Shown here: positions 1 to 64,000 of the stretch, in pieces
Numbering within the stretch: the stretch's first letter is position 1
How the letters are laid out: the number at the start of each line of letters is the position of its first letter
Assembly: GCF_014281125.1 (NCBI RefSeq)
Contig: NZ_JACOEA010000001.1
Coordinates: 62,001-126,000, forward strand
Reading direction: 5' to 3'
Source: Lawsonibacter celer
Lineage (GTDB): Bacteria; Bacillota; Clostridia; Oscillospirales; Oscillospiraceae
DNA: 64,000 bases
Notes under the pieces: model-generated
Databases searched by the model: none
The model's input: only the letters and a program-made list of their open reading frames with translations
Told to the model about the DNA's origin: nothing
Made by a program: the position numbers and the translations under genes

Positions 1-47
1 AGCTGCTGGAGCGCTGGGCGCCCGGCGTCGCCGGAAGCGCCCTGTAA
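1..47 (+). CDS. 3' end of an upstream gene (partial)
   Basis: An open frame enters from the left edge and stops at TAA 45-47, giving the tail LLERWAPGVAGSAL. Base composition and codon use match mutS2 downstream. In related genomes a U32-family peptidase often precedes mutS2, but fourteen residues are too few to identify the protein, so no function is assigned. Confidence 0.4.
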   Translation, partial: LLERWAPGVAGSAL

Positions 48-111
48 AAGCCGCCGCGCACAGGGGCCGCATCTGCGGGCTGAGTAATCTGAATCAGGAG
101 TTTTACGCCTT

Positions 112-2475
112 ATGACAGATTTATTTGAAAAATCCATTCGAATTCTGGAGCTGCCCCGGGTGCTGGAGCGCCTGGCCGAGCAGGCGGCGACCCAGGAGGG
201 CAAGGAGCGCTGCATGGCCCTGCGGCCCCTGACCGACCCGGACGACGTGCGCCGGGCCCAGGCGGAGACCACCGCGGCGGCGGAGATGATGACCCTGCGG
301 GGCAGCCCCTCTTTTTCCGGCGTCCGGCCGGTGGCGGCCGCCCTACAGCGGGCGGATATGGGGGGCGCGCTCAACACTCGGGAGCTGCTGGATATTGCCG
401 CCGTGCTGCGCGCGGCCCGCTCGGCCAAGGAATACGGCGAAGGGGATAAGCAGACCTGTATCGACCACCTGTTCCGCTCCCTGACTGGAAAGCGCGCTTT
501 GGAGGAGAAGATCACCGGCTCCATCGTAGGGGAGGAGGAGATTGCGGACGCGGCCAGCCCGGAGCTTGCCTCCATCCGGCGGCATATCCGGGCCACCGCG
601 GCCAAGGTGCGGGAGGTATTGCAGCGGCTGCTCTCCTCCAACCAGTCCAAGTACCTTCAGGAGGCCATCATTACCCAGCGCAACGACCGCTTTGTGGTGC
701 CCGTGAAGTCGGAGCACAAGAACGACGTGCCAGGCCTGGTTCACGACGTGTCCTCCTCCGGCTCAACCTTCTTTATTGAGCCCATGGGAGTGGTGAAGGC
801 CAATAACGAGCTCAAGGAGCTCCAGTCCAAGGAGGAAAAGGAGATCGAGCGCATCCTGGCCGCCCTCTCCGCCGAGTGTGCCGCCCACAAGGAGGACATC
901 CGACAGAACTACGACCTGCTTATTTTTTTGGACGTCATCTTTGCCCGGGCCAAGCTCTCCTACCGGATGCGGGCCTGCGAGCCCAAGATCGTCTCCCGGG
1001 GGATTGTGCTCCAGAAGGCCCGCCACCCCCTGCTGGACCCGGACAGGGCGGTGGCCAACGACCTGATGCTGGGGGAGGGCTTTGACACGCTGGTGATCAC
1101 CGGTCCCAACACCGGCGGCAAGACGGTCACCCTCAAGACCATCGGCCTGCTCACCCTCATGGCCCAGTGCGGCCTGCACATCCCCGTGGACGGGGACAGC
1201 CGGATCACCGTGTTCCGCCGGGTGCTGGCCGACATCGGGGACGAGCAGTCCATTGCTCAGAGCCTGTCCACCTTCTCCTCCCACATGGTGAACATTGTGG
1301 GGATTCTGGGCGAGGCGGACGAGCATACCCTCATCCTCTTTGACGAGCTGGGGGCGGGCACCGACCCGGTGGAGGGGGCCGCCCTGGCCGCGGCCATCAT
1401 TGAGTCTGCGCGGGAGCTGGGGGCCCTGGTGGCCGCCACCACCCACTATGCCGAGCTGAAGGTATACGCCATGACCACTCCGGGGGTGGAGAACGCCTCC
1501 TGCGAGTTCAATGTGGACACCCTGGCGCCCACCTACCGCCTGCTCATCGGCATTCCCGGCAAGTCCAACGCCTTTGCCATCTCGGAGCGGCTGGGCCTGC
1601 CCAAGTATATTATCCAGAAGGCCGCCGCCCGGATTGACGCGGAGAACATCCGCTTTGAGGATGTGCTCACCCAGCTGAACGAGCAGCGCCAGGAGATGGA
1701 GCGGGAGAAGGAGGCGGCCGCGCGCCTGCGCCGGGAGATGGAGGAGTCGGCCAAGCTCTCCCGGGAGTACAAGGCCAGAATTGAGGCCGAGCGGGCCAAA
1801 GCGGTGGAGAAGGCCCAGGCGGAGGCCCGGGCCATCCTCAATGAGGCCCGCAGCACCGCGGACCAGGTGTTTCAGGAGCTCAACGACATGCGCCGCCGCC
1901 AGCGCAGGGAGGAGGACTGGCAGGCGGTCAACGACGCACGGGCCGCCCTGCGGGGGACCCTCAACCGGGCGGAGGACAAGCTGGGCGCCCGGCCGGAGGA
2001 GCCCGCGCCGCCCCCCACCCGCCCGGCGCAGGCGGGGGACACGGTGGAGCTGGTGCGCATGGGCACCCAGGCCACGGTGATCGCGGTGAACAAGGACGGT
2101 TCTTTGCAGCTGCAGGCGGGCATTCTGAATATCAGCGCCAAGCAGGACGAGGTGCGCGTGGTGGAAGGGGAGACCCAGAAGTCAGCCAGGCAGGCGGTCC
2201 GCCGGGCGGAGCACAAGCTGCGCAGCCTGGGCGCCTCTCCGGAGGTGGATCTGCGGGGCATGATGACCGACGAGGCCATCGGCGTGCTGGACCTGTTCCT
2301 GGACAACGCGGTGATGGGCAAGCTCAACGAGGTGCGTATCATCCACGGCAAGGGGACCGGTGCGGTGCGCAGGGCGGTGCGGGAGCACCTCAAGCGCAGC
2401 CGTTATATCAAATCTTTCCGCCCCGGCCGCTACGGCGAGGGAGAGGACGGCGTAACCATCGCGGAGCTGAAATAG
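112..2475 (+). CDS. mutS2: Endonuclease MutS2 (MutS-type ATPase with Smr nuclease domain)
   Basis: A 787-residue protein of normal MutS2 length. The N-terminal half is the MutS-like core and clamp. The ATPase has Walker A ITGPNTGGKT near residue 329 and Walker B LILFDELGAGTDP near 405. A long charged coiled coil follows (about 515-620). The C-terminus is an Smr domain from about 710, with VDLRG and HGKGTG. The mismatch-recognition domain of MutS1 is absent. The family acts in suppression of homologous recombination and, in Bacillus, in rescue of collided ribosomes. AGGAG lies 11 bases before the ATG. The upstream gene ends 64 bases away, so the two may be cotranscribed. Confidence 0.96.
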   Translation: MTDLFEKSIRILELPRVLERLAEQAATQEGKERCMALRPLTDPDDVRRAQAETTAAAEMMTLRGSPSFSGVRPVAAALQRADMGGALNTRELLDIAAVLRAARSAKEYGEGDKQTCIDHLFRSLTGKRALEEKITGSIVGEEEIADAASPELASIRRHIRATAAKVREVLQRLLSSNQSKYLQEAIITQRNDRFVVPVKSEHKNDVPGLVHDVSSSGSTFFIEPMGVVKANNELKELQSKEEKEIERILAALSAECAAHKEDIRQNYDLLIFLDVIFARAKLSYRMRACEPKIVSRGIVLQKARHPLLDPDRAVANDLMLGEGFDTLVITGPNTGGKTVTLKTIGLLTLMAQCGLHIPVDGDSRITVFRRVLADIGDEQSIAQSLSTFSSHMVNIVGILGEADEHTLILFDELGAGTDPVEGAALAAAIIESARELGALVAATTHYAELKVYAMTTPGVENASCEFNVDTLAPTYRLLIGIPGKSNAFAISERLGLPKYIIQKAAARIDAENIRFEDVLTQLNEQRQEMEREKEAAARLRREMEESAKLSREYKARIEAERAKAVEKAQAEARAILNEARSTADQVFQELNDMRRRQRREEDWQAVNDARAALRGTLNRAEDKLGARPEEPAPPPTRPAQAGDTVELVRMGTQATVIAVNKDGSLQLQAGILNISAKQDEVRVVEGETQKSARQAVRRAEHKLRSLGASPEVDLRGMMTDEAIGVLDLFLDNAVMGKLNEVRIIHGKGTGAVRRAVREHLKRSRYIKSFRPGRYGEGEDGVTIAELK

Positions 2476-2575
2476 CGCCGCCAAATGTCCGCGCATTGTG
2501 GACTTTGGCTTCCGGGGAATTGCATGTCACCGTCAATCCAAACAGTTTCAACGGCGTAATTTGTTTATTTTGTCA

Positions 2576-2604
2576 TTGACGGTTTGCCACAAATTTGATA
2601 TTCT
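2576..2604 (+). promoter_or_regulatory. Sigma-A-type promoter of the HPr gene
   Basis: TTGACG (2576-2581), a 17-base spacer and TATTCT (2599-2604), placed 40 bases before the HPr start. The stretch 2476-2643 otherwise shows no gene. Confidence 0.65.
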
Positions 2605-2643
2605 ATACACGAAGTATGCGAACGCATCTTGGGGGGAAACGCT

Positions 2644-2907
2644 ATGTATATGAAAGAGGCAGTCGTGAACAACCAGGTCGGCCTGCACGCAAGACCGGCT
2701 ACCTTCTTTATCCAGAAGGCCAATGAGTTTAAAAGCTCGATCTGGGTGGAGAAGGATGAGCGGAGAGTGAATGCCAAGAGCCTTTTGGGTGTGCTTTCCC
2801 TAGGCATCGTGAAGGGTACCTCTATTAACCTGATTGCAGACGGCCCCGATGAGAAGGAGGCCGTGGAGGCGCTCATCGAACTGATTTCCACGAACTTCTC
2901 CGAGTAA
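2644..2907 (+). CDS. ptsH: HPr-family phosphocarrier protein
   Basis: An 87-residue protein, the usual HPr size. The active-site motif GLHARPA carries the histidine phosphorylated by enzyme I. The Ser46-type regulatory site is present in NAKSLLG, so it could take phosphate from HPr kinase and act in catabolite control. Retention of the histidine argues against a Crh-type paralogue. A longer TTG-initiated frame exists from 2629, but the G-rich ribosome site at 2631-2636 sits correctly before ATG 2644. Enzyme I and sugar permeases are not nearby. The gene is a single-gene unit between its own promoter and a terminator. Confidence 0.9.
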   Translation: MYMKEAVVNNQVGLHARPATFFIQKANEFKSSIWVEKDERRVNAKSLLGVLSLGIVKGTSINLIADGPDEKEAVEALIELISTNFSE

Positions 2908-2927
2908 TGATTTTCATTCCTGCGAGA

Positions 2928-2959
2928 GAAAAAAGCGCTGCATATGCGGCGCTTTTTTT
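2928..2959 (+). terminator. Rho-independent terminator after ptsH
   Basis: Arms AAAAAAGCGC and GCGCTTTTTTT enclose a short loop and end in a T tract, 20 bases after the ptsH stop. Confidence 0.85.
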
Positions 2960-2985
2960 GCGCGCTGAAAAATGGCGGCATGCCC

Positions 2986-3013
2986 TTGACAAGCGGCGTT
3001 TTTATGGTAAAAT
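2986..3013 (+). promoter_or_regulatory. Promoter of the alaS leader
   Basis: TTGACA (2986-2991), a 16-base spacer and TAAAAT (3008-3013), immediately before the T-box leader. Confidence 0.7.
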
Positions 3014-3017
3014 AGGT

Positions 3018-3262
3018 CGGTGATCGAACAAAGGATACTGGCTTTGACGAGAAAAGCCGGAAGCACGCGGCCAACAGCGAGGGGGAGCGGGTGTAAGCCC
3101 CCGGCAGACGCGGTTCCGGCAGCCGCCTCTGAGCCGCCTGTGACGAGCAGGCCGAGCCGTCCCCGTTACCGGACGCAATGAGAAGCGCCCTTTGACCGGG
3201 CGCAATCAGGGTGGTACCGCGGAGTATACGCTTCGCCCCTGGCTGGGGGCGGGGCGTTTTTT
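3018..3262 (+). promoter_or_regulatory. T-box riboswitch controlling alaS
   Basis: The conserved T-box sequence AGGGTGGTACCGCG is at 3208-3221. It is followed by a terminator hairpin (CGCCCC...GGGGCG plus T run, about 3231-3262) that the T-box can replace with an antiterminator. Upstream, a structured Stem I region includes GTGTAAGCCCCC. A GCC triplet at 3125-3127, just before TCTGAGCCGCC, is a plausible alanine specifier codon. Uncharged tRNA-Ala would stabilise the antiterminator and switch alaS on. The leader class is certain; the exact specifier and the 5' boundary are tentative. Confidence 0.92.
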
Positions 3263-3333
3263 CTGCACACGGGCGCGAAAGACCCCCGCAGACAGCGAAA
3301 AACGATTTTTAAATGAGATGGAGGTCGATTCCC

Positions 3334-5991
3334 ATGAAGAACCCCAAGCCTTACGGCTTAAATGAGCTGCGCGAGATGTTCCTGTCCTTTTTTGAGACTA
3401 AGGGCCATCTGCGCCTGCCCAGCTTTTCCCTGATCCCCCAGAACGACGCGTCCCTGCTGCTGATCAACTCCGGCATGGCGCCCATGAAGCCCTGGTTCAC
3501 CGGGGAGCAGGAGCCCCCCCGCCGCCGGGTGTGTACCTGCCAGAAGTGTATCCGCACCGGCGACATTGAAAACATCGGCCACACCGCCCGCCACGGCACC
3601 TATTTTGAGATGCTGGGCAACTTCTCCTTCGGGGATTATTTCAAGAAGGAGGCCATTGCCTGGTCCTGGGAGTTCCTGACCAGCCCGGAGTGGGTGGGGC
3701 TGGACCCGGACCGGCTGTATCCCTCGGTCTATCAGGACGACGACGAGGCCTTCGAGATCTGGAACAAGCAGATCGGCATCCCTGCCGAGCGTATCTTCCG
3801 CTTCGGCAAGGAGGACAACTTCTGGGAGCACGGCTCCGGTCCCTGCGGCCCCTGCTCCGAGATCTACTATGACCGTGGCCCCGAGTACGGCTGCGGCAAG
3901 CCCGGATGTACGGTGGGCTGCGACTGCGACCGCTATATGGAGGTCTGGAACAACGTCTTTTCCCAATTCGACAACGACGGGGAGGGGCACTACACCGAGC
4001 TCAAGCAGAAGAACATCGACACCGGTATGGGGCTGGAGCGGCTGGCCTGCGTGTGTCAGGGTGTGGACTCCCTCTTTGATGTGGACACGGTGATGAACAT
4101 CACCAATAAGGTCACCGAGATCACCGGCGCCAGCTACGGGCAGAGCCGGGAGAAGGACGTCTCCCTGCGGGTGATCACCGACCATATCCGCTCGTCCACC
4201 TTTATGATCTGCGACGGCGTGCTCCCCTCCAACGAGGGCCGGGGCTACGTGCTGCGCCGACTGCTGCGCCGGGCCGCCCGCCACGGCAAGCTCCTTGGAG
4301 TCAATGAGCCCTTCCTCTATCAGGTGTGCGACACTGTGATCCATGAGAACGAGGGCCACTATCCCGAGCTGCGGGAGCGGCAGGACTATATCACCAAGGT
4401 CATCCGGGTGGAGGAGGAGAACTTCGCCAAAACCATCGACGGCGGACTGAAGATCTTTAACGAAATGCTCGAGGACCACAAGGCCAAAGGGGAAAAGACA
4501 TTCTCCGGCGCCGACGCCTTCAAGCTATACGACACCTACGGCTTTCCCATCGACCTGACATTGGAGATGGTGGCTGAGCAGGGCATGAAGCTGGACGAGA
4601 AGGAGTTCCACAAGCAGATGGAGGAACAGCGCCAGCGGGCCCGCAAGGCGCGGGAGGCTCTGGGCGACTTGGGCTGGGCCGGTGTGGAGTTCGGCAAGGA
4701 GGTCCCGGCCAGCGAGTTTGTAGGCTATGACCACACGACATTCGAGGGCGCCAAGGTGGTGGCCCTGGTGGTGGAGAACGAGCAGGCGGAGGAGCTGATG
4801 CCCGGCGTGGAGGGCATCGTGGTGCTGGACAAGACCCCCTTCTACGCCGAGATGGGCGGCCAGACCGCCGACCACGGCGTGATCACGGCCGACGGGGTGA
4901 GCTTTACCGTCACCGATGTGCAGAAGAACAAGGGCGGCAAGTATATGCACTACGGCAAGCTGACCCAGGGCGTGCTCAAACTGGGGGATACCGTTTCCGC
5001 CGCAATTGACACCACCCGCCGCAAGGCCGTCATGCGTGCCCACTCCGCCACCCACCTGCTGGACAAGGCCCTGCGCGCCGTGCTGGGTGACCACGTCCAC
5101 CAGGCGGGCAGCCTGGTGGAGCCGGACCGCCTGCGCTTCGACTTCACCCACTTCTCCGCCATGACGCCCGAGGAGCTGGGCAAGGTGTCCAGCGAGGTCA
5201 ACCGGGCCATTCTGGAGGGCTATGACATCCACACCGACGTGCTGCCCATTGAAGAGGCCAAGAAGAAGGGCGCCATCGCCCTCTTTGGCGAGAAGTACGG
5301 CGACACGGTCCGGGTGGTGGACATGGGCGAGGGCTATTCCGTGGAGTTCTGCGGCGGCACCCATCTGGACAACACCGCCAAGGTGGGCGTGTTCCACATC
5401 TCCAGCGAGTTCTCCGTGGCCTCCGGCGTCCGCCGCATCGAGGCCACCACGGGCAGAGCGTCACTGGAGCTTATGAGCCGGAACCAGGAGATGCTGTTCC
5501 AGGCCGCCGCCGCGCTGAAGGCCAAGCCCAGCGAGCTGCGGGAGCGGGCCGAGGCCGTCATGGGCGAGGTCAAGCAGCTGCACCAGATGGTGGAGAAGTT
5601 CAAGGCCAAGGACGCCCTGGGTGAAGCCGAGCGCATTATGTTCGGCGCCCATGAGGTGGGCGGGCTGAAGGTGCTCACCGCCACGGTCCCGGATGCGGAT
5701 GCGGCCCGACTGCGTACAATGGGCGATATGCTGCGGGACAAGGACCCCAAGGTGGTGGCGGTCCTGGCTGCCGTCAATGGCGGGAAGATCACCTTCCTGG
5801 CCGTCTGCGGCAAGGAGGCCGTGGGCAAGGGCATTAAGGCGGGCGATATCATTAAGCAGGTCTCCGCCATCGCCGGCGGCTCCGGCGGCGGCAAGCCCGA
5901 CTCCGCCATGGGCGGCGGGAAGGACCCCCTGATGGTGGATAACGCCCTGGCCATGGTGGACAACTTTGTGTCCATGAAGCTGAAGGGCTGA
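3334..5991 (+). CDS. alaS: Alanyl-tRNA synthetase
   Basis: An 885-residue class II synthetase that charges tRNA-Ala. The N-terminal catalytic domain begins MKNPKPYGLNELREMFLSFF and includes the GRGYVLRRLLRRA stretch. The editing domain has zinc-binding HSATH at about 570-574 and CGGTH at about 673-677, the standard AlaRS positions. The C-terminal C-Ala domain ends with a glycine-rich segment and DPLMVDNALAMV. A frame opens earlier at 3313, but GGAGG at 3320-3324 sits nine bases before ATG 3334, which also gives the conserved N-terminus. Expression is set by the T-box leader upstream. A strong terminator follows the stop. Confidence 0.98.
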   Translation: MKNPKPYGLNELREMFLSFFETKGHLRLPSFSLIPQNDASLLLINSGMAPMKPWFTGEQEPPRRRVCTCQKCIRTGDIENIGHTARHGTYFEMLGNFSFGDYFKKEAIAWSWEFLTSPEWVGLDPDRLYPSVYQDDDEAFEIWNKQIGIPAERIFRFGKEDNFWEHGSGPCGPCSEIYYDRGPEYGCGKPGCTVGCDCDRYMEVWNNVFSQFDNDGEGHYTELKQKNIDTGMGLERLACVCQGVDSLFDVDTVMNITNKVTEITGASYGQSREKDVSLRVITDHIRSSTFMICDGVLPSNEGRGYVLRRLLRRAARHGKLLGVNEPFLYQVCDTVIHENEGHYPELRERQDYITKVIRVEEENFAKTIDGGLKIFNEMLEDHKAKGEKTFSGADAFKLYDTYGFPIDLTLEMVAEQGMKLDEKEFHKQMEEQRQRARKAREALGDLGWAGVEFGKEVPASEFVGYDHTTFEGAKVVALVVENEQAEELMPGVEGIVVLDKTPFYAEMGGQTADHGVITADGVSFTVTDVQKNKGGKYMHYGKLTQGVLKLGDTVSAAIDTTRRKAVMRAHSATHLLDKALRAVLGDHVHQAGSLVEPDRLRFDFTHFSAMTPEELGKVSSEVNRAILEGYDIHTDVLPIEEAKKKGAIALFGEKYGDTVRVVDMGEGYSVEFCGGTHLDNTAKVGVFHISSEFSVASGVRRIEATTGRASLELMSRNQEMLFQAAAALKAKPSELRERAEAVMGEVKQLHQMVEKFKAKDALGEAERIMFGAHEVGGLKVLTATVPDADAARLRTMGDMLRDKDPKVVAVLAAVNGGKITFLAVCGKEAVGKGIKAGDIIKQVSAIAGGSGGGKPDSAMGGGKDPLMVDNALAMVDNFVSMKLKG

Positions 5992-6026
5992 GCCCGGCTG
6001 TCAGGCGTTTATAAGAGAGAAAACTG

Positions 6027-6066
6027 AAGAACCGCCGCCCGGAGCACTGCTCCGGGCGGCGGTTCT
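6027..6066. terminator. Bidirectional terminator between alaS and the radical SAM gene
   Basis: A nearly uninterrupted 20-bp inverted repeat with arms starting AAGAACCGCCGCCC, flanked by A and T runs. It lies between two converging genes and can serve both. Confidence 0.88.
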
Positions 6067-6073
6067 TTTCTGC

Positions 6074-7579
6074 CTAACGCCGGCCCTTGAGCCGTTTGAG
6101 CACGACCCGGGCCTTTTTATAGAGATAGCGCAGCCGGGCCAGACGGAGGCCCCGGGCATGGTCCCGCCCGATGTGCGCCCGGAAGGCCAGCGGGTCCTGC
6201 TCATAGCGCAGGCAGCGGCGGCGAAAACAGGGAAACTGCCAGAGGAAGATCAGCTGATACCACAAGCGGCTGACGGGGTCGTCCTCCTGCTTCCAATAGG
6301 CGTTGAACTGCTCCGCCATGGGTGCGTAGAGGATGGAGTCCATTTCCTCCCGGGTCAGGCGCCCCTGTTCCACCGCCATGGGCACAATGTCCGTGCCGGG
6401 GAGAAAATTCAGCCCGTGAAGCTGAAGCTCATAACGGCCCTCCAGCCGCTTGACCAGCTCATAGGTCTCGCGCATGGTGTCCGCCGTCTCAAAGGGGTGC
6501 TGGAGCATGAAGTCATAGTTGGCCCAGAATACGTCGGACTGGCGGATGGTCCGGGTTGACTGTACGATATCCTCATTGGTCTCATAGCGGTGAAAGACCT
6601 CCCGGCGGATCGAGGAGGAGCCGGACTGGATCCCCATGATGACCTCCACCAATCCCACCCGGACCAGCTTGCGGAGCACCTGGGCGTCCACCATTTTGGG
6701 ATGGGACCAGATGCTGAAGGGCAGGCCGATCCGAGCCCGGTACTTGTCCACAAACTCGTCCACCCAGCCGGGGAGGTTGGGGAAAATCTCGTCGTAGAAG
6801 TGGATGAAGGCGATGGAGCGGCACGCCCGCCGGGCCTCCTCCAGCTCCTGGATGACGCTCTCCACTGAGCGGGTGCGCACCGGGTGCACCCCGGCGGGAT
6901 ACAGCCGCCGCAGGTTGACACAGCTGCAATAGGAGCAGGTGAAGGGGCAGCCCCGGGAGGCGATCACCTCGTAGCTGAGAGCGCCCAGCTGGGGGTCGCC
7001 CTCGGTCAGCCTGCCCTCGTCAATGAGGCAGGCGTTAGGACTGTTGACCGTGGGCAGGCCGTAGCGGTCCAGGTCGTTGTCTAGGCAGCCCACCGGGTTG
7101 ATGCGGACGGCGTCCCCCTCCAGATAGCACAGGGAGGGGATGCTCTCCAACTGGCGGCCCTCCCGCAGGGCGTCCGCCAGCTGCACGACAGGCCCCTCGC
7201 CGTCCAGCCGGATGACGTAGGGTACGCCCCGGCGGAGGAAATACTCCGGCTCCAGGGAGGCGTAGGCCCCGCCGCAGGCCACCGGACCCAGGTCCTTCTC
7301 CCCCAGAGCGTCCAGCACCGCGCACACGCTGTCCAGGTACATGGAGCTCATCACCGACAGGCCGATGAGCATGGGTTTCTCCCGACGGACGCGCCGGCAG
7401 AGCAGTTCCAGCTCCTCCGCCGTGGCGGGGGAGGGGGCGCGGCTGTTGAAGCGTTTAAAAAAGACGGTCGCCACCCGGTACCCCGCCCGGGTGAGCGCCG
7501 ATTCCAAATACCGCACCCCCAATGCCTTGACATTGTAAAAGGCGACCAGCACCACGGTGCCCTTTTCTCCCTGTGCCAT
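6074..7579 (-). CDS. B12-binding-type radical SAM protein
   Basis: A 501-residue protein. The N-terminal part (1-140) looks like a cobalamin-binding Rossmann domain (VVLVAFYNVKALGVRYLESAL and later PVACGGAYAS). The radical SAM core carries the cluster motif CPFTCSYC near residue 215. The C-terminus is basic (KARVVLKRLKGRR). Such BchE-like enzymes carry out methylations, ring closures and other radical reactions, but the substrate cannot be read from sequence. It stands alone on the minus strand, divergent from the XRE regulator at 7715. The upstream GGAGGT is a good ribosome site for the ATG at 7579. Confidence 0.85.
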   Translation of the reverse strand: MAQGEKGTVVLVAFYNVKALGVRYLESALTRAGYRVATVFFKRFNSRAPSPATAEELELLCRRVRREKPMLIGLSVMSSMYLDSVCAVLDALGEKDLGPVACGGAYASLEPEYFLRRGVPYVIRLDGEGPVVQLADALREGRQLESIPSLCYLEGDAVRINPVGCLDNDLDRYGLPTVNSPNACLIDEGRLTEGDPQLGALSYEVIASRGCPFTCSYCSCVNLRRLYPAGVHPVRTRSVESVIQELEEARRACRSIAFIHFYDEIFPNLPGWVDEFVDKYRARIGLPFSIWSHPKMVDAQVLRKLVRVGLVEVIMGIQSGSSSIRREVFHRYETNEDIVQSTRTIRQSDVFWANYDFMLQHPFETADTMRETYELVKRLEGRYELQLHGLNFLPGTDIVPMAVEQGRLTREEMDSILYAPMAEQFNAYWKQEDDPVSRLWYQLIFLWQFPCFRRRCLRYEQDPLAFRAHIGRDHARGLRLARLRYLYKKARVVLKRLKGRR

Positions 7580-7596
7580 CCGTGTACCTCCAGAAT

Positions 7597-7643
7597 TTAT
7601 AGTATACTCTATTGTTGAAAATAATAATTATAGTATATACTCT
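7597..7643. repeat. Paired TTATAGTATA(TA)CTCT boxes between divergent genes
   Basis: TTATAGTATACTCT at 7597-7610 recurs as TTATAGTATATACTCT at 7628-7643. Both lie in the AT-rich gap between the radical SAM gene and the XRE regulator and overlap plausible -10 elements. They are candidate operator boxes; this is inference from position. Confidence 0.45.
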
Positions 7644-7714
7644 GGGAGGAATAATATCAATAGTCTGTTTCAAATAAACTTTACTATTTTTAGACTGTGT
7701 TATGAGGTGAGTTT

Positions 7715-8056
7715 ATGAGCCAAATCACACAGACGATTGGTATCCGCCTGCGGCAGCAGCGCAGCCGGCGGGGCTATAGCCAGGAGCGGCTGGCCGAGCT
7801 GGCGGGACTGCACCCCACCTATATCGGACAGATTGAGCGGGGAGAAAAGAACCTTACTGTGGAGAGCCTGTCCAAGATCACTCAGGCGCTTGGGGTGCCC
7901 ATGTCTCAGCTGCTGGAAAAAATTGATGGCCAGGAGGGGGCGGACAGCTATGCCCTGCGGGCCTATGAGCTGTTCTGCGCCCTGGCCGAGCCGAGGCAGA
8001 AAGAGCTCTATCAGATTCTGTCGGCCGTGGGCCGGTATGGGGAAAAAGGGGAATGA
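7715..8056 (+). CDS. XRE-family transcriptional regulator
   Basis: A 113-residue protein with one helix-turn-helix of the Cro/C1 type at about 9-65 (IGIRLRQQRSRRGYSQERLAEL, then YIGQIERGEKNL), followed by a short helical tail. It resembles the SinR/ImmR-like regulators common in Firmicutes. GAGGTGAG lies just before the ATG. The target is not evident; the repeated boxes just upstream suggest control of itself and of the divergent radical SAM gene. The downstream HIT gene has its own promoter overlapping this gene's end. Confidence 0.85.
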   Translation: MSQITQTIGIRLRQQRSRRGYSQERLAELAGLHPTYIGQIERGEKNLTVESLSKITQALGVPMSQLLEKIDGQEGADSYALRAYELFCALAEPRQKELYQILSAVGRYGEKGE

Positions 8057-8081
8057 CAAAGGCTTTTTTCTGTGTTATACT
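8053..8081 (+). promoter_or_regulatory. Promoter of the HIT gene
   Basis: ATGACA (8053-8058), a 17-base spacer and TATACT (8076-8081). The -35 overlaps the stop codon of the XRE gene. Confidence 0.6.
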
Positions 8082-8117
8082 ATAAAAAATCCCATGGGAT
8101 AAGGAGGAAGGTTCCAA

Positions 8118-8462
8118 ATGCCTGATTGTCTCTTCTGCAGGATTATCGCCGGGGAGATTCCGTCCAAAAAGGTGTATGAGGACGAGCAGTGTTATGCCTT
8201 TTATGACATCGACCCCCAGGCGCCCACCCATTTCCTGGTGGTGCCCAAGGCTCATATTCAGTCCGCCGCCGCCATTACGGCGGAGAACGAGGCCGTGGTG
8301 GGCCATATCTTCACCGTGATCGCCCGGCTGGCCGGGGAGCTGGGCTTTGCCGGCCGGGGCTACCGGGTGGTCTCTAACATCGGGGAGCAGGGCCAGCAGA
8401 CGGTGCCCCACCTGCACTTCCATGTGCTGGCGGGCCGGGATATGACCTGGCCGCCCGGCTGA
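8118..8462 (+). CDS. HIT-family nucleotide hydrolase (HinT-like)
   Basis: A 114-residue protein with N-terminal CLFCRIIAGEIPS and the catalytic histidine triad HLHFHVL near residue 99. It belongs to the HINT branch, which hydrolyses purine nucleoside phosphoramidates and adenylates. Its length is normal. AAGGAGGAAGG precedes the ATG. The stop lies four bases before the next gene, so it is probably cotranscribed with the membrane protein, with no obvious biochemical link. Confidence 0.93.
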   Translation: MPDCLFCRIIAGEIPSKKVYEDEQCYAFYDIDPQAPTHFLVVPKAHIQSAAAITAENEAVVGHIFTVIARLAGELGFAGRGYRVVSNIGEQGQQTVPHLHFHVLAGRDMTWPPG

Positions 8463-8466
8463 GCCG

Positions 8467-10506
8467 ATGGAACGCCTGACTGTAATGCGCCTGCCCCGCC
8501 TTCTGGCGGGGCTTGCCGCCTTTTTGGGGCTGTGCGGCCTGGCGCTGGTGCGGCTTTGGGCCGTGCTGGGCGGGCATGTAAGAGGTAAGGCGATGCTGGC
8601 GGCGGCGGCTCTGCTGGCCGCCCTGGCGGTGTTCCTCTTTGTGCGCCTGCGCCTGACGCGCCTGCTCCCGGCTTTTTCGTGGAAGACAGCTCTCACGGGG
8701 GCGGCCGCCTTTGCCCTGGGCGCCTGGCTGGACACCAGCTACGCCATGTTCTCCTCCACCGGTTTGCTCATTGACGCCTGGCCCTTCCGGCTGGCCTGCC
8801 ATGCAGGCAGCGGCCTGGTACTGGCCTTTCTTGTGCTGAGCCTTCTCCGGGCGGCGGAGGCCTTCCGGGGCGTGGGCCGCGGCTGCGGCCGGACCATGCT
8901 GGTCCTGGCCCTCGTGGTCAATGTGACGGCCGCCCTGTACTTCACTGGCAGCGCCACCATCCACTACTGGGACGCCACTATCTACTGGAACTCCAGCGCC
9001 ATGCTGGCACAGCAGCCGCTGGACCAGGCGCTGCTGCGCCTGGTCCTGGAGAGCGTCATTACTCAGGAGTACAACTACCTGCTGGCCTTTCCCATCTCCC
9101 TGGTGATGCGGCTGCTGGGGACGGGGCGGTATGTGTACCTGTTCTCCATCGTCAACCTGTACGTGCTGCCCGCCCTCTGGGGTATGTGCGTGCTGGCCCG
9201 GCGGCGGAAGGGTGGGGGTGTGCTGCTCTTCCTGCTCACCCCCATGCTGCTGTACACCGGCCTGGTGGGCTTTTCCGACGTGGCCGCCGCCGGGGCGGGC
9301 ATCTGGGCCTTTGCCCTCTATACCGATGAGGAGCGGCCGGCTGCGGCCCGGGGTATCCTGGCCGGTGCGCTGCTGGCCCTGACCTTCCTGCTGCGGCGCT
9401 ATTTCTTCTTTTTCGCCGTCTCCTTCGGCGGGGCGGCCCTGCTGGCCCTGGTCCCGCGGCGGCGGGATGGGAGGGCATTTCTGGCACTGTTCGCCTCGGC
9501 TGCGGGGTGCGGGGTGTTTTTCGCCCAGAGCTTTCTGGTGGAAAAAGTGCTGGGGGCCAATTACGGGGACGTGTATTCCGCCTATGACCAGGGGCGGCGG
9601 GTGGACGTGATGATGCTGGCCCGCTACTTCGGAGTGGTCCTGATGGCCGCCGCCCTGGTGGGCGTGATCTTCCTGCTCCTGCGCCGGCGGGAGGCCCGAT
9701 GCGGGGCGCTGCTGGCCCTGTGCCAGCCGGTGCTCAGCCTGCTGCTCTTCACCCGGGTGCAGTCCCATGGGCAGCAGCATCTGCTGCTCTATCTGCCCGC
9801 CCTGTGCTGGGTGTTTGCCCGGGTGCTGGCTGAACTGCCCCCGGCCCGGCCGGCGGCGGTGTGTGCCTGGGGCCTGGCGGTGGTGACTACGGCCAGCTCC
9901 CTGTTGCCCCGGGTGCAGCCCTCCAGCCCGCAGGAGATCCAGACCCCCTCGCCGCTGCCCTCCTTCACCTATATGCCGCCCCGCCGGGGGGACATCGCCC
10001 AGCTGGTGTCCCTGCGCACCTATGTGGACGGACTGTCGGCGCAGGCACCGAAGACCGCGGCCATTGTCTCCTCGTCCTTTACTTTTAATTCCAGCATCTA
10101 TGACAACACCCTGCGCTCTATGAATATCCCGGAGCCGAAGGGGCCGGAGACCCAGATCATCTATATGGCCTCGGTGGACAAGCGGGACGGCTTCTCCTGG
10201 AACATCCTGACCGCCGACTATCTGGTGGTGGGCGACCCGGTTCAGACCCACTTGGGGGAGGAGAACCAGCAGATCGTGGCCTTGGTGGCCCACGCGGTGC
10301 TGGACGGCACGGGACTGGGCACCGCCTATCGCCCCCTGGACACGGAATTTCACCTGGACGGGGGCGTGCGTGTGCGGATCTATGAGCGTACCCGTGCCAT
10401 TACGGCGGAGGAATACCGGGACATCTCCGCTCAGCTGACCGCCCGCTATCCCGACTATTCCGCCCTCTATCAGGCCCCGGCCTGGACGGCGGAGGGCCGG
10501 GAGTGA
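8467..10506 (+). CDS. Polytopic membrane protein, GT-C glycosyltransferase-like
   Basis: A 679-residue protein with about a dozen hydrophobic segments through residue 475, followed by a soluble C-terminal domain of about 200 residues. After the fourth or fifth segment comes HYWDATIYWNSS. An acidic residue in the first large outer loop is the hallmark of GT-C enzymes, which use polyprenyl-phosphate sugars. That assignment is by pattern only. The start is uncertain: no clear ribosome site precedes 8467, and ATG 8485 also begins a hydrophobic segment. A strong terminator follows. Confidence 0.6.
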   Translation: MERLTVMRLPRLLAGLAAFLGLCGLALVRLWAVLGGHVRGKAMLAAAALLAALAVFLFVRLRLTRLLPAFSWKTALTGAAAFALGAWLDTSYAMFSSTGLLIDAWPFRLACHAGSGLVLAFLVLSLLRAAEAFRGVGRGCGRTMLVLALVVNVTAALYFTGSATIHYWDATIYWNSSAMLAQQPLDQALLRLVLESVITQEYNYLLAFPISLVMRLLGTGRYVYLFSIVNLYVLPALWGMCVLARRRKGGGVLLFLLTPMLLYTGLVGFSDVAAAGAGIWAFALYTDEERPAAARGILAGALLALTFLLRRYFFFFAVSFGGAALLALVPRRRDGRAFLALFASAAGCGVFFAQSFLVEKVLGANYGDVYSAYDQGRRVDVMMLARYFGVVLMAAALVGVIFLLLRRREARCGALLALCQPVLSLLLFTRVQSHGQQHLLLYLPALCWVFARVLAELPPARPAAVCAWGLAVVTTASSLLPRVQPSSPQEIQTPSPLPSFTYMPPRRGDIAQLVSLRTYVDGLSAQAPKTAAIVSSSFTFNSSIYDNTLRSMNIPEPKGPETQIIYMASVDKRDGFSWNILTADYLVVGDPVQTHLGEENQQIVALVAHAVLDGTGLGTAYRPLDTEFHLDGGVRVRIYERTRAITAEEYRDISAQLTARYPDYSALYQAPAWTAEGRE

Positions 10507-10513
10507 CGTTTGA

Positions 10514-10548
10514 GGGGCCGCGGCATCTGCCGCGGCCCCTATTTTTTT
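10514..10548 (+). terminator. Terminator after the HIT/membrane protein unit
   Basis: Arms GGGGCCGCGGCA and TGCCGCGGCCCC with a two-base loop, then seven T residues. Confidence 0.93.
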
Positions 10549-10558
10549 GCCCAGAAGG

Positions 10559-10585
10559 GGAACCTTTTGCCCGCTCAACGCATCT
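10559..10585 (+). promoter_or_regulatory. Candidate ECF-type autoregulated promoter
   Basis: GGAACC (10559-10564) is followed after 15 bases by GCATCT. The AAC-containing -35 is typical of ECF sigma recognition, and the site lies 37 bases before an ECF sigma gene. Autoregulation is inferred. Confidence 0.5.
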
Positions 10586-10621
10586 TTTAGGTGTCCGGAC
10601 AAGAAAAAAGAGGTGAGATGT

Positions 10622-11125
10622 ATGGAGATCAGCGTTGGCCTGGAGGCCAGCGGACCGCGGGAGAGGTTCATTCAGGCGGTGGAGGAGAACAGCCGCGCCA
10701 TGTTTCGGGCCGCTCGGGCCGTTTTGGACAGCGACGCCGACGCGGAGGACGCGGTGGGCGAGGCTGTCCTGCGGGCCTGGCAGTCCTGGGACCGCCTGCG
10801 GGCCCGGGGAGCGGTCCGCGCCTGGCTGCTGAAGATTGCGGTCAACTGCGCCTATGAGCAGCGGCGAAAGACCGGCCGGGTGGACTGCACGGATCAGCTG
10901 GAGGCGCCGGCGCCTTTCCCCAATCTGGACGCCCGCTGTGACCTCTGGACGGCGTTGACTCGGCTGCCCCGGGACCAGAGGGCGGTGGTGGTGCTCTTCT
11001 ATTACGAGGACATGACCGAGGAACAGATCGCCTCTCTCCTGGCGGTGCCAAGGGGCACCGTAAAGTCCCGGCTCTCCCGGGCCAGGGAGCATCTGCGACG
11101 CTTACTGCGTGAGGAGGAAACGTGA
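10622..11125 (+). CDS. ECF-type RNA polymerase sigma factor
   Basis: A 167-residue protein. Region 2 contains DAEDAVGEAVLRAWQSWDRL, and region 4 contains LPRDQRAVVVLFYYEDMTEEQIASLL with the helix-turn-helix GTVKSRLSRAREHLRR. Its length is typical of ECF factors. A longer frame exists upstream, but AGAGGTGAG sits before ATG 10622. It overlaps the next gene (a DUF4179 membrane protein) by one base, the usual sigma/anti-sigma arrangement. The gene has a matching ECF-like promoter upstream. The signal sensed is not visible. Confidence 0.9.
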   Translation: MEISVGLEASGPRERFIQAVEENSRAMFRAARAVLDSDADAEDAVGEAVLRAWQSWDRLRARGAVRAWLLKIAVNCAYEQRRKTGRVDCTDQLEAPAPFPNLDARCDLWTALTRLPRDQRAVVVLFYYEDMTEEQIASLLAVPRGTVKSRLSRAREHLRRLLREEET

Positions 11126-12432
11126 TGAATCCATTGGATGAAAAAATCAGGGAGCGGGCCCGCAGGGAGGACTGTCCGGTTCCGGAGGGCTTTGACCGCC
11201 GGCTTCAGGCCCGGCTGGCGGCCCTGCCTGAGCAGAAGCGGGTCCGACCCCGCCGTCTGTACCGGGGCCTGATTGCCGCCGCTGCGGCGGCGGCCCTCTG
11301 TGTGGCCGGGGTGGCTGCGGGCCCCAAACTTGTGCGGCTGGCAGAGCAGGGGGTGGAGGGCTTCCACAACCTCGCCCGGCAGGTGGAGCCCCAGCCCTTT
11401 TCGGCGGAAGTGGGCGCTTCGGTCACCGACAAGGGCTATACCCTGAAGGTAGAGGGCATTGGGGTGGACGACGCCTTTCTCACCCTGTACTACACCGTTA
11501 CCGGCGAGGCGCCCATCCCTGTGCAGGACGGGGATCCCCAGCTCCTCGCCCTGGACCTTAGGGCTGAGGGGGAAGAGCTGGAATTCTGGGACTACGATTT
11601 GGTGACTCAGCTGGAGGATGAGCACACCCTACGGGTGGTCCAGCGGTGCCCGGTGCTGGCCGCCCTCCCCGACCAGGTGGAGCTGGAGATCTATTCCCAG
11701 GAGTTGTTCTGGCGGGTGACCGGCGACTGGAGCCTGGCCCTGACGGTGGACAAGAGCGAGCCAGCGGCCAAGAGCCTGGTAGCCGAGCCCAAGACCGTCA
11801 TCTCGGCGGAGGGCCGGAAGGTCATCGTGGATAAGGTGGTGGTGGCCCCCTCCGGCGGGGGGATCGTCCTCACCGAGGCGGGGGACTGCCCGCCTCTGGA
11901 GCATTTTGTTCTGCGGGATGACCAAGGCAACGTTCTGCCCACAAAGCGGTATGGCACGGTATCCCGCCCCATTCTGCCCATCTCCAACTTTATTGAGTTC
12001 TACGGCGGGCGGACCGACATGGAGTCCATTACCCTCATCCCTTGGATAGCGGACGGGGAGAGCCACCGGGTAAGCGGGGGTTTGGATGACCTGCCTCTCA
12101 CCGATGAGGGGGCGGACAACGGCTACACCCTCCTCTCACTGGAGGTGGGGCCCACCCAGTCGACGGCCACCTTCCAGTCCTCCGGGATCTTGGGGGAGAG
12201 TGATGTTTACAACCCTGAATTTAACCTCCTGGACAGGGAGGGGGAGCTGGCCGATCTGGGGAGAACGTATCTGGAGCGGACCCGGGAGGTGGACACCGGC
12301 CTGTGGACCGTAACTCTCTCCTACCCCGAGGCGGGGGCAGATCAAGTGGCTCAGATCGCCGGTGTGTCCTTTTGGCAGCCCAACTGCATGCTTCTGGAGG
12401 ACCAGGCGGTGACCATCCCCCTGACCGAATAA
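11125..12432 (+). CDS. DUF4179-type membrane protein, probable anti-sigma factor
   Basis: A 435-residue protein with an N-terminal cytoplasmic segment of about 50 residues, one membrane helix (GLIAAAAAAALCVAGVAAG), and a large extracytoplasmic domain. This is the layout of DUF4179 proteins encoded directly after ECF sigma genes. The inferred role is to hold the sigma factor at the membrane until a signal is sensed outside. ATG 11125 overlaps the sigma stop as TGATG; GTG 11122 is an alternative start. GAGGAGG precedes it. A hairpin terminator closes the two-gene unit. Confidence 0.78.
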   Translation: MNPLDEKIRERARREDCPVPEGFDRRLQARLAALPEQKRVRPRRLYRGLIAAAAAAALCVAGVAAGPKLVRLAEQGVEGFHNLARQVEPQPFSAEVGASVTDKGYTLKVEGIGVDDAFLTLYYTVTGEAPIPVQDGDPQLLALDLRAEGEELEFWDYDLVTQLEDEHTLRVVQRCPVLAALPDQVELEIYSQELFWRVTGDWSLALTVDKSEPAAKSLVAEPKTVISAEGRKVIVDKVVVAPSGGGIVLTEAGDCPPLEHFVLRDDQGNVLPTKRYGTVSRPILPISNFIEFYGGRTDMESITLIPWIADGESHRVSGGLDDLPLTDEGADNGYTLLSLEVGPTQSTATFQSSGILGESDVYNPEFNLLDREGELADLGRTYLERTREVDTGLWTVTLSYPEAGADQVAQIAGVSFWQPNCMLLEDQAVTIPLTE

Positions 12433-12439
12433 GGAAGAG

Positions 12440-12472
12440 AAAAGGCTCCGTTCGTTTGAACGGAGCCTTTTT
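12440..12472 (+). terminator. Terminator after the sigma/anti-sigma pair
   Basis: AAAGGCTCCGTTC, loop GTTT, GAACGGAGCCTTTTT. Confidence 0.92.
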
Positions 12473-12493
12473 ACACAACTTTCCCTCCAGCCG

Positions 12494-12522
12494 TTGCAAT
12501 TTCAGGAGATTTCATATATAAT
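12494..12522 (+). promoter_or_regulatory. Promoter of leuS
   Basis: TTGCAA (12494-12499), a 17-base spacer and TATAAT (12517-12522). No T-box motif is present in the leader. Confidence 0.72.
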
Positions 12523-12590
12523 ATTACGGAATTTGCAAGATTGACGGCGGGAGCTCCGGCCGTGTATGAACTTACGAGGAAGTGCAGTTA

Positions 12591-15023
<2,433 letters not shown>

Positions 15024-15043
15024 TCTGGAATCAAAATGTTCTC

Positions 15044-15072
15044 TTGACAAGGCTTTAAATTGTGCATATAAT
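15044..15072 (+). promoter_or_regulatory. Consensus promoter of rpsU
   Basis: TTGACA (15044-15049), a 17-base spacer and TATAAT (15067-15072): full sigma-A consensus in both boxes, consistent with high ribosomal-protein expression. Confidence 0.92.
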
Positions 15073-15144
15073 AATACTGTTAAAGCCATATCTATGTGGC
15101 CCTTTGGCGGTGGTGATCCGCCGCTTCGGAGGGAGGGGAAGTCA

Positions 15145-15327
15145 ATGTCGGAAGTCCATGTGAAGGACGGCGAGTCCTTGGAGAACGCGCTCAAGCGTTT
15201 TAAGAGAAGCTGCGCAAAGTCGGGCGTCCTGGCCGAGGTTCGTAAGCGTGAGCACTATGAGAGCCCGAGTGTGAAGCGCCGCAAGAAGTCTGAGGCCGCT
15301 CGTAAAAACCGCAAAAAGTTTTATTAA
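15145..15327 (+). CDS. rpsU: Ribosomal protein bS21
   Basis: A 60-residue, very basic protein of the 30S subunit, [20 protein letters not shown] onward, with the Arg/Lys-rich tail typical of bS21. A frame opens earlier at 15094, but GGAGGGAGGGG directly before ATG 15145 sets the start. It has a full consensus promoter and its own terminator, so it is a single-gene unit. Confidence 0.97.
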
Positions 15328-15335
15328 GTAACGCA

Positions 15336-15368
15336 AACCCCGCGCCGTTTCGGCGCGGGGTTTTTGTT
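15336..15368 (+). terminator. Terminator after rpsU
   Basis: AAACCCCGCGCCG, loop TTT, CGGCGCGGGGTTTTTG. A second hairpin (about 15375-15410) lies between it and the converging SLH gene and may help terminate that gene. Confidence 0.92.
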
Positions 15369-15412
15369 TTTCCTGCCTGTGGGTCGGACCACAGCCCCGA
15401 CCCACAGGCGGC

Positions 15413-17848
15413 TCAGTGCTCGTAACTGGCCCAGTCGGGGACGTCGGTCAGCTTGGTCCAGTGCTCATAGATTTCACCCTTGGAGTTAAAATCGTGGCTG
15501 TTGGTGGCCTCCTGCACAGCCAGATAATACCAGGCGTCCGGATCCGCGTTGTCCGGCCACTTGTTCATGCCACTGAGCAAGTCGCCGGTTTCCTCCGGAA
15601 TGCGGCAAAGGACACGATTGATCATAGTCATGGCCTCGGCCCGGGTGATCAGATGGTCCGGGCGGAATGTGCCGTCCGGATAGCCCATAACCCAGCCTTG
15701 GGCGGCCGCCTTGCGTATTTCCGCCTCCGCCCAGTGGCCGCTGATATCGGTGAAGCTGCTCTCGCTGGCCATCAGATTAACGTCAAACCGGGCGCAGATG
15801 GCGGCAAATTCCGCCCGCGTGATGGAGGCGTTGGGGTCAAAGTCCTCTGCGGAGCGGCCTCTGATTACGCCCAGTGCGGCCATGGTGGCAACCGGAGCGT
15901 TGTACCAGTCGCCGGGCTGCACGTCGGTAAAGGAGCTGGCAGCGGTGAAGTTCTGCTCCCGTACATCGCTGTTTAGAAGGCGGAAGAAAATAGCCGCTAC
16001 TTCGGAACGGCTGATCTTGTCCAGGGGACGGACGGTGCCGTCCGGGAAGCCGATGATATAGGCAAAATGGTCGTCGCCGTTGAGCATGCTGGGAATGGGG
16101 GAGGCTCTCCAGCCTGCGTAAACGGTTTTATTTCCCGTCATCTTCACCTGGGTGATGCGCTGCGTCAGCCCCTGATCGGAATACCAGCCTGTAAAGGCAT
16201 AGCCCTCCCGCACAGGAGTTTTCTCCAGAGTCACCGTGGTGCCTGAACGGTAGCGCTCACTGACGTATTTTGCGCCACCGTTGGATTCGTAGGTCAGCGT
16301 ATAATAAGTGGTGGTGCTGCCGCCGCTCCCGGAGTCTGCAGTAAAGGAATAGGTATAGGTGACGTCGGCGGTAATGCCGCCTGCCGCGGTGTTGGGCGTG
16401 ATGTCCCAGGCACCGCCGGTATAGCCGCTGCCGGCCTTCATACCGGTCGGAACATCGGCGTTGTCCAGGGTCCCCTTGCCTCCGGTGAGAGGGACGGCGA
16501 CGGTCTTAGGGGTATTGGTGTCATCGGACCATGTGCCGTTTACCACTTGGAATATGACCTCCGCAGAGGATGGCACCTGGGCGTCGCAGATCACAGTGAA
16601 GGTGATGGGGGAGTCCACCGTCCAGGTGCCGCCTTCGTAGCGCAGTGCCAGTGTCTGGGCGGATTGTGTATCGGGATTCAGGGTGTGGGCCCTGCTGAGG
16701 TCCCTGCTGTACTGGGCGACATAGACGTCCGGTTGTACCGTGATCTGACAGGCATAGCCGTCTGTACTGCTGCCCGCCACTGCGCCGGGGGTGTAGCTGC
16801 CCTCCAGCAGTCCATAGGTCTTGTCTGCGTGACCGGCGGATGTGTTGACGCAGTCCACCGTGACAAAGCTACCGGCCAGAGCGCCGGAGGGGGCGTCCGG
16901 CTTCCCGGCGGAAACGTCCTCCCAAACGGCGTACACAGTCAGATTGTCGGTGGGGGTAAAGCTCTGATCTGCCTGATAGTCTGCGGTGCCGCCATTGGTT
17001 TTGGACCAGCCCAGGAAATTCAAGCCGTCCTTGACCAGGGCGCTCATGGTCGTGGTGGATTCGCCGGCCACCACGGTGTTCTCGCCGACCTTGTCCGAGC
17101 CGTCCATATAGGTGATTACATAGTACGAGGCCGGGTCCACAGGCGCCCCGTCCCAGTGGGCATAGACATGGAGATCGGAGTGGTTGTCATGGTTAAACTG
17201 TACCTGGCTGGTCTTTCCGCCGCCCACAGCGGCAGTATACCAGCCGGCGTAGGTATACCCGCTGGGCGTGGTGAAGCCCAAGTCCGCCAGGCTTTTCAGT
17301 GAGAAATAGGCGTAGAGCTTGGAATAGGATTGGATCTGATATGTAAAGGTCTGCGTGTAGTCCGTGCCATCGGGATAATTGGAGTGGTAAACCAGCTTTT
17401 GTGTCCAGCGGTAGCTCCCGCCGGAGCCGATGTCCCCGCTCCCGCTGCCAGAGTTACCACCACCGCTGCCGCCGGAACCAAAATAGCTTACCCAATAGGT
17501 GATGCGGGCCACGCTGCTGTTGCAGGAAAAGACCACGTTGGTCCCCACATTGCAGCTGCTGTACACACCGTACCAATTGCCGGTGACCTGCTGGACCCGG
17601 CCGTAGGGCTGGCTTGTAAACTTGGAAAGCGCAGGAATCTGATAGTTGTCGGATTGAATCTTTTCGTCGCCCTTGGTCACGGTGTCTGTGCCTACGCCGC
17701 GATGGAGCTGGTTTGCGCTGATGTCAAAGACGTCCACCGTGATGGTGATTTCGTCCGTGGGATTCCAGCTGGCTGCCAGTGCTGATACAGGCAGCATCGC
17801 TAAAACCAAAATTATCAGCAAAAACCATGAGAATAGCCGCTTTTTCAT
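15413..17848 (-). CDS. Secreted SLH-domain surface protein with InlB B-type repeats
   Basis: An 811-residue protein. The signal peptide ends at ALAAS (about residue 26). A Gly/Ser linker near 130-145 is followed by Listeria/Bacteroides-type repeats marked by AGWYTA, FLGWSKTNGG and FTGWYSDQG. Three C-terminal SLH domains (about 600-790: FPDGTVRPLDKISRSEVAA, FTDVQPGDWYNAPV, FTDISGHWAEAEI) anchor it to cell-wall polymer. It is probably an adhesin or surface-layer-associated protein; the ligand is unknown. AGGAGGACG precedes the ATG. Its upstream region carries two inverted 24-bp recombinase-type sites, so its expression may be switched by DNA inversion. Confidence 0.88.
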   Translation of the reverse strand: MKKRLFSWFLLIILVLAMLPVSALAASWNPTDEITITVDVFDISANQLHRGVGTDTVTKGDEKIQSDNYQIPALSKFTSQPYGRVQQVTGNWYGVYSSCNVGTNVVFSCNSSVARITYWVSYFGSGGSGGGNSGSGSGDIGSGGSYRWTQKLVYHSNYPDGTDYTQTFTYQIQSYSKLYAYFSLKSLADLGFTTPSGYTYAGWYTAAVGGGKTSQVQFNHDNHSDLHVYAHWDGAPVDPASYYVITYMDGSDKVGENTVVAGESTTTMSALVKDGLNFLGWSKTNGGTADYQADQSFTPTDNLTVYAVWEDVSAGKPDAPSGALAGSFVTVDCVNTSAGHADKTYGLLEGSYTPGAVAGSSTDGYACQITVQPDVYVAQYSRDLSRAHTLNPDTQSAQTLALRYEGGTWTVDSPITFTVICDAQVPSSAEVIFQVVNGTWSDDTNTPKTVAVPLTGGKGTLDNADVPTGMKAGSGYTGGAWDITPNTAAGGITADVTYTYSFTADSGSGGSTTTYYTLTYESNGGAKYVSERYRSGTTVTLEKTPVREGYAFTGWYSDQGLTQRITQVKMTGNKTVYAGWRASPIPSMLNGDDHFAYIIGFPDGTVRPLDKISRSEVAAIFFRLLNSDVREQNFTAASSFTDVQPGDWYNAPVATMAALGVIRGRSAEDFDPNASITRAEFAAICARFDVNLMASESSFTDISGHWAEAEIRKAAAQGWVMGYPDGTFRPDHLITRAEAMTMINRVLCRIPEETGDLLSGMNKWPDNADPDAWYYLAVQEATNSHDFNSKGEIYEHWTKLTDVPDWASYEH

Positions 17849-17922
17849 CTGTTTTCGTCCTCCTGTATATGATTAGGGCGGCTGTATTAGCACCTAAATA
17901 ATTGCTTCACCTCCAATGTTTT

Positions 17923-17946
17923 TGTAAAAAGGTGTACTTTATGACA
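17923..17946 (-). repeat. Hix-like recombination site, left copy
   Basis: It matches the right copy (18059-18082) in inverted orientation at 22 of 24 positions, including an unbroken 18-bp stretch (17929-17946). One half-site is TTATGACA; the outer half is slightly degenerate (TGTAAAAA instead of TGTCATAA). It lies 75 bases before the start codon of the SLH gene. Confidence 0.7.
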
Positions 17947-18058
17947 AATATTGAGCTGAAGCCGGAGAACGAAAAATACAGAGGGAAACAGGCAAAAATC
18001 ATAGGAGACCGTTGCGCAACGGCACACTTTGTGGTATTTTTATGTAGTAAAGCGCGGC
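17947..18058. other. Candidate invertible segment between the two sites
   Basis: 112 bp without a gene. It contains the perfect 14-bp palindrome CCGTTGCGCAACGG (18009-18022) and a weak promoter-like pair reading rightward, TTGCGC (18012-18017) and TATTTT (18035-18040) with 17-base spacing. That pair would point toward the SLH gene only after inversion. No better promoter for the SLH gene is visible in the present orientation. Confidence 0.45.
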
Positions 18059-18728
<670 letters not shown>

Positions 18729-18768
18729 TTAGTTTCTGCGCTCCGGACTCAATTATTGCATAAGAAAG

Positions 18769-18794
18769 AGCCCGGACGCATGCGGCGTCCGGGC
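18769..18794 (-). terminator. Terminator of the GH18-like gene
   Basis: GCCCGGACGC arms flank a short loop, and TCTTTCTT follows on the minus strand, 20 bases after the gene's stop. Confidence 0.7.
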
Positions 18795-18814
18795 GCAAAC
18801 AGAGGGGAGCCTCT

Positions 18815-19591
18815 TCAGGCTAAAATATCGGTCAGCAGGTCGTCAACCTGAGGATAGGCCAGCAGCGCATGGCTGACGCCCACGCTTCGGGCGATCTGCA
18901 GCTTTTTTCGGATAGAGCCGGCGTCGTCGAAGAGGACGAAGTGTGCTCCGTTTTGTTTGGACATATAAGTAAAGTAATGGGCGCACAGCTCATTGGAGAA
19001 AAAGACCGAGGGGGAGCGCTCCTCCATGCGCTGCTTCAGCTCCTCCCGGGTGAGGGGCATCCCCTGGCCGGTGGGGGAGGGGAGAAAGAAATCCTCTGCC
19101 ACCCGCTCCACGGCTAGGGCAATCCGGTCAGCGCCATATTGCCCGGCCGCGTCTTCCAGCCGCTGGCGCAGGGATCCCCCGGACAGGGCAGAGGAGATCA
19201 GAATCCGGGTCTTGTCCGAAAACGGCGCATAGGCCTCCGGCACGTAGAGCGGCCAGCCCCGCCGTGCGGTCAGCTCTCCCAGTGTGCGGACGATGTTTCC
19301 CAGCAGCGGGATGCTGCGCCCCTCAAAGTCACATACGATGCCGTCAAATCCACGCGCGGAACACTCACGCATGACTTCGCTGCAAAACCCGTCGGCCTCG
19401 CCCCGCCCGTCGAAACCGACGCTGTCCATCGCCATCAGGCCGCCCCGGATGGAGACCGGTATATTGGCCCGGAACAGATGCGGGCCGCCCCCCGCGCGAT
19501 AGGCCATATGGGCTACGGGCAGACCAAAGCGCAGAGCCGCGCGGGAATCTGCCGGCGGCGCGGTGAGGATCAGATCAATTTTCGGTGACAT
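18815..19591 (-). CDS. TIM-barrel protein, possibly GH18-like
   Basis: A 258-residue protein without a signal peptide. Strand-like segments such as FDGIVCDFEGR (about 75-95, with D-x-D/E on a beta strand), a middle ILISSALSGGSL and a late HFVLFDDAGS suggest a chitinase-like (GH18) barrel. The full catalytic D-x-x-D-x-D-x-E is not clearly present, so it may not be active. It starts divergently from the YqeG gene. It could be a conserved hypothetical of sporulating Clostridia, but the function is not established. Confidence 0.5.
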   Translation of the reverse strand: MSPKIDLILTAPPADSRAALRFGLPVAHMAYRAGGGPHLFRANIPVSIRGGLMAMDSVGFDGRGEADGFCSEVMRECSARGFDGIVCDFEGRSIPLLGNIVRTLGELTARRGWPLYVPEAYAPFSDKTRILISSALSGGSLRQRLEDAAGQYGADRIALAVERVAEDFFLPSPTGQGMPLTREELKQRMEERSPSVFFSNELCAHYFTYMSKQNGAHFVLFDDAGSIRKKLQIARSVGVSHALLAYPQVDDLLTDILA

Positions 19592-19608
19592 ATAAAAAAA
19601 CTACCCCC

Positions 19609-19637
19609 TTGTCCAGTTTTTGAGAAGCGTGTATAAT
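19609..19637 (+). promoter_or_regulatory. Promoter of the YqeG/AP-endonuclease-fold unit
   Basis: TTGTCC (19609-19614), a 17-base spacer and TATAAT (19632-19637). Confidence 0.72.
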
Positions 19638-19694
19638 CAAAACTCGATAAGGATATCTATGCGCTGCGGGCGGATAATATGAAGAGGTGAGACC

Positions 19695-20204
19695 ATGTCA
19701 TTTTCTCTGCTGGCCGATTGGGTGGGCGGCAGCATTTTTGAGATTGATCCCGCGGCCCTGTCCGGCTGCGGTATTCGGCTGCTCCTGGCCGATTTGGACA
19801 ACACCCTGGCGCCTTACGGAGTGCCGGAACCGGACGAGCGGGTACGGGACTGGGAGGCAAAGCTGAAGCGGCACGGCGTGACGCTGTTCATCCTGTCCAA
19901 CAACCGCCACCCCCAGCGGTCCGGCCGGTTTTCCAAGGCTTTGGGGGTCCCTTTTATCGGCCACGCGGGGAAGCCCAAGCGCCCCTCTTTTGTGCGGGCG
20001 ATGGAGCAGATGGGCTGTACTCAGGCGCAGACCGCTATAGTAGGCGACCAGATCTTTACCGATATTTTAGGCGGGAACAACGCGGGCGTGACCACCCTGC
20101 TGGTGGAGCCCATCCGATTGGCGGGCAATCCGGGCCGCTACCTGCGCTACGCGGTGGAATGGCCCTTCCGCGTCCTGGCCAAACGAAGGAGGAGGGCGTT
20201 ATGA
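19695..20204 (+). CDS. YqeG-family HAD phosphatase (subclass IIIA)
   Basis: A 169-residue protein. HAD motif I is LLADLDNTLAPYG (residues about 30-42), motif II is FILSNN and motif IV-like residues are AIVGDQIFTDILGGN. It matches the YqeG family in length and motif order; members dephosphorylate small phosphorylated substrates, exact substrate unknown. GAGGTGAG precedes the ATG. Its stop overlaps the next start (ATGA), so both are translated from one mRNA. Confidence 0.9.
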   Translation: MSFSLLADWVGGSIFEIDPAALSGCGIRLLLADLDNTLAPYGVPEPDERVRDWEAKLKRHGVTLFILSNNRHPQRSGRFSKALGVPFIGHAGKPKRPSFVRAMEQMGCTQAQTAIVGDQIFTDILGGNNAGVTTLLVEPIRLAGNPGRYLRYAVEWPFRVLAKRRRRAL

Positions 20205-21049
20205 GCGCACAGTTCGGACCGGCGGGCAACGCCGATTCCTTTCCCTATAAATCCTCTGTGGACGCCCCCCGCTGGCTGGGGGCGCTAGGCCTGGACTGCT
20301 ATGAGTATCAGTGCGGCAAAGGGGTCAATGTGGGCGAGGCGACCGCCCGGAGCGTGGGCGCGGCGGCGCGGGAGGCGGGGATTTCCCTCTCCCTTCACGC
20401 CCCCTATTTCATCAATCTGGCCAATCCCGATCCGGACAGCCTGCAAAAGGCCACCGGCTATATCCTGGCCGCCTGCAGGGCAGCGGATTGGATGGGGGCC
20501 GCCCGGGTGGTCATCCACTCCGGCGCGCTGATGAAGCGCACCAGGCGGGAGGCTCTGGATACCGCGCTGCCCGCGCTCAGGCAGGTCCTGTCCGCCTGTG
20601 ACGAGGAGGGCTTTGGGCATATCGCCCTGTGCCCGGAGACCATGGGAAAAATCAATCAGCTGGGTGATCTGGACGAGGTCCTGGAGCTGTGCACGCTGGA
20701 TGAGCGCCTGGTGCCCGCCATTGATTTCGGACACCTCTATGCGCGATCCCTGGGGGCGCTGGAGGGAGAGGAGGCCTGTGAGCGGATGCTGGACCGGGTG
20801 GAGGAGGTCTTGGGTGCGCACCGGGCTGCTTGCTTCCACAGCCATTTTTCCAAAATTGCTTTCACGCCCAACGGCGGAGAAAAGATGCACCTGACCTTTG
20901 ACCAGACCGACTTTGGCCCCGACCCTGCCCCGCTCATGGCCGCGGTGGCGCGCCGGGGCTGGAGCCCCACCTTTATCTGCGAAAGCGCAGGTACCCAGGC
21001 GGAGGACGCGTTGACCATGAAAAGAATGTACCAGAGCTGTCTGACATGA
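20201..21049 (+). CDS. AP endonuclease family 2 / xylose-isomerase-like TIM barrel protein
   Basis: A 282-residue protein with the metal-site pattern of endonuclease IV: SLHAPYFINLANP (about 64-76), VVIHSGAL (about 101), LCPETMG (about 145), AIDFGHLYA (about 180), CFHSHFSKIAF (about 213). Endonuclease IV incises DNA at abasic sites; the closest role is DNA repair, but sugar-isomerase relatives share the fold. The start overlaps the YqeG stop, with AAGGAGGAGG before it. The last 60 bases recur downstream at 21214. Confidence 0.8.
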   Translation: MSAQFGPAGNADSFPYKSSVDAPRWLGALGLDCYEYQCGKGVNVGEATARSVGAAAREAGISLSLHAPYFINLANPDPDSLQKATGYILAACRAADWMGAARVVIHSGALMKRTRREALDTALPALRQVLSACDEEGFGHIALCPETMGKINQLGDLDEVLELCTLDERLVPAIDFGHLYARSLGALEGEEACERMLDRVEEVLGAHRAACFHSHFSKIAFTPNGGEKMHLTFDQTDFGPDPAPLMAAVARRGWSPTFICESAGTQAEDALTMKRMYQSCLT

Positions 21050-21052
21050 GCC
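20991..21052 (+). repeat. Direct repeat, copy 1 (3' end of AP-endonuclease-fold gene)
   Basis: About 62 bp coding TQAEDALTMKRMYQSCLT and stop. It recurs at 21214-21275 with a handful of differences, mostly silent. Confidence 0.8.
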
Positions 21053-21363
21053 CGCCCGGGTGCTTTCGCAGGGGCCCCATCGCAGATGGGGCGGCGCTTT
21101 GTGCCGTATAAGGTTTTCCTCCGGAAAGCCTTGATGCCGGGCGAATTCACTTCGCCCGAGCAGATCAAAAAACGGGGTCCCCAGCGAGTAGCGGCTCGCC
21201 GGGGCAAACGCGGGTACCCAGGCAGAGGACGCGTTGACCATGAAGAAAATGTACCAGAGCTGTCTGACCTGAGAGCCGTGCGCGTTCGCCGGGGTTCTGC
21301 GGAGCAGATGAGTCACATGAGCCGCCGGTTATCATTTATATGGAACAAAGGAGCTGAACGGGA
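21053..21363 (+). other. Intergenic region with gene-tail remnant and hairpins
   Basis: Just over 300 bases without a complete gene. It holds short hairpins (GCCCCAT...ATGGGGC near 21074-21092), a sequence CTTTCGCAG inverted relative to the end of the preceding gene, and copy 2 of the duplicated tail. No promoter is clear; AAAGGAGC precedes the M24 peptidase start. Confidence 0.5.
21214..21275 (+). pseudogene. Duplicated 3' fragment of the AP-endonuclease-fold gene
   Basis: In frame it encodes TQAEDALTMKKMYQSCLT and a stop, differing from copy 1 by one conservative residue (R to K) and silent changes. It has no start and no upstream body. It is a remnant of a paralogue or of a local duplication 223 bp downstream of the original. 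Confidence 0.65.
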
Positions 21364-22425
21364 ATGAATCATCTCAAACAGATCGCATCCCAGCTGGGTG
21401 CCTATGGCCTGGACGCCATGCTGATTACCAGCGAGCCGGGGGAGTTTTACGCCATTGGCTTTCACGGAGAGGGCGTGGCCCTTGTGACCCGGGAGGGTAA
21501 CTATTATTTTACCGATTCCCGCTACATTGAGGCCTGTGAAAAGCAGGTGACCGACTGCGCCATCTCCATGCCCACAAGCCGCAGCTACAAGGCGGAGGTT
21601 CAGGAGTTGGTAGAGCGCCACGGCGTGAAGAAGCTGGGCTTTGAGGACGGCTATTTGTCCGTGAAGGAGTATAACGCCTGGACGCAGGCCGTGAAGGCCG
21701 AGTTCGTGCCTGCCAACGCCCTGGTGGACGGCCTGCGGACCTATAAGGACGGGGAGGAGATCGCGCGCATGGTTCATGCCCAGCGGATTGCGGAGCGGGC
21801 CTTTGACGAGATCCTGGGCTTTATTCGGCCGGGCATGACGGAAAGGGAGATTGCCGCCCGGCTGGAGTATGATATGCTCCGCTTCGGCGCGGAAAAGATG
21901 AGCTTTGACCCCATTGTCGCCTCCGGACCCAACGGCAGCATGCCCCACGCCATCCCGGGGGAGAAGCAGGTGAAAAAGGGCGAGTTCATCACCATGGATT
22001 TCGGCTGTAAGTTCGGCGGCTACTGCTCGGACATGACCCGCACCGTGGCCCTGGGTCAGCCGGACGAGGAAATGAAGCGGGTCTATGCCGTGGTGCTGGA
22101 GGCGCAGCTGGCCGGCATCGCGCTGGCCAGGGCGGGGGTGATCGGGGCGGACGTCCACGAGGCGGGCCGCAGGGTCATTGCCGATGCCGGCTATGGGGCT
22201 TACTTCGGCCACGGCTTCGGCCACAGTCTGGGCATTGAGATCCACGAGGATCCGCGCTTTGCCCCCTCCTGCCGGAAGGCGATCGGCGCGGGCGCGGTCC
22301 TCTCCGCCGAGCCCGGTATCTATCTCCCAGGGCGATTTGGTGTGCGCATCGAAGATGTGGTGGTTTTGGGCGAGAACGGCTGTGAAGATATCACGAAATC
22401 GCCCAAAGAACTGATTATTCTGTGA
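21364..22425 (+). CDS. M24-family Xaa-Pro aminopeptidase
   Basis: A 353-residue cytoplasmic metallopeptidase. The creatinase N-domain spans 1-130. The pita-bread domain carries the metal ligands in FITMDFGCKFGGYCSDMTRT (two Asp), GHGFGHSLGIEIHEDP (His), AEPGIYLPG (Glu) and GVRIEDVV (Glu). It releases N-terminal residues linked to proline or cleaves dipeptides with C-terminal proline. It sits directly upstream of efp, an arrangement conserved in Firmicutes. efp also has its own promoter here. The start ATG 21364 follows AAAGGAGCTGAACGGGA. Confidence 0.93.
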   Translation: MNHLKQIASQLGAYGLDAMLITSEPGEFYAIGFHGEGVALVTREGNYYFTDSRYIEACEKQVTDCAISMPTSRSYKAEVQELVERHGVKKLGFEDGYLSVKEYNAWTQAVKAEFVPANALVDGLRTYKDGEEIARMVHAQRIAERAFDEILGFIRPGMTEREIAARLEYDMLRFGAEKMSFDPIVASGPNGSMPHAIPGEKQVKKGEFITMDFGCKFGGYCSDMTRTVALGQPDEEMKRVYAVVLEAQLAGIALARAGVIGADVHEAGRRVIADAGYGAYFGHGFGHSLGIEIHEDPRFAPSCRKAIGAGAVLSAEPGIYLPGRFGVRIEDVVVLGENGCEDITKSPKELIIL

Positions 22426-22432
22426 AAAACCC

Positions 22433-22461
22433 TTGCAAACAGAGGAAGAATAAGGTACAAT
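22433..22461 (+). promoter_or_regulatory. Promoter of efp
   Basis: TTGCAA (22433-22438), a 17-base spacer and TACAAT (22456-22461). Confidence 0.7.
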
Positions 22462-22508
22462 TATACAGCTTAAATCATGAAAAACCTTGTTTTGGAGGAT
22501 GAATGAAT

Positions 22509-23078
22509 ATGGCTACGATTACTGCCAGCGATTTTCGGAACGGCGTCACCTTTGAGATGGACGGTCAGGTCATGCAGGTGGTGGAGTTCCAGCATGTAAA
22601 GCCCGGCAAGGGCGCGGCCTTCGTACGCACCAAGATGAAGAACGTAATCACCGGAGGGGTCACTGAGACCTCGTTCAACCCCACCGCCAAGTTTGAGCAG
22701 GCCTACGTGGATCGTAAGGATATGGAGTACAGCTACAACGACGGCGATCTATACTACTTCATGGATTCCGAGACCTATGATCTGATTCCCATCGGCAAGG
22801 AGACCCTGGGCGACAATTTCCGCTTTGTGAAGGAGAATATGCCCTGTAAGATCAACTCCTACAAGGGCAAGATTTTTGCTGTGGAGCCCCCCACCTTTGT
22901 GGAGCTGGAGGTCACAGAGACCGATCCCGGCTTTAAGGGCGACACCGCCACCAATGTGACCAAGCCCGCCACCTTGGAGACCGGCACGGAGATCAAGGTG
23001 CCCCTGTTTATCAACCCCGGCGACAAGATCAAGATCGACACCCGCACCGGCGAGTATCTGGAGCGCTGCAAGGGCTGA
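22509..23078 (+). CDS. efp: Elongation factor P
   Basis: A 189-residue, three-domain protein that binds between the ribosomal P and E sites and relieves stalling at polyproline. The loop VKPGKGAAF carries the tip lysine that is post-translationally modified in many bacteria. The C-terminal signature [16 protein letters not shown] is present. ATG 22503 would add two residues, but the spacing from GGAGG and the conserved [12 protein letters not shown] favour 22509. Confidence 0.97.
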
Positions 23079-23164
23079 GTGCCTGGGGCGGGCGCGCCGC
23101 CTGCCATGTGGGAGCGTACCATTTTGAACAGGCCCTTCGAGGCCGTGTAAAAAGGAGAAAACAA

Positions 23165-23581
23165 ATGACTATTTCTGAGAAGGTCGCGTACCTGAAGGGG
23201 CTGGCCGAGGGCCTGGCGATTGACACCGAGAAGTCCAAGGAGGGCAAGCTCATCTCCGTGATCATCGGTATCCTGGAGGAGGTCGGGCTGTCCATCGAGG
23301 ATCTGGAGGAGAACACCGCCGCCCTGGGCGAGGAGATTGACGCCATTTCCGACGACCTGTCCGACGTGGAAGAGATCGTCTATGACGAGGACGAGGATGA
23401 GGACGACTACGACGAGGACGACTTCTTTGAGACCGAATGCCCGAACTGTGGGGAAACTCTGGTCATTGATGAGAGCGTGCTGGACGAGGGCTCCGTACAG
23501 TGCCCCAGCTGCAAGGAGAAATTTGCCATTGATCTGAGCGACGACTGCGATTGCGGTGGCTGTGACGACTGCGAGGAGTAA
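23165..23581 (+). CDS. CD1247-type domain protein with zinc-ribbon-like tail
   Basis: A 138-residue acidic protein. The N-terminal helical part (1-60, ISEKVAYLKGLAEGLAID) matches the small CD1247 N-terminal domain of clostridia. An almost entirely Asp/Glu stretch follows (about 73-90). A C4 zinc-ribbon-like part has CPNC near 100 and CPSC near 117. The last residues are DCDCGGCDDCEE. Function unknown. AAAGGAGAAAAC sits before ATG 23165. It lies 86 bases after efp and ends at a terminator, so it may share the efp transcript. Confidence 0.75.
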   Translation: MTISEKVAYLKGLAEGLAIDTEKSKEGKLISVIIGILEEVGLSIEDLEENTAALGEEIDAISDDLSDVEEIVYDEDEDEDDYDEDDFFETECPNCGETLVIDESVLDEGSVQCPSCKEKFAIDLSDDCDCGGCDDCEE

Positions 23582-23600
23582 TACCGATCTGATATTGTAC

Positions 23601-23633
23601 AAAAAGCGCCCTGGATTTCCCGGGGCGCTTTTT
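23601..23633 (+). terminator. Terminator after efp/CD1247-domain unit
   Basis: AAAAAGCGCCC...GGGGCGCTTTTT. Confidence 0.9.
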
Positions 23634-23644
23634 CTGCCCATTCA

Positions 23645-23674
23645 TTGACGGAGCGGGCCGCGGCGCGGTATAAT
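23645..23674 (+). promoter_or_regulatory. Promoter of feoAB
   Basis: TTGACG (23645-23650), an 18-base spacer and TATAAT (23669-23674). No obvious Fur box is seen around it. Confidence 0.68.
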
Positions 23675-23733
23675 AGCAGCGATTGCAGGATCAGAACAGG
23701 CGGAACGAATGGAACATTTGCGAGGAATCAGGT

Positions 23734-26178
23734 ATGGTAACGGAACAGAAGAGCATGACGCTGGAGGATTTGGCGCCGGGCGAGCAGGGCATTATTCTCC
23801 GGGCGGGAAATGAAAAGGGGCCGGTCAAGCGAAGGCTGGTCGATATGGGGCTGACCCCCGGTACACAGATTGCCGTGCGCAAGGTAGCGCCCTTTGGCGA
23901 CCCCATTGAGGTCAATCTGCGGGGCTATGAGCTCTCTTTGCGCAAGGAAGACGCCCATCAGATCCGTATGGCCACAGGGCAGGAGGCGCAGCACCTGGCG
24001 GCCGGACGCAGGCGGCGGATCGGCATGGTGCAGCACATTCCGGATGAAGAGATTCTGCGCCGTATGGATGCGGACCACGCCCACGAGGCTGCGGAGCACG
24101 GCGGAGTGCCCGATTATGCCAGCCACGATACCCGGGAAATGAAGCTGGCTTTGGTGGGAAATCCCAACTGCGGCAAGACGACGCTGTTCAATGCCCTGAC
24201 CGGCTCCAATCAATATGTGGGCAACTGGCCTGGTGTTACGGTGGAGAAGAAAGAGGGGCGCGCCAGCGTGGACGGCAAGGCGGTCACGGTGGTGGACCTG
24301 CCCGGCATCTACTCCCTGTCTCCCTACTCCATGGAGGAGATTGTGGCCCGGGATTTTATCGTGGGGGAGCACCCGGACGCCATTATCGATATCATCGACG
24401 CCACCAATATTGAGCGTAATCTCTACCTGACCGCCCAGCTGCTGGAGCTGGAGCGGCCCATGGTGATTGCCCTGAACTTTATGGATGAGGTGGAGAAGCA
24501 CGGCGATCGGATCGACGTGGATAGGCTCTCCCAAGAGCTGGGGGTGCCCGTGATCCCCATCACTGCCCGCTCCGGTAAGAATGTGCAGGAGCTGCTGCGG
24601 GTGGCCCACGAGCAGATGCACATCGGCGTCACGGTGGAGCCCGATGATCTGTATGACGCCTATACCCATCAGATCCATCACCGGGTGGGCGAGCTGATTC
24701 ACGACCGGGCCTATGCCGCGCATATCCCCGCCCACTGGGCCTCCATCAAGCTCATTGAGGGAGATACCCTGGTGGAGCAGGCTCTGGGGCTGAGCCAAGA
24801 GGACAAGGAACAGCTGGAACAGATCTGCCGGGACTATGAAGGGGCCTATGCACTGGGGGACCGGGAGACCCTGATTGCGGACTCCCGCTATCAGTTCATT
24901 CAAACCGTGGTGTCCCACGCAGTCACGAAGGGCCGCCCGTCAGGGGAGCTTACCCTTTCCGATCGGATCGACTCCATCGTCACCCACAAATATCTGGCAA
25001 TTCCAGTCTTTTTGCTGATGATGCTGGCCATGTTCGCCCTTACCTTTGGTCCGGGCCAGGCCCTGGCGGACGGAATTGACTTGCTCATCGGGGAATATTT
25101 TGCCGGCTTTGTGCGCGCGGTTCTGACCGCCGCCGGTACGGCTGCGTGGGTGGAGGCCCTGCTGGTGGACGGCATCATCGCCGGCGTGGGCGGTGTGCTC
25201 ACCTTTCTGCCCCAGATTGCGATTTTGTTCCTCTTCCTCTCCTTCCTGGAGGACTCCGGCTATATGGCCCGGGCCGCCTTTATCATGGACCGGCTGCTGC
25301 GGCGTTTCGGCCTGAGCGGCAAGGCGTTCATCCCCATGCTTATGGGCTTTGGCTGCACCGTCCCGGCGGTGATGGGGGCCCGCACCATGGAGAATGAAAA
25401 GGACCGCCGCATGACCATCATGCTGGTGCCCTTTATGTCCTGCTCCGCCCGCCTGCCGGTGTATGGCCTGCTGACCGCGGCCTTCTTCCCGCGGTACGGC
25501 GGCCTGGTGGTCTTTTCCCTCTATCTGCTGGGCCTGGTATTTGCCATCGCTTCGGGAATCCTGCTGAAGAAGTTCGTGTTCAAAGGAGATCCGGCGGCCT
25601 TTCTTCTGGAGCTGCCGCCCTACCGCCTGCCAACCCTGAAAAACATCAGCCTCCACGTCTGGGAGAAGGTCAAAGGCTTTCTCGTCAAGGCGGGCACGCT
25701 GATTCTGGCCATGAGCATCCTGCTCTGGTTCCTGCAGGCCTTTGGCTTTGAAGATGGCTTCGGCCTGGTGACCGACGAGGCGCATTCCATTCTGGGCTAT
25801 GTCGGCTCCTGGATCGCCCCGGTGCTCCGGCCCCTTGGCTTCGGCACCTGGCAGGCCGCGGTGGCCCTGCTCACCGGTCTGGTGGCCAAGGAGATGGTGG
25901 TCTCCTCCATGAGCATGTTCTACGGCTTTTCCGTCACCGCCAGCGGCGCGGCCATCGCTGCCGCCTTGGGCGGAACCTTTCAGACACCGGTGGCGGCCTA
26001 CGCTTTCCTGGTGTTCGTGCTGCTTTATGTCCCCTGCGTGGCGGCGGTGTCCACGATCCGTAAGGAGATGAATTCGGTCAAATGGACCCTGGCGTCTATC
26101 GCCTGGCAGCTGGGAGCGGCCTATCTGGGGTCCTTCCTGGTCTATCAGATCGGCACGTTGATTGTGAGGCTCTTTTAA
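23734..26178 (+). CDS. feoB: FeoA-FeoB fusion, ferrous iron transporter
   Basis: An 814-residue protein. Residues about 5-80 form an SH3-like FeoA domain (MTLEDLAPGEQG...RLVDMGLTPGTQI). A linker leads to the G domain, with GNPNCGKTT near 142 and DLPGIYSLSPYS near 188. The membrane part has two Gate motifs, including FGCTVPAVMGARTME and SARLPVYG. FeoB imports Fe(II) under anaerobic conditions; FeoA is usually a separate gene. GAGGAA lies before ATG 23734. A small Cys-rich membrane protein follows directly. Confidence 0.96.
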   Translation: MVTEQKSMTLEDLAPGEQGIILRAGNEKGPVKRRLVDMGLTPGTQIAVRKVAPFGDPIEVNLRGYELSLRKEDAHQIRMATGQEAQHLAAGRRRRIGMVQHIPDEEILRRMDADHAHEAAEHGGVPDYASHDTREMKLALVGNPNCGKTTLFNALTGSNQYVGNWPGVTVEKKEGRASVDGKAVTVVDLPGIYSLSPYSMEEIVARDFIVGEHPDAIIDIIDATNIERNLYLTAQLLELERPMVIALNFMDEVEKHGDRIDVDRLSQELGVPVIPITARSGKNVQELLRVAHEQMHIGVTVEPDDLYDAYTHQIHHRVGELIHDRAYAAHIPAHWASIKLIEGDTLVEQALGLSQEDKEQLEQICRDYEGAYALGDRETLIADSRYQFIQTVVSHAVTKGRPSGELTLSDRIDSIVTHKYLAIPVFLLMMLAMFALTFGPGQALADGIDLLIGEYFAGFVRAVLTAAGTAAWVEALLVDGIIAGVGGVLTFLPQIAILFLFLSFLEDSGYMARAAFIMDRLLRRFGLSGKAFIPMLMGFGCTVPAVMGARTMENEKDRRMTIMLVPFMSCSARLPVYGLLTAAFFPRYGGLVVFSLYLLGLVFAIASGILLKKFVFKGDPAAFLLELPPYRLPTLKNISLHVWEKVKGFLVKAGTLILAMSILLWFLQAFGFEDGFGLVTDEAHSILGYVGSWIAPVLRPLGFGTWQAAVALLTGLVAKEMVVSSMSMFYGFSVTASGAAIAAALGGTFQTPVAAYAFLVFVLLYVPCVAAVSTIRKEMNSVKWTLASIAWQLGAAYLGSFLVYQIGTLIVRLF

Positions 26179-26340
26179 ATGAAATATCTGATCTATCTGG
26201 GCGTAGCGGCGCTCATCCTCTGGGCGGTGGTCTATCTGATCGTCCGCTTCCATCAGAGACTCAAGGGAAAGCGGGGCTGTGACTGCGGCGGCTGCCCCAG
26301 CTGTCCCCACACGGGCTGTCGCCACCGGAAAGCGCCGTAA
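26179..26340 (+). CDS. FeoB-associated Cys-rich membrane protein
   Basis: A 53-residue protein starting at the base after the feoB stop. Residues 3-23 are one membrane helix (YLIYLGVAALILWAVVYLI). The tail is basic and Cys-rich: CDCGGCPSCPHTGC, six cysteines. This is the size, layout and position of the FeoB-associated Cys-rich family, which may bind iron or a cluster at the transporter's cytoplasmic face; that role is inferred. Confidence 0.88.
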   Translation: MKYLIYLGVAALILWAVVYLIVRFHQRLKGKRGCDCGGCPSCPHTGCRHRKAP

Positions 26341-26366
26341 TCGGATTTCTGACAGGAGGAAGCACC

Positions 26367-27092
26367 ATGGACGAAAAGCAAAGGCAGCTTCAGGCGTGGG
26401 TCTCCGGCAGCAGCAATATCGTCTTTTTCGGCGGCGCCGGTGTGTCCACCGAGTCGGGCATCCCCGATTTCCGTAGCGTGGACGGCCTGTACAGTCAGCA
26501 GTACAAATATCCTCCGGAGACCATCATCAGCCACAGCTTTTTTCAGCGGAACCCGGAGGAGTTCTATCAGTTTTACCGGGAGAAGATGCTCTTTCCCCAT
26601 GCCAAGCCCAACGCCGCCCATTATAAGCTGGCGGAGCTGGAGGCGGCGGGTAAGCTGCGGGCGGTGGTCACCCAGAACATCGACGGCCTCCATCAGGCGG
26701 CGGGCAGTAAGACGGTATATGAGCTCCACGGCTCGGTGCACCGCAATTACTGCATGAAGTGCCGCCGGTTTTATGACCTGGATTTTATGGTCCGCGGCTC
26801 GGGCGTGCCGAAATGCCCGGTGTGCGGGGGCACGGTTAAGCCGGATGTGGTGCTCTATGAGGAGGGTCTGGACCAGGAGACCATGGAGGCCGCCCTGCTG
26901 GCCATCTCCCGGGCGGAGGTGCTCATCATCGGCGGGACCTCCCTGGCGGTCTACCCGGCGGCGGGACTCATCCAGTATTACCGGGGAAATAAGCTGGTGC
27001 TCATCAACAAGAGCCCCACCCCCTACGACGGCAGCGCCGACCTGGTGATTGGGGCTCCCATTGGGGAAGTGCTGGGGCAAATCAGGGTGTGA
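26367..27092 (+). CDS. NAD-dependent protein deacylase (sirtuin)
   Basis: A 241-residue Sir2 protein. NAD-binding motifs are FFGGAGVSTESGIPDFRS (about 19-36) and TQNIDGLH (about 101). The catalytic His is in ELHGSVH (about 120). The zinc site is CMKC...CPVC. GGTSLAVYPAAG completes the NAD pocket. It removes acetyl or other acyl groups from lysines. ACAGGAGG precedes the ATG. It follows the feo genes by 26 bases and may share their transcript. A terminator lies right after its stop. Confidence 0.95.
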   Translation: MDEKQRQLQAWVSGSSNIVFFGGAGVSTESGIPDFRSVDGLYSQQYKYPPETIISHSFFQRNPEEFYQFYREKMLFPHAKPNAAHYKLAELEAAGKLRAVVTQNIDGLHQAAGSKTVYELHGSVHRNYCMKCRRFYDLDFMVRGSGVPKCPVCGGTVKPDVVLYEEGLDQETMEAALLAISRAEVLIIGGTSLAVYPAAGLIQYYRGNKLVLINKSPTPYDGSADLVIGAPIGEVLGQIRV

Positions 27093-27094
27093 TC

Positions 27095-27123
27095 ACGCGG
27101 CGGGGATTGTCCCGCCGCGTTTC
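27095..27123 (+). terminator. Terminator after the sirtuin gene
   Basis: ACGCGGCGGGA/TCCCGCCGCGT hairpin followed by a short T run. Confidence 0.8.
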
Positions 27124-27133
27124 ATTCCTTAAA

Positions 27134-27154
27134 ATTTATTGAATTTCAATAAAT
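27134..27154. promoter_or_regulatory. 21-bp palindrome, candidate operator
   Basis: Arms ATTTATTGAA and TTCAATAAAT around a single central T: symmetric at all but the centre. It ends six bases before the -35 box of the DUF2975 operon, which itself encodes an XRE repressor-like protein. Operator function is inferred. Confidence 0.6.
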
Positions 27155-27159
27155 AATAA

Positions 27160-27188
27160 TTGACAAACAATAATATGGGTGCTATCTT
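27160..27188 (+). promoter_or_regulatory. Promoter of the DUF2975/XRE operon
   Basis: TTGACA (27160-27165), a 17-base spacer and TATCTT (27183-27188). Confidence 0.78.
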
Positions 27189-27209
27189 ATTCCAAAAGAG
27201 GTGAGGGAA

Positions 27210-27782
27210 ATGATGCGTACAGGGGCGCAGCGTCTCGCGCGGGTTCTACGGGGCCTGGTGATTGCCGTATTCCTTTGTAATCTGATCGCCCTGTTCCTGG
27301 TGCCTGGGCTGGTGTTTTCAGAGGGGGATCTGACGGTTACGGGATATTCCGTGCTGCAGGGCCTTGCCGTGCAGCTGAGGATGTTGGCGCTCTGCTGGAG
27401 CTGGACCATTTGGCTGGTGATGTGGGCCGAACATGCCCATCTCGTGGGGGCGGCCCTGTTTCTGCTCTTCTGCGGCGTCTGCACCGCGGTGCTCCTGTGG
27501 CAGGGCAAACGGGTGCTGGATACGATTTGCTCCGGCATACCCTTTCATCCGGAGAACGGAGTACGTATGCGGCGGGCGGCGCTCTGCTGCTTTCTGATTG
27601 CCGCCGCAGCGCTGGGGCGCACCTGCTGGGGACTTTGGACGCTTGGCTCTATCCGGCCTCTGGTTACCTACAACACCCTCTTCTGTCCCGTGTTTTTGTT
27701 GGCAGGGCTTTTATGCCTAGTCCTGTCCGCCCTCTTCCGCCAGGCGGCGGAATTGAAATCGGAAAATGACCTGATTATATAA
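27210..27782 (+). CDS. DUF2975-type membrane protein, copy 1
   Basis: A 190-residue protein with four predicted membrane helices. It shares with the next gene the internal motif LLWQGKRVLDTICSGIPFHPENG and the end FRQAAELKSENDLII, typical of DUF2975 proteins that are encoded next to a small XRE regulator (YoaS/YozG-like pairs). Function is unknown. GAGGTGAGG precedes ATG 27210; GTG 27201 and ATG 27213 are alternatives. First gene of a five-gene operon. Confidence 0.75.
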   Translation: MMRTGAQRLARVLRGLVIAVFLCNLIALFLVPGLVFSEGDLTVTGYSVLQGLAVQLRMLALCWSWTIWLVMWAEHAHLVGAALFLLFCGVCTAVLLWQGKRVLDTICSGIPFHPENGVRMRRAALCCFLIAAAALGRTCWGLWTLGSIRPLVTYNTLFCPVFLLAGLLCLVLSALFRQAAELKSENDLII

Positions 27783-27792
27783 GGAGACGCTT

Positions 27793-28389
27793 ATGGAAAA
27801 GAAGCCGGTTCAGGCAGCGGCGCGGACCCTGCGGGTCCTGGTCACGCTGGCCTTTGTGCTCGGATTGCTGGCCGTGGGTTTTTCCCCGGTGCTGGCCGGA
27901 ATACACGGGGCGGGAATCCCGCTGCCGGAGCTGATGGACAGCCTGACCGCCGCGCCGCCTCCACCGGGGGAGGACTGGCCATATTTTTCGCCGTCCATGC
28001 TCCTCTTTTTTGCGGTGGCAGGCGGGTGGACGGAGCGATTTTCCTATACTCTGGTGCTCACCCTCTTCTTGGCGGCCGCCGGCCTGTGCGCAGCCGGAAT
28101 GCTTTGGCAGGGGCGGCGGGTGCTTGGCCATGTTTTGGCGGGGGAGCCCTTTCACCCGGGCAATGCCCGCAGCCTGCGCCGGGCCGCCGGGTTCTGCTTT
28201 GGGATCTCCGCCGCGTCGCTCTCCCGGGTGGTGTGGGGCCTGTTTTCCTGCGCCTGTGCCCAGCCTCTGCGCTCTTACACAGCCCTGTTTGTACCGGCCT
28301 TCCTGATGGGCGGCCTACTGCTGCGGCTGATGTCCGCCCTCTTCCGCCAGGCGGCGCAGCTGAAGGCAGAAAACGACCTGACCATATAG
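27793..28389 (+). CDS. DUF2975-type membrane protein, copy 2
   Basis: A 198-residue tandem paralogue of the preceding gene. It has the same four-helix layout, the cognate motif LWQGRRVLGHVLAGEPFHPGNA and the same end FRQAAQLKAENDLTI. The loop between helices 1 and 2 is longer and proline-rich (APPPPGEDW). AAGGAGA lies before the ATG, ten bases after the first copy. The two may form a heteromer; that is inference from tandem order. Confidence 0.75.
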   Translation: MEKKPVQAAARTLRVLVTLAFVLGLLAVGFSPVLAGIHGAGIPLPELMDSLTAAPPPPGEDWPYFSPSMLLFFAVAGGWTERFSYTLVLTLFLAAAGLCAAGMLWQGRRVLGHVLAGEPFHPGNARSLRRAAGFCFGISAASLSRVVWGLFSCACAQPLRSYTALFVPAFLMGGLLLRLMSALFRQAAQLKAENDLTI

Positions 28390-28404
28390 GAGGAGGGGGA
28401 AGCC

Positions 28405-28620
28405 ATGCCGATTGTTGTGAACTTGGACGTCGTGATGGCGCGCCGGAAAATGAGCCTCAACGAGCTGGCCGCCAAGGTGGATCTGACCCTGGCCAACCTC
28501 TCGATCCTGAAAAACAACCACGCCAAGGCGGTGCGCTTTACCACCCTGGAGGCTATTTGCAAAGCCCTGGACTGCCAGCCGGGGGATATTCTGGAATTTG
28601 TGCCGGAGGCGGACGAATGA
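28405..28620 (+). CDS. Small XRE/YozG-type regulator
   Basis: A 71-residue, single-domain helix-turn-helix protein (MPIVVNLDVVMARRKMSLNE, then LTLANLSILKNNHAKAVRF and LDCQPGDILEF). This is the YozG/Cro-C1 form that always accompanies DUF2975 genes. A strong AGGAGGAGGGGGA site precedes it. It overlaps the following gene as ATGA. It probably regulates the operon, perhaps via the palindrome at 27134. Confidence 0.88.
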   Translation: MPIVVNLDVVMARRKMSLNELAAKVDLTLANLSILKNNHAKAVRFTTLEAICKALDCQPGDILEFVPEADE

Positions 28621-29249
28621 AAAAAGGAATTGCCGCGCTGCGGCCCGCGCTGTTTGCTCTGTTCCTGCTCCTGCCCGTACTGTTCCAGACGCTGCTGGGG
28701 TTCCAAAGCGGGGCCCGCTGGGCCTGGGAGGGCGCCTATCTGGCCCTGGCGCTCGGCTTTGCCATGTGCCTGTGGCGGCGGGAGGACCGGGGTGGCTGGT
28801 GGTGTGTCCTGCTGATCCCCGCGGCGGTCGTAGGGGGATGCTTTTGTCAGAACCCCTGGCTGGGCGCCGCATTGGGCGCCCTGGCGGCGGCTCTGTTGGT
28901 ACGAGGCCGGCTGCCGATGGCCGCGAAACTATCGGCGGCCGCGCTGGTGGCGCTGGCCTGCCTTTGCTCTGCGTTTGCCCTGTTGATACTCCCACTGCGG
29001 GGAACGGCCCGCTATGTGGTGTGCGGCCCGTCGGGCAGTCCCCTGGAGTATGCGGAGGTGGAAGTGGTAGACCCGGGAGCCATGGGGCGCATCCGCTATT
29101 ATGCGGTGGAGCAGACTGCCCTGGCGGACGCCTGGCCGCTGTTTCGGGTGGGTGTGGTCACAGGGCGTGATTCCGCCCCCTCAGGCACGGGGAAATATGG
29201 ATTCCTGATTGACCGCTATTTTGAGCTGCAGGAGGAAAAACAGACATGA
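28617..29249 (+). CDS. Multi-pass membrane protein of unknown function
   Basis: A 210-residue protein. Four hydrophobic segments span residues 5-125, followed by a soluble part of about 80 residues (ARYVVCGPSGSPLEYAEVEV onward) with a pattern of short strands. No family recognised. It starts inside the stop of the XRE gene and its own stop overlaps the lipoprotein gene, so translation is coupled along the operon. Confidence 0.6.
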   Translation: MKKGIAALRPALFALFLLLPVLFQTLLGFQSGARWAWEGAYLALALGFAMCLWRREDRGGWWCVLLIPAAVVGGCFCQNPWLGAALGALAAALLVRGRLPMAAKLSAAALVALACLCSAFALLILPLRGTARYVVCGPSGSPLEYAEVEVVDPGAMGRIRYYAVEQTALADAWPLFRVGVVTGRDSAPSGTGKYGFLIDRYFELQEEKQT

Positions 29250-29710
29250 AATCAATGTTTCTGGTTCTGATGCTTTTGGTGTTCCTGAACGCCTGTGCAG
29301 CCTCTTCACCGGAAGGGCAGGTCCGCAGGGAGCTGGGGCTGGATCTGCCAGCGGCAGAGCAAGTGATCACCAGAGAGAGCCACGGCGGCTTCCATGGGGA
29401 CGGCGCCACATGGATTGAACTCAGCTATACCAGCGAGACAGGGGATCAGGCAGCCGAACGGATGAAAGCGGGAGGCTGGCAGCCGCTGCCGGCGACCGAA
29501 AATCTACAGCGGGTCATGGCGGGTGAGCTGAGCGATGAGTGGAGCTTTCCGGAGATCGCCAACGGCCTTTGGTACTTTTATGACCGCCACAGTGAGAGCA
29601 AAGACCCTGCCGATGATGCAGAGTTGTTCAACCGTTTTTCGTATAACTTTACCTTCGCTGTGTTTGATGCGGATCGGGATAGACTCTATTACCTGGAGTT
29701 TGACACATGA
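29246..29710 (+). CDS. Putative lipoprotein
   Basis: A 154-residue protein with a signal peptide and lipobox (LLVFLNAC, Cys at about 17). The mature part is small, charged and rich in Trp/Tyr/Phe near the end (WYFYDRHSESK, FNRFSYNFTFAVF). No family recognised. Last gene of the DUF2975 operon, overlapping the previous gene by four bases. Confidence 0.65.
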   Translation: MKSMFLVLMLLVFLNACAASSPEGQVRRELGLDLPAAEQVITRESHGGFHGDGATWIELSYTSETGDQAAERMKAGGWQPLPATENLQRVMAGELSDEWSFPEIANGLWYFYDRHSESKDPADDAELFNRFSYNFTFAVFDADRDRLYYLEFDT

Positions 29711-29752
29711 GACCACGTCTGTGTCTGCCGGACGCCTTTTCTCTCTGAAATA

Positions 29753-29781
29753 TTGACAAGGCTGTCAAAATGGGGTATTCT
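29753..29781 (+). promoter_or_regulatory. Promoter of tRNA-Ser
   Basis: TTGACA (29753-29758), a 17-base spacer and TATTCT (29776-29781). Confidence 0.75.
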
Positions 29782-29839
29782 AACTAAAGCGATTCAGCAG
29801 GGAACAGAGATGGCCTGCTCTTCGCATCATTTAACAGAT

Positions 29840-29928
29840 GCAGCGGTATCGAAGTGGTCATAACGGGGCTGACTCGAAATCAGTTTGCGAGCAATCGCAC
29901 GTGGGTTCGAATCCCACCCGCTGCGCCA
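29840..29928 (+). tRNA. tRNA-Ser (anticodon CGA)
   Basis: Acceptor arms GCAGCGG and CCGCTGC pair fully. The anticodon loop CTCGAAA gives anticodon CGA (codon UCG). A long variable arm typical of serine tRNAs follows, then the T-arm GTGGGTTCGAATCCCAC. CCA is encoded (29926-29928). Confidence 0.96.
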
Positions 29929-29966
29929 GCTCGTCACAAGCGGTATACCGCTTGTGACGAGCTTTT
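29928..29966 (+). terminator. Terminator after tRNA-Ser
   Basis: A perfect 18-bp inverted repeat starting AGCTCGTCACAAGCGG, with no spacer, then TTTT. Its arm sequence CGTCACAAGCGG recurs at about 30157-30168. Confidence 0.88.
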
Positions 29967-30323
29967 CTATTTTATAGAAAGACACATTGTGTGCTCATTC
30001 TGCTGTATCTCCCTTCCAAAGCAAGCCCACTTCGTTGGGCTTCGATTTGGAGGGAAATGCCTCTTTCAAAAGGGCCTGTTTTACTATATTCGGGTGACTG
30101 AAATGCCCCCGACCATTGGATGAGGCGGGGGCTATTCCATCGTGTTGGTGCAGCGCGTCACAAGCGGGACATTGCCTGCGGCGGACTGTAATAGAATGCC
30201 TCAAACTGTGGCAGACTCTAAGGCAGTTATAAGTGCGGATAGACAGGCCGTGGTATGATAAGATACAGCTCTTTGAATACACAGACTCTTGTGGCGGCTC
30301 TGCATATTGTGAAGGAGGACTCC
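29967..30323. other. Intergenic region with hairpins and no gene
   Basis: About 350 bases. It contains a long imperfect hairpin (about 30010-30055, inner arms AAGCCCA and TGGGCTT), a second hairpin with CCCCCG and CGGGGG (about 30104-30132), and the partial repeat of the tRNA terminator arm. The frames are short and unconvincing. AAGGAGGA at its end serves the YyaL gene. Confidence 0.5.
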
Positions 30324-32252
30324 ATGGGGAATCATCTGATAGGTGAGACCAGCCCTTATCTGCTCCAGCATGCGGAAAATCCGGTAGATTGGTATCCGTG
30401 GTGCAGTGCGGCATTTGAAAAGGCCAGAGCGGAGGACAAACCAGTTTTTTTGAGCGTCGGCTACAGCACCTGTCACTGGTGCCATGTTATGGCCCGTGAA
30501 AGTTTTGAGGACCCGGATATTGCAAAAATCATGAATCGGTCGTTTGTGGCGGTAAAGGTGGACCGGGAGGAGCGGCCGGATATCGACAGTGTGTATATGG
30601 CAGTGTGCCAGGCGATGACCGGCAGCGGCGGCTGGCCCATGAGCGTATTTCTTACCTGGGACAAAAAGCCCTTTTTTGCGGGCACTTACTTTCCTCCGCA
30701 GCCCCGCTATGGCGCACCGGGATTTGCCGACCTTCTGGCCGCCATTGATGTCCAGTGGAGGAGCAACCGGGCGCAGCTGATGGAGTCGGCGCAGCGGATT
30801 GTGTCACATCTGAGCGGTCCGTCAGGCCGCCCGCCCATAGAACAGGTGCAGGCGCCGGCTGAGGAGGCGGTCCGGTGGTTCCGCAGCGCCTTTGATGCAG
30901 TCGGCGGTGGCTTCGGCGTTGCGCCTAAATTTCCCACACCCCACAGTCTGCTCTTCCTGATGCTGTACGCGGAGCGGGAACGGGACGGCGATGTCCAGGA
31001 GATGGTGGAAAAGACGCTGGTACAGATGCGAAAGGGCGGAATTTTCGATCAGATCGGCGGCGGATTTTCCCGATACTCCACCGACCGATATTTCCTGGCG
31101 CCCCACTTTGAGAAGATGCTGTACGATAATGCGCTGCTGATCATGGCCTATGCCGCGGCCTATTCTCTCACCGGCAAGCCGCTGTACCTGGATACTGCCT
31201 GTGAGACCGCCAGGTATGTTCTTCGGGAGATGACCTCCGGCGAGGGCGGGTTCTATAGTGCTCAGGATGCCGATAGTGGTGGCGTGGAGGGGAAATTTTA
31301 CACCTTTACTTTGCAGGAGATACTGCAGGTGCTGGGCGAAGAACGGGGCGTGCGGTTTGCCCGGGCGTTCGACATCACCGCCCAGGGCAATTTCGGGGGA
31401 GTCAACATCCCGAATTTACTGAAAAGCAATGCGCTTTCCGCAGATTTCAGCGCAGAGAAGGAACGGCTTCTGGCCTATCGCAGACATCGTGGAGAGCTCC
31501 ATCTGGACGATAAGATCCTCACTGCCTGGAATGCTATGATGATCGCGGCTCTGTCCATGCTTTACCGGGTATCTACAGACGAGAGGTATCTCCGGGGTGC
31601 CGTAAAGGCCCAGCGGTTTCTGGAGGACTGCCTTTGGGCGGATGGACGGCTCTATGCCAGTTTTCGGGAGGGGAGGCACTCCCAACACGGTTTTTTGGAT
31701 GACTATGCCTATGAGATCGCCGCGCTGATCGAACTGTACAATTCCACGCTGGAGCGCGGTTGGCTGGAGCAGGCGGAACACCTGTGTGAAGCGGTGATTC
31801 AGCGATTTGTGGACCAGGAGCATGGGGGCTTTTTCCTGAGCGAGAAAACCGAGCTGTTTCTCAACCCAAAGGACACCTACGACGGGGCCCTTCCCAGTGG
31901 AAATGCTGTTATGGCCTATAACTTTGTGCGGCTATATCAGCTGACGCAGAGGGATTGTTACCGGGAACGGGCAGAACAGCAGCTGGCGTTTCTATCTGCG
32001 GCGGCGGATGTTCCGGCGGGGCACAGCATGTTTTTGCTGGCAGAACAGCTGTACCGACTGCCGCCGAGGCAAATCACCTTCATCTGGAAGGAGTCGGCGG
32101 ATCTGGAGAACTTTTTGAAAACGCTTCCGTTTCTGGCTAACGTGACTGCGATGCCTCCTGATCAGTCATATCCGTTACTGAACGGCCGGGCTACTTGGTA
32201 TGTCTGTCAGGGGAACATCTGCCTGCCGCCCTCTAACACGAGGAATTTTTAA
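30324..32252 (+). CDS. YyaL/Spata20-type thioredoxin-domain protein
   Basis: A 642-residue protein. The N-terminal DUF255 thioredoxin-like domain opens with [20 protein letters not shown] and has the CHWCHVM motif near 53. The rest is a six-hairpin (alpha/alpha) barrel related to N-acylglucosamine 2-epimerases ([23 protein letters not shown]). Length is slightly short of the usual 680. Physiological role is unresolved; homologues span bacteria to mammals. AAGGAGGA precedes ATG 30324. It is a single-gene unit with its own terminator. Confidence 0.93.
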
Positions 32253-32313
32253 AACGGTCTGTGCACAGACTATGCTGGGCAATGTCATTAAGTTAAGCCT
32301 TTTACCGAACATG

Positions 32314-32356
32314 AAAAAGTACCCACCCTGTTTTGAATGGGGTGGGTACTTTTTTG
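32314..32356 (+). terminator. Terminator after the YyaL gene
   Basis: AAAAAGTACCCACCC...GGGTGGGTACTTTTTT. The following 200 bases to 32557 are an AT-rich leader with no other gene. Confidence 0.9.
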
Positions 32357-32496
32357 GGTGATAATAAGCCGTATTATACACAATACCACTGACATGAATG
32401 TTTTCTCCACAAATTCAAATCTGTCTGACTGTTTATTTTCTTGACTTGCATTATACCATCACTTTAACCTCATTGAAAGGCAAAATAAAAAATAGA

Positions 32497-32548
32497 CCTT
32501 TCCTGCTGCTCGCTGTATTTTTAACGATGAGACAAAACCCAGGAAAGG
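32497..32548 (+). promoter_or_regulatory. Possible ribosome-site-sequestering hairpin
   Basis: CCTTTCCTG (32497-32505) is exactly complementary to CAGGAAAGG (32540-32548), which contains the ribosome site of the 56-residue gene at 32558. Pairing would hide that site. Function is inferred. Confidence 0.45.
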
Positions 32549-32557
32549 ACGGTCATT

Positions 32558-32728
32558 ATGAAATATCCGGATTTAAACACATTGTTCCAGAAGAATGGTG
32601 AGGCAAGAAAGTTTTACACCTCTCTGACTGATTATGTCCGGGAGCAGATCGACACCCGGCCGGGCGGTATAAATTCCCTGAAAAGTCTCCAGAATTACGC
32701 GGATAATCTAACCCGTAGGGACGATTAA
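32558..32728 (+). CDS. Small hypothetical protein (56 residues)
   Basis: MKYPDLNTLFQKNGEARKFY is followed by a helical SLTDYVREQ segment and NSLKSLQNYADNL. It has a good ribosome site (AGGAAAGG) and a terminator. The composition and the LPDYVQEQI-like pattern resemble a small conserved protein seen in gut Firmicutes. Function is unknown. It is soluble, with no signal peptide. Confidence 0.7.
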   Translation: MKYPDLNTLFQKNGEARKFYTSLTDYVREQIDTRPGGINSLKSLQNYADNLTRRDD

Positions 32729-32754
32729 AAAATGATATCTAGCCTTGGGCTGTT

Positions 32755-32798
32755 ACAAGCCGGAGCATGCTTTGTGTTGCGTGCCCCGGCTTGTTTTT
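32755..32798 (+). terminator. Terminator after the 56-residue gene
   Basis: ACAAGCCGG and CCGGCTTGT arms followed by TTTT. It lies just outside the left end of the IS21 element. Confidence 0.8.
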
Positions 32799-32832
32799 GA
32801 ATCAGTGTTAGAGCCCGGAGGAAACAGCCAGC

Positions 32833-32904
32833 CTGAGACCAACAGAAATAACCAATCTGAGACCAGTAGAAACAACCAATCACAGTCCAACTGAAAAAGC
32901 CATT
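32833..32904 (+). repeat. IS21 left-end tandem repeats
   Basis: Three tandem 24-bp units, two starting CTGAGACC and ending ACCAAT and a third, degenerate one. They match units at the right end in inverted orientation and are probable transposase-binding repeats. Confidence 0.75.
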
Positions 32905-32961
32905 ACTATATTACTCCATGCTCTATAATGGTGTTAGCTAATGCACCATGAAAGGAGAAAC

Positions 32962-34275
32962 ATGAATGAAAATAATAGTAATGACTTGCAGACTATCATA
33001 ACACAAGTCATTGAAGAAATGAAGTCTGAGCAAGGGCATAAATTTGATCTCAATAAAATTAACCTTGCTGAACTGGAACGTCGTACCGGAATGACTAGGG
33101 CACAGTTGCGGCGATTACAAAAGAATGGATTCCAGATAACACCACATGCTCTTACTGGTCGTAATGCAGATACTACAATTATCTCTGGTTACACAGGTGT
33201 AATAGATGATCTGCTTAGAAAAGGAGTATCTAATTCAGAAGTTATTCTGGAACGAATCCAGGAACAAGGCTATGCAGGCAGCCTAACTACTGTAAAAAGA
33301 TATATCAGCACCCATAAAGATCTTATCCCACCCAGAAGGCAGGCAGTTGCACCACAAGGTAATCGCGGACGCCGATACTCCAGTGATGCTGGTGAGAGTT
33401 ATCAGATGGATTGGGGATTTGTCAACGTGGACACAGGTGATGGCGATTCTTACAAAGTAGCCTGTTTTGCAATGATCTGCCATCATTGTGGTGAACGCTA
33501 TATAGAGTTCTTTCCGAATGCGAAACAAGAAAACCTGTTTATTGGCATGATTCATGCTTTCAAACGTATGGGGGTTCCGGAGCATGTACTCACAGACAAC
33601 ATGAAAAGCGTTGTGATTCATCGTGATTCCGAAGGACATCCGGTTTGGAATCACGATTATGAAGCGTTTATGAATACCATCGGCTTTGAAACAAAACTAT
33701 GCAGACCCAGGCATCCATTCACGAAAGGAGCGGTGGAGCGCCTCGTACGTTTTGTAAAAGAAAACTTTCTTGCTGGACGAATCTTCGGTACCATTACGGA
33801 TCTTAATTATGAAGCATGGAAATGGTGCGATAATCAGAATAATCGATATCATAAAGCAGTTGATTGCATTCCTCATGAAAGACATTCTATCAGTTGTATG
33901 AAAAATGCAGCAATGCTAAAAGATACCTTTGATGTCCGAAAATATCTGTGTCCTATCCGATGCATTTCGTTTGATGGTTTTGTTACATATGAAGGAAGAC
34001 GTTTTGGCGTTCCATACAGTTATGTCCAGCATACCTGCCGTGTTCAAAGAGAAAACTTCACGCTATATATTTATGATTTGGAGTTGCGAAAAGTCTTAAT
34101 CACCCACGATGTGACATGGAGCCGGAAAGACAGCTTTTGCAAAGGTCAGTTTGCAGATGATCAACCCGAAGAAAAGCCTTCCGTCCCAGTAAAAATCTGT
34201 ATCTCCCAGAAAAAAGAAAACCCACCGAAATCTGCTTTTGCAAAGTTTGCTTTTGGAGGTGACTGGAATGAATGA
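32962..34275 (+). CDS. istA: IS21-family transposase IstA
   Basis: A 437-residue protein. The N-terminal helix-turn-helix (LERRTGMTRAQLRRLQKNG) is followed by an RNase H-like catalytic core with D in YQMDWGF, D in VLTDNMKS and E in GAVERLVRF, the DDE triad. It cuts and joins element ends together with IstB. AAAGGAG lies before ATG 32962; the earlier ATG 32941 lacks a good site. It ends inside istB. Confidence 0.95.
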   Translation: MNENNSNDLQTIITQVIEEMKSEQGHKFDLNKINLAELERRTGMTRAQLRRLQKNGFQITPHALTGRNADTTIISGYTGVIDDLLRKGVSNSEVILERIQEQGYAGSLTTVKRYISTHKDLIPPRRQAVAPQGNRGRRYSSDAGESYQMDWGFVNVDTGDGDSYKVACFAMICHHCGERYIEFFPNAKQENLFIGMIHAFKRMGVPEHVLTDNMKSVVIHRDSEGHPVWNHDYEAFMNTIGFETKLCRPRHPFTKGAVERLVRFVKENFLAGRIFGTITDLNYEAWKWCDNQNNRYHKAVDCIPHERHSISCMKNAAMLKDTFDVRKYLCPIRCISFDGFVTYEGRRFGVPYSYVQHTCRVQRENFTLYIYDLELRKVLITHDVTWSRKDSFCKGQFADDQPEEKPSVPVKICISQKKENPPKSAFAKFAFGGDWNE

Positions 34276-35053
34276 AACACTGATCGAACAGATTCAGACA
34301 GATGTCTCTGCGCTGGATATAAAGATAACTGCTCAGGAAATCGCATTATATCTGTCGGAAAAGAAAGTTCCACCAGAACATCTGGAGGCCATGAAAGAAT
34401 TCATAGCATATCTAAGACAAAACCAACGAGATAAAGCAATCAATGCACTGTTACAACATAGCCGCATCCCGCAGAAAGAGCCAAGTACATTTGAAAACTT
34501 TGATTTCAGCAGGATAACTGGTGAAAATGCTGTTCAGATAAGAAATCTTCCAAATCTGACGGCACTTTATTCAAGGCAGAACATAGCCTTTATAGGACCA
34601 CCGGGAGTTGGTAAGACACATTTATCCATGGCATATGGTAATTCCTGCTGTCGCAAAGGATTGAGAGCATATTTTATAAAGGCTACTGAATTGAACGAAA
34701 AGTTCACCAAGGCACGAAGAACAGGTACTGAGAGCAGTGCTATTTCAGGCCTGGTCAGACCTTCCTGCCTGATTATTGATGAAATAGGTCGAAGCATCTT
34801 CGACATGGAAAACACACGCTTGTTCTTTGATATGATCGACCGAAGATGCAGTAAAGAAGGTCCTAATTGCATAATCTTCACCAGTAATCTGACTCCCGAT
34901 AAGTGGCGGGACTTCTTCCGAGAAGAAGACGCATTACTTTGTGCGTTGGATAGAACATTCGATGCTGCTACTGTTTATCTCATGAAGGGTGAAAGCTATC
35001 GAGGACGAAACTTAAAAACTTATTCGATAGAAATCAGCGATCCCGCTGAATAA
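34268..35053 (+). CDS. istB: IS21-family helper ATPase IstB
   Basis: A 261-residue AAA+ protein related to DnaC. Walker A GPPGVGKTHL is near residue 115 and Walker B CLIIDEIGR is near 170. It assembles on target DNA and activates IstA. It overlaps istA by eight bases, with TTTTGGAGGTG before ATG 34268. Complete length. Confidence 0.95.
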   Translation: MNETLIEQIQTDVSALDIKITAQEIALYLSEKKVPPEHLEAMKEFIAYLRQNQRDKAINALLQHSRIPQKEPSTFENFDFSRITGENAVQIRNLPNLTALYSRQNIAFIGPPGVGKTHLSMAYGNSCCRKGLRAYFIKATELNEKFTKARRTGTESSAISGLVRPSCLIIDEIGRSIFDMENTRLFFDMIDRRCSKEGPNCIIFTSNLTPDKWRDFFREEDALLCALDRTFDAATVYLMKGESYRGRNLKTYSIEISDPAE

Positions 35054-35083
35054 CTGTCGGTAATCTATCAGCCAAGCAGGTGC

Positions 35084-35131
35084 ATTGGCTATTTCTAATG
35101 AGCTCGGATTGGTTGTTTCTGCTGGACTCTG
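35084..35131 (-). repeat. IS21 right-end tandem repeats
   Basis: Two adjacent 24-bp units, ATTGGCTATTTCTAATGAGC and ATTGGTTGTTTCTGCTGGAC onward, inverted relative to the left-end units. Confidence 0.75.
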
Positions 35132-35158
35132 AGTGGTTAATTCCTCCGGGCTCTAACA

Positions 35159-35857
35159 TCAGCGCGTGTGCCCCTGTTCATCGCGGCTTTTTTCATAAAT
35201 AACGAATGTTAGATTTCGGTCGCAAACTGCGAGAAACAAATCCTTTGCGGAGTGGACTCTGTGCTGCCTGAGCTGCTCGTTCAGCCAGGTCAAATCAAGC
35301 CCCATCCGTTTTAGATTATCCTCCAGAATGCGGCCATCCATAATAAGCTCGGTAAAAAGCAGTTCCTGGGCAGGGGACAGACCCATGTCGCTGGGGGTGG
35401 CAGGACGCTGGCTGCTCACCGGAAGGATTGTGAGTTTTCCGTTGCATTCATATATGGCAGTCTGAATATTCGTCAGGTCAAAATATCCCTGCTGCCTGCA
35501 CATGACCATGAACTCACTTAACTCCAGCTTGGACTTTTTTAGATTTTCACGGTACAACTTCCCGTGATCCATGAGGATTGTGGGCGTGCCGTTCAGATAT
35601 TTGCGCGTGCGCGGAAAACGCTTGGAAATGACGCTCAGCAGCAGAGTAACTCCGCCGTAAATGACCATCGCGGTCAGCGGTTTCCAGGGCTCCTCCAGCT
35701 CGGTGGCCATCTCGGCCGCGATGGAACCGATGGTAATCCCGGTGATGTAATCAAAAAAATCCAACTGAGCGATTTGCTTGTGCCCAATGAATTTTGCCAC
35801 CAGAAACAATACGCCAAAAGAGCCCAGTGTGGTGAGACAAAGCGAAAGAAAACTCAT
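35159..35857 (-). CDS. DUF421-type membrane protein (YetF-like)
   Basis: A 232-residue protein. Three membrane helices span 1-80 (LFLVAKFIGHKQIAQLDFFDYITGI is the family signature), followed by a two-part cytoplasmic DUF421 domain. The function of YetF-type proteins is unsettled, though some stabilise sporulation or spore germinant-receptor complexes. GGAGGAAT lies eight bases before ATG 35857; an upstream in-frame ATG lacks a site. The TGA stop is part of the IS21 target duplication, so the protein stays complete. Confidence 0.85.
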   Translation of the reverse strand: MSFLSLCLTTLGSFGVLFLVAKFIGHKQIAQLDFFDYITGITIGSIAAEMATELEEPWKPLTAMVIYGGVTLLLSVISKRFPRTRKYLNGTPTILMDHGKLYRENLKKSKLELSEFMVMCRQQGYFDLTNIQTAIYECNGKLTILPVSSQRPATPSDMGLSPAQELLFTELIMDGRILEDNLKRMGLDLTWLNEQLRQHRVHSAKDLFLAVCDRNLTFVIYEKSRDEQGHTR

Positions 35858-36006
35858 GCGGCATTCCTCCCTCTCTCTAGTCTGACCAAAACTGGATTCA
35901 GCATACCTCATTGAGCCGAAGAATGTGCGTTCCCCTATTGGAGGGGGGGAGGAGGCGCCGATATAGGCCTCGGTTTCCGCCAGATAGCTGCTGAAAATTG
36001 CATTGA

Positions 36007-36045
36007 GGCGGCTCATCCAACCAGAATTGCGTCGGATGAGCCGCC
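36007..36045. terminator. Hairpin downstream of the MFS gene
   Basis: Arms GGCGGCTCATCC and GGATGAGCCGCC, 29 bases after the minus-strand MFS stop. The T run is weak, so termination is uncertain. Confidence 0.45.
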
Positions 36046-36073
36046 CTTGTTCTAGTAGGATTCAGCCCCGATT

Positions 36074-37282
36074 TTATCGATCGGCCCGGCGGACAGAGGG
36101 GAGCGCCAGGGCCAGAACACCACAGGCCAATGTTCCGATTCCGGCGATCAGGAACCAGATGGGGAGACCGGTTTTCCCGGCGAACAACGCGCTGGCAGCC
36201 AGACCCAGGGGGGAGGCCAGAGTCATAATAGCCCCGGACAGCCCCAGCACCCGGCCCAAATATTCCGCCTCTACCTTTTCCTGAATCAGCGCCATGAACA
36301 TGGAGTTGAAGAAGGGCGCGGAAAGGCCCATCAGCACGGTAAGCACCACAAAAGCCGTGAAAGCGGCGGGGGGCAGCAGGGCGGTCAGCACCAGTGTGGC
36401 ACCTAAAAAGAGCACAGAGCCGATCATGGTGATGATCTTGTTTTTGGTCCCGCCCCAGATACCCAGAATGATGGAGCCGGCCAGCATTCCTGCCGACCAC
36501 ACGGTTTCCACCAGGGCGGCGCCCCCGGTCCCTACGGAGAAATAGTCGATGCTCATCAGGGGATAGAGGGCGGATATGGGCATAAAGACCACGGAAAACA
36601 GCGCACAGATCAGACACAGCTCCCACAGCCAGCGCTTGGAGCGCAGAACACGGAAACCCTCTACCGTATCCGCCCACAGGCGCAGACGCTGCCCGGTTTG
36701 ACCGGTGCGCAGGGCCGGGAGGCGGGCGGCCAGCACACCCAGAATGGCAAAGGCGGCCCCCAGAGTATCCAGGGCAATCACCCAGTGGAGGGGAACATGC
36801 TCATAGAGCACAGCCGCCAGAGCGGGGGAGAGGAGCATGGACACGGTCTGGATGCCCTGGCTCCATCCGGCGCACCTGCCCAACGCATCGGGCGGGGCAA
36901 TCAGGGGGGTGACCGCCTGAATACAGGGGGTGTGAAAGGCGGCGCCCACGCTGCGCAGAGCCAGGGCGGTGAGAATGAGCCCGGTGCTCAGCCCGCCCCG
37001 GGCGGCCGACAAGGCGAGACCCAGGGAGACCAGACCAATGGCCCCGTCAGAGACCATCATGACGTACGCCCGGTCAAAGCGGTCGGCAAAGGCCCCGGTG
37101 AACAGGGAGAGGATTCCCTGAGGCAGCATGGCGGCCAGCGTGGCCACCGAGAGCACGGCCGCCGAGCCGGTGTGGTAGGTCAAATACCAGATGAGTACGT
37201 ATTGGGAGATCATACTGGTGAGGATAGAGGCAGCTTGCCCCACCCAAAGTGTAACAAAGCTTCGCTTCCAATGGGGAATCAT
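36074..37282 (-). CDS. MFS transporter, MefA-like exporter
   Basis: A 402-residue protein with about twelve membrane segments. The loop FADRFDRAYVMMVSD between helices 2 and 3 is the MFS signature. The start FVTLWVGQAASILTSMISQ resembles the MFS_3 group of macrolide and enterobactin exporters. The substrate cannot be assigned. AAGGGAACG precedes the ATG. It stands alone on the minus strand. Confidence 0.85.
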   Translation of the reverse strand: MIPHWKRSFVTLWVGQAASILTSMISQYVLIWYLTYHTGSAAVLSVATLAAMLPQGILSLFTGAFADRFDRAYVMMVSDGAIGLVSLGLALSAARGGLSTGLILTALALRSVGAAFHTPCIQAVTPLIAPPDALGRCAGWSQGIQTVSMLLSPALAAVLYEHVPLHWVIALDTLGAAFAILGVLAARLPALRTGQTGQRLRLWADTVEGFRVLRSKRWLWELCLICALFSVVFMPISALYPLMSIDYFSVGTGGAALVETVWSAGMLAGSIILGIWGGTKNKIITMIGSVLFLGATLVLTALLPPAAFTAFVVLTVLMGLSAPFFNSMFMALIQEKVEAEYLGRVLGLSGAIMTLASPLGLAASALFAGKTGLPIWFLIAGIGTLACGVLALALPSVRRADR

Positions 37283-37360
37283 ATTCCGTTCCCTTCCTTT
37301 CCCAGCCGCGGTAAAGGAACGTGATTATAACACAAGGGATTGACGGCTGTCAAGGGAAGA

Positions 37361-37386
37361 GCCCCGGTCTCCTGAGAGACCGGGGC
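37361..37386 (-). terminator. Terminator after the polysaccharide deacetylase gene
   Basis: GCCCCGGTCTC, loop, GAGACCGGGGC, about 25 bases past the gene's stop, followed by CTCTTCCCTT on the minus strand. Confidence 0.7.
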
Positions 37387-37411
37387 CCTTTGAAGGGAGG
37401 GAGGGACGTGC

Positions 37412-38701
37412 TTACCAGGTGACGCCCAGGTCGGGGCGCACATCCAGGTCAATGATCTCCCGGGCGTCATAGAACTGGCTGTACCGCTCCAGCGCCTTCC
37501 CGCTGCGCAGGGTCGTGCCGTCCGGGTGCAGGCGGTCACAGATGACGGCGGAGATGGTCGTCTTAATCTGAGAATAGGAGCTGATGCCCACGCTGGCAAA
37601 AATACGGAAGCCTTGGCTTTGAAGCCACTTGAACTGCTCGCCATAGGTTTCGCCCTGATCGTGGTCCCCGTCCGGACGGCCGCCGTGGGGATAGAACAGG
37701 ATGTTGGTGGGACCCACCAGGCTGCCCACCTCCTCCTGCCAGCGCAGGGTGTCGCGCTTCAGGCGGGCGTCGGCGGCTTCCCCCTCCGCAGACAGGCGGA
37801 TGTGCCCCCAAGTATGGGAGCCGAAGGTCCAGCCGGTCTCCTTCAGTCGGGCGATGATGGGCTTGACCGCTTCGATCTCAGCGGCGCGATGCGCGTCAAA
37901 GGCGGGACGGGCGGGATCGTCCGCAGCGATGTCAATGTCGTTCTGGGTGCGGTAGCCCAGAATGCCCTCATAGCCGGTGAGGGAGAAGCAGCCCTTGGCT
38001 CCGTTCAAAGAGAAGTCGGGGTGCTCCCGCACAAACTTGTCCAAAATGGTGGTGGCATCCAGGTCCTGGGTGAGGAAGGTTTCTCCAGTATAGGGGTCGG
38101 TGCACTCGGCCCAGATATCTCCGTCGTCCCCCAGCACCAGCTTGGAGGTAAAGCCCTGCTCCAGCATATAGGGGTAGTAATTGACGTCGTCAAAGGAAAG
38201 AATCAGAGGCTTTTTGCCCTCGGGCAGCATCAGCGTGTTGCGCTGCATCCGGGCTTCGCCATTCTCATTGGTATATTCGCTCCATACGTCGCACATATTG
38301 ACCAGAATATAACCGCGCTCATAGAGGCTGTTGAGAATTTTGTTGAATTCATCCACAGTTACCATCCAGTCGTCCAGCCCCTCCTTCTCGGACTGGGAGG
38401 CGTTGCAGTCATGGAAGGCCCACTGGGGATAGGCGATCACCGGGTGAAAGAACAGATGCTCCACCACCTGATTAGGGCCCCATGCCTGGGTGAGCTGATC
38501 TTCGCTCCAATAAGTGCGCACCGCCTCTTCCGGATCCGCAGCGGGGGTGGGGGTGGGCTCCGGCGTAGGGGTGACGACCGGCGCGGGAGAGGGAGAGTTC
38601 TCCGGCTTTTTGGTCTCCGTCCCCTTGCCGCAGGAGGACAGGGAAAGGACCAGTGCCATGCTCAGCGCTGCCGCGGCAAGACGCTTACCTGAAACTTTCA
38701 T
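37412..38701 (-). CDS. Polysaccharide deacetylase-family lipoprotein
   Basis: A 429-residue protein. Signal peptide with lipobox LSLSSC (Cys about 24), then a long Pro/Thr linker (PAPVVTPTPEPTPTPAA). The NodB-type catalytic domain has LILSFDDVNYYPY (Asp pair near 190) and the metal histidines in GSHTWGH near 305. It would remove acetyl groups from wall or other polysaccharide outside the cell. AAGGAA precedes the ATG. Confidence 0.87.
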   Translation of the reverse strand: MKVSGKRLAAAALSMALVLSLSSCGKGTETKKPENSPSPAPVVTPTPEPTPTPAADPEEAVRTYWSEDQLTQAWGPNQVVEHLFFHPVIAYPQWAFHDCNASQSEKEGLDDWMVTVDEFNKILNSLYERGYILVNMCDVWSEYTNENGEARMQRNTLMLPEGKKPLILSFDDVNYYPYMLEQGFTSKLVLGDDGDIWAECTDPYTGETFLTQDLDATTILDKFVREHPDFSLNGAKGCFSLTGYEGILGYRTQNDIDIAADDPARPAFDAHRAAEIEAVKPIIARLKETGWTFGSHTWGHIRLSAEGEAADARLKRDTLRWQEEVGSLVGPTNILFYPHGGRPDGDHDQGETYGEQFKWLQSQGFRIFASVGISSYSQIKTTISAVICDRLHPDGTTLRSGKALERYSQFYDAREIIDLDVRPDLGVTW

Positions 38702-38794
38702 GGAATCAATTCCTTCCGCAAAATTTTACCTTTTTATCTTATGACAGGATCGGACAAAAGACATCTCAAAAAGATGACAAAACCTTAAGAATTC

Positions 38795-39304
38795 TTAAGA
38801 TGGCCCCGGGACGGGGACCCGCTGTACCAGCAGAATGCAGGCTGTTGCGGTGACCGCCCCGGTGATCAGGGAGCAAAGCAGCAAGGGGGGGAGATAGACC
38901 AGGGGAGCCCGCGTGCCCAGCACCGCCATCGCGGCCAGGATCTGCCCAGTATTGTGGGCTGCGGCGCCGGCGATGGATACCCCGAAGAGGGAAAGCGCGG
39001 GCAGCCGGAGCAGTACAGCCATTACCCCCAGCGCCAGCAGCCCGCCGGAGAGAGAAAAGGCCAGGGCACTGAGACGGCCGCCCACCAACGCCCCCAGCAC
39101 ACAGCGGCAGACCAGAATCAGCAGGGCCTCCCGCCCGGACAGGCGGCACAGGGCATAGACGGTCACCAGATTGGCTAGGCCCAGCTTCAGGCCGGGAAGG
39201 GGGAAAATCAGCGCAAGGGGAACCAACCCCTCGGCCACGGAAAGGGCCAGCGCCAGAGCGGTGAGCACAGCGCAGCGGGTCAGATGCCGGGCGGAATGGG
39301 GCAT
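38795..39304 (-). CDS. Gx transporter family protein (heptaprenyl diphosphate synthase component I type)
   Basis: A 169-residue protein with five or six membrane helices. It contains VPLALIFPLPGLKLGLANLV and the GAAAHNTGQILAA segment, the Gx/Hpre_diP_synt_I signature related to ECF substrate-binding subunits. Start ATG 39304 is preceded by GAGGTG; GTG 39313 is less likely. Last of three minus-strand genes after apbE and the NusG-II gene. Function in the set is unresolved; flavin or quinone related is likely. Confidence 0.8.
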   Translation of the reverse strand: MPHSARHLTRCAVLTALALALSVAEGLVPLALIFPLPGLKLGLANLVTVYALCRLSGREALLILVCRCVLGALVGGRLSALAFSLSGGLLALGVMAVLLRLPALSLFGVSIAGAAAHNTGQILAAMAVLGTRAPLVYLPPLLLCSLITGAVTATACILLVQRVPVPGPS

Positions 39305-39347
39305 TACATTCACCTCGTCTAAGATCTGTTTTCTGCTCTGGGGGCCA

Positions 39348-39749
39348 TCAGCCGCTTACCGCATCAAAATCAGGCTCTGCCGCGCCGGACAGGGAGATGA
39401 CCAGCCGGTTGGGCAGGCAGATGATCTGGGCGCCGACCCGGTCCACCCAGCCGATGTGGACGCAGTCCTGGCTGGGGCAGCTGCTCTCCACAATCCGGAT
39501 CCGGCCAGGTTCGGCCTGAATGGTCAGGGGATAGGGGATATCGTCCAGGCGGAGGGAGACCGGATCAGTCAGTGCGCTTAAATCGTATTCAGCGATCACT
39601 TCACCATCTAAGACGACTGTGGCGGTCAAAAAGTTTCCCTCAGAGGGCGAAATCTGGAAGAATAAAAGAAGCGCCGCCGCGGCCACGGCCAGAACCACCG
39701 CAGCGTCCCAAAGGGTGGGGCGCCGGCGCTCAGCGGCGGGCAATCTCAT
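39348..39749 (-). CDS. NusG domain II-containing membrane-anchored protein
   Basis: A 133-residue protein with one N-terminal membrane helix (AAVVLAVAAAALLLFFQIS) and a beta-rich outer domain ending VESSCPSQDCVHIGWVDR...ICLPNRLVISL, the NusG-II (DUF1312) signature with two Cys. It overlaps the end of apbE by 20 bases. The family recurs beside apbE and Gx-transporter genes in anaerobes; its biochemical role is not established. Confidence 0.82.
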   Translation of the reverse strand: MRLPAAERRRPTLWDAAVVLAVAAAALLLFFQISPSEGNFLTATVVLDGEVIAEYDLSALTDPVSLRLDDIPYPLTIQAEPGRIRIVESSCPSQDCVHIGWVDRVGAQIICLPNRLVISLSGAAEPDFDAVSG

Positions 39750-40773
39750 AGGTGTATCCTCCGTCCTCGCCCTGAAACGCGAACGCATCCTCCAGTCCCT
39801 CGGTGGCTGTGACAACTCCGTCCTCACCGCAGAGAATGAGCTCAAAGCCCCCCTCCCTGCGCCAGTAGTCCAGCGCCCGTTCCGGTCCGGCCACAAACAG
39901 GGCCGTGGACAGGGCATCGGCCAGCAGGGCGTCGGGGGAGACCACTGTCACCGACAGCAGTCCGCTGTGGGCCGGGTAGCCGGTGGACGGGTCGATGATA
40001 TGGTGATAGACCACTCCGTCCTCCTCAAAATAGCGCTCATAGCCGCCGGAGGTGGAACAGGTCTGATCTGTGAGGGCCAGCACGCCCAGATAGAGATTGG
40101 AGTCCTGAGGGTCCTGCACCGCCACGCGCCAGGGCTCGCCGGTGGGCTTGACGCCGATGGCCGTAATATTCCGGCCGAGATCCAGAAGGGCGGAGTCGGC
40201 GCCGGCGGCGCGGATCACGGACTCGGCCCGCCCGGCGGCAAAGCCCTTGGCCACCGCCCCCAGATCCACCGCCATGCCCACGTTCGGAAGCCGGGCCGTA
40301 CCCGCTTGGGGGTCGATCTCCAGGGCCTGGCAGTCCACCAGGGGAAGCAGCGCGTCCAGCTGAGCCTGGGTGGGGATCTGATGGTGGTCCGTGGTGAAGC
40401 CCCAGGCGTCCATCACCGGGGCGATGGTGATGTCCAGGGCGTCGTCCAGATCAGCGGAGAGTGAGCGGGCAAAGGTGAGCAGGCTGATGAGATCCCCCTC
40501 CAGGGCAACCGCATCCTCCTCTCCGGCGTGGGCGTTGAGCTGGGAGACCTGGCTGTCCGGAAGCGTGCGGGAGAGCAGCTTTTCCAGACGCTCAATTTCT
40601 TCGCGTGCGGCGCTTGCTGCCGGTTCGCCGGCGTCGCCGTGTACGGTGACGCGCATGATGGTGTCCATGGCGAAGAACTCATTGAAGGTCCCGGTGTCCC
40701 CCACGGTGGGAGCTGAGCAGCCGCTGCACAGAAGCAGAAGCAGTAAGAGAAAAAGAGAGAAAAAGCGTTTCAT
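39730..40773 (-). CDS. apbE: FAD:protein FMN transferase (ApbE)
   Basis: A 347-residue lipoprotein (lipobox LLLLCSGC, Cys about 19). ApbE motifs include FFAMDTIMRVTVHG, VDLGAVAKGFAAGRA (near 180), LLDLGRNI and the metal site HHIIDPSTGYP with VVSPDALLADALSTALF. It transfers FMN from FAD to Thr/Ser of extracytoplasmic flavoproteins such as RnfG/NqrC. AAAGGAGC precedes the ATG. Head of the three-gene flavinylation-type set. Confidence 0.93.
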   Translation of the reverse strand: MKRFFSLFLLLLLLLCSGCSAPTVGDTGTFNEFFAMDTIMRVTVHGDAGEPAASAAREEIERLEKLLSRTLPDSQVSQLNAHAGEEDAVALEGDLISLLTFARSLSADLDDALDITIAPVMDAWGFTTDHHQIPTQAQLDALLPLVDCQALEIDPQAGTARLPNVGMAVDLGAVAKGFAAGRAESVIRAAGADSALLDLGRNITAIGVKPTGEPWRVAVQDPQDSNLYLGVLALTDQTCSTSGGYERYFEEDGVVYHHIIDPSTGYPAHSGLLSVTVVSPDALLADALSTALFVAGPERALDYWRREGGFELILCGEDGVVTATEGLEDAFAFQGEDGGYTYEIARR

Positions 40774-40931
40774 GGAACAGCTCCTTTTACGGTTCAGATC
40801 ATAGGCGCAGCTGCCGCGAATATGGAAACAATCCTGCCCCAGATGGAGATTTTACCGGATTTCGTTCCATCCGCAGAGTAAAACCATTGTATCACAGGAG
40901 AGCCGGATGGTAAAGAGAAAAGGATTGCGGC

Positions 40932-40960
40932 TTGCAAAGAGGCTCGCTTTCTGCTAGAAT
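40932..40960 (+). promoter_or_regulatory. Promoter of the hypothetical membrane gene at 41050
   Basis: TTGCAA (40932-40937), a 17-base spacer and TAGAAT (40955-40960). Confidence 0.65.
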
Positions 40961-41049
40961 ATACTAGATTGATGATTCTACGGGCCTCCTGCCCCGGTGT
41001 GGAAATCGTGCTGATAAAGAGAAAGTGCCCGTTTACAGGAGATGGATGC

Positions 41050-41832
41050 ATGAATAAGAAAGAGCAATTGCGGCAGCAGCGTCAGCGTCAGGAGGACGCG
41101 GTGCTCAATAAGGTCCTCTACTGGATTGTAGGCGCGGTGGTGTTGGAAGGGCTGCTCTTGCTGCTCAAGCGCTATTATGTGGATTATACCACCAACGGCA
41201 ATGAGATTATGATGGCCTACCGGCTGAATACCGTGCTGCCCATTCTGGCCGTTGTTTTCCTGGGACTGTTTGTGCTGTGTGCGGTGCTCTCGCTCCGCCG
41301 GCGCAGGGGCGGAAAGGAATTTGGCCTGCCGGGCGCGTTGGCTGTGTTTACCTTGATGCTGGCCGTTTGCTGTGCTATTTCCCGTCAGTTCCATGAGCTG
41401 GGGATCCGATTTTTGTATGTAGCCGTGCCCGTGGTGGCTGTGCTGGCGTTGGTCTACTATCTGTACCAAAAAGAATTTTTCCTGATATCCAGCCTGAGCG
41501 CGCTGGGCATTCTGGGCGTATGGATGGCGGCACGCCGCGCAGGTTCTCCGGTTCTGGTATGCGCCTACCTGGCAGTGCTGGCTGTGATTCTGGCGGTAAT
41601 TTTGGTGCTTGCCCGGAAGATTCAAATGGGCAAGGGCGTGCTGACCGTCCGCGGCAGGCGTTTGGAGGTATTCCCGCCAAATACCAATTATGCGATGCTT
41701 TACATTACATGCGGCGTGGTGGCTGCGGTGACTGTGGCGGCATTGTTGCTGGGCGGACTGGCGCTGCTGTACGGTGTTCTGGTCGCCTGGCTGCTGATTA
41801 TGGCTGTATATTACACAGTGCGGATGATGTAA
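41050..41832 (+). CDS. Multi-pass membrane protein of unknown function
   Basis: A 260-residue protein. A charged N-terminus (MNKKEQLRQQRQRQEDAVLN) is followed by about eight hydrophobic segments and a basic internal stretch (VRGRRLEVFPP). No recognisable family. CAGGAGATGG precedes ATG 41050. A single-gene unit between its promoter and a bidirectional terminator. Confidence 0.65.
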   Translation: MNKKEQLRQQRQRQEDAVLNKVLYWIVGAVVLEGLLLLLKRYYVDYTTNGNEIMMAYRLNTVLPILAVVFLGLFVLCAVLSLRRRRGGKEFGLPGALAVFTLMLAVCCAISRQFHELGIRFLYVAVPVVAVLALVYYLYQKEFFLISSLSALGILGVWMAARRAGSPVLVCAYLAVLAVILAVILVLARKIQMGKGVLTVRGRRLEVFPPNTNYAMLYITCGVVAAVTVAALLLGGLALLYGVLVAWLLIMAVYYTVRMM

Positions 41833-41842
41833 GCAGGATATG

Positions 41843-41879
41843 AAAAAATCCCCTCCGGCCATGGCCGGAGGGGATTTTT
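41843..41879. terminator. Bidirectional terminator
   Basis: A perfect palindrome AAAATCCCCTCCGGCCATGG with its complement, flanked by A and T runs, between two converging genes. Confidence 0.92.
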
Positions 41880-41884
41880 GACGC

Positions 41885-43669
41885 TTAAGCCTCTTTTTTG
41901 CCTTCAATCGGGGTGTAGTATTTGCTGCAGTACTGCTGGAACAGCTGGTCAAATTCCGGGTTGGCGCCGTGGTGCAGCTCACGGGTGTAGGCGTGGGCAT
42001 CAATCCGAACGATGTCGTCCTTCGAAGCAGTCTGGCGGACAATGCGCAGCGCCACATTGGAGCAGTGGTCGGAGATGCGCTCCAGATTAAACAGCAACTC
42101 CAAAAACTGTGTGCCCAGTTCAATGGTGCACTCTCCGTTTTTCAGACGCTCAATGTGGCGGTCGCGCAGGCTCTCACACAAAAGGTCGACTACCTCTTCC
42201 AGAGGCTCTACCTGTACGGCGACGGAGCGGGTGCGGGACTCATAGCAGGAGAGTGTTTTGTCAATGGTCTCCGCCACCGCCCTGGTAAGCGCGGCCAGCT
42301 CTTCCCGGGCCTGGCTGGAAAAGGTAAGCCCCCGGTCTTTCAGGATGACCGCACTCTCTGAGAGGTTTACTGCGTAATCTCCAATCCGCTCGAAGTCGGA
42401 TAGAGTGTGCAGCAATTCCGATACCTTGCCGCTCTCGGCTGGGGAAAGGGCACGGTCGGTAAGCTTGACCAGATAGCTGTCCAGCATGCCCTCAAGCTTG
42501 TCCAACGCGGTCTCGGTTTCGTTGAGACGCTCCAGCTTTTTGACGTCAAAACGGTCGACCAGCTCTACGGAAAGGAGGAAGTTGTCCCGGGCAAATTCGC
42601 CCATCTGCACCACTGCGTCATGGGCCTTCTCCAAAGCCAGAGAGGGAGAGGAGAGAAAGCGCTCGTCCAGCACGGAGAGATCCAGATCCTCCGTGTCGCC
42701 GGGGACCAAGTGCTCCACCAACTTCACCAGCTGCTTATGGAAGGGAAGCAGCAGGGCCGTACAGGCCAGATTGAAAGCCAGATGCAGATTTGCAATGGAA
42801 CTGCGGTCCATCACAGACTCCCAGAAGGGGAAATGGAACAGAGCGTTTCCGCCGTAGAGCAAAGTCAGAAAAACAGCGGTGCCGATGATATTAAAGGAGA
42901 GGTGGAGCGCGGCGGTCCGTTTGGCGTTTTTACTGGCGCCGATGGAGGAGAGCAGCGCGGTCACGCAGGTGCCGATATTCTGTCCCATAATCAGAGGGAT
43001 TGCAATCTTAAAGGAGACAATGCCGGTGGAACTGACCGCCTGAAGGATACCGACGGAAGCAGAGGAGCTCTGAATCAGCGCGGTGACCAGGGCGCCTACC
43101 AGCACGCCCAAAAAGGGATTGGAGAAAGTGGCGAACAGAGCCTGAAACTCCGGCAGGTCCTGGAGCGGAGACACAGCGGTCTCCATCGTCTTCATGCCGA
43201 TAAACAGAAGCCCTAGACCCAATATGATCTGCCCAACCGTACGCTTATGGCCGCCCTTGATAAACATGTAGAAAAGAATGCCGATTGCGGCCAGAATGGG
43301 CCCCAGATAGGCGGGCTTTAAAAACATCATCACCGGATTGTTGGAGGAAATGTCACCCAGGGCCAGCAGCTGAGCGGTAACGGTGGTACCGATGTTGGCG
43401 CCCATGATGATGCCAACGGTCTGGCTGAGCTTCATGATACCAGCGTTGACAAAGCCCACACACATGACCGTAGTAGCGGCGGAACTTTGAATCAGACCAG
43501 TGACTACGGCGCCCAATAGTACGCCCTTAAAAACATTGCTGGTTAAACGCTCCAGAATGTTTTCCAGCCGGCCGCTGGAGAGTTTCTCCAGACCATCGGT
43601 CATGGTGGACATGCCAAATAGAAAGGTTGCGATTGCCCCAAGCATGGTGACTACATCTGTTATACTCAC
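41885..43669 (-). CDS. Na+/phosphate cotransporter with PhoU-like tail
   Basis: A 594-residue protein. Two inverted NptA/NaPi repeats carry the QSSAATT and QSSSASVG signatures (near 62 and 200). The C-terminal 230 residues form PhoU-like helical bundles (LSDFERIGDYAVNLSE, LFNLERISDHCSNVA). It is expected to import phosphate with sodium. Start is GTG 43669 with TTTGGAGGCAGCCT before it. Monocistronic. Confidence 0.93.
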   Translation of the reverse strand: MSITDVVTMLGAIATFLFGMSTMTDGLEKLSSGRLENILERLTSNVFKGVLLGAVVTGLIQSSAATTVMCVGFVNAGIMKLSQTVGIIMGANIGTTVTAQLLALGDISSNNPVMMFLKPAYLGPILAAIGILFYMFIKGGHKRTVGQIILGLGLLFIGMKTMETAVSPLQDLPEFQALFATFSNPFLGVLVGALVTALIQSSSASVGILQAVSSTGIVSFKIAIPLIMGQNIGTCVTALLSSIGASKNAKRTAALHLSFNIIGTAVFLTLLYGGNALFHFPFWESVMDRSSIANLHLAFNLACTALLLPFHKQLVKLVEHLVPGDTEDLDLSVLDERFLSSPSLALEKAHDAVVQMGEFARDNFLLSVELVDRFDVKKLERLNETETALDKLEGMLDSYLVKLTDRALSPAESGKVSELLHTLSDFERIGDYAVNLSESAVILKDRGLTFSSQAREELAALTRAVAETIDKTLSCYESRTRSVAVQVEPLEEVVDLLCESLRDRHIERLKNGECTIELGTQFLELLFNLERISDHCSNVALRIVRQTASKDDIVRIDAHAYTRELHHGANPEFDQLFQQYCSKYYTPIEGKKEA

Positions 43670-43916
43670 AGGCTGCCTCCAAATCTGACGTCATTGTCAA
43701 ATACGCCGTGCGGTTGACTTGTTGCATATCTAACCATGATAAATTATAGCGATTTCGGGCAGATTCGTAAATGCTTCACAGCCGAATTTTTTAAGTTTTA
43801 TGTTTCCTCTAAATTTCCTCAGGGGATTTCGGGTAAATTCGTCAAGGTTTGCGGCAGACCTGTTCTGCATAGAGACAGGCAGCGCGGGAATAGGCTTTTG
43901 GAAGGAGGTGTAGCCT

Positions 43917-44552
43917 ATGCTCAGCGCATGGATCCTGCTCATGGTAAATGGCTTGTTTTTTACCCTGCGCCTCTCTGGAGGCACAGGTACCTTCCCGCGG
44001 CCGCTGAAGGCGGAGGAGGAGCGGGAGTGCCTGGAACGCTTTGCTCAAGGGGACATGGAGGCACGCAATAAGCTGATTGAACACAATTTGCGTTTGGTGG
44101 CGCATATCATAAAGAAATATTATACTGCCAATGGAGACCAGGATGATTTAATCTCCATTGGAACCATAGGGCTTATTAAAGGAATTTCCACCTTTAAAGC
44201 GGATAAAAATGTCCGCCTGGCAACTTATGCGTCGCGATGTATTGAAAATGAGATATTGATGTACTTCCGTGCGCAGAAAAAGCTGCAGGGCGAGGTTTCG
44301 CTGTCTGATTCGATCGACGGAGAGGGGGAGAACAACTCTCTCTCCCTGATGGATGTGATCCGCGTAGATGACAATATGCTGGAGGAGCTGGATGCCCGGG
44401 ATGCCTGCGCTAGAGTGAGAAGATGTGTGGCATCCTGTCTGGATGAGCGGGAGAATATGATCATCACGCTCCGATACGGCCTCAATGACCGCCCGCCCTT
44501 GACTCAGCGGGAGATTGCCGCGCGCTGTGGAATCTCCCGCTCCTATGTATAG
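43917..44552 (+). CDS. sigK: Sporulation sigma factor K, 5' part (interrupted gene)
   Basis: 211 residues of sigma-K, the late mother-cell sigma factor. An N-terminal hydrophobic stretch (MLSAWILLMVNGLFFTL) resembles the pro-sequence of pro-sigma-K. Region 2 has NLRLVAHIIKKYY, DLISIGTIGLIKGI and LATYASRCIENEILMYFRA. Region 4 is cut inside the helix-turn-helix after GISRSYV by a TAG (44550-44552) that belongs to an inserted element. The missing 20 residues and stop lie at 53015-53077. Joining at ATGTAT gives a 231-residue protein of normal family length. GGAGGTGT precedes the ATG. Unexcised, the product lacks part of the -35-binding helix. Confidence 0.95.
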   Translation: MLSAWILLMVNGLFFTLRLSGGTGTFPRPLKAEEERECLERFAQGDMEARNKLIEHNLRLVAHIIKKYYTANGDQDDLISIGTIGLIKGISTFKADKNVRLATYASRCIENEILMYFRAQKKLQGEVSLSDSIDGEGENNSLSLMDVIRVDDNMLEELDARDACARVRRCVASCLDERENMIITLRYGLNDRPPLTQREIAARCGISRSYV

Positions 44553-44574
44553 CGCCGCCACTAATGTAAACGAT
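44545..44574 (+). other. Left attachment site of the sigK element (attL)
   Basis: Core ATGTAT (44545-44550), 14 spacer bases, then TGTAAACGAT (44565-44574). The arm is the mirror image of the one at the right end, also 14 bases from its core. Confidence 0.85.
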
Positions 44575-44639
44575 GCCCGGAGGGCCAGATAGGCTCCCCG
44601 GGCATCAGTGTTTAGATTATTTAGTTAAGCGGCCACTCA

Positions 44640-46571
44640 TCAGTTAAGTACGTTTATTGTCCAACCATTATCAGCCAATAATTTTTGAGTATCAGCATCC
44701 ACGAATTCGTTTGGAATGGCCAAACATAGTAAGGCTGTTGCCCTCGACATAGCCACATATTGACACTTAAGCCGTCCCAAGTTTGTTTTTGTTGTTTTCT
44801 TCGGAGGCTTTCCGCAAAGATAGTTCAGTATAGACTTGATATTATGGGCACTTGAAAATGTTTCTAAAACCAAGGTTGCTAAATGTGTACGACCTTTAAC
44901 AGAATGTATACTTCCGAATTCCAGATATATACTACGCCCAGTATCAGAATCTTGGTAAATATAGTTGTTAACCTTTGGATGTGGTTTGCTGTCATCACAT
45001 TCGAGCGATACTTCATCTACCCAATTCAAAAGTGACCTGTCTCGAGAAGTTAAGGATAAATCAAATAGCTTAAGTAAATCGTCGACCTTATTAATGACCG
45101 AATTCCATTCTTCTTTTGTTTGAAATCTCGTAAGTGCAAGATCTAACATTAATTGTCTATAAACTGATCGCTTCTCATCAGGGAGTGTTTTTTCGAGAGC
45201 AATAAATGTGTTATTCGTAGGCATGACAAGATTGCTTCCTGCTGCTCGATTTATTACTCGGCACATGCCTTTAGCGATCCAGTTAACTAAGCATGACATA
45301 TCTCCAGAATAGGAAAATTCAGATAGTCCAATTCTGAAATAATCAACAAAGTATCTCTGAAATTGATTTTTTGATGTTTTTGTCGGGTTGTAGTTTGACC
45401 AATAATCATATATCCCTTTGGGAAAATGTTTTTCTGGAGTATCGTCGGACTTTTTATGAACCATGCCAACTACATGACACCCAAGTTTAGCGTTAGCTAT
45501 TAGCTCTTCATCAGAAAAGGTGTTTAGAATTAGCTTGCCAAATTCATCAATTACGCAAGAGGCTTTGTCTTTTGGAAACAAAAATATAGTGTGTTGAATG
45601 TTTCTATCAGAAAAACTATTATTTGTTCCATGCATTTGTTCTTGCGAGATAGCAACGCCGTTTGCAAGAGCAGCAATTCTATTGTCAAATCTTCGGCTTT
45701 CACTTAACACCAGAGGATTGCTTCTCGGGAACTCTGAATGCTGAACATCTTCGTTGACATAGTTGTATATTGCTTGGTTGCTATCTCCGAAACCTTGACG
45801 AACTGTTTTTACACCATCACCAGGAAATGCCTTGTGAAGCAGATCCCATAAAAGAGAATTTGTATCTTGGGCTTCATCGATGAAAAGAAGAGGAAAGCGT
45901 TCTTGTATACCTTCGGCGATCGTTGGGTGTTCGTTTAATACCTTTTGGGCGAGAAACAACATTTCGTCAAATGTAAAAAAGCCCTTCTTTTGAGAAACGG
46001 ATATTACATTTAAGAGTTCTTCTCGGGTTTTACCTTGTTTGCTCCAATCAATATCTCCCCAAGTTTTATGGTATCCGCATAGCTTTTTATCTTTATAATT
46101 CCTTTCGAAATATTTTTGGGTTTTGGGAGATAACATTTTCCAACGCAATGATTTAACATAATCCGTATCAATCATTTTTATTGATATTCCCTCTGACCGC
46201 AGCCACGGAAGTCCAATAAAAGTATCGAAGAAAGAGTGTAAAGTGCCCACAAAATGAGGATAGGAAAGTAATTTTTTACCTTCGACTGTATTTCCTAATT
46301 TATCCTCAATTTCTTCTCTGGCAACATTAGTGTGGGATAAAACACAAATTCCTGCATTTGGAAATGGCCACTTTTTTGCGAGAATAGCCAGTTTAGCTAC
46401 TAATGTCGTTGTTTTACCACTGCCGGGAAATGCTTGTACATCAATCGACTCTAAGTTCTTGATTACAGTTTTTCGAGAATCATCAAACTCAATGTTATTG
46501 CCCATTAAAGATGCGACCAATGCTACGTCATCATCAGTAATATGTATATCTTTAAGTCTGTCTATACTCAT
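44640..46571 (-). CDS. gajB: UvrD-like helicase, GajB-type
   Basis: A 643-residue SF1 helicase. Motif I is AFPGSGKTTTL (near 47), Ia LSHTNVAREEI, II LLFIDEAQDTN (near 230), III GFGDSNQAIYNY, V SIHSVKGRTHLATLVLET (near 555) and VI YVAMSRATALLCLA. It starts three bases after the stop of the OLD nuclease gene, so the two are translated together. In Gabija, GajB senses DNA ends or nucleotide depletion and works with GajA. It is longer than the Bacillus GajB prototype (about 494). AT-rich, unlike the flanking genes. Confidence 0.82.
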   Translation of the reverse strand: MSIDRLKDIHITDDDVALVASLMGNNIEFDDSRKTVIKNLESIDVQAFPGSGKTTTLVAKLAILAKKWPFPNAGICVLSHTNVAREEIEDKLGNTVEGKKLLSYPHFVGTLHSFFDTFIGLPWLRSEGISIKMIDTDYVKSLRWKMLSPKTQKYFERNYKDKKLCGYHKTWGDIDWSKQGKTREELLNVISVSQKKGFFTFDEMLFLAQKVLNEHPTIAEGIQERFPLLFIDEAQDTNSLLWDLLHKAFPGDGVKTVRQGFGDSNQAIYNYVNEDVQHSEFPRSNPLVLSESRRFDNRIAALANGVAISQEQMHGTNNSFSDRNIQHTIFLFPKDKASCVIDEFGKLILNTFSDEELIANAKLGCHVVGMVHKKSDDTPEKHFPKGIYDYWSNYNPTKTSKNQFQRYFVDYFRIGLSEFSYSGDMSCLVNWIAKGMCRVINRAAGSNLVMPTNNTFIALEKTLPDEKRSVYRQLMLDLALTRFQTKEEWNSVINKVDDLLKLFDLSLTSRDRSLLNWVDEVSLECDDSKPHPKVNNYIYQDSDTGRSIYLEFGSIHSVKGRTHLATLVLETFSSAHNIKSILNYLCGKPPKKTTKTNLGRLKCQYVAMSRATALLCLAIPNEFVDADTQKLLADNGWTINVLN

Positions 46572-46574
46572 ACT

Positions 46575-48482
46575 TTATCCCCCAATGACATACTTAATTG
46601 CTTCGTTTAAATATGAGGGAATTGCTTCTTTTAAAGCCTCCGGCTTGTCCTTAAATTTTTGGCTAATTTTCGAGGCAAGCATTTGTGCAAAATCAGCTTT
46701 TGATGCCTTCTTAGATGTAAAATAACTATAGAAATATGCAGCTTTTTCCTCTTTTGTTGATGCCGCATCTAATGATTGGATCAGATCCGCTTTTTTTGTT
46801 ACCCAGTTTTCCTTTTTATAAGAAACACTAATCAATGCATCAATTAGAATATCCTTCATATCGGGATGTTCTAAGCCAACATGTGCAAGATCATACTCGA
46901 GAGTCCAATGATTAGATACAAAGGTTTTTACCAATTGGCCATCGGCACGTTTCTTTATTTCCGCAATGTGATTCTCAGCTTCTTCAGGGGTAAAGTCGCT
47001 TTCTGCTCGCCATTGACGGTCCGACTTATCAGGCCAAGAGGAGCTGTCGGTTGTATAGTTCTTATTAATACAAATAGCCGGAGCACAATCAGGCATGACA
47101 TCTCTATCTGTGACACATGCAACTCGAACATTAAGGAGATTAGATTCATCGGTTCTTTGGAATATCTTTGCATAGCGGCGCAAACCAACACCTCTAACGT
47201 CTACAAGAGAAACTCCATAGTCCGTAAAACTGTGTCCAAGTAGACTTGCAAGTGCGGGGAGCAGCAATGCTTCACCGGGGCCTTCAACAACAATAACACT
47301 TCGTGCAAAGAATAGATTTGCTTTTGTAGCATCTAAATACTTTTCAAGGAACCAGTAGTCATCCGCTTCTAATTTTGTGTTTCCTTCTGCTAAAGAAAAA
47401 GTCTTACCATCCTTAATGATAATTATATTCGCCAGTTTTACAACAGAAGCCAGTAATGGAGAATGCGTTGTAATAATAATCTGTTGATTTGCAGTTGCTT
47501 CCTCTAATGATTGAACCATTTTGAGTTGTCTCTGTGCGTGAATATGTGCTTCGGGTTCTTCGATTAATAGAAAAGAGGAGCGATTTGCTTTTTCTGCTTC
47601 TTTATGGAGAAGAAGTTCGCAGGCCATACTTAATATGTTGCTGGTTCCCAAACCAACTTTACCCTGCATTGAACTTGCATTTTTATCAACTGATAAGTCC
47701 AACTTTTCAAGCAATGCATTTATTTTTTGTAATTCTTTACTTCGAGAGTCTGCAACTTCGAATCGTGTTTTTATTTCGTCTTGTTTTAACAGCAATTGTG
47801 TACTCAGTATTTCTTCCATGCTGCTATTAACTGTTTTTAATACTGGATGATTGACTAACAGATTATTAGAGAGATTTGTAATACCAAGCAAGGAGAGTTC
47901 CTTCAAATCCATGTCTGGCTGATATTCATCTTTTCCGTCGGTCAAAGTAGGAATATGTTGAATGATTTGCGATAATCTGGAATGTCGTCCAGACTGCATA
48001 TCACTATAGGCATCACGTAAGGCACGTAAATATGTAACACGAATAAGTTCTCGTGCTTCGGCAGACGGTGCAGGTCCAGTTCCTTGTTTACCAGACGTTA
48101 AATTCGATATTGAACGTGGAGGTTTGAACGTGGTAATGTATTTGCAATTCCAGTAAAGATACAGGGACGGAACCATCTGTTCAGCTTGGGTTTCATATGA
48201 TAAGCATTCAAGAAAAGCCGCTTGCTCATCAGGAGTAAGATTCGAGAATTTACAAACGATGGAAATTTCTTTTGTTGTATCCTCATTATGAAAATCTGTA
48301 CTTTCTATACGGTACCACCCTAAATCGGTAGTGCCCAATACAATTCTGATAGCATCAAGTATCGCAGACTTACCTGAATCATTTTCACCTACTAAAACAG
48401 TAAGACCAGGATTGAAATCGACAATATGAGTTTGGTCATCGAAACATCGGAAATTTTTAATTTGAATGGAAGATAGATACAT
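46575..48482 (-). CDS. gajA: OLD-family ATP-dependent nuclease, GajA-type
   Basis: A 635-residue protein. The N-terminal ABC-type ATPase has Walker A GENDSGKS (32-39), Walker B LLIEEPEAHIHAQRQ and the His switch IITTHSP. The C-terminal TOPRIM nuclease has VVEGPGEALLLPALA (near 400) and VACVTDRDV (near 457). This is the GajA architecture: nucleotide-gated DNA cleavage during phage infection. AGGAGG lies eight bases before ATG 48482; an earlier in-frame ATG lacks a site. Partner helicase directly downstream. A class 2 OLD/UvrD pair outside strict Gabija is the alternative. Confidence 0.83.
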   Translation of the reverse strand: MYLSSIQIKNFRCFDDQTHIVDFNPGLTVLVGENDSGKSAILDAIRIVLGTTDLGWYRIESTDFHNEDTTKEISIVCKFSNLTPDEQAAFLECLSYETQAEQMVPSLYLYWNCKYITTFKPPRSISNLTSGKQGTGPAPSAEARELIRVTYLRALRDAYSDMQSGRHSRLSQIIQHIPTLTDGKDEYQPDMDLKELSLLGITNLSNNLLVNHPVLKTVNSSMEEILSTQLLLKQDEIKTRFEVADSRSKELQKINALLEKLDLSVDKNASSMQGKVGLGTSNILSMACELLLHKEAEKANRSSFLLIEEPEAHIHAQRQLKMVQSLEEATANQQIIITTHSPLLASVVKLANIIIIKDGKTFSLAEGNTKLEADDYWFLEKYLDATKANLFFARSVIVVEGPGEALLLPALASLLGHSFTDYGVSLVDVRGVGLRRYAKIFQRTDESNLLNVRVACVTDRDVMPDCAPAICINKNYTTDSSSWPDKSDRQWRAESDFTPEEAENHIAEIKKRADGQLVKTFVSNHWTLEYDLAHVGLEHPDMKDILIDALISVSYKKENWVTKKADLIQSLDAASTKEEKAAYFYSYFTSKKASKADFAQMLASKISQKFKDKPEALKEAIPSYLNEAIKYVIGG

Positions 48483-48625
48483 ACATTTCCTCCTCATAGG
48501 TGCTGTTGTTGCAAACAATTTTCCCAACTAAAGTATACAACTTTTGGGGAACAATAGCAATCAACAAACCTATTGTTTGGAATGATGGAACGGCGATTTG
48601 GAATAAACCCAAACCGCCGTTTAAC

Positions 48626-48832
48626 TTATTGATGGATCACAGGATCCTGAATTGTTACTGTGTAGCATATAGTGCCTATACCTCTGATTAGAGACTGCAT
48701 CTTTTCTTCAAAAGCATCAGAAAACTTATGCTGACATTCGTCGGGAGGTGGCAAGCTGTCGTTGAGTGCCGTAGCCAGTTCAAATGCTGCCTGCTGTAGT
48801 AATTCTTCGGTAAAAACATCGTTGGGAATCAT
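48626..48832 (-). pseudogene. Truncated small gene (membrane/anti-sigma-like N-terminus)
   Basis: 68 residues: MIPNDVFTEELLQQAAFELA, then NDSLPPPDECQHKFSDAFEEKMQSLIRGIG. This N-terminal pattern occurs in clostridial proteins that continue into a membrane helix and outer domain. Here the frame decays after about residue 50 and stops at the border of the defence genes. AAAGGAGG before the ATG is intact. It looks like a gene cut when the nuclease/helicase pair arrived. Confidence 0.5.
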
Positions 48833-49003
48833 AACAAGCCTCCTTTATGTACACATGATTTAGTTTTCGTACATCCGGATCTCTGCTCCGGTTTAACTAT
48901 AATAACGATTCAAATGCCGCATTTTGGACACCTGCCGTCAAAAATAATATCAAAACTGGGGATGCTATGCTTAAGCCGCCAAGACGAGAAGGAGGTAACA
49001 AGC

Positions 49004-50176
49004 ATGGCATCAATCGTTCAACGGAACAAAAGCTTCAGCGTGGTGTACACCATATACGATGGAGATAAGAAGAAACAAAAATGGGAGACCTATCATTCCT
49101 ATGAAGCTGCCCTCAGGCGAAAGGAACAATTGGACTTAATTCAGCAACATGAGAAAGAGCGGGCGCAGTACCGGGAAGGAACTCTGGCGCAGTTTCTGGA
49201 GGAATATGTGGAACTGTACGGCCGCATCCACTGGGCCTGTTCCACATACACCAGCAACGAAGGGCTCATTCGGAACTATGTTGTTCCGTTTATGGGAAGT
49301 ATGCGGCTGTCAGAGTTCAGCCCCAAGGTAATTGCAGCGTTGTATGGGAAATTGCAGTCTGATCCTAAAATCACGCCCTCTGTGTTGACGAACATTCATA
49401 AGTTGCTGCACAGTGCATTTGAACAGGCAGTATTGTGGGAGTATGTTCCAAGGAACCCATTCCGGAAAGCAAATGTTCCGAAAGCTTTCCCGACTGAAAT
49501 CCCGATGCTGACTACTGATGAAATTAAGATATTGATCCAGAACTGCGACAACCATATGCTTTCTATTGCAATACATCTGGCTTTTGCCGGTTCCCTACGA
49601 AAAGGTGAGATCTTGGCGCTGACCTGGGATGATGTGGACTTCCAGAAAGGGACTGTTTCTATCAGCAAGACATTAAAACGTGTCCGCAGGGATGCGGTGG
49701 ATGTGCTGAACGGAAAGGATATTCTCTACCAATTTCCCTCAGTTTTTGATGAAGGGCGGACGGTCACGGTGTTGAAGCGCCCTAAAACCAAATCTAGTAT
49801 CCGAACCGTATATCTTCCTGATTATGTGCTGGATGCATTGCAGGAGTGGAAGGGTACACTGAAACCAGTCAAGAGAAACCAGCCGGATCTGATTCTGCGA
49901 TATTCCAATGGCAGGCCCCTCTCGGAGGAAACCTTGCCCCGTTTGCTGGAAAAGCAATTGCTGCAACTTGGACTTCCGGTAGTGTCCTTTCATAGTTTGC
50001 GGCATAGCAGCATCAGTTACAAGTTGGTGCTGACTGGTGGTAACATCAAAGCAGTACAGGGTGATTCAGGTCATGCGCAGGCTGAGATGATTACAGAGCG
50101 GTATGGTCACATTATCGATACCTGCCGTAGGCAGTGCGCCCAAGACTTTGAGAAAGAATTCTATAAGGGTATCTAA
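49004..50176 (+). CDS. Tyrosine-family site-specific integrase
   Basis: A 390-residue protein. The N-terminal arm/core-binding region (TLAQFLEEYVELYG...LSEFSPKVIAALYGKL) is of the phage/ICE SAM-like type. The catalytic domain has Arg in AGSLRKGEILAL, the box SFHSLRHSS and the nucleophile Tyr in ITERYGHIID. All catalytic residues are present. AAGGAGGTAAC precedes ATG 49004; the frame continues upstream without a site. It is a second, independent recombinase inside the sigK element, probably from a mobile element that inserted earlier. Confidence 0.9.
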   Translation: MASIVQRNKSFSVVYTIYDGDKKKQKWETYHSYEAALRRKEQLDLIQQHEKERAQYREGTLAQFLEEYVELYGRIHWACSTYTSNEGLIRNYVVPFMGSMRLSEFSPKVIAALYGKLQSDPKITPSVLTNIHKLLHSAFEQAVLWEYVPRNPFRKANVPKAFPTEIPMLTTDEIKILIQNCDNHMLSIAIHLAFAGSLRKGEILALTWDDVDFQKGTVSISKTLKRVRRDAVDVLNGKDILYQFPSVFDEGRTVTVLKRPKTKSSIRTVYLPDYVLDALQEWKGTLKPVKRNQPDLILRYSNGRPLSEETLPRLLEKQLLQLGLPVVSFHSLRHSSISYKLVLTGGNIKAVQGDSGHAQAEMITERYGHIIDTCRRQCAQDFEKEFYKGI

Positions 50177-50180
50177 AATG

Positions 50181-50210
50181 AGCCGTCTGACGCAAATCAG
50201 GCGGCTTTTT
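50181..50210 (+). terminator. Terminator after the integrase gene
   Basis: AGCCGTCTGA, loop CGCAAA, TCAGGCGGCT, then TTTTT. Confidence 0.85.
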
Positions 50211-50303
50211 GCAGTAGGATGGAGCATCCCCCTCCTAAGAAGATGGAGTGTCGTTCGATTCCGGTCTGATTAGCAAAATATATCCTGAAAGGAGGATGAA
50301 TTA

Positions 50304-51089
50304 ATGAACACAATTATGAAATTAAGTGAACTGGCTGCATACATGAAACGGGCAGTCGAAACCTATTCTCAGCGTGATTATGAACAGCTGCATCAGGAAC
50401 TGTGTGCCAGATGTGATCAGCTGATCATGGAGGCGTTCATGGATCGTCATCCTGGATGGAGCATTGTGGAAGGTAATGCGGCCTGCATGATGTACCTCTA
50501 TCGCAACTGGTCGTTCAGCAGAAGAGTGGAAGAGAATGTTGCACAGCTGAGTGCTCTGGCTAATGATATTACTGAGAATTACGACGATTGTGATGATAAG
50601 TTTCTGACAGTAGAAGCGGCTGCGGAAACCATGAAGGTTGCAGAGCGTGTTTATGATTTTTCTAAACGAGTTCTATGTAAACAGCATTTGTTCATTTTCC
50701 TATTCCATGCAAAACACCGCACAGAAGATTCCTTCTGCCGTTGCATGAATATGACTGACGGTAGTGTGGCGGCGGATATCTACATGCTGATTCCACACAA
50801 AGACCATGAAGCGACTCCACAGAGTATGCTTCTCCATGAACTGGGCCATTGCGTGAACATCGCTCTGACCGGTGATCCGGAAGTGCCTCCTGAGGATTTC
50901 GCTCTGATAATGAAGCTTATTGAAGTTGATAAAGTCGAGTGCGACATTCCTGAGTTTTTTGCTCACTGCTTTGCAATGAGTTTGCTGATTGAACCTGAAT
51001 TGCTAAGTGTAGACCCGTTTAAGATGGTTCCGCAAAATCACAAGCAGCTGTTCCGAGAGTATTGTCAACTGAAAATTCAAAACCTTTAA
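50304..51089 (+). CDS. Putative zinc metallopeptidase (HELGH)
   Basis: A 261-residue cytoplasmic protein. The C-terminal half has MLLHELGHCVNIALTGD (HExxH, near 190) and, about 45 residues later, DIPEFFAHCFAMS, whose Glu could be the third zinc ligand. This is the zincin pattern seen in ImmA/IrrE-like and phage-type peptidases, but no XRE domain or repressor gene accompanies it. The N-terminal 150 residues are helical and unrecognised. AAAGGAGG precedes the ATG. A role in controlling the element is possible but unproven. Confidence 0.6.
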   Translation: MNTIMKLSELAAYMKRAVETYSQRDYEQLHQELCARCDQLIMEAFMDRHPGWSIVEGNAACMMYLYRNWSFSRRVEENVAQLSALANDITENYDDCDDKFLTVEAAAETMKVAERVYDFSKRVLCKQHLFIFLFHAKHRTEDSFCRCMNMTDGSVAADIYMLIPHKDHEATPQSMLLHELGHCVNIALTGDPEVPPEDFALIMKLIEVDKVECDIPEFFAHCFAMSLLIEPELLSVDPFKMVPQNHKQLFREYCQLKIQNL

Positions 51090-51118
51090 GTGATCTGTTA
51101 TGCAGCAGGTCACTTTTT
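51088..51118 (+). terminator. Terminator after the metallopeptidase gene
   Basis: AAGTGA...TCACTT with a T run, overlapping the gene's last codon. Confidence 0.7.
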
Positions 51119-51119
51119 C

Positions 51120-51157
51120 ATTCCCTAAAACTGTGCATCTGCACACATTTTAGGAAT
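51120..51157. repeat. Inverted repeat upstream of the recombinase module
   Basis: ATTCC(C)TAAAA and TTTTAGGAAT enclose a second small dyad TGTGCA-TC-TGCACA. It is a nested dyad about 75 bases before the small gene and could be an operator or hairpin. Confidence 0.55.
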
Positions 51158-51203
51158 GGCTTTCATTTCTCAACATGGACAGGCAAAAAAATCTGCTCCT
51201 TTA

Positions 51204-51211
51204 CATACGAT
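51204..51211 (+). promoter_or_regulatory. Candidate mother-cell sigma (E/K-type) -10 element
   Basis: CATACGAT matches the sigma-E -10 consensus (CATACAAT type) at seven of eight positions. Transcription would start at about 51217, just ahead of the ribosome site of the 47-residue gene. The -35 is not well defined, so this rests mainly on the -10 and the context. Confidence 0.42.
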
Positions 51212-51231
51212 GAACAAAGGAGGTAGAACGT

Positions 51232-51375
51232 ATGAAACAAACTTTGCCTGTAGTGCATTGCACATATACCGAAGCTGAAAAGAGCCTCGCAGAGCTGCTG
51301 GAGGAGTCTTTTCAGCTTTATCTTATCCGCATCCTTGCGACACCTGAGAAGCCTGTTGTACAATGTTTGCGATGA
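51232..51375 (+). CDS. 47-residue protein, possible excision factor
   Basis: MKQTLPVVHCTYTEAEKSLA is followed by ELLEESFQLYLIRILATPEK. It has a strong AAAGGAGGT site and ends 27 bases before the recombinase start, so it is cotranscribed with it. Small proteins in this position accompany many serine recombinases. Skin-Cd uses a small element-encoded recombination directionality factor for excision; this is a candidate by position only. Confidence 0.6.
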   Translation: MKQTLPVVHCTYTEAEKSLAELLEESFQLYLIRILATPEKPVVQCLR

Positions 51376-51402
51376 GTGGCTGCTTATTTCAAGGAGGAAC
51401 CT

Positions 51403-52980
51403 ATGTACTTAGAAATAAGCAACCCAATGGATTACCATGTCGCATTGTACATCCGATTATCGAAGGAGGATGAAACTGAAGGGCCATCCCAAAGCGTAAC
51501 AAATCAGAAATCTCTGCTCAACGAGTTCGTTCAGCAGCACCGTTTATCCGTCTATGATACCTACATCGATGATGGCTGGAGCGGTACCAGTTTTGACCGT
51601 CCGGACTTTCAACGCATGATTGGAGACATCGAAGCCAAGAAGGTCAACATGGTCATTACCAAAGACCTGTCCCGTCTGGGTCGTGATTATATCATGACCG
51701 GCCACTATATGGAGCGGTACTTCCCTGAAAAGAGAGTGCGTTACATTTCCTTACTGGACGGCATCGACACCGGCGTAGAGTCAACTGCCAACGACATTAC
51801 CCCGTTCCGTGCTATCATGAATGACATGTACGCCAAGGATATTTCCAAGAAGATCAAATCTGTCAAACGGGATAAGCAGCGAAAAGGTCAGTTCATTGGC
51901 GGCAAGCCTATGTATGGCTATAAGATGCACCCGACAGAGAAGAACAAAATCGTCATCGATGAGGAAGTGGCGCCTATCGTGCGAAGGATCTTTGCTATGG
52001 CACTGGATGGCATGAGCTGCCGAAAGATTGCAGCAACTCTTAATGAAGAAGGCGTTCCTACACCGGCTACCTACTGTGGCTGGAATATGGGGCGCAAAGG
52101 TCCCTATGCTGGACTCTGGTCAAGTGAACGTATCTCTGAGATGTTGCAGAATGAAACCTACCTGGGCAATATGGTTCAGGGACGAACGGTGAAAATCAGT
52201 TACAAGTCCAAGAAATGTCTGAAGCAGGATCGTGAAAACTGGGTTGTGGTTGAGAATACCCACGAGCCGTTGATTGACAAAGAGACTTTTCAGAAGGTGA
52301 GGATGCTGGTCAACAGCCGAAAACACACCCGCAGCAGAACCCACGACTTCCTATTAAAAGGCTTGATTTTCTGCCACGAGTGCGGCTATCCGATGGCGGT
52401 GCTGAATCGTCCGCCGGTATCTGGTGAAGATCGACTGTTCTTCGTGTGCCGAACCTATCAGCGCTTCACGAAAGCTGGCATCTGTACCTGCCACTCAATT
52501 AAAGAGCAGGTGGTTACCGAAGTAGTTCTATCAAAAGTGAAAGAGGTCTGCGCAGCTTATCTTGATCCAAAGAAGCTGCAACCTATCGCTGCCGATGCAG
52601 TGGAGAAAGCCAGAAAAGCAGAAAACCATGAAGCAGAGATCCAAACCATTCAAAGTAAGATCGATAGTCTAACTGCCAACCTGGATAAGATGTATATGGA
52701 TCGGCTGAGCAGCCTGCTGGCTGAAGCTGACTTCGAGCGCATCTATCAGCGGGTCAAAATGGAACGCAGTTCTCTGGAAGAAAAGCTGAAAGAGTTAGAA
52801 GCACAAAAGGAAAGCCCGGTCAGCACCGAAGACCGAGCCAGAAAACTGGTTCAACAGTTTCTGGACTCCGCCTACACCAGCCGGGAACTCTTGGTCAGCC
52901 TCATCGAGCGAGTGGAACTGACCGAGGACAAACAAATCATCATCAAATTCCGCTTCCGAGAGTTGGAAGCAATTTCTTAG
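51403..52980 (+). CDS. Large serine recombinase of the sigK element (SpoIVCA-like)
   Basis: A 525-residue protein. The catalytic N-domain has YIRLSKEDETEG with the nucleophile Ser (about 20), then ITKDLSRLGRDYIMTGHYME. The recombinase domain has GYKMHPTEKNKIVID and GMSCRKIAATLNEEGVPTP. A zinc ribbon (CHECGYPMAV...CRTYQRFTKAGICTCHS) and a coiled coil (EIQTIQSKIDSLTANLDKMY) follow. AAGGAGGAA lies before ATG 51403. The stop is 29 bases from the attR core, the usual position for an integrase acting on that end. Expected to excise the element and restore sigK. Confidence 0.93.
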   Translation: MYLEISNPMDYHVALYIRLSKEDETEGPSQSVTNQKSLLNEFVQQHRLSVYDTYIDDGWSGTSFDRPDFQRMIGDIEAKKVNMVITKDLSRLGRDYIMTGHYMERYFPEKRVRYISLLDGIDTGVESTANDITPFRAIMNDMYAKDISKKIKSVKRDKQRKGQFIGGKPMYGYKMHPTEKNKIVIDEEVAPIVRRIFAMALDGMSCRKIAATLNEEGVPTPATYCGWNMGRKGPYAGLWSSERISEMLQNETYLGNMVQGRTVKISYKSKKCLKQDRENWVVVENTHEPLIDKETFQKVRMLVNSRKHTRSRTHDFLLKGLIFCHECGYPMAVLNRPPVSGEDRLFFVCRTYQRFTKAGICTCHSIKEQVVTEVVLSKVKEVCAAYLDPKKLQPIAADAVEKARKAENHEAEIQTIQSKIDSLTANLDKMYMDRLSSLLAEADFERIYQRVKMERSSLEEKLKELEAQKESPVSTEDRARKLVQQFLDSAYTSRELLVSLIERVELTEDKQIIIKFRFRELEAIS

Positions 52981-52985
52981 GGCCA

Positions 52986-53015
52986 ATCGTTTACAATAGG
53001 CGGGGCGGAATGTAT
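52986..53015 (+). other. Right attachment site of the sigK element (attR)
   Basis: ATCGTTTACA (52986-52995), 14 spacer bases and core ATGTAT (53010-53015), the mirror image of the left site. Confidence 0.85.
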
Positions 53016-53077
53016 CGCGCATTGAAAAAAAGGCGTTAAAAAAGCTGGAGGAGGCGATGGGACAGGGTGAACAGTAA
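53015..53077 (+). CDS. sigK: Sporulation sigma factor K, 3' part
   Basis: Twenty codons SRIEKKALKKLEEAMGQGEQ and TAA. They complete region 4.2 of sigma-K (GISRSYV then SRIEKKALKKL, a close match to other sigma-K proteins). The fragment has no start of its own; it is read only after excision of the element joins it to 43917-44549. Confidence 0.93.
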   Translation, partial: SRIEKKALKKLEEAMGQGEQ

Positions 53078-53078
53078 G

Positions 53079-53116
53079 ACCCCGCGGGCCGGTCCTTAAG
53101 GACCGGCCCGCGGGGT
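53079..53116 (+). terminator. Terminator of sigK
   Basis: A perfect 17-bp inverted repeat ACCCCGCGGGCCGGTCC with loop TTAA, right after the sigK stop. There is no long T run. Confidence 0.72.
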
Positions 53117-53172
53117 TGCCATTTTACAGAGTGCGTGTAAGTAGCCGCCCCCTTTGGGGCGGCGGGATAGAT

Positions 53173-53400
53173 TTAGAAGCGATTGCAGCCGCAGTTGCAG
53201 CCGCTGTCGGTGTCCGTATCTTGTCCAACCTCGGTCAGGTAGGCCGGATAGGAGAGATAGACGGGAAAGAGATTGCTGGAAGAGGCGGCACGCTCCGAGC
53301 GTGCCGACAGATCAGAAAGCGCAGAGAGGACATTGCTCTGAAAACTGCCGGAATCACAGCGGCAGCAGCAACGGTTGGTGCAACCGTTCCAACAACACAT
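53173..53400 (-). CDS. Small Cys-rich hypothetical protein
   Basis: 75 residues with ten cysteines: MCCWNGCTNRCCCRCD at the start and SGCNCGCNRF at the end, with a Ser-rich middle. GGGAG precedes ATG 53400. It lies on the opposite strand right after sigK. Its Cys-rich ends recall small spore-coat or exosporium proteins, but no family is recognised and this is inference. 53401-53543 holds no other gene. Confidence 0.5.
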   Translation of the reverse strand: MCCWNGCTNRCCCRCDSGSFQSNVLSALSDLSARSERAASSSNLFPVYLSYPAYLTEVGQDTDTDSGCNCGCNRF

Positions 53401-53543
53401 AAAACGCACTCCCAAAACAGATTGCAGAGAGCCTGATGCACTCTACAACTATAAGATATGCTGTCCGGGCACCCGGAGATACAACGTGGGCGGGGTCTTT
53501 GACCGGGGCAACAGGGCATTTTTTAGGCGGACAAAAGATTTGT

Positions 53544-53572
53544 TTGACATTATAAAAAGGGTATCATATAAT
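53544..53572 (+). promoter_or_regulatory. Consensus promoter of the NifU-like/GGGtGRT operon
   Basis: TTGACA (53544-53549), a 17-base spacer and TATAAT (53567-53572); full consensus. Confidence 0.9.
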
Positions 53573-53686
53573 AATGCGGAAACGGGCGGTTTCACTCGTT
53601 TAGTGGAAAACACGAAATAAGCTGATGATCTCTGTGACCGCTTGACAGGGGCATCAGCTTTTTGTTTCGAGAAGGAGGCAAAAGGT

Positions 53687-54379
53687 ATGATTTATTCCGC
53701 AGAAGTGCAGCACATGTGTCCCCTGGCCAAGGGCGCGTATCACGGCCCGGCCCCCATACCTGAGGAGGGCAAGTGGGTCCAGGCCAAGCAGATCAGCGAT
53801 ATCAGCGGCCTGACTCACGGTGTGGGCTGGTGCGCCCCCCAGCAGGGCGCCTGCAAACTGACCCTCAATGTGAAGGACGGCATCATCGAGGAGGCTCTGG
53901 TGGAGACCCTGGGCTGCTCCGGCATGACCCACTCCGCCGCTATGGCTTCTGAGATCCTCATTGGAAAGACTCTGCTGGAGGCTTTGAACACCGACCTGGT
54001 GTGCGATGCCATCAACACCGCCATGCGGGAGCTGTTCCTGCAGATCGTCTACGGCCGTACCCAGACCGCTTTCTCCGAGGGCGGCCTGCCCATCGGCGCC
54101 TCCCTAGAGGACCTGGGCAAGGGCCTGCGCAGCCAGGTGGGTACCATGTTCGCCACCAAGGCCAAGGGTCCCCGCTACCTGGAGATGGCCGAGGGCTACT
54201 GCACCCGCATCGCCCTGAACAAGGACGACGAGATCATCGGCTATGAGTTCGTCAACCTGGGCAAGATGATGGACGCCATTAAGAAGGGTATGGACGCCAA
54301 CGAGGCTCTGGAAAAGGCCAAGGGCCACTACGGCCAGTTCGACGCTGCCGTCAAGTACATTGATCCCCGTCACGAGTGA
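53687..54379 (+). CDS. NifU-like iron-sulfur cluster assembly scaffold-type protein
   Basis: A 230-residue protein. The NifU/IscU-type fold is suggested by KLTLNVKDGIIEEALVETLG and CSGMTHSAAMASEILIGKTL, with further cysteines in GWCAPQQGAC and EGYCTRIA. The N-terminus MIYSAEVQHMCPLAKGAYHG and the C-terminal extension are distinctive of the clostridial form paired with GGGtGRT proteins. GAAGGAGGC precedes ATG 53687. Cluster binding has not been shown for this form; the role is by family. Confidence 0.75.
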   Translation: MIYSAEVQHMCPLAKGAYHGPAPIPEEGKWVQAKQISDISGLTHGVGWCAPQQGACKLTLNVKDGIIEEALVETLGCSGMTHSAAMASEILIGKTLLEALNTDLVCDAINTAMRELFLQIVYGRTQTAFSEGGLPIGASLEDLGKGLRSQVGTMFATKAKGPRYLEMAEGYCTRIALNKDDEIIGYEFVNLGKMMDAIKKGMDANEALEKAKGHYGQFDAAVKYIDPRHE

Positions 54380-54398
54380 GAAAAGGAGGAATTGACAA

Positions 54399-55397
54399 AT
54401 GGCTCTGTTTGAAAGCTACGAGAGAAGAATCGACAAGATCAATTCCGTCCTGTCTCAGTACGGAATCAAAAGCGTGGAGGAGTGCCGCGACATCTGCAAG
54501 GCCGCGGGCTTTGACCCCTATGAGATCGTCAAGGGCATTCAGCCCATCTGTTTTGAAAACGCCTGCTGGGCCTACTGCGTGGGTGCGGCCATTGCTCTGA
54601 AGAAGGGGGTCAAGACGGCCGCCGAGGCCGCCGAATCCATCGGCGAGGGGCTGCAGGCCTTCTGTATTCCCGGTTCCGTGGCTGAGGACCGCAAGGTGGG
54701 TCTGGGCCACGGCAACCTGGGCGCCATGCTCCTGCGGGACGAGACCAAGTGCTTTGCCTTTTTGGCCGGCCACGAGTCATTCGCCGCCGCGGAGGGCGCC
54801 ATCGGCATCGTCCGCAACGCCAACAAGGCCCGCAAGGAGCCCCTGCGGGTCATCCTCAACGGCCTGGGCAAGGACGCCGCCCAGATCATCAGCCGCATCA
54901 ACGGCTTCACCTATGTGCAGACCCAGTTTGACTACTACACCGGTGAGCTGAAAATCGTCCGTGAAATCCGCTACTCCGAGGGCGAGCGGGCCAACGTGCG
55001 CTGCTTCGGCGCCGACGACGTGCGCGAGGGCGTGGCCATCATGCACCACGAGGGGGTGGATGTGTCCATCACCGGCAATTCCACCAATCCCACTCGCTTC
55101 CAGCATCCGGTGGCGGGCACCTATAAGAAGGAGTGCATCGAGCAGGGCAAGCGCTACTTCTCCGTGGCCTCCGGCGGCGGCACCGGCCGTACCCTGCACC
55201 CGGACAACATGGCTGCGGGCCCCGCCAGTTACGGCATGACCGACACCATGGGCCGTATGCACTCCGACGCCCAGTTTGCCGGCTCCTCCTCCGTGCCCGC
55301 CCACGTGGAAATGATGGGCTTCCTGGGCATGGGCAATAACCCCATGGTCGGCGCCACCGTCGCTGTTGCGGTGGCCGTTGCCGAGAGCCAGAAGTAA
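54399..55397 (+). CDS. GGGtGRT protein
   Basis: A 332-residue protein with the name-giving motif ASGGGTGRTLHPDNMAAGPA near 265, a conserved FLGMGNNPMVGATVAVAVA end and an earlier GHGNLGAMLLRDETKCFAFL. It follows the NifU-like gene by 19 bases with AAAGGAGG, a pairing conserved in anaerobic Firmicutes. Its biochemical function is unknown. The pair suggests a role linked to iron-sulfur proteins. A strong terminator closes the operon. Confidence 0.85.
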   Translation: MALFESYERRIDKINSVLSQYGIKSVEECRDICKAAGFDPYEIVKGIQPICFENACWAYCVGAAIALKKGVKTAAEAAESIGEGLQAFCIPGSVAEDRKVGLGHGNLGAMLLRDETKCFAFLAGHESFAAAEGAIGIVRNANKARKEPLRVILNGLGKDAAQIISRINGFTYVQTQFDYYTGELKIVREIRYSEGERANVRCFGADDVREGVAIMHHEGVDVSITGNSTNPTRFQHPVAGTYKKECIEQGKRYFSVASGGGTGRTLHPDNMAAGPASYGMTDTMGRMHSDAQFAGSSSVPAHVEMMGFLGMGNNPMVGATVAVAVAVAESQK

Positions 55398-55417
55398 GAA
55401 GCGAAGCGATCAGACTG

Positions 55418-55449
55418 AAACGCCCGGAGCGGATGCTCCGGGCGTTTTT
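55418..55449 (+). terminator. Terminator of the NifU-like/GGGtGRT operon
   Basis: AAACGCCCGGAGC, loop GGAT, GCTCCGGGCGTTTTT. Confidence 0.93.
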
Positions 55450-55513
55450 CCGCGCCGTCAGACGGATCAAAGCAAATGGGCTCACGAAATGGCACAATGG
55501 AACGAGCACGGAA

Positions 55514-55547
55514 GAATTCCCCCGGAGCAAGTGCTCCGGGGGAATTC
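55514..55547 (-). terminator. Hairpin downstream of the racemase gene
   Basis: Perfect arms GAATTCCCCCGGAGCA and TGCTCCGGGGGAATTC, 14 bases beyond the minus-strand racemase stop. A weak T run follows. Confidence 0.6.
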
Positions 55548-55560
55548 CTGAAGACCGGGC

Positions 55561-56253
55561 TCACCCCTCCAGGGCCAGCCTGGCGGCCTCGGCGGCGTGA
55601 ATCCGGGCAGTGTCGAACACGGGCAGAGGGGAATCCTCCGGGCGAATGAGCAGGCCGATCTCCGTGCAGCCCAGGATCACCGCCTGTGCCCCCTCCGCCG
55701 CAAGGCCGCAGATGACGTCCTGGTAGGCCCGGCGGGACTCCTCCCGGCAGACGCCCAGGCAGAGCTCGTCATAGATGACCCGGTTGACCAGCTCCACGTC
55801 GCCGCCCCGGGGCGTCAACACCTCAAGGCCCGCCTGACGCAGTGCCTGCTGATAGAAATCCTGAGTCATGGTATATTTGGTACCCAGCAAAGCGGCTCGC
55901 CGTATGCCCTGCTCTATGAGGGCCCTGGCGGTGGCCTGGGCGATGTGGAGCAGGGGGATGCCGACGCGTGCCTGGATCTGACCGGCCACCTTGTGCATGG
56001 TGTTGGTGCAGATCAGCAGAAAGTCCGCCCCCGCGCGCTCCAGGCTCTGGGCGGCTGCGGTGAGCAGCACGGCGCTGCGATCCCAGTCGCCGGATGCCTG
56101 GCAGGCCTCGATTTCCGCGAAATCCACGCTGTAAAGCAGAATTTTCGCAGAGTGCAGGCCTCCAAGCGCGGCTTTCACATGCTCGTTGATCAGCTGGTAA
56201 TAGGTGAGTGTGCTCTCCCAGCTCATTCCGCCGATGAGTCCGATGGTTTTCAT
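55561..56253 (-). CDS. Aspartate/glutamate racemase family protein
   Basis: A 230-residue protein starting MKTIGLIGGMSWESTLTYYQ, the standard N-terminus of YgeA-like amino-acid racemases. The two catalytic cysteines lie in LICTNTMHK (near 82) and VILGCTEIGLL (near 193). It probably interconverts L and D forms of an amino acid, exact substrate unknown. An upstream in-frame ATG would add eleven poorly matching residues. TGCAGGAGGCGTGCC precedes ATG 56253. Confidence 0.9.
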   Translation of the reverse strand: MKTIGLIGGMSWESTLTYYQLINEHVKAALGGLHSAKILLYSVDFAEIEACQASGDWDRSAVLLTAAAQSLERAGADFLLICTNTMHKVAGQIQARVGIPLLHIAQATARALIEQGIRRAALLGTKYTMTQDFYQQALRQAGLEVLTPRGGDVELVNRVIYDELCLGVCREESRRAYQDVICGLAAEGAQAVILGCTEIGLLIRPEDSPLPVFDTARIHAAEAARLALEG

Positions 56254-56318
56254 GGCACGCCTCCTGCAAGGGTGGGTTGCTGCCATTGTACCACAGGGAG
56301 GGCCAAAAGAAAAGAAAC

Positions 56319-56945
56319 CTATCGCCGGCCGGCCTCATAGCGCTTGTGCACAAAGGACCAGTCGATAAGGCCGAACCAGCCGTCCACGTAGTCGGCCCTG
56401 CGGTTTTGATAGTCTAGATAGTAGGCGTGCTCCCAGATGTCCACGCACAGAAGGGGGTAGAGTCCCATGGACAGGGGGCTGTCCTGGTTGGCGGTCTTGA
56501 GCACGGACACCGCGCCTGAGCCCTCGCTTACCAGCCAGGCGTAGCCTGAGCCGAACTGACCCAGGGCGGCGGCACGCATCTGCTCCCGCCAGTGGTCAAA
56601 GGAGCCGAAGGCCTTGTCCAGGGCGGCGGCCAGCGTTCCGCCCTGCAGGGGAGAGCCGCCCGGCTTCATGCCGCAGAAATAGAGCCAGTGGTTATACACG
56701 CCGCCGCCATTGTTGCGGATGGGGGTGCGCTTCTGGGCCGGGAGATCATCCAGATGGGCCAGCAGATCTTCCAGGGATTTGCTCTGGAGCTCCGGACAGT
56801 CGGACAGGGCGGTGTTCAGATTGTCCACATAGGTCTGAAAGTGCTTGTCGTGGTGAAAATGCAGGGTGCGTTCCCCAATGGTGGGAATCAGGGCGTCGTA
56901 AGCATAGGGAAGCGGGGGCAGAGAGTAGGGGTAGTGCTGATCCAT
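56319..56945 (-). CDS. sodA: Superoxide dismutase (Fe/Mn)
   Basis: A 208-residue enzyme converting superoxide to peroxide and oxygen. Metal ligands appear as His in ERTLHFHHDKHFQTYVDNLN, His in NNGGGVYNHWLYF, Asp in CVDIWEHAYYLDY and the following His. AAAGGA lies eight bases before ATG 56945 (MDQHYPY); ATG 56954 is too close. The metal, Fe or Mn, cannot be told. Useful for brief oxygen exposure of an anaerobe. About 65 bases from the racemase gene, same strand. Confidence 0.95.
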   Translation of the reverse strand: MDQHYPYSLPPLPYAYDALIPTIGERTLHFHHDKHFQTYVDNLNTALSDCPELQSKSLEDLLAHLDDLPAQKRTPIRNNGGGVYNHWLYFCGMKPGGSPLQGGTLAAALDKAFGSFDHWREQMRAAALGQFGSGYAWLVSEGSGAVSVLKTANQDSPLSMGLYPLLCVDIWEHAYYLDYQNRRADYVDGWFGLIDWSFVHKRYEAGRR

Positions 56946-57031
56946 AGCGGTCATCCTTTCCCGGTTGTTTTTCTTGTTGTTTTGCGATATACTCTCTATA
57001 TTATTTGAACCGAATGAGGGAACATACCAAA

Positions 57032-57436
57032 ATGAACGATTATTTTCATCTGAACGCGCCGGAGGACGTCATCCGGGGTATCAGCAACCTGGGCCTGGCC
57101 CATCTGGGGGACGGCGTCTTTGAGCTGATGGTGCGCTCCTGGCTGTGTCTGCGGGGCAAGGCTACCTCTAAGGGGCTGCATAAGGCAACGGTGCGCTATG
57201 TGGCCGCCCCGGCCCAGGCGGCGATGATGGAGCGGGTGCTCCCTCTGCTCACCGAAGCGGAGGCCGACGTATTTCGCCGGGGCCGTAACACCAGCCCCCA
57301 CAGCGTGCCTCAGAACGCCAGCAGGGCGGACTACCAGACCGCCACCGGGCTGGAGGCTCTGTTCGGCTGGCTGTGGCTGCATGGGCAGACCGACCGGCTC
57401 AACGAGCTGTTTGCACAGATGATGGAGGAAGCGTAA
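57032..57436 (+). CDS. mrnC: Mini-ribonuclease III
   Basis: A 134-residue protein with the RNase III core only, no dsRNA-binding domain. LAHLGDGVFELMVRSWL (acidic Asp/Glu pair near 20) and GLEALFGWLWLHG (Glu near 113) supply catalytic residues. It matures 23S rRNA ends in Bacillus. GAGGGAA lies nine bases before ATG 57032. Its stop directly abuts the rqcH start. Confidence 0.93.
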   Translation: MNDYFHLNAPEDVIRGISNLGLAHLGDGVFELMVRSWLCLRGKATSKGLHKATVRYVAAPAQAAMMERVLPLLTEAEADVFRRGRNTSPHSVPQNASRADYQTATGLEALFGWLWLHGQTDRLNELFAQMMEEA

Positions 57437-59161
57437 ATGCCGCTGGACGCATTTTGCCTCGCCGGGGCGGCCCAGGAGATCCGCCGGGCCGTCCAGGGGG
57501 GGAGAATCGACAAAATTTATCAGCCCACCCGGGATGAGGTGGTGCTGCTCATCCGGGGGCTGGAGGGAAATGTGCGCCTGCTGCTCTCCGCCAACCCGGG
57601 CCATCCCCGGGCGCATCTGACCCAGCTCAGCCGGGAGAATCCGGCGGAGCCCCCCATGTTCTGCCGTCTGCTGCGCAAGCACCTGACCGGGGCCCGCATC
57701 CTGGCCGTGGAGCAGCCCCCGGCGGAGCGGCTGCTGGACTTCCACCTGGAGGCCTTGGACGAGTTGGGGGACCGGGCGGAGCGCCGCCTGGTGCTGGAGG
57801 CCATGGGCCGAAGCGCCAACCTGATCCTGCTGGACGGGGAGGGACGCATTACCGACTGCCTGCGCCGGGTGGACGGAGATCTGTCCCGCCAGCGGCAGGT
57901 GCTGCCCGGGCTCTTCTACCGCCAGCCGCCCGCGCCCGACAAGTTAAATCCCCTTACGGCATCCCCGGAGGAGCTGCGCGCTGCCCTGGAGAATCCCCTG
58001 GGCAAAGAGCCGGAAAAGCTCCTGTTGGAGCGGATTACAGGCCTCTCGCCCCTGGTGGCGCGGGAGCTGGTCTTTCAGGCGGGGGGCGGGGGCGTGCCCC
58101 TGGCGCGGGCTCTGGAGGAATTGGCCAATACTGTGAAGGAAAACAGGCTTACACCTTATCTTCTGGTGCGGGAAGAAAAGAGCGTGGACTTTTCCTTCTT
58201 GCCCATCCTCCAGTACGGCCCGGAGACCGAGTGCCGCCGGATGGAGTCCTTCTCTCAAATGCTGGACGGCTTCTACGAGAGCCGGGAGGTGGCGGAGCGG
58301 GTGCGCCAGCGGGGGCAGGATCTGGTGAAATCGGTGACCAGCGCCCGGGACCGCACCCGGCGCAAGCTGGCCAACCAGGAAAAGGAGCTGGCCGACGCCG
58401 GGGACCGGGAGCGCAGGCGGGAGCTGGGGGACATCCTCACCTCCAACCTCCACGTCATGGAGAAGGGGATGAAATCCGTCCGGGCAGTGGACTACTACGA
58501 CCCAGAGGGGAAAGAGGTGGACATCCCTCTGGACCCGCTGCTCACCCCGCAGCAGAACGCGGCCAAATACTATAAAGAGTACAACAAGGCCAAGACCGCC
58601 GAGCAGATGCTCACCGTGCAGCTGGAAAAGGGTCGGCGGGAGCTTGAGTACCTGAACAGCGTGTTGGAGAACATCTCCCTGGCCGAGGGGGAGCGGGACC
58701 TGCAGGAGATCCGCCAGGAGCTCTCCGACACGGGCTACCTGCGCCGTCCGGCCAAGGCCAGAGCGCGGGAGAAGCGGGTGGCGGGCAAGCCTATGGAATT
58801 CCGCTCCAGCGCGGGCCTGCGCATCTCAGTGGGGAAAAACAACAGCCAGAACGACCAGCTTACCACAAAGCTGGCCTTTAAGAGCGATATCTGGCTCCAC
58901 ACCCAGAAGATTCATGGCTCCCATGTGATCCTGTGGACCCAGGGAGAGGCCCCGGACGTCCAAAGCTTGACCGAGGCGGCCCAGCTGGCCGCCTGGTTCT
59001 CCCAGGGGCGGGAGGGGAAGAAGGTGCCGGTGGACTATACCCCGGTGAAATATGTAAAAAAGCCCGCCGGCGCCCGGCCCGGTATGGTGGTCTACACCAC
59101 CTATCAGACGGCCTATGTGGATCCGGACGGGGAACTGGCCAAACGGCTGAGGGTGAAATAA
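57437..59161 (+). CDS. rqcH: Ribosome quality control protein RqcH (NFACT family)
   Basis: A 574-residue protein. NFACT-N spans about 1-210 (LDAFCLAGAAQEIRRAVQGG, LTQLSRENPAEPPMFCRLL). A long coiled coil covers about 280-430. NFACT-R at the C-terminus has GKNNSQNDQLTTKLAFKSDI and WLHTQKIHGSHVIL. RqcH binds stalled 50S subunits and adds alanine tails to mark nascent chains for degradation. The first codon follows the mrnC stop, and its own stop overlaps the response regulator start (TAATG). Confidence 0.95.
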   Translation: MPLDAFCLAGAAQEIRRAVQGGRIDKIYQPTRDEVVLLIRGLEGNVRLLLSANPGHPRAHLTQLSRENPAEPPMFCRLLRKHLTGARILAVEQPPAERLLDFHLEALDELGDRAERRLVLEAMGRSANLILLDGEGRITDCLRRVDGDLSRQRQVLPGLFYRQPPAPDKLNPLTASPEELRAALENPLGKEPEKLLLERITGLSPLVARELVFQAGGGGVPLARALEELANTVKENRLTPYLLVREEKSVDFSFLPILQYGPETECRRMESFSQMLDGFYESREVAERVRQRGQDLVKSVTSARDRTRRKLANQEKELADAGDRERRRELGDILTSNLHVMEKGMKSVRAVDYYDPEGKEVDIPLDPLLTPQQNAAKYYKEYNKAKTAEQMLTVQLEKGRRELEYLNSVLENISLAEGERDLQEIRQELSDTGYLRRPAKARAREKRVAGKPMEFRSSAGLRISVGKNNSQNDQLTTKLAFKSDIWLHTQKIHGSHVILWTQGEAPDVQSLTEAAQLAAWFSQGREGKKVPVDYTPVKYVKKPAGARPGMVVYTTYQTAYVDPDGELAKRLRVK

Positions 59162-59853
59162 TGATGGATACTTCTCATATTTTGATTGTGGAGGACGACC
59201 CGGATATCAACCGCCTGCTGTGCAGGATCCTGGAGGGGGCGGGCTATCAGTGCCGACAGGCCTTCTCGGGCAGCGAGGCCATGCTCTGGGCGGAGCAGTA
59301 CGACTATGATCTGGTGCTGCTGGACCTGATGCTGCCCGGCCTGACGGGGGAGGAGTTCATCGCCAGGGTCCGCAAGCGGCGCACCATGCCCATCCTTGTC
59401 CTCTCCGCCAAGGCGGGGCTGGAGGACCGGGTGAACGTGCTCCGGCTGGGGGCGGACGACTTTATTCCCAAGCCCTTTGACAACGCCGAGGTACTGGCCC
59501 GGGTAGAGGCCCAGCTGCGGCGGTACAAGCAGTTCTCGTCGGCCGACGGGAACACGGTGCTTACCCACGGGGACCTGAAGCTGGACCGGGAGGGGGTGAG
59601 CGTCACCATCGGGGACGAGCCGGTGGCGCTGACCGCCCGGGAGTTTGAGATTTTAAAGCTGTTGATGGAGCACCCCAAAAAGGTCTTTACCCGCGCGCAG
59701 CTATATGAGCAGGTCTGGGGCGGGGAATATTTCGGGGACGACAACACCGTCAACGTGCACATATCCAATCTGCGCGCCAAGCTGGCCAAGCTCAGCCCCG
59801 CAGAGTACATCAAGACCGTGTGGGGGATCGGCTTCAAGCTGAGCGAGCTGTAA
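59161..59853 (+). CDS. OmpR-family response regulator
   Basis: A 230-residue protein. The receiver domain (1-118) has acidic EDDPDIN, phospho-acceptor Asp in LVLLDLMLPG (near 53) and Lys in DFIPKPFDNAEV. The winged-helix domain ends NTVNVHISNLRAKL...GIGFKLSEL. It overlaps the rqcH stop, so it can be read from the rqcH transcript. The matching histidine kinase is 2.6 kb downstream, with an ABC exporter between, which it probably controls. Confidence 0.93.
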   Translation: MMDTSHILIVEDDPDINRLLCRILEGAGYQCRQAFSGSEAMLWAEQYDYDLVLLDLMLPGLTGEEFIARVRKRRTMPILVLSAKAGLEDRVNVLRLGADDFIPKPFDNAEVLARVEAQLRRYKQFSSADGNTVLTHGDLKLDREGVSVTIGDEPVALTAREFEILKLLMEHPKKVFTRAQLYEQVWGGEYFGDDNTVNVHISNLRAKLAKLSPAEYIKTVWGIGFKLSEL

Positions 59854-59900
59854 GCTCCCGGGAGGTGCAGGGGGCGGCCCTTTGCGGGGGAACTTTATGC

Positions 59901-59920
59901 TTTCTTCACCTTTCCTTAAA
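59901..59920 (+). promoter_or_regulatory. Candidate response-regulator operator
   Basis: Direct repeats TTTCTT and TTTCCTT, ten bases apart, in the gap before the ABC exporter genes. OmpR-type regulators bind such repeats. Tentative. Confidence 0.35.
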
Positions 59921-59980
59921 GCCGGATTATGGACTTGGATTTATACTGGCATCACAATCCAAAAGAAAGGCTGATGCCAA

Positions 59981-60904
59981 ATGGCAGAAATCGTACTGGC
60001 GACCCGCGGGCTGACCAAGCGCTACGGGAACCACCTGGCGGTGGACAGAGCCGAGCTGTCCATCGAAAAGGGCCAGATCTATGGGTTGGTGGGCCGCAAC
60101 GGCGCGGGCAAGACCACCATCATCCGTATGATTACCGCCCAGACCGTGCCTACCGCCGGGCAGATCGAGCTCTTCGGGGAGACAGACCCCGCCCGGCTGG
60201 GCGCCATGCGCCGGCGGACGGGCGCCATGGTGGAGACCCCCAGCTTCTATCCCTATCTGACCGCGCTGCAGAACCTGGAGTACTACCGCCTGCAGCGGGG
60301 CATCCCTGGCCGGCATGTGGCGGAGGAGGCCCTGGAGTGGGTGGGGCTGACGGACACCGGCAGAAAGAAATTCAAGCACTTTTCCCTTGGCATGAAGCAG
60401 CGGCTGGGCCTGGCCCTGGCACTGATGAACCATCCGGACCTGTTGCTACTGGACGAGCCCATCAACGGCCTGGATCCGGAGGGGATCGTGGAATTCCGCA
60501 ACATCCTCCTGGACCTGTGCCGCCAGCGGCAGACCACCATCCTGATCTCCAGCCATATCCTCACGGAGCTGGCCAACCTGGCCACCTGCTACGGATTCAT
60601 TGATCACGGCATCATGCTGGAGCAGATCTCCGCCAAAGCCCTCCGGGAGAAGTGCCGGGCCTGTCTGGAACTGCGGGTGGACGACGCCTCCAGCGCCGCC
60701 CTGGTGCTAGAGCAGAAGCTGAACCTGCGGGACTACGAGGTGCTGCCCGGAAACGTGATCCGGCTGTACAGCTGCATGGACGCGCCGGACAGGGTCAACC
60801 AGGCCCTGGTGGAGGGCGGCGTGGCCCTCTTGGGCTCGGAGAGCCGGGGGGCCAATCTGGAGGACTACTTCCTGAACATGATCGGAGGTGTCCGCCATGC
60901 TTGA
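59981..60904 (+). CDS. ABC transporter ATP-binding protein (BcrA-like)
   Basis: A 307-residue ATPase. Walker A GRNGAGKTT (near 38), signature FSLGMKQRLGLALAL, Walker B LLLLDEPINGLDP, His loop ILISSHILTEL. The C-terminal 80 residues are the extension typical of bacitracin/lantibiotic-exporter ATPases. The ATG follows AAAGAAAGGCTGATGCCAA. It overlaps the first permease gene. Role inferred from neighbours: peptide-antibiotic export or resistance. Confidence 0.92.
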   Translation: MAEIVLATRGLTKRYGNHLAVDRAELSIEKGQIYGLVGRNGAGKTTIIRMITAQTVPTAGQIELFGETDPARLGAMRRRTGAMVETPSFYPYLTALQNLEYYRLQRGIPGRHVAEEALEWVGLTDTGRKKFKHFSLGMKQRLGLALALMNHPDLLLLDEPINGLDPEGIVEFRNILLDLCRQRQTTILISSHILTELANLATCYGFIDHGIMLEQISAKALREKCRACLELRVDDASSAALVLEQKLNLRDYEVLPGNVIRLYSCMDAPDRVNQALVEGGVALLGSESRGANLEDYFLNMIGGVRHA

Positions 60905-61655
60905 CTACATCCGTGCCGAGGGCTATAAGGTCTCCCGGCGGGCCTACCCCTACGTAACCCTGCTGGTGCTGCTGGCGGGTGCGGCGCTGCTCATCAGCGG
61001 ATGGGTGTTTACCAATTCCCATGGAAATGACGTGGACTTCGCCAGCGGCGGCGGCATGGCGGTCATGCTGCTGAGCGTGGGACTGTATGCCCCCGTCCTC
61101 ATTGGGGACATGGTCTTTTCTGAGCAATACAAAAACAACACACTGAAAAACGAGGTGTCCTACGGGCTGCCCCGGGCCCGCATCTACCTGGGCAAGCTGG
61201 CCGTGGCCGCCGTGCTGGGGATTCTGATGTCCCTGGCGGTGCTGGTGTTCTATGAGGGCATGTGCTGGCTGACCTTGCTGCCCGGTGAGCCGGGCAACGC
61301 CGCCAAGGCCCTGGAGATGGTGATCTACTGCACTCTGGCGGCCCTGCCCCAGTGGCTGGGTATGCTGGGAGTGAGCATCATGGCCTATTTTCTGGTGCGT
61401 TCCAGCACGGTGGCCGCCATCCTGATCGTGCTGATTCTGGTGGTGCCACAAAACGCGCTGAAGCTTCTGGGCCTCTTGGTCCATCCGGCCTTTGGAAACG
61501 CCGCGGCCTTTATGCCCTCCGCCATGGTGGAGGCTGCCCAGACGGCAGTGGGAGACGGCCGCTTTCTGGCCCTGAGCTGGGGCCTGGGCGCCGCGTGGCT
61601 TGTGGGCGCCACTGTGGTGGGGCTCGTGCTCTTCCGCCGAAAGGAGATCAACTGA
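60897..61655 (+). CDS. ABC transporter permease 1
   Basis: A 252-residue protein with six membrane segments, starting MLDYIRAEGYKVSRRAYPYV. It resembles the ABC-2/BcrB-type permeases: a large first extracytoplasmic loop and the conserved NNTLKNEVSYGLPRARIYLGK between helices 2 and 3. Cognate motif and length match the next gene, a paralogue. GGAGGTG lies before ATG 60897. Confidence 0.85.
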   Translation: MLDYIRAEGYKVSRRAYPYVTLLVLLAGAALLISGWVFTNSHGNDVDFASGGGMAVMLLSVGLYAPVLIGDMVFSEQYKNNTLKNEVSYGLPRARIYLGKLAVAAVLGILMSLAVLVFYEGMCWLTLLPGEPGNAAKALEMVIYCTLAALPQWLGMLGVSIMAYFLVRSSTVAAILIVLILVVPQNALKLLGLLVHPAFGNAAAFMPSAMVEAAQTAVGDGRFLALSWGLGAAWLVGATVVGLVLFRRKEIN

Positions 61656-61659
61656 CGCC

Positions 61660-62418
61660 ATGCTCAACTATGTCCGTGCAGAGCTGTATAAGGCCTCCCG
61701 CCGCAGGATCCTCTATGTGATGGTGGGCCTGCTGCTGGCAGGGGAGTGTCTGTTCTGCCTGGGGTGGGTGTTCGGCTGGCCGGACGGAAAGTTTGAGGAT
61801 ATGGTGGCCCTGCTGACCAGCACGATGATTCTGGGGATGTACCTGGTCATCCCGCTGACCTGGCTGACCGCGCCGGATACCCGCCGGGGGGACACCCTGA
61901 AGAACGAGGTGTCCTATGGACTGTCCCGGCCAATGATTTATATGGGCAAGATGTGCGCCGCCCTGACAGTCTGCCTGCTTACATGCGGCATTGTGTTTGC
62001 CTTCTACCTGGGGAGCAACTGGGTGCTCTGCACCCATGGCGACCCTGCGGCAGAGCGGGAGATGCTGGCCGTCCTGGGGTATGTGGTCCTGTGCGCCCTC
62101 CCGCTGTGGCTGGGCATGCTGGGGGTGTGTATGCTGGCCTTCACGGTTCTGCGCAGCGCGGTGACGGCGGTGGTGGTGCTCTTTTTGGGCCTCAATCTGG
62201 GCCCTCTGCTGCCCCCGCTCTTCCGTGCCGTCCAGCTGCCGGCGTTTCAGCAGCTGGGGAGGATGGGAGAGCGGATCTCCCTGGTGGGGCCCTTCTGGGG
62301 GGTCCTGACCGACGCCATGGACTGGGCATTCCTGGGCCGCTGCTGGCTGCTGGGCCTGGGGTGGCTTGCAGTCAGCACAGAGGTGGGGTTGCTGTTTTTC
62401 CAGCGGCAGGAGCTGTAG
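61660..62418 (+). CDS. ABC transporter permease 2
   Basis: A 252-residue paralogue of permease 1: MLNYVRAELYKASRRRILYV and GDTLKNEVSYGLSRPMIYMG occupy the same positions, with six membrane segments. The pair probably forms a heterodimer with two copies of the ATPase. AAAGGAGA precedes the ATG, four bases after the first permease ends. Confidence 0.85.
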   Translation: MLNYVRAELYKASRRRILYVMVGLLLAGECLFCLGWVFGWPDGKFEDMVALLTSTMILGMYLVIPLTWLTAPDTRRGDTLKNEVSYGLSRPMIYMGKMCAALTVCLLTCGIVFAFYLGSNWVLCTHGDPAAEREMLAVLGYVVLCALPLWLGMLGVCMLAFTVLRSAVTAVVVLFLGLNLGPLLPPLFRAVQLPAFQQLGRMGERISLVGPFWGVLTDAMDWAFLGRCWLLGLGWLAVSTEVGLLFFQRQEL

Positions 62419-62438
62419 ACGAGAGGAGTTGACCTGGG

Positions 62439-63344
62439 GTGACGGCGCTTTTCTGTATCCTTTTGACTGTTTTATGCGCAGTGCTGCTGACCCAGGCCGC
62501 GCTCACCCGCCGCGGCCTGCGCAGCGCGGAACGGCAGCTGGCCGAACTGGAGCGCTCCCGCTCCTCTACCCATCTGAAGCTGACCTCTCCCAACCGGGCC
62601 TTGGAGGGACTGCTGGACCAGGTGAATATCCTCCTGGAGCTGCGCCGCCGGGATGAGGCGGCCTACCGGGAGCGGGAGCAGGAGCTGCGCCGGCAGATCG
62701 CCAACATCTCCCACGACCTGCGTACCCCCCTTACCTCGATTCTGGGATACCTTCAGCTGCTGGAGGACGAGGGCCTCCCGCCCGGGGAGCGGCGGGAGTA
62801 CCTGTCTGTGGTGGAGGGACGGGCCAAGGCGCTTCAGAGCCTCATTACCAGCTTTTATGACCTGTCCCGGCTGGAGGGGGGAGACTATCCCCTCAGCCGG
62901 GAGCCGGTGGATCTGTCGGCCGTCCTGTCCGGTCTGCTGGCCTCCTTCTACGGTGACTTTACCGCCGCCGGCTTTGACGTGCAGGTGGATCTGGCGGAGG
63001 GACTGCCGCCGGCGGCCGCCGATCCGTCCGGCGTGCTGCGGGTATTGACCAACCTGCTCCGCAATGCCCTGGACCACGGCAGGGGATACCTGGAAATTAA
63101 GCTCTTCCAGGAGGGAGACGAGGTGATAAGCCGCTTCGGAAACCCCGCCGGGGACGTGACGGAGGAGGATCTGCCCTATGTCTTTGACCGCTTCTACACG
63201 GCGGATAAGATGCGCACGGGGCGCAATACCGGGCTGGGGCTGGCGATTGTCAAGGCGCTGACGGAGCGGATGGGACACCGGGTTTCTGCACAGCTGTGCA
63301 ATGGAATTTTTTTCATTGAGATTCGCTGGAAAACGGCAAAATAG
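62439..63344 (+). CDS. Sensor histidine kinase with minimal sensor
   Basis: A 301-residue protein. A single N-terminal membrane helix (FCILLTVLCAVLLTQAAL), no outer domain and no HAMP. A short coiled linker leads to the dimerisation domain with the phospho-acceptor in NISHDLRTPLTSILGYLQLL (His near 90). ATP-binding boxes are LTNLLRNALDHGRG, DVTEEDLPYVFDRFY and NTGLGLAIVKAL. Start GTG 62439 after GAGAGGAG. It lacks a visible input domain, so the ABC exporter itself may be the sensor, as in Bce-type modules. Confidence 0.9.
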   Translation: MTALFCILLTVLCAVLLTQAALTRRGLRSAERQLAELERSRSSTHLKLTSPNRALEGLLDQVNILLELRRRDEAAYREREQELRRQIANISHDLRTPLTSILGYLQLLEDEGLPPGERREYLSVVEGRAKALQSLITSFYDLSRLEGGDYPLSREPVDLSAVLSGLLASFYGDFTAAGFDVQVDLAEGLPPAAADPSGVLRVLTNLLRNALDHGRGYLEIKLFQEGDEVISRFGNPAGDVTEEDLPYVFDRFYTADKMRTGRNTGLGLAIVKALTERMGHRVSAQLCNGIFFIEIRWKTAK

Positions 63345-63371
63345 GCAGGCATGGGCTCCATGCCTGCTTTT
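63343..63371 (+). terminator. Terminator after the histidine kinase gene
   Basis: GCAGGCATGG, loop GCT, CCATGCCTGC and TTTT. Confidence 0.85.
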
Positions 63372-63398
63372 GTTATGGATTTAACAGGGGAGAAGCCG

Positions 63399-63427
63399 TT
63401 GACAAGCGCGGATTTGGGTGGTATGCT
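63399..63427 (+). promoter_or_regulatory. Promoter of the NfnA-like gene
   Basis: TTGACA (63399-63404), a 17-base spacer and TATGCT (63422-63427). Confidence 0.75.
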
Positions 63428-63490
63428 AACAATAATTGAGGATAGCTAACAAAAAGTTAGGTACTCATACTTTTTGAGAGGTAGAGAGCA

Positions 63491-64000
63491 ATGGTAACGA
63501 TCATTCGAAAAAAGGTATTAAACGCCAGCGTGACATTGCTGGAGGTGGAAGCACCGCGGATCGCGAAGAAAGCGGAGCCGGGGCAGTTCATCATCCTGAG
63601 GGTGGATGAGCAAGGTGAGCGGATCCCGCTGACCATTGCGGATTTTGACCGGGAGCGGGGCACGGTGACGATCATCTTTCAGAAGGTGGGGCTGACCACT
63701 CAGCTGCTGGGCGACCTGGAGGAGGGGGACTCCATCCGGGACTTTGTGGGGCCCCTGGGCCTGCCCACCGAGCTGCCCGAGGGCGCCAGGCGGGTGTGCG
63801 TGGTGGGGGGCGGCGTGGGCTGCGCCATCGCCTATCCCCAGGCCAAGGGCTTGCACGCCAAGGGCCTGGCGGTGGATGTGATCGCCGGCTTCCGCTCCAA
63901 GGATATCGTCATTCTGGAGGAGGAGTTCAAAGCCGTCTGCGACAATCTGTACATCACCACGGACGACGGCTCTTACGCGGAGAAGGGCTTTGTCACCGAT
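63491..64000 (+). CDS. Ferredoxin-NADP+ reductase alpha-type flavoprotein (partial)
   Basis: 170 residues to the window edge. MVTIIRKKVLNASVTLLEVE and RIPLTIADFDRERGTVTIIFQ form the FAD domain; VCVVGGGVGCAIAYPQAK starts the NAD(P) domain. This is the sulfide/dihydroorotate dehydrogenase-like subunit (NfnA/SudB type), normally about 280 residues and followed by an NfnB/GltD-like gene. The pair bifurcates electrons between NADPH, NADH and ferredoxin in anaerobes. Truncated by the end of the window. Confidence 0.88.
   Translation, partial: MVTIIRKKVLNASVTLLEVEAPRIAKKAEPGQFIILRVDEQGERIPLTIADFDRERGTVTIIFQKVGLTTQLLGDLEEGDSIRDFVGPLGLPTELPEGARRVCVVGGGVGCAIAYPQAKGLHAKGLAVDVIAGFRSKDIVILEEEFKAVCDNLYITTDDGSYAEKGFVTD

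Follow-up and report, generated by a model that had tools for sequence, protein, structure and literature searches.

Skin elements, which interrupt the sporulation gene sigK, are known as a kind. In B. subtilis, skin is described as a 48-kb phage-like element inserted mid-gene at an AATGA site (PMC10745906), and the small gene for Skr, the recombination directionality factor (RDF) that serves the large serine recombinase (LSR) SpoIVCA, is reported to overlap the LSR gene at its start (PMC6957869). A 2016 paper that regards such elements as "an exception in clostridia" describes skinCd of C. difficile, with the LSR CD1231 and a small RDF, CD1234, under the control of sigma-E and SpoIIID (PMC5025042). 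Island IV of B. cereus biovar anthracis is presented as a 22-kb non-phage element in sigK (base 195 in that paper's numbering) that carries type I restriction-modification genes and is excised during sporulation (PMC10745906). The gin element of B. cereus ATCC10987 lies in another gene, gerE, and is described as a non-prophage island with an LSR, the GirX factor and restriction genes (PMC5595907).

We analyzed a 64,000-nucleotide stretch of the Lawsonibacter celer genome (hereafter, the window), in which sigK is interrupted 3' of codon 211 by an element of 8,465 bp. Profile searches identified the 211-codon reading frame at 43917-44552 as SigK (NF004471, E 1.7e-74, profile positions 6-213 of 235; TIGR02846, E 2.3e-73, positions 4-211 of 227), and copies of ATGTAT start at 44545 and 53010, a spacing of 8,465 bp. 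The full sigK frame is obtained only when the element is removed precisely: joining the flanks in silico gives an in-frame SigK of 231 codons with the C-terminal end GISRSYVSRIEKKALKKLEEAMGQGEQ. The first-pass annotation had claimed both the split, with the last 20 codons at 53015-53077, and the in-frame join at ATGTAT, and the profiles, the coordinates and the 231-residue product bear it out. It had also suggested that relatives might have an uninterrupted gene and that the joined product could be compared with SigK; the search found one such relative (L209), whose intact sigK matches residues 1-230 of the joined protein at 86% identity and reads ISRSYVSRIEKKALKKL across the insertion site. 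The features of the locus, in window coordinates, are as follows.

43873..43880, + strand: box AGACAGGC upstream of sigK, predicted by eye, similar to the one that precedes the RDF-LSR pair
43917..44549, + strand: sigK 5' exon, codons 1-211; in-element stop TAG at 44550-44552
44545..44574, + strand: attL, common ATGTAT (core GT at 44547-44548) and element arm ATAGCGCCGCCACTAATGTAAACGAT
44640..46571, - strand: GajB, UvrD-like helicase of Gabija, 643 aa (PADLOC PDLC00105, E 4.1e-249)
46575..48527, - strand: GajA, AAA ATPase with OLD-like TOPRIM, 650 aa (PADLOC PDLC00080, E 3.7e-189; PF20469)
48626..48832, - strand: 68-aa ORF, no family match; similar ORFs in L001, L005 and L006
48914..50176, + strand: tyrosine integrase (PF00589, PHROG 1)
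50304..51089, + strand: 261-aa protein with an HELGH (HExxH) motif, no family match
51177..51211, + strand: putative mother-cell promoter serving the RDF-LSR pair, GGACAGGC ... CATACGAT
51232..51375, + strand: 47-aa ORF, candidate RDF (conserved position before the LSR, pN<pS)
51403..52980, + strand: LSR, 525 aa (start ATG 51403; GTG 51376 possible, giving 534 aa)
52986..53015, + strand: attR, element arm ATCGTTTACAATAGGCGGGGCGGAAT and common core GT (53012-53013) in ATGTAT 53010-53015
53014..53077, + strand: sigK 3' exon, comprising the wobble base of codon 211, the last 20 codons and the stop

Like B. subtilis skin, the window element splits sigK, has its own LSR adjoining an exon and uses a very short core; it differs in its site (codon 211), its GT core, its size (8.5 kb) and its defense pair. 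The core, GT within ATGTAT, is identical at the two junctions and is flanked by element-specific arms that recur in relatives, the attL arm in an identical copy at a Blautia locus (L006), and the LSR gene ends 5 bp from the right arm. Within the element, gajA (ATPase-TOPRIM) adjoins gajB (UvrD-like helicase), with profile matches of nearly whole length (the PADLOC match of GajA starts at residue 16), and this cargo resembles the anti-phage defense system Gabija in its predicted proteins. The gajA-gajB pair is as in Gabija generally; what is unusual is its location in a predicted excisable element. The tyrosine integrase is 89-94% identical to copies in L001, L004 (part), L005 and L006. Phage structural genes were absent among the six element proteins scanned with Pfam and among the five window proteins scanned with PHROGs, a set outside which GajA and GajB lay. 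A phage origin was considered and rejected, the best-ranked recombinase match in the phage collection being 36.6% identical. The gin element is likewise an island in a sporulation gene with an LSR, but it has three serine recombinases and spans 28.6 kb. Together, the LSR, the position within sigK and the Gabija-like pair support the first-pass reading of a skin-like element with its own cargo.

The LSR by the right end is intact, as had been claimed: its 525-aa frame is open and contains Resolvase, Recombinase and zinc-ribbon domains. Both skinCd and the window element combine an LSR with a small RDF, a candidate in the window; the skinCd LSR has a sigma-A promoter, whereas the window LSR directly follows the RDF-like ORF. 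By a loose pattern, RDF-like ORFs of about 45 aa precede 66 of 81 LSRs, and in five of five groups their mean pN is lower than their mean pS. The 47-aa ORF had no family match in profile scans; its position and conservation suggest that it is likely the directionality factor. Comparing upstream regions as fixed windows, we found a CATAnnnT element in 44 of 47 regions upstream of the RDF-LSR pair versus 11.3% of random windows. A composite box (CATAnnnT with an upstream ACARGCAA) was present in 19 of the 47 versus 0.0% of random windows, the ACARGCAA box having been derived from the very sequences in which it was counted. CATAnnnT resembles the -10 element of mother-cell sigma factors, and we predict that it serves as part of the RDF-LSR promoter. 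The upstream box might also be read as a SpoIIID site, a weak reading: GGACAGGC fits the SpoIIID consensus (that of C. difficile) poorly, and RRACARNY is moderately enriched upstream (24/47; shuffles, mean 11.5 and maximum 20; random windows, 16.8%). As a separate observation, the window SigK has an N-terminal extension resembling a pro-sequence, whereas C. difficile sigma-K has no pro-sequence.

We consider it probable that this is a skin-type sigK-intervening element, which the LSR and the predicted 47-aa RDF would likely excise in the sporulating mother cell, rebuilding sigK. For integration, the LSR would join attP to attB in the region 4 codons of sigK (SRSY-V-SRIE); the crossover is placed at GT because the bases to the left follow the element and the base to the right varies like a host wobble base. 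For excision, the 47-aa ORF and the LSR would be co-expressed from the mother-cell promoter (CATAnnnT -10 and upstream ACARGCAA box) and would reverse integration to give the in-frame 231-codon sigK. The spore would retain the split sigK and the cargo, and loss would be confined to the doomed mother cell, so that sigK would be a low-cost docking site. Unrelated cargo, often anti-phage-like, would be swapped between recurrent LSR-RDF ends that moved among distant hosts.

Among the best 80 of 179 LSR relatives, 64 adjoin the sigK 3' exon, ten are inverted and lie beside the 5' exon, and in six no sigK junction was seen directly at the LSR; because 74 of these 80 occupy the same sigK position, chance is ruled out. 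The core reads GT at forward and AC at inverted junctions, which is no independent test, as a common core must read so either way. The LSR host genomes number in the dozens and are mostly gut-derived, and one codon-211 lineage extends across several families; in Blautia wexlerae, the LSR is 95% and SigK 49% identical to the window proteins. The codon-211 elements form a large family, horizontally mobile among distant hosts. Its cargo varies, with Gabija in the window and Kiwa, SIR2-HerA, Pycsar and Ppl in relatives. The first-pass annotation had described an independent example of a skin element. This holds for its own site and for the LSR, which is only 20-24% identical to four compared LSRs of another site, near codon 111; the element is not a lone case, and the scope was too small for a large, horizontally mobile family with anti-phage-like cargo.

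An alternative, which we consider unlikely, is an ordinary integrative element that uses sigK as its att site and is excised on its own signals (phage infection, stress or chance) and not in time with sporulation, the loss of sigK being tolerated or occasionally repaired. Horizontal transfer is clear, a second integrase and defense cargo are aboard, the C. difficile LSR is described as constitutive (PMC5025042), and attP-type junctions are present in L194 and L198. For L042/L194, considered as an excised circle, terminal overlap was absent and a circle or a tandem arrangement both fit; the attP pattern had 0 matches in viral contigs, which counts against the main reading. Against this alternative, the mother-cell type -10 precedes the LSR pair in 44/47 regions, three sites within one gene are used, the LSRs of at least two of these being unrelated, and split sigKs are under purifying selection, with pN far below pS (window versus split L212, 0.084 and 0.741; split L212 versus split L222, 0.053 and 0.705).

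The same low pN argues against sigK having been killed by the insertion, with sporulation no longer completed and the exons surviving as relics, which seems to us quite improbable. Several hosts, such as Blautia, are not commonly considered spore-formers, which counts in its favor. However, each of the 64 forward junctions keeps the 3' exon motif in frame (the motif was used for their detection), the LSR frame is open, and SpoIIID was matched in 40 of 44 LSR host genomes, nine of the 40 passing the curated cut-off and the other four genomes lacking a match at E 1e-10. An assembly or binning artifact is hardly credible: the relatives include many MAGs, two of which show both states (an extra intact sigK, L084, in G016 and an uninterrupted sigK 3' half, L156, in G037, which also weighs against the main reading), but the same junction occurs in isolates (Blautia wexlerae MSK.20.46, Pseudoflavonifractor capillosus An827, the Oscillibacter strains ER4 and An907, Colidextribacter OB.20 and B. 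pullicaecorum ET57) and inside one 4.3-Mb contig.

Besides codon 211, sigK has two insertion sites, near codons 65 and 111, the latter being, by sequence, the AATGA site of B. subtilis skin. An equation of the codon-65 site with that of island IV was withdrawn; AATGA is at base 423 in PMC10745906 and at about 333 here. Two sites are filled at once in 13 genomes, three cases being on a single contig, and sigK is therefore in three pieces; for the middle site of G097, the in-phase cut was placed within a common A run. Such genes would require two excisions; twice-split isolates include Oscillibacter An907 and Flavonifractor An82. We lean, by a small degree, toward viewing sigK of gut Clostridia as a DNA-level multi-intron gene with three conserved docking sites for unrelated excisable islands, two of them co-occupiable and needing two excisions per mother cell, and the codon-211 family as a spore-inherited anti-phage swap-cassette that the mother cell discards. 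This would offer a possible reason for defense systems residing in a sporulation gene. The codon-211 site, the lineage, the defense cargo and the double splits are new; in the open-licence literature (subscription papers and preprints aside), we found no report of the codon-211 family, of sigK-borne defense cargo in Oscillospiraceae or of a sigK that is split twice. Relatives differ naturally in insertion state, in spore timing and in cargo, and since their sigK genes include intact, once-split and twice-split forms, whether such elements are parasites or regulators is testable by comparison. Sporulation calls from gene annotation will overlook a sigK in pieces. The curated SigK cut-off was discarded as an indicator of splitting, being unmet in the 44 LSR genomes and never reached among 80 genomes drawn from one family, many of whose sigKs are intact. 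In that same draw, sigK is split in at least 21 of the 80.

In the window, the first-pass annotation had sigK split by an element of about 8.5 kb, and this reading held up, with a 5' part, the last 20 codons and an in-frame ATGTAT join all in place. Cutting out the 8,465 bp between the copies of ATGTAT at 44545 and 53010 yields a 231-codon frame ending ISRSYVSRIEKKALKKLEEAMGQGEQ, and SigK profile matches of the 5' part end at positions 213/235 and 211/227. The relative with an uninterrupted gene that the annotation envisaged was also found: sigK of a related genome (L209), located via a gene neighbouring the window's sigK, is 86% identical over residues 1-230, and the same motif spans the site.

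Split sigK and its element, left to right (window coordinates)
43917-44549: sigK 5' part, codons 1-211
attL, left element end
GajB, minus strand: Gabija-type pair (PADLOC E 4.1e-249)
GajA, minus strand: Gabija-type pair (PADLOC E 3.7e-189)
68-aa ORF
tyrosine integrase
50304-51089: 261-aa protein with HExxH (HELGH)
47-aa ORF
large serine recombinase (LSR)
attR, right element end
53015-53077: sigK 3' part, last 20 codons and stop

The Gabija pair has a G+C content of 37.7%, compared with 57.8% and 61.9% in the flanks, and the reconstituted attP (the joined element ends) is an imperfect inverted repeat (ATCGTTTACA ... TGTAAACGAT) centred on GT. Family searches with the 261-aa HELGH protein gave no match; in some elements it accompanies the tyrosine integrase. 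The element matches skin elements in the structural features that could be checked, and would probably be excised and work like one. New here are insertion at codon 211, the LSR lineage of this site with its wide transfer, an exchange of defence-like cargo among recurrent ends, and sigK genes that are split twice.

LSR homologues are abundant (E 1e-20 or better in 7,961 of 8,000 scored). One scan of species-representative genomes returned 179 relatives, and among the best 80 of these (about 73-97% identity) the sigK 3' exon follows within about 0.2 kb of the LSR in 64, while 10 are inverted, with the sigK 5' exon in that place. The remaining six are L061 (unclassified), L073 (contig ending inside a junction that looks the same as that of L072), L007 and L077 (5' exon on the LSR contig, with no direct junction at the LSR), L042 (LSR running into an element end) and L019. 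The last (3801-5420), from a MAG that carries the label Spirochaetales, belongs to the element family too; its junction has GCTATGTA with no recognised sigK exon, and it may represent either another target or a misbinned contig. At two loci (L194, 15938; L198, after 9302), the element's left end rather than the sigK 3' exon follows the LSR, an attP-type junction that would fit either a free circle or two tandem elements. GT is present at 64 of 65 forward junctions, window included (L072 has AT). Bases preceding GT track the element and the one following it can be A, C, G or T, as at a wobble position, so we place the crossover at GT.

Blautia wexlerae MSK.20.46 (L006) has a left arm identical to that of the window, with 95.4% identity in the LSR and 90.0% in the integrase but only 49.2% in the SigK 5' exon; for L001 the LSR is 96.6% and SigK 56.9% identical. 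In 20 stretches from genomes matching the gene beside the window's sigK, sigK is intact in five (L209, L217, L218, L227, L228), split at codon 211 in two (L212, L222) and at about codon 111 in three (L214, L215, L224); L225 is unclassified, and none was found in the other nine.

Cargo was compared in 19 complete codon-211 elements, L006 and the window included. With part of the cargo ORFs scanned, and with Fic, methylase and candidate models left out, named defence systems were matched (PADLOC, E 1e-20 or better) in eight of them.

Named defence-system matches in codon-211 elements (PADLOC)
window: Gabija
L001: Kiwa (KwaB E 4.9e-78, KwaA 5e-14)
L022: SIR2-HerA
L028: Pycsar cyclases with PycTM
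L080: Ppl
L034: SIR2/ThsA-like
L006: PtuA-like ATPase
L062: CARF6

Fic proteins recur across several codon-211 elements, and SoFic is matched by two of another 31 proteins (best E 1.8e-43). A tblastn search of the remaining LSR loci (E 1e-4) turned up no relative of GajA or GajB. Metabolic genes are carried by L008, L017 and L046, and a minimal 2.4-kb element (L011, 9257-11637) holds little beyond the LSR and the small ORF described below.

Two other sites in sigK are used. The split near codon 111 leaves exon 1 ending in RCIENA and exon 2 with A-NEILM, and four of its LSRs are 20-24% identical to that of the window; the site contains the AATGA that PMC10745906 reports in B. subtilis and B. 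cereus AH820. For codon 211, we found no report in the open-licence literature searched. The split near codon 65 falls just before KKYY, and the missing first 64 codons lie elsewhere in the genome in 10 of 11 cases, six of them on the same contig (G026, G029, G039, G090, G092, G101); a search of G070 did not find them. Thirteen genomes have two sites occupied at once: 111 and 211 in G005, G010, G025, G035, G036, G060, G061, G097 and G127 (G025 and G036 from profile matches only, G127 without an exon 1 search), and 65 and 211 in G024, G026, G029 and G039. All three pieces share a contig in G097, G029 and G039. In G097 (4.3-Mb contig), removing elements of 10,936 and 21,755 bp splices a 229-aa SigK 85% identical to that of the window.

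An even draw of 80 genomes from the P. capillosus An827 family, counting the centre, contains 21 with sequence-confirmed split sigK: ten near codon 111 (three also at 211), seven near codon 65 and four at 211 only, with G119 counted from exon 2 only. Counted from match coordinates without a sequence check, and leaving out the ambiguous rows G456, G491, G497 and G535, a class-wide draw of 69 has apparent codon-111 splits in ten besides the centre (two also at 211), and in the B. wexlerae family (69 genomes) five apart from the centre have such apparent splits, 211 being unused in all five. In G456, sigK matches covering 5-144 and 138-226 lie on separate contigs, which suggests a further insertion site near codon 140.

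Among split genes, pN/pS values are 0.084/0.741 (window-L212), 0.108/0.768 (window-L222) and 0.053/0.705 (L212-L222), and pN is far below pS among intact sigK too. This supports, but does not prove, that split sigK is under constraint and functional, since synonymous sites are near saturation and the insertions may be of any age. Among the matches listed for 44 LSR genomes, SigK matches mostly end at profile positions 211-214 and SigE matches reach about 226; no second intact sigK appears among the matches listed for eight hosts that have strain records (G006, G027, G028, G029, G035, G036, G040, G044). Two MAGs count against a functional role of the split copy, G016 with an additional intact sigK (L084) and G037 with an uninterrupted 3' half (L156).

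Directly 5' of the LSR, 66 of 81 loci (window counted, by a loose pattern) contain an ORF of about 45 aa with the shared pattern V-x-C-x-Y ... ESF-x-x-Y/F-L; of the other 15, four have an ORF in another frame or unlike it and 11 none meeting the search (L008 among them, where tblastn gives a match). For this ORF, mean pN is lower than mean pS in each of five groups (0.031 vs 0.169 in the window's). The small ORF and LSR are the putative excision machinery here. B. subtilis skr, which encodes a recombination directionality factor, overlaps the beginning of spoIVCA (PMC6957869).

CATAnnnT occurs in 44 of 47 non-redundant upstream regions, out of 73 long enough (mean 7.7 and at most 15 in shuffles; 11.3% of random windows); C. 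difficile sigma-E and sigma-K promoters have CATA-type -10 elements (ATA-N16-CATATATA; CATATAAT; PMC3789822). ACARGCAA precedes CATAnnnT in 19 of 47 (shuffles mean 0.0, maximum 1; random 0.0%), a count that is a description and not a test because the box was first spotted in these very sequences. The B. subtilis SpoIIID consensus is WWRRACARNY, which the GGACARGC box fits (14/47; shuffles mean 4.1, maximum 11). The C. difficile consensus, KRTAACARK (PMC5025042), fits it poorly, and we therefore only tentatively read the box as a SpoIIID site. GGAC-like boxes also lie upstream of many sigK genes in the group (by eye, uncounted). Of 44 genomes, made up of 43 LSR hosts plus G097, 40 have a SpoIIID match at E 1e-10, nine of them above the curated cut-off; of 14 controls, B. 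subtilis alone has one. In Flavonifractor sp. An82 (G029), whose sigK is likewise split, at two sites, spoIIID itself seems to be interrupted by some 35 kb that follow FGISKSTVH (L231 and L230, at ~166.1 and ~131.1 kb of contig C23).
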